Shown here: one piece after another, positions 1 through 39,046 of the stretch | How the letters are laid out: every line of letters starts with the position of its first letter | How positions within the stretch are numbered: position 1 is the first letter of the stretch | From: Rhizobium sp. Q54 | Lineage (GTDB): Bacteria; Pseudomonadota; Alphaproteobacteria; UBA828 | Assembly (NCBI GenBank): GCA_945892755.1 | Contig: CAMDDO010000023.1 | Location: forward strand, 1-39,046 | Length of the DNA stretch: 39,046 nucleotides | Direction: 5' to 3' | Translations under genes and position numbers: made by a program | The notes under the pieces: model-generated | What the model was told of the DNA's origin: nothing | Seen by the model: the letters and a program-made list of their open reading frames with translations, nothing else | Databases searched by the model: none

Positions 1-330
1 TGCGACCGCGTCTTCTTGAATCTCGATCGTATCGGTGCCGTATTCGAGCGCGTATTCGTGGCGCACGGTGGCGCCGGGCAGCTTGCCGCGCTTGCGTACC
101 ATCAAGAAGCCGCAGCCAAGCCGGAGCGCAAGCGGCGCCGCGACCAGAAAGCCACGCGCCTCGACGCCGGCCAGAAGGTCGGGTTTGAGCGGCGCCACGA
201 TCGCGGCCAAGCGGTCGACCGTGGCCGCCCAGGCTTGCGGGTGCCTGAGCAAGGTCGCGATGTCGTAGAAAAGAATACCGGGTTTCGGGAAGTCCGGGAT
301 TCTTCGGATATGGTCCTCGAGCTGGATCAT
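1..330 (-). CDS. apt: Adenine phosphoribosyltransferase, C-terminus cut by window edge
   Basis: Apt converts adenine and PRPP to AMP and pyrophosphate in cytoplasmic purine salvage. The minus-strand reading frame is open from the left edge to an ATG at 330-328. The visible 110 codons begin [19 protein letters not shown] and continue with [11 protein letters not shown], then [18 protein letters not shown] and VRKRGKLPG. These are the conserved N-terminal and central blocks of the Apt family. The PRPP-binding loop normally lies just beyond the visible part, off the edge. An in-frame TAG at 354-352, which is the stop of the upstream cytochrome gene, fixes the start because no earlier start is possible. 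Only 21 bases separate it from that gene, so the two are probably co-transcribed. Confidence 0.93.
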
Positions 331-351
331 CTTCGCGCGACCGCGCGAGGG

Positions 352-750
352 CTAATCAGGCATCGCCTCTTCCTTGAGATAGGCGATAACGGCGAGCCGG
401 TCGGCCTCTTCGGCTAGGCCCTTGAACGCCATCTTGTTGCCCGGGACATATCCTTTGGGATCGGCAAGGTACGCGCCGAGTTTCGCGTCGTCCCACACGA
501 TTCCCGAGTTCTTCATGGCATCGGAGAACTTGTAACCCTCGTAGCTGCCCGCCGCACGACCGAACACGCCATAGAGATTGGGTCCCGTCTTGCTCTTGCC
601 GCCTTCTTCAAGCGTGTGGCAGGCCTTGCACTTCTTGAACACCTTCTCGCCCTGCTCGACCATCGCGTTCTCGTCGGCGTGAGATGCGCCGGCTGCGACG
701 CCGAGCGCCGCCATAAAGCCGAGCGAGGCCAGCCAAAACCGTGCTTTCAT
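352..750 (-). CDS. Exported class I cytochrome c (c2/c550 type)
   Basis: A 132-residue monohaem electron carrier, exported to the periplasm. Residues 1-25 form a signal peptide (a basic MKARFW start, a hydrophobic core, and cleavage near ASHA). The haem site is C41-K-A-C44-H45. The distal methionine ligand is very probably M107 in the PGNKMAF motif. Conserved [11 protein letters not shown] and the C-terminal helix VIAYLKEE fit the mitochondrial-type cytochrome c/c2 family at the usual length. It probably shuttles electrons between the bc1 complex and a terminal oxidase or other acceptor, but the partner cannot be read from here. It lies upstream of apt with a 21-base gap, and a good sigma-70-like promoter sits 46-74 bases upstream. 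Confidence 0.94.
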
Positions 751-795
751 ACTATGTCTCCGATGTCAGACAGGGCGGGAAGCGGAACGGCCGGG

Positions 796-824
796 AGAAT
801 AGGCCCCGCCGTCCGGGGGTTCAA
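796..824 (-). promoter_or_regulatory. Sigma-70-like promoter for cytochrome c gene
   Basis: On the minus strand, TTGAAC (824-819) is followed after exactly 17 bases by TATTCT (801-796). This is a close match to the housekeeping consensus with ideal spacing. It would start transcription near 790, about 40 bases before the cytochrome ATG at 750, and drive the cytochrome-apt pair. Confidence 0.55.
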
Positions 825-842
825 GAATGGTGGCCCAAAATA

Positions 843-1733
843 ATGTTCATAGTGCGTCAAAGTGACCTAGTCGCGGCAGCCTTGAAGCTCTGCGGGTTGG
901 TGCTGGGCGGCCTGATCGGCGCGGCCGCCTGGGCCGCTGACACGCCGGCGACCGTCGAGGTTCCGGCCGGACCGTCCATCCTCGGTTCCGATACGTCCGA
1001 ACGCGAATACGGCTATCGCCTCGATGAAGCCGCCTACGGCCACGACCGCACGCGCCGCGCCGGCTGGTATGAGCGCGAGCTGCCACGTCGCGAGGTCACG
1101 GTCGGCGCGTTCGCCATCACGCTCACGCCGATCACCAACGAGCAATATGCCGTCTTCATCGCCGATACCGGGCACGCGCCGCCCGACATCGACGCGGCGA
1201 GCTGGAAGAGCTACGGCCTCGTCCACCCCTATGAGCGCACCCGGCGCCACGCTTGGGTAGGCGCCCGCCCGCCGGATGGCCGCGCGACGCACCCGGTCGT
1301 GCTGGTCTCGCATGACGACGCGAAGGCTTATGCCGCGTGGCTCGGCCGGCGCACCGGTCGCGCCTGGCGCCTGCCGAGCGAGCTCGAGTGGGAGAAGGCC
1401 GCGCGCGGCATGGACGGGCGCTATTTCCCCTGGGGTAATTCCTTCGCGGCCGATCGACTGAACAGCCACGATCTCGGACCGTTCGATACAATGCCGGTTG
1501 GGCTTTTTCCGAGCGGCGCGAGCCCCTATGGGACGCTCGACATGGCCGGGCAGGTTTTCGAGTGGACGTCGACGGCGGCGGGCGATGGCCGCTTCATCGT
1601 CAAGGGCGGTTCCTGGGATGACAAGGGTTGCGGCGTCTGCCGCGCGGCGGCACGCCACGGCCGATCGGCCACGCTCAAACACATCTTGATCGGCTTTCGA
1701 CTGGTGGCGGAGCCGGCGGTGAGCGATCCCTGA
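843..1733 (+). CDS. Exported formylglycine-generating-enzyme (SUMF1-fold) family protein
   Basis: A 296-residue protein of the FGE-sulfatase family (SUMF1/PvdO/EgtB superfamily). Residues 1-31 look like a signal peptide (hydrophobic core, cleavage near AWA-AD), so it should act outside the cytoplasm. The family fold is clear: AITLTPITNEQYAVFI (about 91-106), PVVLVSHDDAKAYAAWLG (151-168), RLPSELEWEKAARG (176-189), PWGN, DMAGQVFEW (233-241), GGSW (255-258) and a C-terminal GFRLV. True FGEs oxidise a sulfatase Cys using a Cys pair in the last third. Here the only cysteines there are C263 and C266, in a CGVC arrangement that does not match the usual spacing, and no sulfatase gene is near. The substrate is therefore unknown. 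The open frame extends to 741, but the ATG at 843 starts the signal peptide and is preferred. Confidence 0.85.
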   Translation: MFIVRQSDLVAAALKLCGLVLGGLIGAAAWAADTPATVEVPAGPSILGSDTSEREYGYRLDEAAYGHDRTRRAGWYERELPRREVTVGAFAITLTPITNEQYAVFIADTGHAPPDIDAASWKSYGLVHPYERTRRHAWVGARPPDGRATHPVVLVSHDDAKAYAAWLGRRTGRAWRLPSELEWEKAARGMDGRYFPWGNSFAADRLNSHDLGPFDTMPVGLFPSGASPYGTLDMAGQVFEWTSTAAGDGRFIVKGGSWDDKGCGVCRAAARHGRSATLKHILIGFRLVAEPAVSDP

Positions 1734-1837
1734 TAATGTGCCGCACGCCGTGAACGCCGGCAGGCGAGCATCGCTTTTCTTTGCGCGGGGCTGCGCTAGA
1801 TTATGCGTGTCGTGCACGGGTGGAGTGGCGCGCTGAG

Positions 1838-2629
1838 ATGACGGATCGGGCGGTACTATCTCGAAGTGGAGCGAAGACCAAGGGGTCGGGTCGGATCGAG
1901 AGGGTGCAATATCTCGATCTCGCGACCCTGCCGAAAGCGCGCCTCGAGCTCATGGCCGCGGGCGGCGCCGAGCTTGTCGAGATCGACCGGGTCTTGGCTC
2001 GAACGAGTGACAATGTGGTCGGCGAGATCCTGAGGCATCAGGGCACGTACTTCGAGTGGAACCACTACCCCAAGGGTGATGTTTACGACGATGTGAGCCA
2101 CGGCCAATATTTTTATCATTCGCATCCGGGCGGCACGCGCGATACGGAGCATGGTCATTTCCACACGTTCCTCAGGGCGAAAGGAATGCCCAAGCACGTC
2201 AAGCAGGCGCGCCGCAAATCGAAGGCCGATTGGCCGCGCGGCGATGACGCGCTCAGCCATGTCATCGGCATCTCGATGGATCCGCACGGCAAGCCGCTAA
2301 AGCTCTTTACCGTGAACCGGTGGGTCACTGGCGAAACCTGGTATCAGGCCGAGGACGTTTGCGAGTTGGTCGATCGCTTCGGGATCGATCATGCCCAGCC
2401 ATCATGGCCGACCAATCGATGGATCAGCGCCATGGTGCGGCTGTTCTGGCCGCAGGTCATCACATTGGTGCGGGCGCGCGACGCGACGATTGCCTCATGG
2501 CAGCGCGCCAATCCCGGTTCGGACGTGCTCGAGGATCGGCGACTGGAAGTCACTTCGCAGCTTGAGATATCGACGGAGAGCCAAATTGCCGCGGTCAAGG
2601 CGGCCTTGTCCGCCCTGCCTGACGGCTGA
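1838..2629 (+). CDS. DUF6969-like His-rich protein of unknown function
   Basis: A 263-residue soluble protein with no signal peptide or membrane segment. The most striking part is residues 91-110, where YFYHSHPGG is followed by EHGHFHTF. The histidine cluster (H94, H96, H105, H107, H109) resembles a metal site, though no enzyme family motif is evident. I associate the block with the uncharacterised family DUF6969, from memory and without a search. A Trp/Arg-rich C-terminal half (NRWVTGETWYQ, then WPTNRWISAMVRLFWPQ) follows. The start at 1838 is chosen because GGAG lies upstream and the earlier in-frame start at 1781 adds a low-complexity leader. It follows the FGE-fold gene by about 100 bases on the same strand and ends before a strong terminator. 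Confidence 0.78.
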   Translation: MTDRAVLSRSGAKTKGSGRIERVQYLDLATLPKARLELMAAGGAELVEIDRVLARTSDNVVGEILRHQGTYFEWNHYPKGDVYDDVSHGQYFYHSHPGGTRDTEHGHFHTFLRAKGMPKHVKQARRKSKADWPRGDDALSHVIGISMDPHGKPLKLFTVNRWVTGETWYQAEDVCELVDRFGIDHAQPSWPTNRWISAMVRLFWPQVITLVRARDATIASWQRANPGSDVLEDRRLEVTSQLEISTESQIAAVKAALSALPDG

Positions 2630-2661
2630 TCCGGCGGCCAAACGCACCGCCGGGAAAAGGA

Positions 2662-2694
2662 AAACCGCCCCGTCGACAAACGCCGGGGCGGTTT
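2662..2694 (-). terminator. Rho-independent terminator between convergent genes
   Basis: A perfect 11-bp stem (2662-2672 pairing with 2684-2694) with an 11-base loop. On the minus strand it is followed by a T-rich run (TTTTCCTTTTCC), so it mainly terminates the CNPC-repeat gene. The plus-strand side has only a short T run but could also stop the DUF6969-like transcript. Confidence 0.8.
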
Positions 2695-2718
2695 CCGCGA
2701 CGTCCGTGATGGAGTTGT

Positions 2719-2943
2719 CTAGTTCTTCTTAGCCGCGCAAGGGTTGCACGGGTTGCACGGGTTGCTTTTGGCCGCGCACGGGTTGCAGGGGTTGCAGGCG
2801 TTTTTCTTCGCCGCACAGGGGTTGCACGGGTTGCAGGCCGCAACCACGATCGGCTTCGATGCGGCATCCGTGGCCATGGCCGGCAGCGCGGCGCCGGCCG
2901 CGACGGTGACTACCGTCATGGCAATAATGGTTTCTTTGATCAT
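2719..2943 (-). CDS. Small exported Cys-rich protein with CNPCNPC repeats
   Basis: A 74-residue protein of unknown function. Residues 1 to about 25 form a signal peptide (MIKET start, hydrophobic core, cleavage near AMA). After a short linker the chain is three consecutive 13-residue repeats of the form [13 protein letters not shown], giving nine cysteines in 39 residues. The last repeat is one residue short. The repeats are nearly identical in protein but differ at synonymous positions (TGT/TGC, AAA/AAG, GCG/GCC/GCT), so the protein sequence seems to be selected. The pattern suggests metal binding or redox chemistry in the periplasm, but that is inference only. The start has a good GAGGG ribosome site. 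It is monocistronic, with its own terminator at 2662-2694. It lies divergent from cysQ. Confidence 0.82.
2722..2835 (-). repeat. Three in-frame 39-base tandem repeats encoding CNPCNPC units
   Basis: Units run 2835-2797, 2796-2758 and 2757-2722 (the last is 36 bases before the stop). Each begins with three TGC/TGT codons separated by AAC-CC(N). Within each unit there is a further near-repeat of the nine-base TGCAACCCN. Confidence 0.88.
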
Positions 2944-3130
2944 GTCGATTCCCTCTTCGCTATGCGTTCATGAGATCATGGACCTTCGGATGCAACGCCC
3001 CCACCCCCGGCCCTGACGCCAAGGATTGTGGGCCGCGGGGCCGGCGATGAAAAGCCGATGACGGAATTATCGCAGGGAATTGAACAACGGTGAGGCGCCG
3101 CGAGGCCGTGCAACCAATTGGACCGCCGCG

Positions 3131-3901
3131 ATGAGACACTTCGACCCCGAGGACTTGGCCGAAACGCTGCGCCGAACGGCCGAATCGGCCGGCGCCGCCA
3201 TTCTCGCGCTCTATGGCACCACGGCCGGGGCGAGCCTCAAGGCCGACCGGACCCCGATCACCGAGGCCGACCTGGCTGCGGATCGGATCATCGCGTCGCA
3301 GCTGGGAGCCCGCTATCCCGAAACCGCCCTGCTTTCGGAAGAAAGTATCGGCGAGCGTCTGCTCCCGCCTGAAGGGGGCCAACCCTATTTCATGATCGAC
3401 CCGCTCGACGGCACCAAGGAGTTCATCGGGGGCACCGACGAATTCACGGTCAATATAGGTCTTATCCAAGATGGCAAGCCGATCGCCGGGATCGTCCACG
3501 CGCCGGCGCTCGGCGAAAGCTACGTCGCGGTCGGCGGCACCGCCTATTGGATCGTACGCGGTGAGCGGCGAGGCCCTCTTCGTGCGCGGCGGCCAATGTG
3601 CGAAGGCGTCGTGATTCTGGTCAGCCGCTTTCATCGCGACGAGAAAACCGACGAATTCATCGCCACCCAACACGCGCCAAACGTGGTTACCGCCGGAAGC
3701 GCGCTCAAATTCGGCCTACTGGCGCGCGGCAATGCCGACCTTTATCCACGCTATGGCCGCACCATGGAGTGGGACACGGCAGCCGGTCACGCCGTGCTTG
3801 CGGCCGCGGGTGGCAGCGTAAGAACGCTCGACGGCATCGAACTCGGTTATGGTAAGCGCGGCTTCGCCAATCCCGCCTTCATCGCGCGTGGGCCCGAATA
3901 G
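3131..3901 (+). CDS. cysQ: 3'(2'),5'-bisphosphate nucleotidase CysQ
   Basis: A 256-residue inositol-monophosphatase-superfamily phosphatase that removes the 3'-phosphate from PAP (and PAPS), recycling a by-product of sulfate assimilation. The metal-binding residues are visible: E70/E71 in LLSEES, the D90-P-L-D-G-T signature (DPLDGTKEF, typical of CysQ rather than SuhB), and W214-D215 in EWDTAAGHAVL. The length matches the family. A TTG start at 3080 would also be open, but the ATG at 3131 gives the normal CysQ N-terminus. The gene ends one base before the next start, so it forms a tight pair with the threonylcarbamoyladenylate synthase gene. Sulfur metabolism recurs nearby (metY, cysK), though not in the same operon. 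Confidence 0.93.
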   Translation: MRHFDPEDLAETLRRTAESAGAAILALYGTTAGASLKADRTPITEADLAADRIIASQLGARYPETALLSEESIGERLLPPEGGQPYFMIDPLDGTKEFIGGTDEFTVNIGLIQDGKPIAGIVHAPALGESYVAVGGTAYWIVRGERRGPLRARRPMCEGVVILVSRFHRDEKTDEFIATQHAPNVVTAGSALKFGLLARGNADLYPRYGRTMEWDTAAGHAVLAAAGGSVRTLDGIELGYGKRGFANPAFIARGPE

Positions 3902-3902
3902 A

Positions 3903-4532
3903 ATGAGCCAAAGTCTGCTCGAGACCGAAGAGGCCATTGGCCGCGCTGGCGCGCTCGTCCGCGCGGGCGAGATCATCGTGTTTTTGACCGACACGCTCTA
4001 TGGGCTCGGCGCCGACGCAACGAATGACGCGGCGGTCGCGCGCGTTTTTTCGATCAAGGGGCGGCCCGATTCCAAGCCGTTGCTGGTGCTCGTGCGCGAC
4101 CTTGCGGAAGCGGCCCGATGTGGTCATATCGAGGGTACCGCGCGGCGATTGGCCGAGCGTTTTTGGCCGGGTCCGTTGACCCTCGTGGTCGAGCGCGCGG
4201 CCTCGGGCCCTTTGGCACGCGACCTCAATCCGCAAGGTACGACGATCGGGTTGCGCGTTCCGGCAAGAGCAATGACACGGCGGCTGATCGACGTCGCCGA
4301 CCGCCCGCTGACTGCGCCCAGCGCCAATCGCAGCGGCGAAACTCCAGTCCATGACGCCGCCGAAGCGCTTGCCACATTCGGGTCGCACGTCGCGCTCGTG
4401 CTCGACGGCGGAACAAGCGCCCCCCTGCCCTCGACGATTGTCGCATGGGTGGACGGCAGACTGTCGCTGCAACGCGAAGGTGCGATCTCGCGCGCCGCGA
4501 TCGAAGCGGTCGGTGGCGCGGTTGCCAATTAG
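3903..4532 (+). CDS. tsaC: L-threonylcarbamoyladenylate synthase (TsaC/Sua5/YrdC family)
   Basis: A 209-residue cytoplasmic enzyme that makes threonylcarbamoyl-AMP from Thr, bicarbonate and ATP. This is the first step of t6A formation at A37 of ANN-decoding tRNAs. The YrdC fold is shown by TDTLYGLGADATND near the N-terminus, the KGRPDSKPLLVLV substrate-binding block, WPGPLTLV, and LRVPARA followed by TAPSANRSGE. The length matches the single-domain TsaC form, without the extra Sua5 domain. The ATG at 3903 begins immediately after the cysQ stop (TAG ending at 3901). The open frame reaching 3849 is inside cysQ and is not used. Confidence 0.93.
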   Translation: MSQSLLETEEAIGRAGALVRAGEIIVFLTDTLYGLGADATNDAAVARVFSIKGRPDSKPLLVLVRDLAEAARCGHIEGTARRLAERFWPGPLTLVVERAASGPLARDLNPQGTTIGLRVPARAMTRRLIDVADRPLTAPSANRSGETPVHDAAEALATFGSHVALVLDGGTSAPLPSTIVAWVDGRLSLQREGAISRAAIEAVGGAVAN

Positions 4533-4550
4533 TTGATCGGCGCGGTTAAT

Positions 4551-4571
4551 CGACGAGCTTATATTTCGTCG
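4551..4571 (+). terminator. Weak inverted repeat after tsaC
   Basis: A perfect 6-bp stem (4551-4556 with 4566-4571) around a nine-base AT-rich loop, 19 bases after the tsaC stop. There is no T run after it, so it may be an attenuating hairpin or chance. It lies in the only sizeable gap between tsaC and the response regulator. Confidence 0.25.
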
Positions 4572-4652
4572 CGAGCTTTGATCTTCGCTTGGTCTAAGGC
4601 CGGGAGCTGCCCTATCATGAATTCATCTGCCATCCCGAAACCGAGTGGGGCC

Positions 4653-5075
4653 ATGACAAAAATATTGGTCGTCGAAGACGAGGCGAATATCCGCGAGAAG
4701 CTGATCACGGTGCTCGGCTTCGAGGGATTCGAGACGCTGGGGGCGGCGGATGGCCGCGTGGGCGTCGAACTGGCGCGTTCGGAGCATCCAGATCTGATCG
4801 TGTGCGATATCATGATGCCGGATCTCAACGGCTATGGCGCGCTGCGCGAGCTGCGCGCGGATCCGTCGACCGCGGCGATCCCGATCATCTTTCTGACCGC
4901 GGCCGCGAGCCGCGCAGACATGCGCAAGGGCATGGAGCTGGGCGCCGACGACTACATCACCAAACCTTATACCGTGGAAGAATTGCTGACGGCAGTGCGG
5001 ACACGGCTAGGACGCCAGCAGACCATTCAAACCACCGCGACAACACCCTCGGACGTCAACGCATCCGGCACTTGA
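4653..5075 (+). CDS. Stand-alone receiver-domain response regulator
   Basis: A 140-residue protein that is essentially one CheY-like receiver domain followed by a short Thr/Ser-rich tail, with no DNA-binding output domain. Key residues are present: acidic pair E8/D9 (VVEDE), phospho-acceptor D52 (VCDIMMPD), T82 (FLTAAA) and K104 (ITKPY). It probably acts by protein-protein contact in a phosphorelay. No histidine kinase is in the window. Two starts are possible. The ATG at 4653 gives the canonical MTKILVVEDE N-terminus. An ATG at 4617 has a better-spaced GGGAG ribosome site and would add 12 residues. I favour 4653 by family comparison, with little margin. Confidence 0.88.
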   Translation: MTKILVVEDEANIREKLITVLGFEGFETLGAADGRVGVELARSEHPDLIVCDIMMPDLNGYGALRELRADPSTAAIPIIFLTAAASRADMRKGMELGADDYITKPYTVEELLTAVRTRLGRQQTIQTTATTPSDVNASGT

Positions 5076-5094
5076 GCCGACGAGGCACCGGCGC

Positions 5095-6105
5095 GTGATT
5101 GCCGCGCGGCACGGGGCTCGGCTTTTCAGCGCCATTGCCGTGCTGGGGGTCGTCCTCGTTTTCTCAAGCTGCGCGCCGACGGTGATGCCGGCCGGCCCGA
5201 CGACCACCGCGCCACGCATCGAGGCCGCGACGGTCGTCCTGAGCGACGGCGTCGGGCTGCCCTTGAAGAGCTGGGTGCCGACCGAGGGCCGACCGCGCGC
5301 GGTCATTCTCGCCCTGCACGGTTTCAATGATTACGGCAACGCCTTCGAGTTGCCGGCGCGCTATTGGGCCGCCCATGGCGTGGCGACCTACGCCTATGAC
5401 CAACGTGGCTTTGGCGCGAGCCCCGTTCGCGGCCTCTGGGCCGGGACCGAAACGCTTGTCGACGATGCCAAGACGGTGGCGCGGCTGGTCCGCACGCGCC
5501 ACCCTGGAACACCGTTCTACCTGCTCGGCGAAAGCATGGGCGGCGCGGTGCTGATTGCCGCCTCGAACCCGCATTTGCCGCCGGCCGATGGCGTCATCCT
5601 GGTCGCGCCCGCGGTGCGCGGACGCGAGACCATGGGCGCGCTTTATCGCGGTGTCCTTTGGCTCGGCGCGCATCTCTTTCCGTGGGCCGAGCTGACAGGC
5701 GAGGGTCTCGACATCGTCGCGACCGACAATGTGGAGGTTCTCCGCGCCATGCAGAAGGACCCGCTGATTATCAAGAGTACGCGAATCGACGCAATTTGGG
5801 GTCTGGTCGATCTGATGGACCGCGCGCTCGCCACCGCGCCGCTGCTCGGCAGCCCTTCGGCCCTCGTGGTCTACGGCACACGCGATGAGGTCGTGCCGGC
5901 CGGCCCAGTCGAAACCTTCGTCGAGCGGCTGCCGGATGAGGTGTCGGTCGCGGTCTACGATCACGGCTATCACATGCTGTTGCGCGACCTCAGGTCGAAG
6001 CCGGTCCTGGACGATATTCTTGCGTGGACGAAAAAACCCGGGGCGCCGCTAGCCTCGCGTGCCGATCAGGCCGGCGCGGCCCTATTCGACCGGGTTGCCC
6101 AATAG
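5095..6105 (+). CDS. Exported alpha/beta hydrolase, monoacylglycerol-lipase-like, possibly a lipoprotein
   Basis: A 336-residue serine hydrolase of the Hydrolase_4/S33 type. It starts at a GTG and carries a hydrophobic signal (about residues 9-25) ending in FSSC26, which resembles a lipobox apart from Phe at -3. It may therefore be lipid-anchored in the periplasm. The catalytic triad reads as S147 in GESMGG, D264 in GTRDEVVP and H293 in DHGYHML. The oxyanion region is ALHGFND and the fold block is YAYDQRGFG. The family usually cleaves monoacylglycerols or related esters (family knowledge, not shown here). It starts 19 bases after the response regulator and ends three bases from the stop of the convergent hydrolase. 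Confidence 0.86.
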   Translation: MIAARHGARLFSAIAVLGVVLVFSSCAPTVMPAGPTTTAPRIEAATVVLSDGVGLPLKSWVPTEGRPRAVILALHGFNDYGNAFELPARYWAAHGVATYAYDQRGFGASPVRGLWAGTETLVDDAKTVARLVRTRHPGTPFYLLGESMGGAVLIAASNPHLPPADGVILVAPAVRGRETMGALYRGVLWLGAHLFPWAELTGEGLDIVATDNVEVLRAMQKDPLIIKSTRIDAIWGLVDLMDRALATAPLLGSPSALVVYGTRDEVVPAGPVETFVERLPDEVSVAVYDHGYHMLLRDLRSKPVLDDILAWTKKPGAPLASRADQAGAALFDRVAQ

Positions 6106-6108
6106 CGC

Positions 6109-6903
6109 CTAAAGAATGCGGCGGAGGGCGTCGAGCGTCGCGTCGGGCGCCTCTTCCATCATGATGTGGCCGACCCCGGGGAGCATCACGACCTCCGCGC
6201 CCGCGATCTTCTTCGACAGCGCGAGCGCGAGCTTTGGTGGAGTCATGATGTCGCGTTCGCCGAGGACGAAGAGGGTCGGGCAGCGGACCGCCGCCGCTGC
6301 CGCCTCGCCGCCCTGATAGTCGTTACAGGCCCGTAGGTCCGCGTTGAGCAGGCCGGGTGCAGCGCGTTCGAGCACGCGGAGGCCGCCGCGCATCATCCAT
6401 AGCCCGGGCACGCGATGGCCGCCGAGCTGCGCGCGCGAGCCATAACCCCAGGCATTGATCAGATCGAGCGCCAGATGCTGGTTGTCGGCCGAGGCCTCGA
6501 GCAACACATTGGCGACCTTGAGCGGCACAGCGCAACCGAGCAGACCGAGAGCGCGGACACGCTCGGGGTGACGACCCGCCGCCTCAAGCGCGATCAGCGA
6601 GCCCATGCTGTGGCCAACCAGCGCGGCAGTGGCGAGACCGGCCGCGTCGATCGCTCGGAACAGCCAATCGGCGAGCGCCGGCACGCTGTCGAGCGCGGGC
6701 CCTTCCGAACGGCCATGGCCCGGGAGATCGAGCGCCAGCACGCTGCCGCCGTGCCAGGCAAAATAGCGCGTCTGCAGCTTCCACACCGTGTGGTCGAAGC
6801 CGGCGCCATGAACGAACAATGTGGTGGGACGCGTGACATCGAACGGCCGGCCGCCGGTCGTCGCATGGACGCGCTTGCCATCGACGCTGAGGATCAAACT
6901 CAT
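6109..6903 (-). CDS. Cytoplasmic alpha/beta hydrolase
   Basis: A 264-residue alpha/beta-hydrolase-fold protein. Motifs are LFVHGAGFDHTVW (oxyanion loop), LALDLPGHGRS, nucleophile S99 in GHSMGS, an acid in LGERDIMTPP, and the catalytic His in GVGHIMMEEAPD. There is no signal peptide. Substrate cannot be assigned; esterases, haloperoxidase-like proteins and lactonases all share this pattern. Its ATG overlaps the TGA of metY by four bases (6900-6903), so translation is probably coupled and the hydrolase is the second gene of the metY transcript. Despite lying next to another hydrolase gene it is a different subfamily and transcribed in the opposite direction. Confidence 0.87.
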   Translation of the reverse strand: MSLILSVDGKRVHATTGGRPFDVTRPTTLFVHGAGFDHTVWKLQTRYFAWHGGSVLALDLPGHGRSEGPALDSVPALADWLFRAIDAAGLATAALVGHSMGSLIALEAAGRHPERVRALGLLGCAVPLKVANVLLEASADNQHLALDLINAWGYGSRAQLGGHRVPGLWMMRGGLRVLERAAPGLLNADLRACNDYQGGEAAAAAVRCPTLFVLGERDIMTPPKLALALSKKIAGAEVVMLPGVGHIMMEEAPDATLDALRRIL

Positions 6904-8195
6904 TTGCGCTGCGATGCCTTGAGCGCGCGTTCGAGATCGTCGGTCAGATCGTCGATGTCCTCGAGCCCGACCGAGAGACGCACCATGTCTTCACCGACAC
7001 CCGCGTTCTTGAGAGCCTCTGCGTCCATTTGCTGATGTGTCGTGCTCGCCGGATGGATGATCAGACTCTTGGCGTCGCCGACATTCGCAAGATGCGAAAA
7101 CAGACCAACCGACTCAATCAGCTTGCGGCCCGCGTCGCGCCCGCCTTTGACGCCGAAGCAGAACACCGCGCCGCAGCCATCCGGCATCAGGCGCCGGGCC
7201 CGCGCGTGATCGGGGTGGCTCGGCAGCTCGGGATAGCCGACCCAGGCGACCGCGTCATGGCCGGCAAGGAATCCAACGATGCGCCGGGTGTTCTCCATGT
7301 GGCGCGCCATGCGGAGCGGTAGGGTCTCGACGCCTTGCAGCAAATAAAACGCGTTCTGCGGCGCCAGGCAGGCGCCGAAATCACGCATGCCCTCGGACCG
7401 CGCGCGCATGATGAAGGCCTGCGGGCCGAACTCATCGGCGAAGTCCAGCCCATGATAGCCGGCATAGGGTTCGGTCAGGGTCGGGAAGCGCCCCGAAGCC
7501 TCCCAATCGAAGGTCCCGCCATCGACCAGCGCGCCGCCGATCGCGACGCCATGGCCACCGAGGAACTTGGTGACCGAATGCATGATCAGGTCGGCGCCGT
7601 GCTCGAACGGACGAAACAGGCAAGGCGTCGGGAACGTGTTGTCGATCAGGACCGGCACGCCGTGCGCATGAGCGATCGCGGCGACCGCCGGTAGATCCAT
7701 GATCTCGAGGCCGGGATTGCCGAGGCTCTCGCCAAAGACAAGGCGTGTCTCGGCTCTGATCGCGCGGCGAAACCCTTCCGTATCGCGCGGATGAACGTAG
7801 CTCGTGGTGATGCCGAAGCGCGGCAGGGTATGGGTCAGCATGTTGTGACTGCCGCCATAGAGCGAGGCCGAGGCGACGATATGCCCGCCCTGCCCCATCA
7901 GCGTCGCGACCGCGAGATGGAGCGCGGCCTGGCCGCTCGCGGTGCAAACCGCACCGACGCCGCCCTCAAGGGCCGCGATGCGTTCTTCCAAAACGGCGAC
8001 GGTCGGGTTCGAGATACGCGAATAGATGTGGCCGCATCGCTCGAGGTTGAAGAGCGACGCGGCGTGCTCCGTGCTTTCAAACACGAACGAGGTGGTCTGA
8101 TAGATCGGCACAGCGCGCGCACCGGTCGCCGGGTCAGGGCGCTGACCCGCATGCAGGGAGAGCGTATCGCGCTTGAGATATTTCGGATCGACCAT
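6900..8195 (-). CDS. metY: O-acetylhomoserine aminocarboxypropyltransferase (sulfhydrylase)
   Basis: A 431-residue PLP enzyme of the Cys/Met metabolism family. It makes homocysteine (or methionine) from O-acetylhomoserine and sulfide (or methanethiol). Identification rests on [20 protein letters not shown] at the N-terminus, [22 protein letters not shown], and the PLP lysine K210 in [29 protein letters not shown] lies at the C-terminus. The family length (about 430) separates MetY from the shorter MetB/MetC/MetZ enzymes. The ATG at 8195 is chosen; a TTG at 8213 is also open but has no better ribosome site. It is followed by a four-base overlap with the alpha/beta hydrolase. A sigma-70-like promoter leaves a leader too short for a SAM riboswitch. 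Confidence 0.92.
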
Positions 8196-8221
8196 GATAC
8201 CCCGCGTGTCCAACGCGCGGC

Positions 8222-8251
8222 ATTCTAGTCACCCGGACACAGTCGCTCCAA
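8222..8251 (-). promoter_or_regulatory. Sigma-70-like promoter for metY
   Basis: On the minus strand TTGGAG (8251-8246), then 18 bases, then TAGAAT (8227-8222). The -10 box matches five of six consensus bases. Transcription would begin near 8215, leaving about 20 bases before the ATG at 8195. Confidence 0.5.
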
Positions 8252-8283
8252 TTGAATCGGGAGGCGGCCCTTGGATAGACGAA

Positions 8284-8312
8284 GGCCCGGCGTGGTCAAG
8301 CCACGCCGGGCC
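8284..8312 (-). terminator. Strong GC hairpin, probable terminator of the small peptide gene
   Basis: A perfect 12-bp stem (8284-8295 with 8301-8312) with a five-base loop TCAAG. It lies 100 bases downstream of the small exported peptide gene and upstream of the metY promoter. On the minus strand it is followed by TTCGTCTATCC, only a weak T tract, so it could alternatively be a REP-like element. Placed here it would insulate metY from transcription coming from the right. Confidence 0.55.
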
Positions 8313-8411
8313 CTCGAGACAAGCTAGCCTGAACGGACCGGGCACCGTGGCTGCGTCCTAAGCCCCGGCGCCGGCCAGCCTTGGGCGGAGCCCAAAAAAC
8401 TGAAGAGAGGC

Positions 8412-8567
8412 TTACTCGCCCTTCGCGTGCTTCATGCACTCTTCCTTCTTCGCCGCGTCGGTCTCGGCTTCGCACTTCTTCATGGCGTCTTCGCTGGCAT
8501 AGACCGCGCTTGTGCCGAGCACGCCGGCGGCAACCAGAAGAGCAAGGGCGAGAGCAATCTTGCGCAT
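8412..8567 (-). CDS. Tiny exported peptide with two cysteines, probable ECF target
   Basis: A 51-codon gene. Residues 1-24 are a textbook signal peptide (MRKIALALAL start, cleavage after VYA). The predicted mature chain is only 27 residues, strongly charged (Lys/Glu-rich), with cysteines 12 positions apart (C32 and C44 of the precursor), which could form one disulfide. I do not recognise a family; a loose resemblance to PsiF-type small proteins is not strong enough to name it. The start is well set: GGAG lies eight bases before the ATG at 8567. Longer open frames through this region add an implausible leader. It is divergent from the ECF sigma gene, and its upstream region carries the same promoter-like motif as that gene, so it may be under the sigma factor's control. 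Confidence 0.78.
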   Translation of the reverse strand: MRKIALALALLVAAGVLGTSAVYASEDAMKKCEAETDAAKKEECMKHAKGE

Positions 8568-8596
8568 GTTGGATTCTCCGATGATTTCACAAATGT

Positions 8597-8614
8597 CTTG
8601 GCCATTTGGCCAAG
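8597..8614. promoter_or_regulatory. 18-bp perfect palindrome in leader of the small peptide gene
   Basis: CTTGGCCA, two bases, TGGCCAAG: eight-base arms in perfect inverted symmetry. It lies between the predicted ECF promoter and the ATG of the small exported peptide gene. It looks like a dimeric operator site. As RNA it could fold only into a short hairpin with a four-base loop. Confidence 0.4.
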
Positions 8615-8641
8615 CCGGCCACCGGACTCGGCAGCCAGAAC

Positions 8642-8669
8642 GATAACGGCCCCGCAATCGCTTTATTCC
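8642..8669 (-). promoter_or_regulatory. Putative ECF-type promoter of the small peptide gene
   Basis: On the minus strand GGAATAA (8669-8663) is followed by CGTTATC (8648-8642), with 16 bases between GGAAT and CGTT. The layout resembles the GGAA...CGTT promoters of many alphaproteobacterial ECF sigma factors. A nearly identical motif precedes the ECF sigma gene itself. Transcription would begin near 8636, leaving a leader of about 70 bases. Confidence 0.55.
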
Positions 8670-8796
8670 ATCAACCACAAAAGAAACGGCCGGCCGTCGC
8701 GTTGCCGCGTGCCATGAAATCGCTAGAATCACATGCCATAAGTCGGACCGGGTTAGAGTCTCTGCCCGGCGGCCTGAAGCACTCGCGAGGCCGTTT

Positions 8797-8825
8797 GGAA
8801 TAACCAGGCGAGGCCAGACGTTATA
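8797..8825 (+). promoter_or_regulatory. Putative autoregulatory ECF-type promoter
   Basis: GGAATAA (8797-8803) and CGTTATA (8819-8825), with 17 bases between GGAAT and CGTT. It directly precedes the sigma gene. The -10-like element ends four bases before the ATG at 8829, so the transcript would be leaderless or nearly so. No well-placed ribosome site exists there (GAGG is about 16 bases away), which fits. Confidence 0.55.
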
Positions 8826-8828
8826 CCC

Positions 8829-9377
8829 ATGAAACGTTGGAATTCGGCATCCGAGGCCGGCACGACCTTCGTCAGTCAAGGCATCGAAGCTTTATTGCCA
8901 AGGCTTAGGCGCTTTGCGCGCGGGCTGACCGGCAACGTCGCCGATGCCGACGATATCGTCCAGTCGGCTTGCGAGAAGGCGCTGGGCAGCGCGTCTCAGT
9001 GGGCGAACGGAACGCGGCTTGATAGCTGGCTCTACCGTATTATCCATACGGTGTGGCTGGACGAGTTGAGGCGGCGCCGGCATCGCAACGGCACAGGCCT
9101 CGACGAGGCGGTCGAAGAACCTGGCGGCGACGTCGTGGCTCACGTCGAGGCACGGCTCAGACTCGAGGAGGTACGCAGGCTGATGGCGGAGCTGCCGAAT
9201 GAGCAGCGGGCGGTGATGCTCCTGGTCTGCGTCGAGGGCCTTGGCTATCGCGATGCGGCCGAGGTGCTTAGTGTGCCGATCGGCACGGTGATGAGCCGTC
9301 TCGCGCGGGGGCGCGCGGCATTGCTGACCCGTTTGGGCGAGGCTCCACGACGAGTGGCGGACGGAAGACGCGGATAA
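8829..9377 (+). CDS. ECF-family RNA polymerase sigma factor
   Basis: A 182-residue sigma-70-family factor with only regions 2 and 4. Region 2 is seen in LLPRLRRFARGLTGNVADADDIVQSACEKAL and WLYRIIHTVWLDELRRRR (about residues 20-85). Region 4 is seen in AELPNEQRAVMLLVCVEGLGYRDAAEVLSVPIGTVMSRLARGR (about 117-162). It redirects RNA polymerase to GGAA-type promoters, and a candidate promoter of that type sits directly in front of it. The stop TAA overlaps the ATG of the next gene by one base, pairing it with its membrane anti-sigma factor. The family subgroup cannot be set by eye. Confidence 0.93.
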   Translation: MKRWNSASEAGTTFVSQGIEALLPRLRRFARGLTGNVADADDIVQSACEKALGSASQWANGTRLDSWLYRIIHTVWLDELRRRRHRNGTGLDEAVEEPGGDVVAHVEARLRLEEVRRLMAELPNEQRAVMLLVCVEGLGYRDAAEVLSVPIGTVMSRLARGRAALLTRLGEAPRRVADGRRG

Positions 9378-10213
9378 TGGTCGGCTTCGACGACAAGACT
9401 CTCGGTGCCTATGTCGATGGCGAGCTGTCGGTCGACGAAGCGCGTGCGATCGACGCCGCGCTCGGTTCGGACCCGGGCCTGAGAGCACGCATTGCGGCGA
9501 TCCGAGAGGCGACCCTCGCGACCCGCGCGGCGTTCGCCTTGGTCGAGCGCGAAGCGGTGCCGGAACGACTGATCGCGGCGGTGCGGCGGCACCCGCCACG
9601 TCGCCGAGCCGTGGCCTTGCCCAAGCTTGACCTTGCCCATTTGCGCGACCGACGCGTCATGGCGCCAGTCGCGGCCGCCGCCGCGCTGCTGATCGCGGCT
9701 GTGATTGGTGTGTTCGCATCGGGCCTAACCGACTCGTCCGCCCCGGATCAAGTAGCCTATGAAGATTCCTGGCTCGATCAGGTCAAACGCTCCTATGAAG
9801 GCTATGCCAAGGTCGACCATGCCGAGACGCAGACGCGTGTCGACGTCGATACGCTGGGCTCCGGTGGCGGTGAACAACTGGGCGCTTGGTTCGGCGAACA
9901 TTTGGACCGGCAGCTCGACGTGCCCGACCTGTCGACCCATGGGCTCCTGCTCAAGGGCGGCCGCCTGCTGATCGTCGAAGGTAGACCTTCGGCGCAAATT
10001 CTCTACGTCACCGAAAGCGGCTCACCGGTCGCGCTCTCGGTCGTGCCGTCGATCGGGCGGGATCAGGTTATTTCGGCTCAGGGCGGCGAAGACGCGAATT
10101 TGATTTATTGGCGCGCCCGCAATTACGGCTACGCGTTGATCGGCGATCTCACCTTGGAGACCATGAAGGAACTCGCGGACGAGATTGCGCCGCGGCAGAG
10201 CCCGGCGACATAG
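9377..10213 (+). CDS. Membrane-anchored anti-sigma factor
   Basis: A 278-residue protein. The N-terminal cytoplasmic part has the anti-sigma opening LGAYVDGELSVDEARAIDAALG (about residues 9-30), as in RsiW/ChrR-like domains, but has no zinc-binding His-Cys-Cys set. A basic stretch is followed by a single membrane helix (about 94-117). The remaining 160 residues should be periplasmic and contain no motif I recognise. It overlaps the sigma gene by one base (TAATG), the usual arrangement for a sigma/anti-sigma pair. By analogy it holds the sigma factor inactive until an envelope signal releases it. The signal is unknown. The gene ends nine bases from the convergent hyuB-type gene. Confidence 0.86.
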   Translation: MVGFDDKTLGAYVDGELSVDEARAIDAALGSDPGLRARIAAIREATLATRAAFALVEREAVPERLIAAVRRHPPRRRAVALPKLDLAHLRDRRVMAPVAAAAALLIAAVIGVFASGLTDSSAPDQVAYEDSWLDQVKRSYEGYAKVDHAETQTRVDVDTLGSGGGEQLGAWFGEHLDRQLDVPDLSTHGLLLKGGRLLIVEGRPSAQILYVTESGSPVALSVVPSIGRDQVISAQGGEDANLIYWRARNYGYALIGDLTLETMKELADEIAPRQSPAT

Positions 10214-10221
10214 CGCTCAAC

Positions 10222-12024
10222 CTAGTTTGCACTCGCCGCCCGCAATTCGGCGCGACGTCGAATTGTCGCCGCAACGTCGACCCCCAGCGAATCGTCTTCG
10301 ATTCTACCGCTAAATTCGACGCCATAGACGTCCCGAGCGCGCGTCGCCGTTTCATAACCTTCCAGCACGTCGGCCAGCACGCGCGCCGGATCGCGCTCCA
10401 TGGGGTCGCCATAGCCGCCGCCGCCATTGTCGAGCCCCATGATCCACTCGCCGGCCTTGAGCGGGCAGATCACGAGGCCGGGCAGGCGCTCCTCTTTTCC
10501 GTTTGAGTGAATCTTATGATTGGCGCCGGGATTGGCGGCTTCGCCACCCTGGACGCCGCGCGGCGGGTTTTCCTGGCCGTTCGAGATGGTAATGACCAGC
10601 ATGTCGTCGCGTCGCGGCCCATAGACGCAACGCGTCGCCGGCCCGCCGCGAAAACGACCGGCGCCCGCTGAATCGGCGACCAACTCCATTGACTTGATCA
10701 GCACCGGAAAACGCTGCTCGTCGATCTCGACACTGTCGCGGTAAAGCAGCCCGGCACCCGGTGGCACAAGCAGATAGATCATGCCGTCCGAGCGCGGCGA
10801 GGCCGGCCCGCCGCCACCCATCAAGAAGATCTGATTGACATAAGCGGCCCCGCCGCGCCGCCAGTCGGCACCTGAAACCACACTGGCGCCGGCGCTGTTG
10901 CAGTAATTGCCCTCGGACAAGCCGAAGCCATCGCCGAGCTGGCCGAAAGCGGATTGCGTGACATTGACGATTACATCGGCCAGCAAGGTTGTCGCGGTCG
11001 AGCAGCTATGCGGAAAGCGTGGAATGCCGGCGACACAATTTTGGCGCAGCAGCACCTCGACACGGCGGAAGCTGCCCGCATTGTGCGGCACGTCCCACTC
11101 AAGACAATTGAAGACACCCGTGATTGCGTTGGCGATCGAGGTCGCCTCGCTTTGGTTGACGCCGCAATCGACACAATCGGGATTATCCCGCAAGTCGACC
11201 GTGATGCGGCCTTGGGCAGCGTCGATCTCAACGCTGACCTTGAGTGGCACGCCGTCGGGGAGAAAGGGTGGCAGCGGATCAAGCTTGCCGTGATGCACGA
11301 GCCTGGCCGAGGGCAGCTTTTTGATTGCGTTCTCGGCGCGCCGCTCGGAATAGTCGAACCATGCCTTGATGAATCCCTTGACTTCGTTCTTGCCATATTT
11401 GGCGACGAATTCCTTGAGCCGCCGCTCGCCAATGCGCACCGCGCCAATGCCGGCCAGATAGTCGCCATACCACTGTTCTGGAATCCGGATGCGCTTGCGG
11501 CACATGCGGATGATGTCGTCATTGTCCTTATAGCCGCTCTGCACCTTGACACAGGGAAAGCTGAGCGAGCCTTCCATATAGACGTCCTTTGCGGCCGCGT
11601 AGTAGGTCGTCGGGATTGCATTGCCGCAATCCGCCTGGTGCGCCTTGACCGCGGCGGTGAACAAATGCTCGCCGTCGACGAAGACCGGCACCAGTGTGGC
11701 ATGGTCGGCCGGGTGCGAATTACCGAGATAGGGATCATTGTGCAGAAAGGCGTCGCCTTCCGCCAAGTCGGGATGAAGCTTGAGCATCGCCTTGGCCTGA
11801 AGATTGACGCCGAAAATGTGCACCGGCAGGCCCTCGGCAGCATCGAGCAACTCGCCGTCGCCAGTCAGGATCGCGCATGAAAAATCGCGCGCCATGCCAA
11901 TCACTGATGAGCGCGCAGTCAAGACGACGGTGTTTGTCATCTCGCGCGTGATCGCCTGAACCCGGTTTGCCATGATGGCGAGCTGGACCGAATCGAAGGC
12001 GTTGTCGCTCTTGTCCATCGCCAT
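10222..12024 (-). CDS. hyuB: Hydantoinase B/oxoprolinase family protein (HyuB)
   Basis: A 600-residue protein of the HyuB family, the ATP-dependent N-methylhydantoinase/5-oxoprolinase/acetophenone carboxylase beta-type subunit. Diagnostic stretches include LTGDGELLDAAEGLPVHIFG, AEGDAFLHNDPYLGNSHPADHATLVPVF, IDAAQGRITVDLRDNPDC, SAGAGRFRGGPATR and LDNGGGGYGDP near the C-terminus. HyuB normally works with a HyuA ATPase subunit to open a cyclic amide. No hyuA is present in the window, so this is an orphan here or HyuA is encoded elsewhere. It follows the alaX-type gene by 17 bases and lies in a minus-strand run with cysteine synthase and an aquaporin. The ATG at 12024 has GGAG ten bases upstream. 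Confidence 0.9.
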   Translation of the reverse strand: MAMDKSDNAFDSVQLAIMANRVQAITREMTNTVVLTARSSVIGMARDFSCAILTGDGELLDAAEGLPVHIFGVNLQAKAMLKLHPDLAEGDAFLHNDPYLGNSHPADHATLVPVFVDGEHLFTAAVKAHQADCGNAIPTTYYAAAKDVYMEGSLSFPCVKVQSGYKDNDDIIRMCRKRIRIPEQWYGDYLAGIGAVRIGERRLKEFVAKYGKNEVKGFIKAWFDYSERRAENAIKKLPSARLVHHGKLDPLPPFLPDGVPLKVSVEIDAAQGRITVDLRDNPDCVDCGVNQSEATSIANAITGVFNCLEWDVPHNAGSFRRVEVLLRQNCVAGIPRFPHSCSTATTLLADVIVNVTQSAFGQLGDGFGLSEGNYCNSAGASVVSGADWRRGGAAYVNQIFLMGGGGPASPRSDGMIYLLVPPGAGLLYRDSVEIDEQRFPVLIKSMELVADSAGAGRFRGGPATRCVYGPRRDDMLVITISNGQENPPRGVQGGEAANPGANHKIHSNGKEERLPGLVICPLKAGEWIMGLDNGGGGYGDPMERDPARVLADVLEGYETATRARDVYGVEFSGRIEDDSLGVDVAATIRRRAELRAASAN

Positions 12025-12041
12025 GGCGCGTCGTCTCCGTT

Positions 12042-12764
12042 TTATTCGGCGAAGCCAATGATGACGCGGCGGTTGCGTTTGCCCTTGCTCTCGATCTTGA
12101 GCACCTTGACCGGACCGATCTCGCCCACATTGCCAATATGGGTGCCGCCGCAGGGTTGCAGGTCGATGCCGTCGATCTCCATTAGGCGCACGCGCCCCTG
12201 CCCGCTTGGCGGCTTGACCAGCATTGTTCTGACCAACTCAGGCCGCGCGGCGAGTTCCTCATCGCTGATCCACCGTGCGGAGGCCTTCGCGCCGCTGGTG
12301 ATAAGGGCGTTCAGCTTCGCCTCGATCTCGCTCTTGTCGAGCGTGAGCTCAACATCCTGCAAATCGAAATCGAGCCGGCCCTTGTCTTCGCCGATCTGAC
12401 CGCCCGTGACCGGCGCCGCGACCACGGCGGTGAGCAGATGCAGGCAGGTGTGAATGCGCATGTGGCGATGGCGCCGCGCCCAGTCGATCTCGGCAAGCGC
12501 GTCGACGCCAGCCGGCGGCAATTGCGCGCCCTCGACCGGGACATGGATCACGTCGTCCTCGCTCGCGCCCTTGATCGTATCGGCGATCTCGAAGCGCTGA
12601 CCGCTGATCAGTCGGATCGTGCCGCGGTCGCCCGGCTGGCCACCGCCGGCCGGGTAGAACACCGTTCGGCTGAGCCTGATCGCGCCAGGTTCGACCGAAA
12701 CGATGCGCGCGCTACAGCTCCGCGCATAGGGATCATCGCGAAAGACCAGCTCAGTCGCCGCCAT
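12042..12764 (-). CDS. alaX: AlaX-type alanyl-tRNA editing protein
   Basis: A 240-residue free-standing homologue of the AlaRS editing domain. Such proteins hydrolyse Ser (or Gly) mis-attached to tRNA-Ala. The zinc site is visible as HMRIHTCLHLL, in an HxxxH arrangement, and CGGTHIGNV. The glycine-rich RTVFYPAGGGQPGDRG block near residues 33-48 and the length suggest the AlaX-M class. The start ATG (12764) has GGAGG six bases upstream. The gene begins 14 bases before the end of the cysteine synthase gene, so the two are translationally linked. Why a tRNA-editing gene should be coupled to cysteine synthesis is not clear, although serine is the common substrate: cysteine precursor and mischarging threat. 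Confidence 0.91.
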   Translation of the reverse strand: MAATELVFRDDPYARSCSARIVSVEPGAIRLSRTVFYPAGGGQPGDRGTIRLISGQRFEIADTIKGASEDDVIHVPVEGAQLPPAGVDALAEIDWARRHRHMRIHTCLHLLTAVVAAPVTGGQIGEDKGRLDFDLQDVELTLDKSEIEAKLNALITSGAKASARWISDEELAARPELVRTMLVKPPSGQGRVRLMEIDGIDLQPCGGTHIGNVGEIGPVKVLKIESKGKRNRRVIIGFAE

Positions 12765-13770
12765 TGCCGGCCTCCATCCAAGGCGGCACCGGCAGATTTT
12801 TCGCCCGTAGGAAGGCCGGGTTGAACATTTTCGAGGCGTAGCGCGTGCCGTAGTCGCAAAGCACGGTCACGATGGTATGGCCCGGGCCGAGTCGTTTCGC
12901 CAGCCGGATCGCGCCCGCGACGTTGATGCCGCTCGAACCACCGAGCACGAGCCCTTCGCGCTTGATCAAGTCGAAGATGATCGGGAGCGCCTCTTCGTCT
13001 GCGATCTGAACGGCGAAATCGACCTTCAGGTCTTCCAGGTTCTTCGTGATGCGCCCTTGGCCGATACCCTCGGTAATCGACGTACCTTCAGCCTTGAGCT
13101 CGCCACTCGTGTAATAGCTGTAAAGCGCGGCGCCCATCGGGTCGGCAAGTCCGATCTGGATCTTGGGGTTTTTCGACTTCAAATAGGTCGCGACGCCGGC
13201 CAGCGTGCCGCCGGTGCCGACCGCGCAGATGAAACCGTCGATCTTGCCGTCGGTCTGGCGCCAGATTTCGGGACCCGTCGTCTCGAAATGGCCTTGGCGG
13301 TTCGCGACATTGTCGAATTGATTGGCCCAGATCGCGCCGTTCGGCTCCTTGGCGGCGAGCTCTTCGGCCAGCCGCCCCGAATATTTCACGTAGTTGTTGG
13401 GGTCGCGATAGGGCACCGCCGGCACCTCGATCAACTTCGCGCCGCACAGCCGGAGCATGTCCTTCTTTTCCTGGCTCTGCGTATTCGGAATCACGATCAC
13501 GCTGCGATAGCCGAGCACGTTGGCGACCAGCGCGAGGCCAATGCCGGTGTTCCCCGCCGTGCCTTCGACGATCACGCCGCCGGGCCTGAGCAAACCGCGC
13601 TTCTCGGCGTCGCGCACGATGAAGAGCGCCGCTCGGTCCTTGACCGAGCCACCCGGATTGAGGAACTCGCACTTGCCCAGGATTTCGCACCCGGTCGCGT
13701 CGGATGCGGCCCTGAGCCGCACCAAAGGCGTATTGCCGATGAGATCGATGAAGTCCCTGGCCCTGCTCAT
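12751..13770 (-). CDS. cysK: Cysteine synthase (O-acetylserine sulfhydrylase)
   Basis: A 339-residue fold-type II PLP enzyme that forms cysteine from O-acetylserine and sulfide. Motifs: the PLP lysine K44 in NPGGSVKDRA, the substrate loop EGTAGNTGIG, the phosphate-binding GTGGTLAG, and LGGSSGINVAGA. The C-terminal extension (TVLCDYGTRYASKMFNP and beyond) is typical of the longer cysteine synthase subgroup rather than E. coli CysK. A cystathionine beta-synthase-like role is possible in this subgroup but no CBS domain is present. It overlaps alaX by 14 bases and follows the aquaporin gene by 27 bases. Starting at ATG 13770, it has a normal N-terminus (DFIDLIGNTPLVRL). Confidence 0.92.
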   Translation of the reverse strand: MSRARDFIDLIGNTPLVRLRAASDATGCEILGKCEFLNPGGSVKDRAALFIVRDAEKRGLLRPGGVIVEGTAGNTGIGLALVANVLGYRSVIVIPNTQSQEKKDMLRLCGAKLIEVPAVPYRDPNNYVKYSGRLAEELAAKEPNGAIWANQFDNVANRQGHFETTGPEIWRQTDGKIDGFICAVGTGGTLAGVATYLKSKNPKIQIGLADPMGAALYSYYTSGELKAEGTSITEGIGQGRITKNLEDLKVDFAVQIADEEALPIIFDLIKREGLVLGGSSGINVAGAIRLAKRLGPGHTIVTVLCDYGTRYASKMFNPAFLRAKNLPVPPWMEAGNGGD

Positions 13771-13797
13771 GATCGCGCTCGCACTCTCTGTCCCACT

Positions 13798-14505
13798 CTA
13801 TTTCACACTATCACGTCGATCATGATCGCGTATTGATCTGGCGTTGTGTGTGAAATTATAGACATAGGCCGCCGCGATCATGCCGGCAAGCGGACCGAGC
13901 ACATAAATCCAGTAGAGATCAAGGCTGCCCATGGCGAGGTGCGGGCCGAAGGACCGCGCCGGGTTCATCGAGGCCCCGCTATAGGGCCCGAAAACCATGA
14001 CCTCGATGGCGACCAAGCCACCGACCGCGACCCCGGCGAGTGGTCCATGGGCGCGCCGGTCGAGCCCGACGCCGGCGACCAGCCACATGAGCAGGAACGA
14101 CAGCACGAACTCCATGCCGAGCGCGAGCCAGGGCGAGAAGTTCGCCGCCGGACCCGGCAGATTGGCGCCGACATTGTTGTGAACGCCCAAGAAGCCGAGC
14201 ACAAGGAAGCCACCCGCGATCGAGCCGGCCATTTGCGCGGTCACGTAGCCAGGCAAATGGCGCCGATCAAGATGGCCGATCAGGCAGGCCGCGATCGAGA
14301 GCGCGGGATTGATGTGAGCGCCCGAGATATGGCCGAACGCGTAGATGATGGCGGTGACGATCAGGCCGGAAGACAGCCCGCCGCCGATCGTGCCGAGCGC
14401 GCCGCCGTTCAGCGCATCGACCGTCACCGCCCCGGCCGCGAAGAAGACCATGAACAGCGTGCCCAGGAACTCGCAGGCATAGCGCCTGAGATCGTCGATC
14501 CGCAT
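13798..14505 (-). CDS. Aquaporin / MIP-family channel
   Basis: A 235-residue, six-helix inner-membrane channel. Both half-helix motifs are intact: HINPALS and SMNPARSFGP, the second carrying the selectivity-filter arginine. The residue that is His in AqpZ-type water channels appears to be Val here, by counting back from the second NPA. The pore may therefore be less water-restricted and pass small neutral solutes, but that is inference. FMVFFAAGAVTV is the conserved first helix. It lies upstream of cysK with a 27-base gap, so it is likely part of the same transcript. The downstream neighbour on the other side is the GFA-fold gene, 77 bases away. Confidence 0.9.
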   Translation of the reverse strand: MRIDDLRRYACEFLGTLFMVFFAAGAVTVDALNGGALGTIGGGLSSGLIVTAIIYAFGHISGAHINPALSIAACLIGHLDRRHLPGYVTAQMAGSIAGGFLVLGFLGVHNNVGANLPGPAANFSPWLALGMEFVLSFLLMWLVAGVGLDRRAHGPLAGVAVGGLVAIEVMVFGPYSGASMNPARSFGPHLAMGSLDLYWIYVLGPLAGMIAAAYVYNFTHNARSIRDHDRRDSVK

Positions 14506-14582
14506 ACGGTGGCCCCGTTCTTCTTTAGCGCGATGTTATGCGCCGGATGTTTCAGGTTGGTGACGGGCGGGGTCGTGGCTGC

Positions 14583-14975
14583 TCAGCCCATGCCGCGCGG
14601 CGATTGTTCGAGCCCATCGGTGATCGCATAATAATCGGCCACGTGCTCGGTAAAGATATGGCGCACGGTCTTGAGCCCGCTTGGCTGATCGAGCGTTCCA
14701 GCGGTGAGCGAGGTACGCGTCGAACCACCGCGTTTCCAGAACAGGCTTGAGCCGCAATGTCTGCAGAAGCCGCGCGCGGCAGAGCTTGATGATTGATACC
14801 AGGCGAGCGCGTCGTCGCCCTCGACCGTCAGATCATGGTCATCGGCATCGCTATAGGCGCCGACATGGCCGTGCCATTTGAGGCACATCGAGCAATGGCA
14901 GTCGACCACCGGGCGCAGCCCGCCCTCAACCCGGTAGCGCACCGCCCCGCATAGACACCCACCGCCATGGCTCAT
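14583..14975 (-). CDS. GFA/CENP-V domain zinc protein
   Basis: A 130-residue protein of the Gfa-like (glutathione-dependent formaldehyde-activating) fold. Zinc-binding cysteines are clear: C7 and C9 in CLCGAVRY, C26, C28 and C31 in CHCSMC, and C71 and C74 in CRHCGSSLFW. GTLDQPSGL is the typical C-terminal block. Most members have no proven enzymatic role; the formaldehyde/glutathione function of the founding member should not be assumed here. The ATG at 14975 has a strong GGGGAGG site. The frame extends to 15050 but the added leader is not family-like. It is the first gene of the minus-strand run and lies divergent from methylmalonyl-CoA mutase. Confidence 0.88.
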   Translation of the reverse strand: MSHGGGCLCGAVRYRVEGGLRPVVDCHCSMCLKWHGHVGAYSDADDHDLTVEGDDALAWYQSSSSAARGFCRHCGSSLFWKRGGSTRTSLTAGTLDQPSGLKTVRHIFTEHVADYYAITDGLEQSPRGMG

Positions 14976-15023
14976 GACCGCCTCCCCCGCCACCCTTGGG
15001 CCGCTGCCGCGCCAGCCCACCGT

Positions 15024-15053
15024 TTGACGCCGCACGATGCCATCTCTCATACT
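15024..15053 (+). promoter_or_regulatory. Sigma-70-like promoter for methylmalonyl-CoA mutase
   Basis: TTGACG (15024-15029), 18 bases, CATACT (15048-15053). Transcription would begin near 15060, about 48 bases before the ATG at 15108, which has an AGAGGA ribosome site. Confidence 0.5.
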
Positions 15054-15107
15054 CTTTTGCAGCTGCGAAGGAAGCCAGCGACGCGACCGAGCTCGTTAGA
15101 GGACTAG

Positions 15108-17255
15108 ATGGCCGATTTCCACCGCCGGACGCTCGATGAATGGCGCACGCTCGTCGAGAAGGAGCTCAAGGGCAAAGGCCCCGAAGCCTTGACGTGGCAG
15201 ACGCCCGAGGGGCTCGCCATCAAACCGCTCTATACCACCGCCGACCTCGAAGCACTGGAAGGTATCGAGACGCTGCCGGGCTTCGCGCCCTATACGCGCG
15301 GCATCTACGCCTCGATGTACGCGAACCGGCCGTGGACATTGCGCCAATATGCCGGCTTCGCCAGCGCTGAGGAATCCAACGCATTCTATCGGCGCAATCT
15401 CGCGGCCGGTCAGACCGGGCTCTCGGTCGCCTTCGACCTCGCCACCCACCGCGGCTATGACAGCGACCATCCGCGCGTGACCGGTGATGTCGGCAAGGCC
15501 GGCGTCGCGATCGATTCGATCGAGGACATGAAAATCCTGTTCGACGGCATCCCGCTCGACAAGGTCAGTGTGTCGATGACCATGAACGGCGCGGTGCTTC
15601 CAGTGATGGCGGCCTTCATCGTCGCCGCCCGTGAACAAGGCGTGCCCGAGGCCAAACTTTCAGGGACCATCCAGAACGACATTCTCAAGGAGTTCATGGT
15701 CCGCAACACCTATATCTATCCGCCCGAACCCTCGATGCGCATTGTTGCCGACGTGATCGAATACACGACGGCGCATATGCCAAAATTCAACTCGATCTCG
15801 ATTTCGGGCTATCACATGCAAGAGGCCGGCGCGACCGCGGTGCAGGAGCTCGCCTTCACGCTCGCCGATGGACTCGATTATGTGCGCGCCGCCCTGTCGC
15901 GGGGGCTGTCGATCGATTCCTTCGCGCCACAGCTTTCGTTCTTTTTCTGCATCGGCATGAATTTTTTCATGGAGATCGCCAAGCTGCGCGCGGCACGCCT
16001 GCTTTGGGCGCAATTGATGCGTCCGTTCGAGCCGAAGGACCCGCGCTCGCTCATGCTGCGCACCCATTGCCAGACCTCGGGCGTCTCGCTGACCGAACGG
16101 GACCCTTACAACAACGTGATCCGCACCGCCTACGAGGCGCTCGCGGCCGTGTTGGGCGGTACGCAATCCTTGCATACCAATGCGCTCGACGAGGCGATCG
16201 CCCTGCCGACCGATTTCTCGGCTCGAATCGCTCGCAACACGCAGCTGATCCTGCAGCATGAAACCGGCGTGCCGCATGTCGTCGATCCTTTGGGCGGCTC
16301 GTATTATGTCGAGGCCCTGACACACTCGCTCGCCAGCGCGGCAAAAGCGCTGATCGACGAAGTTGAGGACCTGGGCGGCATGACGAAGGCCGTCGCCAGC
16401 GGCATGCCGAAGCTTCGCATCGAAGAAGCCGCGGCGCGTAAACAGGCGCGCTTCGATCGTGGCGAAGACAAGATCGTCGGCGTCAACCTCCATCCGCCAA
16501 CGGACGACACCACGCCCAAATTGCTCGACATCGACAATGCGGCTGTGCGTGAACTCCAAATCGCGCGACTAAAAGAGCTGCGCGCCAGACGTGATCAAAG
16601 CAAGGCCAAGGCCGCGCTCGAGGCGCTGAAGCGCGGCGCGGCGAGTCATGAAAATCTGCTCGCCTTGTCGGTCGAAGCGGTCGCGGCGCGCGCGACAATT
16701 GGCGAAATCTCCGACGCACTCGAAACCGTGTTCACGCGCCACCGCGCCACGATTCGTTCGATTTCGGGCGTCTATGGCCGTGCCTTCGCCGAGGACGATA
16801 CATTCCACGCGATCCAGGCCGAGATCGAGGCCTTCGCCAAGGCCGAGGGGCGCCGGCCGCGCATGCTGGTCGCCAAGCTCGGCCAGGATGGCCATGATCG
16901 CGGCATGAAGGTGATCGCGACCGCGTTCGCCGATATCGGCTTCGATGTCGATATCGGGCCGCTGTTCCAAACGCCAGAAGAGGCGGCGCGCGACGCGATC
17001 GAGAATGACGTGCACGTGGTTGGCGTTTCGACCCTCGCGGCTGGCCACAAGACGCTGGTGCCCGCGCTGATCCACGCGATCCGCAACAAGGGCGGCGATG
17101 ATATTCTCGTCGTGGTTGGTGGCGTCGTGCCGCCGCAGGACTACGACTTTCTTAAGCAAACCGGCGTCGCGGCGGTCTTTGGCCCCGGCACCAATATCCC
17201 TGCCGCCGCCTCGGAGATCATGACGTTGATCCGGCGCCGCAAACACGCGGCGTGA
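15108..17255 (+). CDS. scpA: Methylmalonyl-CoA mutase, catalytic and B12 domains in one chain
   Basis: A 715-residue adenosylcobalamin enzyme interconverting (R)-methylmalonyl-CoA and succinyl-CoA, the last step of propionyl-CoA catabolism. The TIM-barrel part carries [42 protein letters not shown] and the catalytic-region [10 protein letters not shown] (about residue 233). The C-terminal cobalamin domain (from about 580) has the base-off signature DGHDRG (about 593) and [15 protein letters not shown]. Sequence blocks fit methylmalonyl-CoA mutase better than ethylmalonyl-CoA mutase. The length matches the large catalytic chain that acts alone or as a homodimer. Its chaperone GTPase gene meaB lies 4.2 kb downstream on the same strand. 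No epimerase or propionyl-CoA carboxylase gene is in the window. Confidence 0.95.
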
Positions 17256-17381
17256 GGCTGGTCTGGATTTTCCGCCTATGAGACTGGATACCGCGCCGGC
17301 GCGGGATATGGCAGACTTGGACCGATCGCCACGCCAGCGCGCGGGGCCAAAGTTCCCGCAAACCGCTTCTTAATACGCTCC

Positions 17382-18101
17382 ATGCAGAATCAAGCCGAGC
17401 GCGACACGATGTCGGACGACGCGCGTCAAGGGCGGAGACCAGCACGCTTGTCGCACGTCATGTTTCACCGCTACACCATGGGCGAACGGCTGGCCGATCG
17501 CATCAGCCACATCGTCGGGCTGGCGGGCAGCATCCTTGGGCTGGTCTTCCTGATCCTGATCGCGAGCGACTATGGCAGCGCGCGCGTCGTGACCAGCTTC
17601 ACCATCTATGGCAGCGCGCTGGTGATCTCGTACCTCGTTTCGGCGCTTTATCACGACCTTCGCAGCAATCGGATCAAGGCGGCCTTCCGTGTGTTCGACC
17701 ATGCCTCGATCTATGTTCTGATCGCGGCGACCTACACGCCCGTCGCCCTGGTCGGCCTCGGCGGCGCCTGGGGCTGGAGCCTGTTCGGCATCGAATGGGG
17801 CATCGCCGCCTTCGGCATCGCGCTCAAGCTGATCTATCCCGGCCGCTATGAGGGCCTCTCGATCGTGCTCTATTTGACGCTCGGCTGGGCCGGCATCGTC
17901 GCGCTCGGCCGTCTCATCATGGATGTCCCTTGGCCGGGCCTCGTGCTCATGGGGATCGGTGGCGTTTTCTTCACGGCCGGCGTCTACTTCCACGCCCGTA
18001 CGCGGTTCCGCTATCACAATGTGGTCTGGCACGGCTTCGTGCTGGCCGGCGCGGCGTCTCACGTCTGCATGATGCTGTTCTACATTCGTCCGTCATCTTG
18101 A
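17382..18101 (+). CDS. Hemolysin III / PAQR-family membrane protein (TrhA-like)
   Basis: A 239-residue integral membrane protein with seven predicted helices. Family marks are SHIVGLAGSILGL near residue 40, the His-containing ALYHDL, FDHASIYVLIAATYTP, and a C-terminal HGFVLAGAASH. These His residues form the metal site of the PAQR superfamily. Bacterial members are linked to membrane-lipid homeostasis (TrhA); the hemolysin name is historical and does not imply a toxin. The first ATG (17382) is used; an ATG nine codons later (17409) is also possible. It lies between methylmalonyl-CoA mutase and an ABC exporter gene, all on the same strand, with 126- and 60-base gaps. Confidence 0.89.
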   Translation: MQNQAERDTMSDDARQGRRPARLSHVMFHRYTMGERLADRISHIVGLAGSILGLVFLILIASDYGSARVVTSFTIYGSALVISYLVSALYHDLRSNRIKAAFRVFDHASIYVLIAATYTPVALVGLGGAWGWSLFGIEWGIAAFGIALKLIYPGRYEGLSIVLYLTLGWAGIVALGRLIMDVPWPGLVLMGIGGVFFTAGVYFHARTRFRYHNVVWHGFVLAGAASHVCMMLFYIRPSS

Positions 18102-18161
18102 GCCTGGGCTGGCCGCCGACGCGCCTCACTTGTTCTTTCGCCGCCGGGGCCCCATGATTTA

Positions 18162-20066
18162 ATGGCCACCCGGCGCCACAGTCCTCCAGGCCCTGCCCTC
18201 ATGGTTTCCCTCGACCGCGAAGCTCGCGAGACGCCAAAAGTCCGCACCTCGCATCTGAGAACGATCGGCACGCTCCTGCCCTATTTGTGGCCGAAGGGCG
18301 AAACCGAGTTGCGCGCGCGCGTCTTGGTCGCCATCGCGCTTCTGATCCTGGCCAAGCTCGCCAATGTCTATGTGCCAATTCTCTATAAAGGCATGGTCGA
18401 TGCGCTGTCGGGCAAAGCGGGGCCGGAAATTACCATCCCGATCGGCCTCTTGGTCGGCTATGGCGTGCTGCGCGTCGCCAATGTCGGCTTCGCCGAATTG
18501 CGCGACGCCGTGTTCGCCAAGGTGGCGGAGCGCGCGATTCGCACCGTGTCGCTCCGCATCTTCGAACATTTGCACCGGCTCTCGCTGCGCTTCCATCTCG
18601 AGCGCCGCACTGGCGGCCTAAGCCGCGCCATCGAGCGTGGCTCGAAGGGCATCGAGTTCCTGCTTACCTTCATGACCTTCAACACCCTGCCGACGCTCGT
18701 CGAGATCACCATGGTGAGCGCCATTCTGTGGGGGCTTTATGGCATCAGCTATGCGGCGGTGACCTTCGGCACGATTCTGATCTACATCACCTTCACGCTC
18801 AGCATCACCGAATGGCGCATCAAATACCGCCGGCGGATGAACGAGAAGGATTCCGAAGCCAACACCAAGGCGATCGATTCGCTGCTCAATTACGAGACAG
18901 TGAAGTATTTCGGCAATGAGGCCCATGAGGCCCGCCGCTTCGATGAATCGCGCATGGCCTATGAAAAGGCCGCAGTCAGCTCCAAGACCTCGCTGTCGAT
19001 GCTCAATCTCGGCCAGGGCGCGATCATCGCAGCCGGGGTCAGCGTGCTGATGTTTATGGCGGGCGTCGAAGTCACCCAGGGCACGATGACGGTCGGCGAC
19101 TTCGTGCTGGTCAACACCTATTTGATCCAGCTCTATATCCCGCTCAACTTCCTCGGTTTCGTCTATCGCGAGATGAAACAGTCGCTGACCGACATGGAGG
19201 CGATGTTCACGCTTCTGACTGTCAATGTCGAGGTCAAGGACAAGCCGGACGCCAAGCCGCTCGCCTCGGGCCCGGGCGAGATTCGCTTCGACCGTGTCTC
19301 GTTGTCCTATGAGCCGCGCCGCCGCATCCTGGACGACGTGTCGTTCACGGTCGAGCCCGGCACCATGCTCGCGGTGGTCGGCGCAAGCGGCGCCGGCAAA
19401 TCGACCATCTCGCGTATTCTGTTCCGCTTCTACGATATCGAGAGCGGCGGCGTGACGATCGACGGGCAGGACATCCGCGATGTCCAGCAGACCTCCCTGC
19501 GCGCGGCGATCGGCATCGTGCCGCAGGATACGGTGCTGTTCAACGACACGATCTATTACAACATCGCCTATGGCCGCCCCGGTGCGACCAAGGACGAGAT
19601 CGAGGCCGCCGCGAAACTCGCACGTATTCATGATTTCGTCGTGACGCTGCCGGATGGCTATCGCTCGATGGTCGGCGAACGCGGTCTCAAACTCTCGGGT
19701 GGCGAGAAGCAGCGCGTCGCGATCGCGCGTACCATTCTCAAGAATCCGCGCATTCTCCTGTTCGACGAGGCGACCTCGGCGCTCGATTCGAAGACCGAGA
19801 AAGAGATTCAGGCGAGCCTGCGCGAGGTCTCGGCCAATCGCACGACGATCGTGATCGCGCACCGGCTCTCGACCATTGTCGATGCCGACCGCATCATCGT
19901 GATCGACAATGGCCGGTTGGTCGAAAGCGGGCGCCACGCCGAGCTCTTGGTCCAGAACGGCCGCTATGCCGAGATGTGGCGGCGCCAGCAGGAGACCGCC
20001 GAGATCGAAGCACAGCTCTCCGAGGTGCTTGCGGCCGAAGCCGCCGTCGCGCCGGTGGCCGGGTAG
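18162..20066 (+). CDS. Atm1-type ABC exporter, fused permease and ATPase
   Basis: A 634-residue half-transporter in the heavy-metal/Fe-S related ABCB7/Atm1 branch, probably homodimeric in the inner membrane. The membrane domain spans about residues 45-330. It includes the coupling block RGSKGIEFLLTF and the region from NEKDSEANTKAIDSLLNYE to VKYFGNEAHE, both characteristic of Atm1 homologues. The ATPase domain has Walker A GASGAGKST (about 406-414), LSGGEKQR (about 512), ILLFDEATSALD (about 532-543) and the H-loop AHRLST. Atm1 proteins export glutathione-derived sulfur or metal conjugates (family knowledge). The GDT1-family gene follows after 35 bases, suggesting a metal or thiol homeostasis unit. 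Confidence 0.93.
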   Translation: MATRRHSPPGPALMVSLDREARETPKVRTSHLRTIGTLLPYLWPKGETELRARVLVAIALLILAKLANVYVPILYKGMVDALSGKAGPEITIPIGLLVGYGVLRVANVGFAELRDAVFAKVAERAIRTVSLRIFEHLHRLSLRFHLERRTGGLSRAIERGSKGIEFLLTFMTFNTLPTLVEITMVSAILWGLYGISYAAVTFGTILIYITFTLSITEWRIKYRRRMNEKDSEANTKAIDSLLNYETVKYFGNEAHEARRFDESRMAYEKAAVSSKTSLSMLNLGQGAIIAAGVSVLMFMAGVEVTQGTMTVGDFVLVNTYLIQLYIPLNFLGFVYREMKQSLTDMEAMFTLLTVNVEVKDKPDAKPLASGPGEIRFDRVSLSYEPRRRILDDVSFTVEPGTMLAVVGASGAGKSTISRILFRFYDIESGGVTIDGQDIRDVQQTSLRAAIGIVPQDTVLFNDTIYYNIAYGRPGATKDEIEAAAKLARIHDFVVTLPDGYRSMVGERGLKLSGGEKQRVAIARTILKNPRILLFDEATSALDSKTEKEIQASLREVSANRTTIVIAHRLSTIVDADRIIVIDNGRLVESGRHAELLVQNGRYAEMWRRQQETAEIEAQLSEVLAAEAAVAPVAG

Positions 20067-20101
20067 GACTCGGCGGAGCCCGACAGGAAGCCCGAGGCCG
20101 C

Positions 20102-20734
20102 ATGGAAACCTTCTTCGTCTCGACCGGCACGGTCGCGCTCGCCGAGATGGGCGATAAGACCCAGTTGCTCGCGCTCGCGCTCGCAGCACGCTATCGGGCG
20201 CCGCTCCAGATCATTCTCGGCATTCTGATCGCGACGCTCGCCAATCACGCGCTCGCCGCCGGGCTTGGCGCCGGGATTCAAAGTGCGGTCGGCGGCGAGG
20301 TGCTGCGTTATGTGGTCGGCGCCGGCTTCGTCGCCATCGCCCTTTGGATGATGATCCCCGACAAGCCGACCGCGCGCACCTTCGGCGAGGACATGGGCCC
20401 CCTGCTCGCCACGATCGTCAGCTTCTTCATCGCCGAGATGGGCGACAAGACGCAACTCGCCACGGTCGCACTCGCCGGCCACGCCCATAGTCTGATTCTC
20501 GTCATCGTGGGCACCACCCTCGGCATGATGATTGCCAATGTGCCGGTCGTCTTCGTCGGCAATTTCGTCGGCAAGCATTTGCCGCTCGCGCTCATTCGCG
20601 GGATCGCCGCGCTCGTTTTCATGGTGGTCGGCGCCTTGATTCTGGCCGGGATCGATTTCGGCCTGACCGACCGGCTGGAGCCGTCGCCGCAGCCGATCGA
20701 GACCGAAGTCTCGCCTGCACCTGAGGGCTCCTGA
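20102..20734 (+). CDS. TMEM165/GDT1 (UPF0016) family cation transporter
   Basis: A 210-residue inner-membrane protein with the family's two inverted halves. Each half carries the signature E-M-G-D-K-T: E15-T20 in ALAEMGDKTQLLALALAAR and E112-T117 in FIAEMGDKTQLATVALAG. Six helices are expected. Members move Mn2+ or Ca2+ in exchange for protons; bacterial ones are mostly Mn2+ exporters. The start at 20102 is set by the N-terminal MET-FFVSTGTVALAEMGDK, and earlier in-frame codons overlap the ABC gene. The last 116 bases overlap the end of the convergent AlkD-type gene. It is likely co-transcribed with the Atm1-type exporter. Confidence 0.92.
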   Translation: METFFVSTGTVALAEMGDKTQLLALALAARYRAPLQIILGILIATLANHALAAGLGAGIQSAVGGEVLRYVVGAGFVAIALWMMIPDKPTARTFGEDMGPLLATIVSFFIAEMGDKTQLATVALAGHAHSLILVIVGTTLGMMIANVPVVFVGNFVGKHLPLALIRGIAALVFMVVGALILAGIDFGLTDRLEPSPQPIETEVSPAPEGS

Positions 20735-21371
20735 GTTCGCGCAGCGCATCGCTCGCCACCCAGCGTGCCGGCCTGCCCCGCTTGGCGATCCTCATTCCCG
20801 ACTCGATCGCCGCGGCGTTCAGCGCCTGGTTTCGCTTGCCGATTTGGCGCAGCGCCCAATTGACCGATTTTCTCACCATCAGGCGCGAATCATCGGACGC
20901 GTTCTCGATCAGCGTTAGATATGCGACGAATCGCTTGTCATCGACCGTCTTGTCATGAACCGCGAGGACTGCGATCAGGCTGAAGGCCGCGCGACGCACG
21001 AACTCTTCATCCCTGTCGCACCAGCGCAGTACCAAGTCATGGGCGGACGGAAGGGCGCGATAGAGGTTGAGGCAGCACTGGTCGCACAAATCCCACGAGC
21101 GGAAATCGCGGGCCCACCGATCCGCCGCCCGAGCATCGACACGGCCGGGATCGGCGATCATGGTCGCGAGCAGACGCGCATCGTGCACTCCGCTCCGCCA
21201 GAGCGCTTGGGCCAAGCCGTGGTCCCGGCCAATTTCTCGGGCCAGCGCGCGCAGATCCGGCACCTTTACGCCAAAGGCGTTCGACGTATCGATACCGTAG
21301 CGCGCCATGTGCGGCAGCGCTTCGGGTCGCCCAAGCACCCTCAGGCGGGTCAACACTTCCTTTAGGTCCAT
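20619..21371 (-). CDS. AlkD-family DNA alkylation repair protein, C-terminus antisense to GDT1 gene
   Basis: A 250-residue HEAT-like-repeat DNA glycosylase homologue of the AlkD/AlkC type, which removes N3- and N7-alkylated bases. The blocks DARLLATMIADP, DRWARDFRSWDLCDQC and EFVRRAAFSLIAVLAVHD are present. So is MVRKSVNWALRQIGKRNQAL, a family hallmark. The W-D-L-C-D pair and the RRAAF arginine correspond to AlkD substrate-site residues. The family normally ends soon after SDALRELRSPQVQARL. Here the frame runs on for about 35 Arg/Ser/Ala/Pro-rich residues read antisense to the GDT1 gene, before stopping at 20621-20619. The start ATG 21371 is preferred over 21407 because it gives a usual MDLKEVLTRL start. 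Confidence 0.85.
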   Translation of the reverse strand: MDLKEVLTRLRVLGRPEALPHMARYGIDTSNAFGVKVPDLRALAREIGRDHGLAQALWRSGVHDARLLATMIADPGRVDARAADRWARDFRSWDLCDQCCLNLYRALPSAHDLVLRWCDRDEEFVRRAAFSLIAVLAVHDKTVDDKRFVAYLTLIENASDDSRLMVRKSVNWALRQIGKRNQALNAAAIESGMRIAKRGRPARWVASDALRELRSPQVQARLRSRSAAATAPAGRSGRNRSRPESRRRPP

Positions 21372-21429
21372 GCCCGTGATTTGCGTGTGGCGGCGAGACG
21401 ATTTCAAGTGGCTTTGCTAGGCTTGGAAG

Positions 21430-22467
21430 ATGACCGCCCGCCCCGATTCGCCCAAGCTTTCAGCCAAGGCTGCTTCAATCCGCCGCGGTGATCGCCGGGC
21501 GCTCGCGCGTGCCATCACCTTGATCGAATCATCGCGCGCCGATCATCGCACCGAAGCCGAAGCACTTTTGACTGAGCTCCTGCCCTTCACAGGCAAGGCG
21601 ATCCGCCTCGGCATATCGGGCGCGCCCGGTGTCGGCAAATCGACCTTCATCGAAGCCTTTGGCCTCCATTTGATCGATTCCGGGCGGCGCCTCGCGGTGC
21701 TCGCGGTCGATCCCTCGAGCGCGCGCTCAGGGGGCTCGATCCTCGGTGACAAGACGCGCATGGAACAGCTGGCCAAGCGTGAGCCGGTCTTTATTCGCCC
21801 GACGCCAGCCGGTGGCCAGCTCGGCGGCGTGGCGCGGCGCACGCGCGAGGCGATGTTGTTGTGCGAGGCCGCCGGCTTCGACCTCGTGATGGTCGAGACC
21901 GTCGGCGTCGGCCAGTCCGAGATCGCGGTGGCCGATATGGTCGATTTGTTTCTGCTGCTGATCGCACCGGGCGGCGGCGATGAACTGCAGGGCGTCAAGC
22001 GCGGCATTTTGGAAGTCGCCGAGCTCGTGGTGGTCACCAAGGCCGATGACGCGCTGGCGCCGATCGCGCGCCTGACCGAGGCCGATTACCGTTCCGCGCT
22101 GTCCCTCATGCGCCCGCTCTCGGCCCACTGGACGCCGCGCGTCATGACCTGCTCGGCGCTCAAGGGCATCGGACTCGATGCGATCTGGCAGGCGGTGCAG
22201 GCGCACCATGAGGCGCTCGCGGGTGCTGGCGAGCTTGAAGCGCGGCGCGCCGGCCAGGCCCGCGCCTGGCTCTGGAGCGAGATCCATGACGACCTGGTCG
22301 CTCGGCTCAAGAACGACCCCGATATCGCGGCACTTGCCCTCCGGCTCGAGGCCGCTGTCGAGGCCCGCCAGACCGCGCCACCAGCCGCCGCGCGCGCGAT
22401 CGTCGCGGCCTTCATGAGCGCCCAGCCGGCGCCCGCAAGGGGCCGGAAACCCCGGCGCGAGGCTTGA
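21430..22467 (+). CDS. meaB: Methylmalonyl-CoA mutase-associated GTPase MeaB
   Basis: A 345-residue G3E-family P-loop GTPase that loads and protects adenosylcobalamin on methylmalonyl-CoA mutase. The GTP-binding motifs are GAPGVGKST (64-72), [20 protein letters not shown], the [10 protein letters not shown] switch region and VVTKADD. The length matches the family (older name ArgK). The mutase gene is 4.2 kb upstream with the three transport/membrane genes and the antisense AlkD gene between them, so the usual adjacent arrangement is interrupted. A good promoter for the following rpmB overlaps its stop codon. Confidence 0.94.
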
Positions 22468-22492
22468 CGGGCGGAGTGGAACCGGCTACACG
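22464..22492 (+). promoter_or_regulatory. Sigma-70-like promoter of rpmB overlapping the meaB stop
   Basis: TTGACG (22464-22469), 17 bases, TACACG (22487-22492). The -35 box contains the meaB TGA. Transcription would start near 22499, leaving a leader of about 70 bases before the rpmB ATG, which has a GAGGAGAG ribosome site. Confidence 0.45.
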
Positions 22493-22569
22493 ATGCGCCC
22501 CCGGCCCCGCCAGCGGCGAGGCGCGGGACGTAAGCGTTTGGACCGAATGAAGGCCGCGAGGAGAGTGCC

Positions 22570-22872
22570 ATGTCGCGCCGCTGTGAGCTGACCGGCAAGG
22601 GCGTGCTGACCGGTAACAATGTCAGCCATGCCAATAACAAGACGCGCCGGCGCTATTTGCCGAATTTGCAGCCGATCTCGTTCCTGAGCGACGCGCTCGG
22701 CCACACGGTCAGGCTCCGGGTCGCGACCCGCGCCATCAAGACAGTCGAGCGCAATGGCGGGCTCGATAGCTACCTCGTATCGGTCAAGGACGACCTATTG
22801 TCGACCAAGGCGCAGGGCCTTAAGCGCAAAATCACCAAGGCCCGCCGCGCCTCTGAGGCAAAGGCCGGCTGA
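22570..22872 (+). CDS. rpmB: 50S ribosomal protein L28
   Basis: A 100-residue basic ribosomal protein of the large subunit. [34 protein letters not shown] is the diagnostic L28 N-terminus. The C-terminal half ([22 protein letters not shown]) is the form found in alphaproteobacteria. It lacks the four-cysteine zinc type of some L28 proteins; only one Cys is present. Monocistronic, with a GAGGAGAG ribosome site and a candidate promoter overlapping the end of meaB. A palindromic repeat 27 bases downstream may act as terminator. Confidence 0.97.
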
Positions 22873-22899
22873 ATCCGAGCCCCTCGCCCATCTTTCAAT

Positions 22900-22974
22900 C
22901 GTCATGCCCCGGCTTGACCGGGCCATTCACGCACAATGAAAGACTGGATTGCCGGGCCAAGCCCGGCAATGACG
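22900..22974. repeat. GTCAT...ATGAC palindromic interspersed repeat
   Basis: Outer arms CGTCAT and ATGACG enclose two internal hairpins: CCCGGCTTGACCGGG on the left and TTGCCGGGCCAAGCCCGGCAA on the right. GAAAGACTGGA joins them. This double-hairpin form (GTCATGCCCCGGCTTGACC...GGCAATGAC) is a very common intergenic repeat in alphaproteobacterial genomes. It lies between rpmB and the queuosine transporter gene and may double as a terminator for rpmB or as a transcript-stabilising structure. Confidence 0.8.
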
Positions 22975-23048
22975 CAAAGCGGCCGCGGTGCGCTGCGCCT
23001 GGTCGCCTCACCTTGCCATCCTAAAATCGCTTCGCCATAGTCCGCGCC

Positions 23049-23645
23049 ATGCCGATTGCCGCCTTCCCTCTCCCGCGCTCGATCCTGCCAGCCGTGCTCG
23101 CCATGATCGTGGTGATCGCGGTCTCGAACGTCGCCGTGCAATACCCGATCAATGATTGGCTGACCTGGGGTGCCTTTACCTTTCCCTTCACGTTTCTGGT
23201 CACTGATCTGACCAACCGCGCTCAGGGGCCGGCCCGCGCGCGGCTCGTCGCCTATGTCGGCTTCCCGTTCGGCATCGGGCTCTCGATCCTTGTCTCGCAT
23301 TTGTGGGGGCTGGAGACCTGGTCGGCGGTTCGCATCGCGCTCGCCTCCGGTTTCGCGTTTGTTTGCGGGCAATTGCTCGACATCTCGGTGTTCAACTGGC
23401 TTCGACGCAAAAGCTGGTGGCGCGCGCCGCTGTTCTCCTCCGCCATCGCTTCGCTGCTCGACACCGCGATTTTCTTCTCCGCCGCGTTCGCCTTCACCGG
23501 CCTGCCCTGGCTCAGCTGGGCCTATGGCGATTTTGGCATCAAGCTCGGCATGGCGATCCTGCTTCTCGCACCGTTCCGCGCCCTGATGCCGCTGGTCGCG
23601 CCCAGGCTCTACCAACCCTCGCCGTCCGCCACGGCCGGCCGATGA
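23049..23645 (+). CDS. yhhQ: Queuosine precursor transporter (YhhQ/QPTR family)
   Basis: A 198-residue membrane protein with about six helices. Family blocks: [30 protein letters not shown], the [14 protein letters not shown] helix, and [45 protein letters not shown]. The TDLTNR and GQLLDI segments are typical of COG1738 transporters. They import preQ0/preQ1-type precursors of queuosine, a wobble-base tRNA modification (family knowledge). Its TGA overlaps the ATG of upp by four bases, so the two base-salvage genes are translationally coupled. Confidence 0.9.
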
Positions 23646-24322
23646 GCGACAATGTCGATCTCAGCGTCGAGCTCGCGCGCGCGGCCGCCTTCCCGAATCT
23701 CAATCTCGTGCATCATCCCTTGGTGCGGCACAAGCTCACGCACCTTCGCGCGAAGGAAACGCCAACCAGCTATTGGCGCCCGCTGATCCGCGAGATCGCG
23801 CTCCTCATCGGCTATGAGATCACGCGAAAGCTCGACCTTCGTACCGCCCGCATTGAAACCCCGATCACCGCGATGGATGCGCCGGTCCTAGATGGCCTGC
23901 CGCCCGCGGTGGTGCCGATCTTGCGCGCCGGGCTCGGCATGGCGGAGGGCCTTGTCGAATTGATGCCGGCGGCGCCGATCGGCCATATCGGCCTCTATCG
24001 CGACCACACGACGAACCTGCCGGTGGAGTATTACGTCCGCCTCCCCGAGGCGAAGAATCGTTTGTTCATCATCGTCGACCCGATGCTGGCGACCGGCAAC
24101 TCGGCGTCCTACGCGGTCGACGTGCTCAACAAGCATGGCGTCGGCGATGAGAACGTGCGCTTCATGGCGCTGGTCACTGCACCCGAGGGTATGCGCGTTT
24201 TCAACCAAAAGCACCCGAGCGTGCAGGTCTGGGCCGCGGCGCTCGACGAGCGGCTGAACGAAAACGCCTATATCGTGCCTGGCCTCGGCGACGCCGGCGA
24301 CCGCCTGTTTGGTACGCTTTAG
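23642..24322 (+). CDS. upp: Uracil phosphoribosyltransferase
   Basis: A 226-residue cytoplasmic salvage enzyme converting uracil and PRPP to UMP. Signature segments: [14 protein letters not shown] near the N-terminus, [14 protein letters not shown], and the PRPP loop [31 protein letters not shown] is at the C-terminus. The ATG at 23642 lies in the ATGA overlap with the transporter gene. The long upstream continuation of the open frame (to 23303) runs inside that gene and is not coding. The stop is four bases from the end of convergent pntB, so no terminator fits between them. Confidence 0.96.
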
Positions 24323-24326
24323 ACGC

Positions 24327-25718
24327 TCACGCCTGCAGCGCCTTGACGATTTCCTCGACCATTTTCTTGGCGTCGCCGAACAGCATCATGGTGTTCGGGT
24401 TGTAGAACACCGGATTGTCGATGCCGGCATAGCCGGGCGCGAGCGAGCGTTTAACGAACAGCACCGTCTTCGCCTTCTCGACATCCAAGATCGGCATGCC
24501 GGCGATCGGGCAGGACGGATCGGTCTTGGCCAGCGGATTGGTCACGTCATTGGCGCCAATCACGAAAGCGACATCGGTGTTCGGCAAATCGCTGTTGATG
24601 TCGTCGAGCTCGAAGACCTCGTCATAGGGCACATTGGCTTCGGCCAGGAGCACGTTCATGTGGCCGGGCATGCGCCCCGCGACCGGGTGAATGGCGTAAC
24701 GCACGGTGACGCCGGCCTTCTTCAAAAGATCCCCCATCTCGCGTACGGCGTGCTGGGCCTGGGCGACCGCGAGGCCATAGCCCGGCACGATAATGACCGA
24801 GCCGGCGTTCGACATGATGAACGCGGCGTCATCGGCGCTGCCGGCCTTCGCGGTCTTGTCTTTGGCGCCCGTGCTCTGGGTCGTGGCGGTCGCGCCGAAT
24901 CCACCCATGATCACGCTGATGAACGAGCGGTTCATCGCCTTGCACATGATGTAGGAAAGGATCGCGCCCGACGAGCCGACCAGCGCGCCGACGATGATCA
25001 GAACCGTGTTCTCTAGCGTGAAGCCGATGCCAGCGGCGGCCCAGCCCGAATAGGAGTTGAGCATCGAGATCACGACCGGCATGTCGGCGCCGCCGATCGG
25101 CATGATCAAGAGCACACCGAAGAGGAGCGCGAGGCCGGTCATGATCCAGAACAAGGTCGGCGATTGCTCGAAGCAAAACAGAATGGCCAATGCGATGATG
25201 CCGAGCAGAAGGCCGAGATTCAGCAAATGCTGGCCCTTGAACACCAGCGGCACGCCGGTCATCAGTTCCTGGAGTTTGGCGAAGGCGATGATCGAACCGG
25301 TGAAGGTGAGCGCGCCGATCACGACGCCGATCGACATCTCGATACGGCTGATCAGCCTGATACCGGTCTCGTCGACGATGCCGAAGACCTCGGGGCTGTG
25401 CAGCGTCGCCCCGGCTACAAGCACCGCCGCCAAGCCGACCAGGCTGTGAAAGCCCGCGACGAGCTGCGGCATGGCGGTCATCTTGATCTTGAGCGCGACC
25501 GTGGTGCCGATCAGGCCGCCCGCGACGATGCCGATCGCGATCCACAGATAGTCCTCGATGCTCGATTGTGCGAGCGTGGTGCCGACCGCGACCGCCATGC
25601 CGGCAATCCCGAACAGATTGCCTTGGCGCGCCGATTTGGGCGACGACAGGCCGCGCAGCGCCATGATGAAACAGACGCCCGCGACCAGATAGAGAATCGC
25701 GGCGAGATTGGCTGACAT
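24327..25718 (-). CDS. pntB: NAD(P) transhydrogenase subunit beta
   Basis: A 463-residue inner-membrane subunit. The N-terminal 250 or so residues are membrane helices. The C-terminal domain III binds NADP(H): VPGYGLAVAQAQHAVREM, HPVAGRMPGHMNVLLAEANVPYDEVFELDDIN and VIGANDVTNPLA are hallmark sequences. With PntAA and PntAB it couples proton entry to hydride transfer from NADH to NADP+, supplying NADPH. It is last in the pntAA-pntAB-pntB operon, 12 bases after pntAB. The length equals the family norm. Confidence 0.97.
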   Translation of the reverse strand: MSANLAAILYLVAGVCFIMALRGLSSPKSARQGNLFGIAGMAVAVGTTLAQSSIEDYLWIAIGIVAGGLIGTTVALKIKMTAMPQLVAGFHSLVGLAAVLVAGATLHSPEVFGIVDETGIRLISRIEMSIGVVIGALTFTGSIIAFAKLQELMTGVPLVFKGQHLLNLGLLLGIIALAILFCFEQSPTLFWIMTGLALLFGVLLIMPIGGADMPVVISMLNSYSGWAAAGIGFTLENTVLIIVGALVGSSGAILSYIMCKAMNRSFISVIMGGFGATATTQSTGAKDKTAKAGSADDAAFIMSNAGSVIIVPGYGLAVAQAQHAVREMGDLLKKAGVTVRYAIHPVAGRMPGHMNVLLAEANVPYDEVFELDDINSDLPNTDVAFVIGANDVTNPLAKTDPSCPIAGMPILDVEKAKTVLFVKRSLAPGYAGIDNPVFYNPNTMMLFGDAKKMVEEIVKALQA

Positions 25719-25730
25719 CGCGGCGGTCCT

Positions 25731-26030
25731 CTATTTCTTCTTCTTGAACATCTGGAGCATGCGTTGCGTCACGGTGAAGCCGCCGAATATATTGACCGCC
25801 GCGAGCCCGACCGCGATGCCGCCGAACACTTTGCCGATACCGCCTTCGAGCGGGGTCGCCGCAAGCAACGCGCCAACGATGATCACGCTCGAGATCGCGT
25901 TGGTCACCGACATGAGCGGCGTATGCAGCGCCGGCGTCACGCTCCACACCACGTAATAACCGACGAGGACGGCGAGCACGAACACGGTGATCGACATGAT
26001 GAGCGGATGGACTTGGAGAAGGTGCTCCAT
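25731..26030 (-). CDS. pntAB: NAD(P) transhydrogenase subunit alpha, membrane part (PntAB)
   Basis: A 99-residue membrane protein forming the domain II part of the alpha chain. It is encoded separately, as in Rhodospirillum and related bacteria. Three to four helices are visible ([51 protein letters not shown]), and it ends in a Lys-rich tail. The conserved [16 protein letters not shown] block is diagnostic. The ATG at 26030 starts two bases after the pntAA stop. Longer open frames through this region lie antisense-like inside pntAA and are not used. Confidence 0.95.
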
Positions 26031-26032
26031 GC

Positions 26033-27193
26033 TCAAAGTTCCTTGCCTTGCAAAAGGGCGGGGTTGACCACCTGCCCGTCGCGCGTGAGCAACGCGCCCT
26101 TGATCACCTCGTCGCTGAAATCGATTTTCAAGGAACGGCTCGCCTTGTCGATCATCGGGGCGACAAAGTTGTAGAGATTTCGCGCATAAAGGATGCTGCA
26201 ATCGGTCGGCACGCGCGCCGCATAGTTGGTATGGCCGATGATCGTGACACCGTGTTTGACGACCACCCGGCCGGGCTCGGTCAGCTCGCAATTGCCGCCA
26301 GCATCTGCCGCCAGATCGACGATCACCGAGCCAGGCCTCATGTCGCGCACCATTTCAGCGCCGATAAGCCTGGGCGCGGGCTTACCCGGGATCAGCGCGG
26401 TGGTGATCGCGATATCCTGCTTTTTCAACGTATCATGGATCAACTCGCGTTGGCGACGTTGATAGTCCGCGCTCATTTCGCGCGCATAGCCGCCTTTGGT
26501 CTCGGCGCTCGCGGTCTCCTCGCTCTTGACCTCGATAAACGTGGCGCCCAGGCTCTCGACCTGCTCCTTGACCGCCGGGCGCACGTCGAAGGCCGAGACC
26601 AGCGCGCCCAGCCGCCGCGCTGTCGCGATCGCCTGAAGGCCGGCGACGCCCGCGCCGAACACGACCACGCGCGCCGCTGGAATCGTGCCGGCGGCGGTCA
26701 TCATCATCGGCAGCATGCGACCGAACGAGGCCGCCGCGTCGACCACCGCCTTATAGCCGGCGACGTTGCTCTGTGACGACAGCACATCCATGCTCTGAGC
26801 GCGGCTGATGCGCGGCACCAATTCCATGGCGAAGGTGGTCACGCCACGCTTTGCATAGTCCTCGGCCTGGGCGCGCTGATAGAGCGGCTGCAGCAAGCCG
26901 ACCAGGATGGTGCTTTTCCTCATCAGGCCAAGTTCGTCGGGCCCGCCCTCCGCCTCGGTCATCGGCCGCTGGACCTTCAACACTAAGTCCGCTTCGTCAT
27001 AGAGCGCGGCGGTCCCGGGCACGATGCGCGCGCCGGCGGCCTGGAGCGCGCCATCGGTAATAAAGGCCGGTCCGCCGGCGCCTGCTTCGATCAAGACCTC
27101 GGCGCCGAGCGCGACGAACCGCTTCACCGAATCGGGCGAGGCGGCCACCCGCGTCTCGCCCGCGCGTAACTCCTTCGGAATGCCGATTTTCAT
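26033..27193 (-). CDS. pntAA: NAD(P) transhydrogenase subunit alpha, NAD-binding part (PntAA)
   Basis: A 386-residue soluble domain I that binds NAD(H), related to alanine dehydrogenase. It begins [26 protein letters not shown]. It contains [28 protein letters not shown] (Rossmann fold, about 172-198) and [34 protein letters not shown] and [16 protein letters not shown] follow. It is the first gene of the three-gene operon, with AGAGG before its ATG. No clear promoter could be read in the 85 bases upstream. Confidence 0.97.
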
Positions 27194-27278
27194 CTAGGAA
27201 CCTCTAGGCGCGACTCGGCCCGTTGCGGGCGCCGGAACAATGCCCCGGCGGGTCCGATTTGTGAAGCGGCCGGCGACC

Positions 27279-28649
27279 CTAAATGGCGGCGGGAACCCCC
27301 GCCGCCTTGAGCGCCTGGGCCTGCGTCTGACCGAGCCTCCGCCCGTCGAAGCCCTCGACCAGGGCCTCGAACAGGTGGCGCCAATTCAGCTCGGCGTTCA
27401 GGTGCATGAAAACCGAGCCAAGGCCGATCGCCGAGCGGTCCATCAAGACGAACTCGCGCGGCGGCGCGACGCCCCCGAGCCGGCGCACCTCGCGATGCAC
27501 CTTGGCCGCCACCTCGGCGCCGAAGCGCACGCCGGTCCCCTCGTCGATCCGGCGCACCCGGTCTTCGAGCAAGGGCGCATAGAGATAGCGTGCCCATAGA
27601 TTGAGGGCGTCGACCATGGGCCGCGTCAGTCCCTTGAAACCCCAGATCTCGTAGGCCGCCACCGCGGCGGCTTCGTCATTCGCCTCGATGGCACGGTAAA
27701 GCGCGATCACGCCCCCAACGAAGCGTGGCGAGAACACGCGGACGCAGCCAAAATCGAGCAGATTGAGCGCGCCGTCATGCGTCGCGCTGTAATTGCCGAG
27801 ATGCGGGTCTCCGTGCAGCACGCCATAGCGATAGAACGGGATATACCAGGCATGGAACAGCCGTTCGGCGAGGCGATTTCTCATTTCCTGTGTGGCACCG
27901 CGAAACTCAAGCAGCGGCTTGCCGTCGAGCCACGTCATAGTGATCAGTCGCCCGGTCGACAGCTTCGTCCGCACCTTCGGGACGCACACGCCCTCGACAC
28001 CGCGAAAAATTGCGGCATAGAGACGCATGTGGCTGGCCTCGCGTTCATAGTCGAGTTCTTCGCGGAGCCGCGCTCCGATCTCTTCGAGAATATGGCGGGT
28101 ATCGATGGTCGGGTCGTAGCGCCGATAGAGGCCGAAGATGATGCGGAGTTGAGCGAGATCGGCCTCGACCGCGGACGCCATGTCTGGATATTGCAGCTTG
28201 CAGGCGAGCGCCGTGCCGTCGAGCGCGCTCGCGCGATGGACCTGACCGAGTGAGGCGGCAGCGGCGGCCTCCGGCTCGAAGCGGTCGAAGCGGGCTTGCC
28301 AATCAGGTCCGAGCTCGCTCGCCATGCGCCGCTTGACGAAGGCATAGCCCATGGCCGGCGCTTGCGACTGCAGCGTCGAGAGCTCGCGCACATAATCATC
28401 CGGCATCGCTTCGGGCACCGTGGCGATCAATTGCGCAACCTTCATGAGCGGCCCTTTGAGCCCGCCGAGCGCACGCCTGAGCTCCGCCGCGTTCTTCGCC
28501 GGATCCTTGGGCAGGCCGAGATAACGCTGGCCGGCCAGGCGCGCACCGACACCGCCGAGCGCGGTGCCGACCTTGGCATAGCGGCGAAACCGCCCGCTCA
28601 GGCGGTCGCGCTCGCTTCCTTTGGCCACGCGTGTACCCGGGCGGCTCAA
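27279..28649 (-). CDS. ABC1/UbiB-family atypical kinase, KVAQ variant
   Basis: A 456-residue ABC1 (AarF/UbiB/COQ8) family protein, a group tied to ubiquinone biosynthesis or lipid handling. Motifs: K70-V-A-Q73 in GPLMKVAQLIATVPEAMP (the KxGQ motif with Ala in place of Gly), the Ala-rich loop AAAAASLGQVHRA (128-140), ATP-site lysine K151, HGDPHLGNY and LLDFGC. The start is a TTG at 28649, overlapping the TGA of the pepF-type gene by four bases, with GAGG upstream. A GTG at 28628 is an alternative. The coupling to an oligopeptidase gene is unexplained. In contrast to UbiB, no long C-terminal membrane segment is seen. Confidence 0.88.
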   Translation of the reverse strand: MSRPGTRVAKGSERDRLSGRFRRYAKVGTALGGVGARLAGQRYLGLPKDPAKNAAELRRALGGLKGPLMKVAQLIATVPEAMPDDYVRELSTLQSQAPAMGYAFVKRRMASELGPDWQARFDRFEPEAAAAASLGQVHRASALDGTALACKLQYPDMASAVEADLAQLRIIFGLYRRYDPTIDTRHILEEIGARLREELDYEREASHMRLYAAIFRGVEGVCVPKVRTKLSTGRLITMTWLDGKPLLEFRGATQEMRNRLAERLFHAWYIPFYRYGVLHGDPHLGNYSATHDGALNLLDFGCVRVFSPRFVGGVIALYRAIEANDEAAAVAAYEIWGFKGLTRPMVDALNLWARYLYAPLLEDRVRRIDEGTGVRFGAEVAAKVHREVRRLGGVAPPREFVLMDRSAIGLGSVFMHLNAELNWRHLFEALVEGFDGRRLGQTQAQALKAAGVPAAI

Positions 28650-30460
28650 AGCTCGGCCTCGAGTTGATCGATCAGGCCGGAGATCACGCCGAGGCCCTTC
28701 GACCAGAATTTTGGATCGCTGGCATCGAGACCGAATGGCGCCAGCAATTCCTTATGCCTCAGTGTCGCGCCGGCGCGCAGCATGGCGAGGTATTTCTCTT
28801 GAAAGCCTTGGGCGGCGTCCTGATAGACGGCGTAGAGGGCGTTCACCAGGCAATCGCCAAAGGCATAGGCGTAGACATAGAACGGCGAATGGATGAAGTG
28901 CGAGACATAGGCCCAATACGGCCGATAGTCGTCGTCGAAACGAATGGCGGGGCCCAGGCTCTCGCCTTGGACCGAGAGCCAGATCTCACCGATCGTCTCA
29001 GGCGCCAGCTCGCCTTGACGCCGTTCCTCGTGGAGGCGACGCTCGAACTCGCAGAACGCGACTTGGCGCACGACAGTGTTGATCATGTCTTCAACCTTGC
29101 CGGCGATCATGACGCGGCGGCGTTTCGGATCGGTTTCCCCGTTCAGCAACTTGCGGAAGGTGAGTTGCTCGCCGAACACCGAGGCCGTTTCGGCCAGGGT
29201 CAAGGGCGTCGACATCATCAACGGCCCATGCGGCGCCGAAAGCACGTTGTGCACGCCATGGCCGAGCTCATGCGCAAGGGTCATCACATCGCGCGTCTTG
29301 CCCTGGTAGTTGAGCAGCAAATAGGGATGCGCGCTCGGTACCGTGCCGTGTGCAAAGGCGCCGCTTGCCTTGCCAGGGCCAATGGGTGCGTGAATCCAAT
29401 CCTCATCGAAGAAGCGTTTGCCGATCCTGGCAAGCTCGGGCGAAAACGCTTCATACGACGTGAGCACAACGTCGACCGCTTCACGCCACGGAATGACCCG
29501 ATCGTCATCGTCCGGCAGGGGGGCCGAACGGTCGTAATATTCCAGTTTTTCGAGACCGAGCCAACGTGCCTTCAATGTGTAGTAGCGATGCGATAGCGCC
29601 GGATAGGACGACCGAACGGCGGAAATCAAGGCGCTGACCACCTCGTCCTCGACCTGATTGGAAACGTTGCGGTATGAGATCGGCCGCTTGTAACCGCGCC
29701 AACGATCGTCGATCTCTTTCTCTTTGATCAGCGTATTGAGAACGAGGGCGAAGAGCCGGATATTGTCGTTCAGGCTCTTGCTAAGCGCCCCGCCTGCCTG
29801 GCGGCGAACCGCGCGGTCCTTGTTGGAGAGCAGATTCAGAACTTCCGAGGTGGTCAGCGACTTGCCGCCAACCTCGCACCGCAGGCTCGCCAGCGTTTCG
29901 TCGAACAAGCGGCTCCAAGCGGCCGTGCCCACCACATGACGTTCATGCAACAGCTTTTCGACCTCATCGGAAAGCTGGTAGGGGCGGAATGCGCGACTAT
30001 CCCTGATCCACGGCCTGAAGCACTCGAGCCGGCGCGCCGTCAAGATTTTCTGGAGTGCCGCCTCTTCGATCTTGTTGAGCTCAAGCGAGACGAACAGAAG
30101 ATCGGTCCAGACGTCCGACGTCCGCTCCTGAATGGTCTGATTGAAGGTTGCCCGCGCACTCTCCTGCATGTCGGTGCAGTAATAGAGAAAGGCGTAGCTC
30201 GAAACGCGCCCGAGCGTCTCGGACAGCTTTTCATAAGCCTCGAGCAAATCCGCCAAGGCCTCGCCGTCAAGGCTTTCGACCTTGCCGGCGTAAAGCGCGT
30301 GAAGCGCGCGTGCGGCCTTTGAAGCGCCGTCTAGATCAGCCGTCAATTTGGGGTCGTCGGTGCCGCGATAAAGATCATTCAAATTCCAGACCGGCAGGTT
30401 ACCGAGCGAGGTCGAGGCGGTTTGCGCTGTTTGATTCATGCCTACTGTTGGGCGCGTCAC
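28646..30460 (-). CDS. pepF: M3-family oligoendopeptidase (PepF/M3B)
   Basis: A 604-residue cytoplasmic zinc metallopeptidase that degrades short peptides. The zinc motif HExxH is in MTLAHELGHGVHN (about residues 393-405), with the third ligand Glu in LAETASVFGE. PYLLLNYQGKTRDV and the C-terminal YVYAYAFGDCLVNALY block are typical of the M3B family. The start is a GTG at 30460: an AAGGAGG ribosome site lies four bases upstream, whereas the ATG at 30439 has none. This is a case where the ribosome site decides the start. The gene is translationally coupled to the ABC1 kinase gene downstream and divergent from the acyl-CoA synthetase gene. Confidence 0.93.
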   Translation of the reverse strand: MTRPTVGMNQTAQTASTSLGNLPVWNLNDLYRGTDDPKLTADLDGASKAARALHALYAGKVESLDGEALADLLEAYEKLSETLGRVSSYAFLYYCTDMQESARATFNQTIQERTSDVWTDLLFVSLELNKIEEAALQKILTARRLECFRPWIRDSRAFRPYQLSDEVEKLLHERHVVGTAAWSRLFDETLASLRCEVGGKSLTTSEVLNLLSNKDRAVRRQAGGALSKSLNDNIRLFALVLNTLIKEKEIDDRWRGYKRPISYRNVSNQVEDEVVSALISAVRSSYPALSHRYYTLKARWLGLEKLEYYDRSAPLPDDDDRVIPWREAVDVVLTSYEAFSPELARIGKRFFDEDWIHAPIGPGKASGAFAHGTVPSAHPYLLLNYQGKTRDVMTLAHELGHGVHNVLSAPHGPLMMSTPLTLAETASVFGEQLTFRKLLNGETDPKRRRVMIAGKVEDMINTVVRQVAFCEFERRLHEERRQGELAPETIGEIWLSVQGESLGPAIRFDDDYRPYWAYVSHFIHSPFYVYAYAFGDCLVNALYAVYQDAAQGFQEKYLAMLRAGATLRHKELLAPFGLDASDPKFWSKGLGVISGLIDQLEAEL

Positions 30461-30482
30461 CGCGCCTCCTTCCGATTCTGGC

Positions 30483-30512
30483 TTGGGACCCTGAGTCTAA
30501 TCCCATTATGAT
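30483..30512 (+). promoter_or_regulatory. Sigma-70-like promoter for the acyl-CoA synthetase gene
   Basis: TTGGGA (30483-30488), 18 bases, TATGAT (30507-30512). Transcription would begin near 30519, only six bases from a GTG at 30525. This supports the ATG at 30543 as the true start. Confidence 0.55.
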
Positions 30513-30542
30513 CGGGCCGAAACCGTGAACGGGACCGTCGCC

Positions 30543-32336
30543 ATGAGCTATGAGACCTGGCCAAGCCTTCCTGCCATGTTTTTCGAGCAGGCCGAGCACC
30601 GGGGCGAGCAACCGTTCCTCTGGGCCAAGCGCAACAATGCCTACGCGCCCCTGAGCTATGGCGAGGCGGCGCGCAACGTGAAGGCGCTGGCGCGTGCATT
30701 TGTCGCGCTTGGCATCGAAAGCGGTGACCGAATCGTCCTGGTCGCGGAGAATCGGCCGGAATGGGGCATCGCCGACCTCGCGATCATGACCGCAGGCGGC
30801 ATCACGGTGCCGGCCTACACCACGAACACCAGCCGCGATCATCGCCATATCCTGACCGATAGCGGGGCGCGTGCCGTCATCGTCTCGACCAAGGCGCTCG
30901 CCCAGCGCGTGATGCCGGCGCTCGCCGAGTGTCGCGCTGTGCGCTTCGTCGTCACCATCGAGCCGCTCGATGGGGGCGGGCTGATCGACGTGCCGATCCA
31001 TGATTGGAATAACCTTATCGCGGCCCATCGCGACGAAAACGATGCGGCGTTCGAGTCTCGCCTAGCAGGGCTCGAGCGAGATGATATCGCCTGCCTGATC
31101 TACACCTCAGGCACCGGCGGCAACCCCAAGGGCGTCATGCAGCGCCATGAATCGATCATGCACAATTGCATGGGCGCCAATTTGCTATTACAGCAGATCG
31201 GTCTTGGCGACGAGGTGTTCCTTTCCTTCCTGCCGCTGTCGCATGCCTACGAACATACTTGCGGTCTCTATTTTCCGATCTCGCTCGGCGGGCAGATTTA
31301 TTACGCCGAGGGGGTCGAGACACTGAGCGCCAATCTGATCGAGGCCCGGCCCACCATCATGGTCAGCGTGCCGCGCCTGTTCGAGGTTTTGCGGGCGCGC
31401 ATTTTGCAGGGCGCCAAGCAAAAGGGCGGCCTGCGTTTTCGCTTGCTCAATCTCACGCTGAGCCTTGGCATCAAGGCCTATCGCGCGCCAAGTGGCCTGT
31501 CATGGCCGACGCGCTTGGCGAACCAATTGATGGATCGCCTGGTGCGACGAAAGGCCGCCGAGCGATTTGGCGGCAGGCTTAAGGCCATGATTTCGGGCGG
31601 CGCGCCCTTGAATCCCGATGTCGGCCTGTTTTTCACCGCGCTCGGGCTCCGCCTCTTGCAAGGCTATGGCCAGACCGAGGCGGCGCCGGTGATCGCCTGC
31701 AACCCACCCAACCGCGTCAAGCTTCACACCGTCGGCCCACCGCTCGACGGCGTCGAAGTGAAAATCGCCGAGGACGGCGAGATCCTGGTGCGCGGCCCGT
31801 TGGTGATGACCGGCTATTGGAATGATAGCGCGGCGAGCCGGAGCGCGCTGCGCGATGGCTGGCTTCATACCGGCGATGTCGGCCGCTTCGATGAGGACGG
31901 CTATCTCCAAATCACCGACCGCAAGCGCGATGTCATCGTGCTTTCGGGCGGCGACAATGTCGCGCCGCAACGGCTTGAAGGCATTTTGACCTTGCAGGCC
32001 GAGATTGGTCAGGCGATGGCGTTCGGCGACCGCCATCCCTACGTCGTCGCGCTGATCGTGCCCGATGAGAGTTTCGTGCGTGATTGGGCGCGGGCCAACA
32101 ATAGGCCCGACAAACTAGGCGATCTCGCCCGCGATGCCGGCTTTATCCAGGCACTCGGGCAGGCGGTCGAGCGCGCCAATCGCGACCTTTCGTCGATCGA
32201 GCGGATCAAGCGCTTCGCGCTCGCGAGCGAGCCTTTCTCGATCGACAATGGCCAGATGACGCCGACCATGAAGGTCCGCCGTCACGAGGTGCTCAAGACC
32301 TATGGCGCGACGCTTGAGGCGCTTTATCGGTCATGA
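30543..32336 (+). CDS. AMP-forming long-chain-type acyl-CoA synthetase
   Basis: A 597-residue member of the ANL superfamily: it adenylates a carboxylic acid with ATP and transfers it to CoA. P-loop-like LIYTSGTGGNPKGVM (about 185-199), the linker-region GYGQTEAAPV, GWLHTGDVGRFDEDGYLQITDRKRDVIVLSGG, and the C-terminal catalytic lysine region MTPTMKVRRHEV are all present. Its overall pattern is closest to FadD15/long-chain acyl-CoA synthetases, although the substrate could also be an aryl or branched acid, given the next gene. The ATG at 30543 is preferred to a GTG at 30525 because of the promoter position. Eighty-three bases separate it from the fused indolepyruvate oxidoreductase gene. Confidence 0.92.
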   Translation: MSYETWPSLPAMFFEQAEHRGEQPFLWAKRNNAYAPLSYGEAARNVKALARAFVALGIESGDRIVLVAENRPEWGIADLAIMTAGGITVPAYTTNTSRDHRHILTDSGARAVIVSTKALAQRVMPALAECRAVRFVVTIEPLDGGGLIDVPIHDWNNLIAAHRDENDAAFESRLAGLERDDIACLIYTSGTGGNPKGVMQRHESIMHNCMGANLLLQQIGLGDEVFLSFLPLSHAYEHTCGLYFPISLGGQIYYAEGVETLSANLIEARPTIMVSVPRLFEVLRARILQGAKQKGGLRFRLLNLTLSLGIKAYRAPSGLSWPTRLANQLMDRLVRRKAAERFGGRLKAMISGGAPLNPDVGLFFTALGLRLLQGYGQTEAAPVIACNPPNRVKLHTVGPPLDGVEVKIAEDGEILVRGPLVMTGYWNDSAASRSALRDGWLHTGDVGRFDEDGYLQITDRKRDVIVLSGGDNVAPQRLEGILTLQAEIGQAMAFGDRHPYVVALIVPDESFVRDWARANNRPDKLGDLARDAGFIQALGQAVERANRDLSSIERIKRFALASEPFSIDNGQMTPTMKVRRHEVLKTYGATLEALYRS

Positions 32337-32384
32337 TTCTGGCGCAAAAGGCTTAGGCTTGCTGGTCTGAACGCTCGGTTGAGC

Positions 32385-32390
32385 TAGAAT
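32385..32390 (+). promoter_or_regulatory. Possible -10 box before the indolepyruvate oxidoreductase gene
   Basis: TAGAAT matches the -10 consensus at five of six bases, 30 bases before the ATG at 32420. The best upstream -35 candidate (TTGCTG) is 20 bases away, longer than ideal. It may give the large gene its own transcript. The gene has a strong ribosome site GGAGGGG at 32411-32417. Confidence 0.25.
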
Positions 32391-32419
32391 AGACGGCAGG
32401 ATTCGCCACCGGAGGGGCC

Positions 32420-35400
32420 ATGGCGCTCGCCGCCGTATCGCTCGACGACAAATACATACTCGAACGTGGCCAGGTCTTCATGACCGGCACCCAGGCGCTG
32501 GTGCGCCTGCCCATGCTCCAACATGCGCGCGACCGCGCCGCCGGGCACAATACAGCCTGCTATATCTCGGGCTATCGCGGCTCGCCGCTTGGCAATTTCG
32601 ACCGTGCGCTGGTGCAAATCAAGACGCACCTGAAGGCACATAACATCCACTTCCAGCCCGGCGTGAACGAAGACTTGGCGGCCACCGCCGTTTGGGGCAC
32701 GCAACAGCTCGAATTGTTTCCCGGCTCCAAATATGACGGCGTATTCGCGCTCTGGTATGGCAAGGGCCCGGGCGTCGACCGCTCGCTGGACGCACTCAAG
32801 CACGCCAACAATGCCGGCACGTCGCATCTAGGCGGCGTCCTCGCGCTAGCCGGCGATGATCATGTCTGCGCCTCATCTACGCTGCCGCACCAAAGCGAAT
32901 TCGACTTCATGGCCGCCAATATTCCGGTGCTTAACCCGGCGGGCGTGCAGGAGTTCCTCGATTTCGGCCTCTATGGCATCGCGTTGTCGCGCTATTCGGG
33001 GCTTTGGGTCGGCTTCATCTGCGTCGCCGAGACGGTCGATAGCTCTGCGATCGTTTCGCTCGATCCCGAGCGCGTGACGATCAAGCGGCCCGACGATTAT
33101 GTGATGCCGGAAGGTGGGCTCAGTATTCGGTGGCCCGATCCGCCGCTCGATCAGGAGCGGCGCTTGCACGAACACAAAATGGGCGCCGCGCTCGCCTTTG
33201 TGCGCGCCAATGGGCTCGACCGCACGGTGATCGATTCACCCGGCCGGCGCATCGGCCTCGTTACCACCGGAAAATCCTATCTCGATGTGCGCCAGGCGTT
33301 TGACCTGTTGGGGCTCGACGAGCACGGCGCCGCGGCGCTTGGCCTCTCGCTTTACAAGGTCGGCATGAGCTGGCCTTTGGAGCCCAAGGGCGCGATCGCG
33401 TTCGCCAGCGGTCATGAAGAGCTCATCGTGGTCGAGGAGAAGCGGGGTCTCCTGGAAACACAATTCAAGGACATTCTTTACAATTTGCCGACCGGAAGGC
33501 GGCCCCGCGTCGTCGGCAAGGAAGACGCCAATGGCAAAACCCTCTTCCCTGCCGCTCATGAACTAAGTCCGGTGATGATCGCGCGCGCGATCGTCGAACG
33601 CCTGCCGAGCGGCGCCGAGGCCGATCAAGCGCGCCGCCGCCTCGCCGCGGTCGAGGCGGAAGACGCCGCGCGCGCCGGCTTGAGCGCGAAACGCATCGAG
33701 CGCGTACCCTATTTCTGCTCGGGCTGCCCGCACAATACCTCGACAAGGGTGCCCGAAGGCAGCCGCGCGCATGCCGGCATTGGCTGCCACTATATGGCGC
33801 AATGGATGGACCGCGGGACCGAGACCTATACCCAGATGGGCGCCGAAGGCGCGACTTGGATCGGCCAGGCGCCGTTCACTGAAACCCGCCATATTTTCCA
33901 GAACCTAGGCGATGGCACCTATTTCCATTCGGGCCTGCTTGCGATCCGCGCCGCGATCGCGGCCAAGGTCAACATCACCTACAAGATTTTATTCAATGAC
34001 GCGGTCGCGATGACGGGCGGTCAACCGATGGATGGGCCGCTCAACGTCGCGATGATCACCAATCAATTGCGCGCCGAAGGTATCAAACGCATCGCGGTCG
34101 TGACCGACGAGCCGGAGAAATACCCCGTCGACCATGGCTTTGCCGATGATACGACCGTGCATCATCGCGATGACCTTGACGTCGTGCAGCGCGAGCTTCG
34201 CGAGGTCGAGGGCGTATCGGCGCTGGTCTATGACCAGATGTGCGCGACCGAAAAACGGCGCAAGCGCAAGCGCGGTACGCTCGACGATCCGCCCTGGCGC
34301 GTCGTGATCAACCCCGATGTTTGCGAAGGCTGCGGCGATTGCAGCTATCAGTCGAATTGCCTTGCTGTCGTGCCGCTCGAGACCGAGCTTGGCCGCAAAC
34401 GCGCGATCGACCAATCGGCCTGCAACAAGGACTATTCCTGCATCAAGGGCTTCTGCCCGAGCTTCGTGCTGGTCAAGGACGGTCAGTTAAAAAAGAGCCG
34501 GCGCGCCCAGAGCGACGATTTCGACGCGCATGTCGCGGCGCTGCCCGAGCCGACGAAGCCCTCGCTCGATCAGCCCTACGGCATCGTGATCGCGGGCGTC
34601 GGTGGCATGGGCACGGTGACGATCGGCGCGTTGCTCGGCACGGCGGCCCGGCTCGAAAACAAGGGTGCGACCGTGATCGACAAGATCGGCCTCGCCCAAA
34701 AATTTGGCGCGGTGACCTGCCATGTCCGCCTCGCCGGCAGCCAGGACCAGCTTCACGCGCCGCGTATTGCGTCGGGCAATGGCGCACTCCTGCTCGGCGC
34801 CGACCTCCTGACCGCCGCGACGCCCGATGTGATCGCCAAGCTCGGCCCTGGCCGCTCGCATGCCATCATCAATAGCCATGAGGCGGTCACCGGCGATTTC
34901 ACCCGCAAGCCCGACCTCACCTTGCCGGGCGCCGAGCTCCATAGCGTGATCGAGGGGGCGACGGGGCGCGGGCGAGCCAATTTCATCGACCTCACGCGAA
35001 TGGCGACCGCGCTTTTGGGCGATGCCATCATGACCAACCCCTTGCTGCTCGGCCTCGCCTACCAGAAGGGGCTCATTCCCCTTTCGGCCGAAGCGATTGA
35101 GCGCGCGATGGAGCTCAACGAGGTCGCGGTTGAAGTCAACCAGCGCGCCTTTCGCTGGGGCCGCCTCGCCGCGCACGATCCCGCCTATGTGTCGCGCGCG
35201 CTCGGCGCGGTGGCGGGCGGCATTGCGCCCGAAATGGCAAAGACGCTCGACGAGGTAATCGCGTTTCGCGCCAAGGAGCTTGTCGCCTATCAAAGCGCGG
35301 CCTATGCCGCGCGCTACCGCGCGATGGTCGAGCGTGTGCGTGCGGCCGAGATGGCGCAGGCGCCGGGCTTCACGGGCCTCGCCGAGGCGGTGGCGCGGGC

Positions 35401-35902
35401 CTATCATAAATTGCTCGCCTATAAGGACGAATATGAAGTGGCGCGGCTCTATACCGATGGCCGCTTCGCCAAGCAGATCGCCGGACAATTCGAAGGCCGC
35501 TTCAAGTTGCTCTACAATCTGGCGCCGCCCTTGATCGCCACGCGCGACCCGGTGACCGGACATTTGAAGAAACGCATCTTTGGGCCGTGGATGGGCCTCG
35601 CCTTCCGCGTGATGGCGAAGTTCAAGGGCCTGCGCGGCACAGCGCTCGATGTGTTCGGCTATACCACCGAACGGCGCATGGAACGGCGCTTGATCAGCGA
35701 ATACGAAGATATCATTGAGCGCCTGTTGGCGACGCTCGATGGGGACAAACATGCGTTGGCGATCGAGATCGCCAAACTACCGCTTGAAATGCGCGGCTTC
35801 GGCCACATCAAACACGCCAATGTCGCGCGTGCGAAAAAAGAGGAGGCTCGGCTGATGGTACTGTTTGAACGCTCAGCGATGCACGTCGCGGCCGCCGAAT
35901 GA
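32420..35902 (+). CDS. Fused indolepyruvate ferredoxin oxidoreductase family protein
   Basis: An 1160-residue enzyme joining both subunits of indolepyruvate:ferredoxin oxidoreductase. It oxidatively decarboxylates aryl- or branched 2-oxo acids to acyl-CoA. Order: N-terminal pyrimidine-binding domain (YISGYRGSPLGNFD, FALWYGKGPGVDRSLD); thiamine-diphosphate domain (GIGCHYMAQWMDRGTETYTQMGAEG, about 452-476; LFNDAVAMTGGQPMDGP); Fe-S region (C-EG-C-GD-C at about 635, then C-NKDYS-C-IKGF-C-P); the gamma/beta domain (GVGGMGTVTIGALLG, about 721); and a C-terminal extension (about 960-1150). In many aerobic proteobacteria this fused form exists without a paired ferredoxin, so the electron acceptor is open. 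The last four bases overlap the SDR gene. Confidence 0.93.
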   Translation: MALAAVSLDDKYILERGQVFMTGTQALVRLPMLQHARDRAAGHNTACYISGYRGSPLGNFDRALVQIKTHLKAHNIHFQPGVNEDLAATAVWGTQQLELFPGSKYDGVFALWYGKGPGVDRSLDALKHANNAGTSHLGGVLALAGDDHVCASSTLPHQSEFDFMAANIPVLNPAGVQEFLDFGLYGIALSRYSGLWVGFICVAETVDSSAIVSLDPERVTIKRPDDYVMPEGGLSIRWPDPPLDQERRLHEHKMGAALAFVRANGLDRTVIDSPGRRIGLVTTGKSYLDVRQAFDLLGLDEHGAAALGLSLYKVGMSWPLEPKGAIAFASGHEELIVVEEKRGLLETQFKDILYNLPTGRRPRVVGKEDANGKTLFPAAHELSPVMIARAIVERLPSGAEADQARRRLAAVEAEDAARAGLSAKRIERVPYFCSGCPHNTSTRVPEGSRAHAGIGCHYMAQWMDRGTETYTQMGAEGATWIGQAPFTETRHIFQNLGDGTYFHSGLLAIRAAIAAKVNITYKILFNDAVAMTGGQPMDGPLNVAMITNQLRAEGIKRIAVVTDEPEKYPVDHGFADDTTVHHRDDLDVVQRELREVEGVSALVYDQMCATEKRRKRKRGTLDDPPWRVVINPDVCEGCGDCSYQSNCLAVVPLETELGRKRAIDQSACNKDYSCIKGFCPSFVLVKDGQLKKSRRAQSDDFDAHVAALPEPTKPSLDQPYGIVIAGVGGMGTVTIGALLGTAARLENKGATVIDKIGLAQKFGAVTCHVRLAGSQDQLHAPRIASGNGALLLGADLLTAATPDVIAKLGPGRSHAIINSHEAVTGDFTRKPDLTLPGAELHSVIEGATGRGRANFIDLTRMATALLGDAIMTNPLLLGLAYQKGLIPLSAEAIERAMELNEVAVEVNQRAFRWGRLAAHDPAYVSRALGAVAGGIAPEMAKTLDEVIAFRAKELVAYQSAAYAARYRAMVERVRAAEMAQAPGFTGLAEAVARAYHKLLAYKDEYEVARLYTDGRFAKQIAGQFEGRFKLLYNLAPPLIATRDPVTGHLKKRIFGPWMGLAFRVMAKFKGLRGTALDVFGYTTERRMERRLISEYEDIIERLLATLDGDKHALAIEIAKLPLEMRGFGHIKHANVARAKKEEARLMVLFERSAMHVAAAE

Positions 35903-36615
35903 GCACAAAACCAATCGCGCTGGTCGTCGGCGTCGGGCCCGGCCTCGGCGCCTCGCTCGGTCGGCGCTTTGGGCGCGAGGGCTTGCATGTCGTCCTGGCC
36001 GCCCGCCAACGCGCTCATGTCGACCCGGTGGTCGAGACGATCAAGGCGAAGGGCGGTAGCGCCGAGGGCCATGCGCTCGATGCGACCGATGAAGCGTCGG
36101 TCGAGCGCCTCTTCAGCACACTCGACGCGACGGGAGCAACGCTCAATCTCGCGGTTTACAACGCGAGCGGATTCATGCGCACGAGTATTCTGGATGCGAG
36201 CGCGGCCGAGTTTGAGCGTGGCTGGCGTGTCGGTTGTTTCGGCGGGTTCCTCGTCGGGCGCGAGGCGGCGAAGCGCATGGCCAAGAGCGGCGCCGGCACG
36301 ATCCTATTCACCGGCGCGACGGCGTCATGGCGCGGCAGCGCGCAGTTCTTCAATTTCGCGGTCGGCAAATTCGGCCTCCGCGCTTTGGCCGAGAGTATGG
36401 CGCGCGAATTGCAGCCGAAAGGCGTGCACGTCGCTCATATCGTGATCGACGGGCAAATCCAATCCGAGCGCTACGCCCCTCTCGCCAAGGAACGCCCGCC
36501 CGATGGGCTGCTCGATCCCGATGCGATCGCCGAGACCTATTGGCAGCTCCACCGCCAGCACCGCAGCGCCTGGACCTTCGAGCAAGAAGTTCGGCCCTGG
36601 GTGGAGAAATTCTAA
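35899..36615 (+). CDS. SDR-family protein with Phe replacing the catalytic Tyr
   Basis: A 238-residue short-chain dehydrogenase/reductase fold. NAD(P) binding is shown by VVGVGPGLGASLGRRF (about 9-24) and the N-A-S-G block YNASGF (87-92). The active-site YxxxK appears as F153-A-V-G-K157, so the proton-donating Tyr is replaced by Phe. The position of the catalytic Ser also seems altered (GATAS). The protein may bind a cofactor without classical SDR chemistry, or work by another route. It overlaps the end of the indolepyruvate oxidoreductase gene by four bases (ATGA), so translational coupling is likely and a role in the same pathway is plausible but untested. Confidence 0.88.
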   Translation: MSTKPIALVVGVGPGLGASLGRRFGREGLHVVLAARQRAHVDPVVETIKAKGGSAEGHALDATDEASVERLFSTLDATGATLNLAVYNASGFMRTSILDASAAEFERGWRVGCFGGFLVGREAAKRMAKSGAGTILFTGATASWRGSAQFFNFAVGKFGLRALAESMARELQPKGVHVAHIVIDGQIQSERYAPLAKERPPDGLLDPDAIAETYWQLHRQHRSAWTFEQEVRPWVEKF

Positions 36616-36630
36616 CTGGAATGGAGAGCC

Positions 36631-37401
36631 CTACTCGCTAATCTCTTTGTCCCAAATCTTGTCAGGCAAGGGCAAGCCACCAAGTTCGGCGTCGCCAAGC
36701 GCGATTGCCGGTGAAATCCCGAGTGTACGAACGATGTGTTCCATTTGCCGGCAATGCTGGGCGACGTGCCAGGCCGTGCGCTCAAGCACGCCATGCAGAG
36801 GCTGCGCGCCATAATAGGTGCGCACCGGCTCCGTGCCGGAGCGATCGGCCATCGCTTCCCACCACGCATCAAACCGCGAGGCGGTCAAATCGATCTGCGC
36901 GCAAACTTCCGATGAACGACGCGATGCGCCCTCGGGCCGCTTCAGAAAATGGTCGAAGCTCAACTCGCCGCCGCGCGCGCTAGCGAGAAAGCCCTCGACG
37001 ATCATCGCGACATGGAAGCCGATATCGCCGTAACTTCGATCGGGCCGGCCGTCGATCAAGGTCTCGAAGTGCGCATCGGGAATCTGCGCGGCGAGCCGCG
37101 GGGCGGCCCGCAGCAAATGTCGGATGCGATCCACCAATGTGACCATCTTCAGCCGCTCGCGCCGCCAGGGTACGCCGACAAATCGCGCGACCTCCTCGAG
37201 CTCCTGACCGAAGCAGAACCGATCGCCGCACGCGATCACAGGTACCGAGCGCGCGCCGAGCCGAGCAAGCTCGGCCATGGCGCCGGGCACGGCGCGCACG
37301 TTTATCGAATCGAACGCGATGCCGTGCCCGGAGAGGAACTCCTTGGCCTTCAGGCAGCTCGTACAGCCGGGCTGCCAATAGAGGCGAAAGGATTCGGACA
37401 T
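36631..37401 (-). CDS. Glutaredoxin-like domain fused to a DinB-like four-helix domain
   Basis: A 256-residue two-domain protein. Residues 1-80 form a glutaredoxin/NrdH-like thioredoxin fold: YWQPGCTSCLKAKEFL with redox pair C13/C16, then SVPVIACGDRFCFGQ with the cis-Pro loop. From about residue 90 to the end the helical region matches the DinB/YfiT-like fold. Candidate metal-ligand histidines are GFHVAMIVEGFLA and AWHVAQHCRQMEHIV (HxxxH). Such DinB-like domains are found in bacillithiol or mycothiol transferases, so the fusion suggests thiol-linked detoxification (inference). The stop is 15 bases from the convergent SDR gene; the DUF1244 gene lies 48 bases upstream. Confidence 0.85.
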   Translation of the reverse strand: MSESFRLYWQPGCTSCLKAKEFLSGHGIAFDSINVRAVPGAMAELARLGARSVPVIACGDRFCFGQELEEVARFVGVPWRRERLKMVTLVDRIRHLLRAAPRLAAQIPDAHFETLIDGRPDRSYGDIGFHVAMIVEGFLASARGGELSFDHFLKRPEGASRRSSEVCAQIDLTASRFDAWWEAMADRSGTEPVRTYYGAQPLHGVLERTAWHVAQHCRQMEHIVRTLGISPAIALGDAELGGLPLPDKIWDKEISE

Positions 37402-37449
37402 TCTGCCTCCCCCGCCCGATCCGTCACGCTCGGTCCGACGGGAGCCCTT

Positions 37450-37758
37450 TCAGTGCTTATGCTCTTTGCCGGCCGGGCTCTCGGAGAATTTCTGCTTTTG
37501 CTCGGCGCTGGCCTCTTTTTGATATTTCTTGCGCCATTCGTCATAGGGCATGCCATAGACGGTCTCGCGTGCGTCGGGGTCGCTCATGGCAACGCCGCGT
37601 TCCTCGGCCGCCGCGCGATACCACTTGGACAGGCAATTGCGGCAGAACCCGGCCAGATTCATCAGGTCGATGTTCTGCACGTCGGTGCGCTCGCGAAAGT
37701 GCTGCACAAGGCGGCGGAAGGCCGCAGCCTCCAATTCGGTGCGCGTTTTTTCGTCCAT
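37450..37758 (-). CDS. DUF1244-domain protein
   Basis: A 102-residue soluble protein of the conserved DUF1244 family, common in alphaproteobacteria and of unproven function. The hallmark NLAGFCRNCLSKWYRAAAEERG is present with its C39-x-x-C42 pair, followed by VYGMPYDEWRKKYQKEAS and a Lys/Glu/His-rich tail. The ATG at 37758 is chosen because AGGAG lies eight bases upstream. The frame extends to 37839 without family support. It lies 48 bases before the glutaredoxin-DinB gene on the same strand, so both could be one transcript. Confidence 0.91.
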   Translation of the reverse strand: MDEKTRTELEAAAFRRLVQHFRERTDVQNIDLMNLAGFCRNCLSKWYRAAAEERGVAMSDPDARETVYGMPYDEWRKKYQKEASAEQKQKFSESPAGKEHKH

Positions 37759-37927
37759 GGCATAGCTCCTGTGCAAGAACCGATTGGCGGATATCGCCTT
37801 TGCTGACGTAATGTTGGAGCGGCGACCGTGCTTTGCCAACCCCCGGCGGCGCCCATTCGGCCTTTCCTGGGGGTGGTCCGCCGGCGATGCCCTCCCCCTT
37901 CCAGCCGATCAACCCCAGAATGGTGCC

Positions 37928-38830
37928 ATGAGCACGAGCCAAAGCGCGGCCCGCTTCGGCGCGCTGGCGCTCGCGATCGGCATCATCGGCATTTCGTTTT
38001 CGCCGATTTTCGTCAAATTGTCCGAGGTTGGCCCGACCGCGACGGCGTTCTACCGCATGGCCTTCGCGCTGCCTGCGCTCGCTATTTGGGTGATGCTCGA
38101 ATCGCGCGGCCCGGTGGCACGACGGCCGGTCGCGCGGCGCGATTGGTGGTTGCTCGCGCTGTGCGGCCTTCTCTTTACGGCCGATCTGATCTGCTGGCAT
38201 GCCGCAATTCGCATGACCAGCGTCGCCAACGCGACCTTCCTCGGCAATCTCGGCACGCTCGTGGTCTCGCTCGGCGCCTGGCTGATCCTTCGTGAACGCG
38301 TGACCTGGGGCTTCGCGCTCGGCATGGCGCTCTCGCTCGGTGGCGTCACCATGTTGATGAGCGCGAGCGCTTCCGTCGCGACAGGCGGCCTTGAGGGCGA
38401 TGGCATGGGCATCCTCACCGCGCTCTTCTATGGCGGCTATCTTTTCGTCGTGAAGCTGGCGCGTGATCGGGGCTTGGCCACGGGTCTCATCATGGGCGTG
38501 AGCGGTGCGATCTCCACCATCGGTTTCATCATCGTCGCGCTTGCGCTTGGCGAAACCATCATTCCCGAGACGTTGTTCGGTTGGGGCATGTTGATCGGCA
38601 TCGCGCTGATTACCCAAGCCGGTGGCCAAAGCCTGGTCACGGTGGCCATGCGCCATTTGCCGGCTACACTCGTTTCGGTCTCGCTGCTGATGAACCCGGT
38701 CCTTTCGGCGGTGTTCGCCTGGGCAATGCTCGACGAGCGTTTGACACTTCTGCAAGGCGCTGGCTGCGCCGTCGTCTTCGCCGGCATCTTAATCGCCCAG
38801 CGGCTCAACCGCCCGGCGCGGACAACATGA
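37928..38830 (+). CDS. EamA/DMT-family transporter
   Basis: A 300-residue, ten-helix inner-membrane protein of the drug/metabolite transporter family, organised as two EamA halves. Repeat one: IGISFSPIFVKLSEVGPTATAFYRMAFALP and NATFLGNLGTLVVSLGAWLILRERVT. Repeat two: GILTALFYGGYLFVVKLARDRG and TLVSVSLLMNPVLSAVFAWAMLDERLTLLQGAGCAVVFAGILIA. Substrate cannot be predicted; members export amino acids, metabolites or drugs. The ATG at 37928 follows a 170-base gap from the divergent DUF1244 gene. Its TGA overlaps the start of the MFS gene by four bases (ATGA). Confidence 0.92.
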   Translation: MSTSQSAARFGALALAIGIIGISFSPIFVKLSEVGPTATAFYRMAFALPALAIWVMLESRGPVARRPVARRDWWLLALCGLLFTADLICWHAAIRMTSVANATFLGNLGTLVVSLGAWLILRERVTWGFALGMALSLGGVTMLMSASASVATGGLEGDGMGILTALFYGGYLFVVKLARDRGLATGLIMGVSGAISTIGFIIVALALGETIIPETLFGWGMLIGIALITQAGGQSLVTVAMRHLPATLVSVSLLMNPVLSAVFAWAMLDERLTLLQGAGCAVVFAGILIAQRLNRPARTT

Positions 38831-39046
38831 GCGAGCGCGCCATGAACGGGGCGCGCTCACCGAGCGCTACCGCCCTGCCTTGGCTGGTCTGGAGCGCCGC
38901 CGCCGCGCTTTATGGCTTCGGCCAGATCGTCAGGCATTCGCCATCCGCGATGATCGACCCCTTGATGCGCGATCTCGCGATCGATGCGACCTCGTTCGGC
39001 CTGATCGCCTCGATCTTTTGGTATGCCTATGCCGCGCTGCAATTGC
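38827..39046 (+). CDS. MFS transporter, N-terminus only (cut by window edge)
   Basis: Seventy-three codons are visible. The first hydrophobic segment (ALPWLVWSAAAALYGFGQ) and the following block HSPSAMIDPLMRDLAIDATSFGLIASIFWYAYAALQL match the start of a major-facilitator transporter: helix 1, the periplasmic loop with the PSxMIDxLMRD pattern, and helix 2. The rest is off the right edge, so substrate and length cannot be judged. The start ATG overlaps the EamA gene stop by four bases, so the two transporters are translationally coupled. Confidence 0.84.
   Translation, partial: MSERAMNGARSPSATALPWLVWSAAAALYGFGQIVRHSPSAMIDPLMRDLAIDATSFGLIASIFWYAYAALQL

Follow-up and report, generated by a model that had tools for sequence, protein, structure and literature searches.

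A putative ECF26-like sigma factor switch facing a gene for a 51-residue exported peptide across matched promoter motifs

What does an ECF sigma factor control when its gene diverges from that of a tiny exported peptide and both genes are preceded by the same promoter-like motif? The question is raised by a locus on contig CAMDDO010000023.1 of Rhizobium sp. Q54 (assembly GCA_945892755.1), of which we analysed a stretch of 39,046 nucleotides, referred to as the window throughout. An earlier note on this DNA had called genes for a sigma factor, an anti-sigma factor and a divergent peptide, and had proposed that the sigma factor controls both itself and the peptide. Checked against the sequence, the three gene calls and their coordinates were correct (Table 1). 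The sigma and anti-sigma genes overlap via TAATG, and the intergenic gap of 261 bp between the peptide and sigma genes contains both promoters, one facing each gene.

Table 1. Positions of the genes and of the predicted signals of the locus within the window.
Feature	Position	Strand	Evidence or detail
ECF26-like sigma factor, 182 aa	8829..9377	+	Pfam Sigma70_r2 and r4, NCBIfam PRK12511
Membrane anti-sigma factor, 278 aa	9377..10213	+	NCBIfam antisigma, weak zf-HC2, alignment of relatives
Exported peptide, 51 aa, MRKIALALALLVAAGVLGTSAVYASEDAMKKCEAETDAAKKEECMKHAKGE	8412..8567	-	ORF, relatives, codon statistics
Peptide-gene ribosome-binding site GGAG	8576..8579	-	Sequence
Peptide promoter GGAATAA-N14-CGTTAT	8643..8669	-	-35 at 8663-8669, -10 at 8643-8648
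Sigma promoter GGAATAA-N15-CGTTAT	8797..8824	+	-35 at 8797-8803, -10 at 8819-8824
16-bp hairpin 3' of the peptide gene, probable transcript end	8280..8316	-	Fold z -4.28

GGAATAA-N14/15-CGTTAT matches exactly twice in the window, whereas 0.00 matches were expected from 100 shuffles, and the looser GGAAT-N15-18-CGTTA returned the same two sites only (0.04 expected), confirming the earlier observation of two matched motifs, one per gene. The earlier note had also suggested counting the motif genome-wide, and we searched the genome for a regulon by pattern matching. Across the whole 3.27-Mb genome GGAAT-N15-19-CGTTA occurs at five sites, both locus promoters included, and the full motif is near-unique: with at most one mismatch in its 13 fixed bases it was found at four sites, comprising the two locus promoters and two others. 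At the same tolerance, the three genomes of the genus pooled contain 10 sites, six of them expected at the locus and four elsewhere. The loose form GGAATA-N14-17-CGTT yielded 10 sites in the genome versus six for a reversed control, which is no clear enrichment, and these sites lie mostly within genes or at gene ends. Only the full motif is therefore discriminating, and it is on the full motif that the claim rests. The two additional one-mismatch sites of the window's own genome (G000:C12:31975-32001, L191, and G000:C11:23554-23581, L186) both carry CGTTGT; the former is located 94 bases ahead of an ORF resembling adenylosuccinate lyase, and no counterpart of either site was found in the two other genomes of the genus, G011 and G012.

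Comparison with related genomes, likewise suggested earlier, showed that G011 and G012 retain the sigma, anti-sigma and divergent peptide genes as well as both promoters. Identity to the window is 68% (G011) and 52% (G012) for the anti-sigma factor, and 88% (G011) and 71% (G012) for the peptide. In the alignment of the three gaps, the two halves of either promoter and the ribosome-binding site of the peptide gene form conserved blocks between diverged spacers, and GGATnCTCC around the ribosome-binding site is identical in the three genomes. The spacer length is constant in the genus (15 for the sigma promoter and 14 for the peptide promoter), and the sole deviating promoter half is the -10 element of the G011 peptide promoter, which reads TGTTAT, not CGTTAT. 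Among 18 other genomes of the family, several of which are incomplete, the search found no anti-sigma match and no full-length peptide. The G011 contig is also listed as a Lake Baikal alphaproteobacterial MAG.

The type of promoter fits the probable type of the sigma factor. The protein contains sigma-70 regions 2 and 4 only (Pfam PF04542 and PF08281), which is the ECF architecture, and shares 50% identity and the best NCBIfam model (PRK12511) with Sinorhizobium meliloti RpoE6, a relationship read from identity and best model. RpoE6 is classed as ECF26, a group with RsiW-like membrane anti-sigma factors and the promoter consensus GGAATA / GT (PMC6180224); for sulfite-oxidase systems the promoter has been given as GGAAT / CGTC (PMC6527743). 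The locus shows the same combination, namely GGAATA / (C)GT promoters and a downstream membrane anti-sigma factor with an N-terminal anti-sigma domain, one transmembrane segment at about residues 97-118 as read from the sequence, and an RsiW-like periplasmic C-terminal domain. The anti-sigma factor matches the NCBIfam antisigma model at 9.9e-11, which is below that model's cut-off, and Pfam zf-HC2 weakly; its structure model is of low confidence (mean pLDDT 45). We refer to the sigma factor as ECF26-like, a label given by similarity and not by the ECF26 group's own models.

A motif of this kind might also be read by a different sigma factor. The peptide gene would then merely share the promoter type and be transcribed by another ECF sigma factor, for example the general stress factor EcfG (GGAAC/CGTT), with its linkage to the present pair being incidental. 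ECF26 and ECF15 promoters are indeed alike, and cross-regulation has been reported in S. meliloti (PMC6180224). However, the motif has the ECF26 form GGAATA and not GGAAC, both promoters are conserved jointly, and other lineages show the divergent layout too, so that we regard this explanation as quite unlikely.

Transcript starts can be predicted from a described relative. The mapped start of S. meliloti SMa0142 lies 12 bases past the C of CGTT, as read from the printed sequence (PMC6180224), and this distance applied here places the sigma start at about 8829-8833, at the ATG (8829). The sigma mRNA is thus possibly leaderless, and the sigma ATG is found at the same distance from the promoter in all three genomes of the genus. 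At two related loci (L064 on G064:C7 and L069 in G244) the apparent sigma ATG overlaps the -10 motif (CGTTATG), so that in these cases either the sigma gene starts elsewhere or another promoter is used. The peptide mRNA is predicted to start near 8636 and probably ends at the 3' hairpin, which is absent from the listing of a simple terminator scan. A palindrome, CTTGGCC-AAAT-GGCCAAG, is present at 8597-8614, between the predicted peptide transcription start and the ribosome-binding site, and might act as an operator or, in the RNA, as a stem-loop; G011 retains TTGGC-N6-GCCAA, and in G012 the palindrome is absent.

The predicted peptide transcript is about 355 nt long with long untranslated regions, and together with the strong 3' fold this would fit a small RNA as the functional product of the locus, the ORF being of minor importance. 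That reading is highly improbable given that the protein is conserved, that substitutions fall mainly on third codon positions and that a signal peptide and a ribosome-binding site are present. Between G000 and G011, the peptide ORF differs by 2/3/12 substitutions at the three codon positions, with nine synonymous and six non-synonymous codon changes on 34 and 119 sites, respectively, which indicates that the ORF is coding and that selection acts on the peptide sequence.

The peptide consists of a signal peptide followed by a Lys/Glu-rich mature part with a C-x11-C pattern. In a single-sequence AlphaFold2 model, the mature peptide forms a helical hairpin (helices 19-34 and 38-48; block pLDDT 81-86 over residues 31-50) with C32 and C44, which may form a disulfide, on opposite arms. 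Pfam contains no family for the 51-residue peptide, and a search of plasmids gave no match. Two described types of small exported peptide were considered and rejected: the methionine-rich MXKDX peptides (BcrX/MrpX), as the NCBIfam model TIGR02953 scored 21.1 bits against a cut-off of 41 and there is no MxKDx repeat, and the bufferin-type metallophores (BufA), as the window peptide had no NCBIfam bufferin match and a relative (L011) scored 19.1 bits against a cut-off of 60.

To place the locus in a wider context, we gathered anti-sigma relatives from 385 genomes of the class and from genomes of named species. GGAATA-N14-17-CGT[TC] is present at most 100 bp upstream of the sigma gene in 24 of 31 non-redundant loci with a close sigma factor (0 in shuffles), compared with one of 60 more distant loci. 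A second, reverse-facing motif was found at six of the 31 loci (0.14 expected), and each of the six has a gene for a small exported two-cysteine protein on that side: the window and G012 encode the C-x11-C peptide, and G244, G332, G386 and G218 a protein of 79-82 aa. These six loci span four taxonomic families and are not all independent. G011 encodes the C-x11-C peptide as well, with the weaker -10. Homology between the 51-residue peptide and the 79-82 aa family was considered but could not be demonstrated, the profile comparison aligning the signal peptide only. This second family is broad, and its members are mostly not near a sigma factor. A broad family of exported, mostly two-cysteine helical proteins of about 75-90 aa (L199-L225) exists across Alphaproteobacteria, mostly unlinked to sigma factors; three members that were scanned had no Pfam or NCBIfam assignment above cut-off. 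At other loci the divergent slot holds different exported proteins, for example TPR or EF-hand proteins or the S8 protease beside RpoE6, and at many no recognised protein. Three of the more distant ECF/anti-sigma loci (L117, L134 and L136, from Bosea, Kaistia and Hyphomicrobiales) have in common a divergent gene for an exported protein that is about 190 aa long and glycine-rich at its N-terminus.

The earlier note had left open whether the peptide is an effector or part of the signalling loop, and the distribution of its relatives bears on this choice. As a regulatory part, the sigma-controlled and exported peptide would bind the periplasmic domain of the anti-sigma factor, or its protease, and close a feedback loop. 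The strict co-occurrence of peptide and sigma/anti-sigma pair within the family would fit such a loop, as would the local, nearly two-promoter regulon; moreover, the periplasmic protein CaBP of Caulobacter has been proposed to feed back on an ECF sigma gene, sigV (PMC13171946), and a control role has been suggested for SMc01418 beside RpoE1 (PMC3511301). However, related sigma/anti-sigma pairs have unrelated or no recognised small proteins in the divergent slot, and relatives of the peptide in G064, G073 and G324 occur without a linked sigma factor and without the motif; G073 and G324 have no anti-sigma match in either genome, and in G064 the sigma factor and the peptide relative are on different contigs. 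Because lineages differ in their divergent protein and relatives of the peptide lack a linked sigma factor, we regard the divergent gene as an output that the switch has recruited and not as one of its indispensable parts, and the signalling role as unlikely and less likely than the effector role.

Accordingly worded as a model, the explanation that we favour with moderate confidence is an ECF26-like switch for envelope stress whose regulon is local and very small, the sigma factor activating its own gene and that of a periplasmic effector peptide. At rest, the sigma factor would be held by the membrane anti-sigma factor, which an extracytoplasmic stimulus would inactivate, probably via regulated proteolysis. 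The freed sigma factor would transcribe its own operon and, divergently, the peptide gene, each from its GGAATAA promoter (Table 1). The exported peptide, probably a two-cysteine helical hairpin, would act in the periplasm by scavenging or buffering reactive species or by binding stressed envelope components. Sequence comparison supports this model through the two motifs, their conservation, the linkage within the genus, and the recurrence of the sigma promoter together with a divergent small exported protein. The earlier proposal that the sigma factor controls both itself and the peptide thereby gains support, the ECF26-type promoter being present at both genes, kept in the genus and recurring at related sigma factors across the class; the effector option is supported too, and the signalling option only weakly.

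The earlier statement that no system of this form had been described was not borne out. The layout with matched divergent promoters is shared by RpoE6/SMa0142 of S. meliloti (ECF26) and by BcrS/BcrX of Brucella (ECF16), and in both systems the promoters are supported by RACE or expression data (PMC6180224; PMC8315932). As in the window, rpoE6 precedes the anti-sigma gene ecfR6, and the divergent exported SMa0142 has its own promoter, GGAATAG-N14-CGTTCT; SMa0142 is activated upon RpoE6 overexpression, and the strongest RpoE6 targets are local (PMC6180224). In contrast to the window, SMa0142 is an S8 serine protease and not a peptide, RpoE6 has several further targets, and the GGAATAA motif mapped for the operon is located within rpoE6, ahead of ecfR6. 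Brucella melitensis BcrS-AbcS with BcrX and Azospira SigF-MrpX (ECF16; PMC8315932) likewise have matched divergent promoters in one gap and an adjacent, sigma-activated small exported peptide, proposed to be a sacrificial HOCl sink, but their promoter is GTAAC/CGAA, their anti-sigma factor has six helices, and their peptide gene, which encodes a methionine-rich MXKDX type, shares an operon with genes for methionine sulfoxide reductase. S. meliloti RpoE1 (ECF26; PMC3511301) also activates a secreted-protein gene beside its own, SMc01418, from a GGAATAA promoter, although in the same operon and on the same strand, with a larger lipoprotein_15-type product and in response to sulfite. The 79-82 aa proteins described above share the divergent slot, the motif and the small exported two-cysteine helical character, but are longer and differ in cysteine spacing, and Caulobacter SigV with CaBP (PMC13171946) is a looser parallel. 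By analogy with BcrX/MrpX, a role of the peptide as scavenger or buffer is plausible, and the analogous RpoE1/RpoE4 (PMC3511301) make sulfite or some other thiol-reactive agent a possible stimulus.

What is new here is the peptide family and the repeated occurrence of small two-cysteine exported proteins beside ECF26-like switches. Known ECF26-type outputs are few beyond sulfite-oxidation genes, and as the predicted regulon amounts to about one gene, that of a tiny undescribed exported peptide, the function of the peptide is directly testable. That several lineages have small two-cysteine exported proteins in the slot suggests a way of meeting envelope stress which parallels that of the methionine-rich ECF16 peptides. 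More tentatively, and as a generalisation that we ourselves hold doubtful, ECF26-like switches might repeatedly have recruited small, helical, exported proteins with two cysteines, drawn from two or more sequence families, as their dedicated and nearly sole output. These would form a general alphaproteobacterial module of envelope defence or sensing by cysteine peptides, with sulfite or other thiol-reactive stress as one example of what it might counter.

Lastly, the peptide gene of the window is neighboured by a PLP-dependent Cys/Met-metabolism gene and an alpha/beta hydrolase gene (6109-8213). The distant relative of the peptide in G064 (L011 / L065, G064:C88) adjoins the same two genes, without sigma factor or motif, so the peptide may have been linked to these genes before it became linked to the sigma factor.
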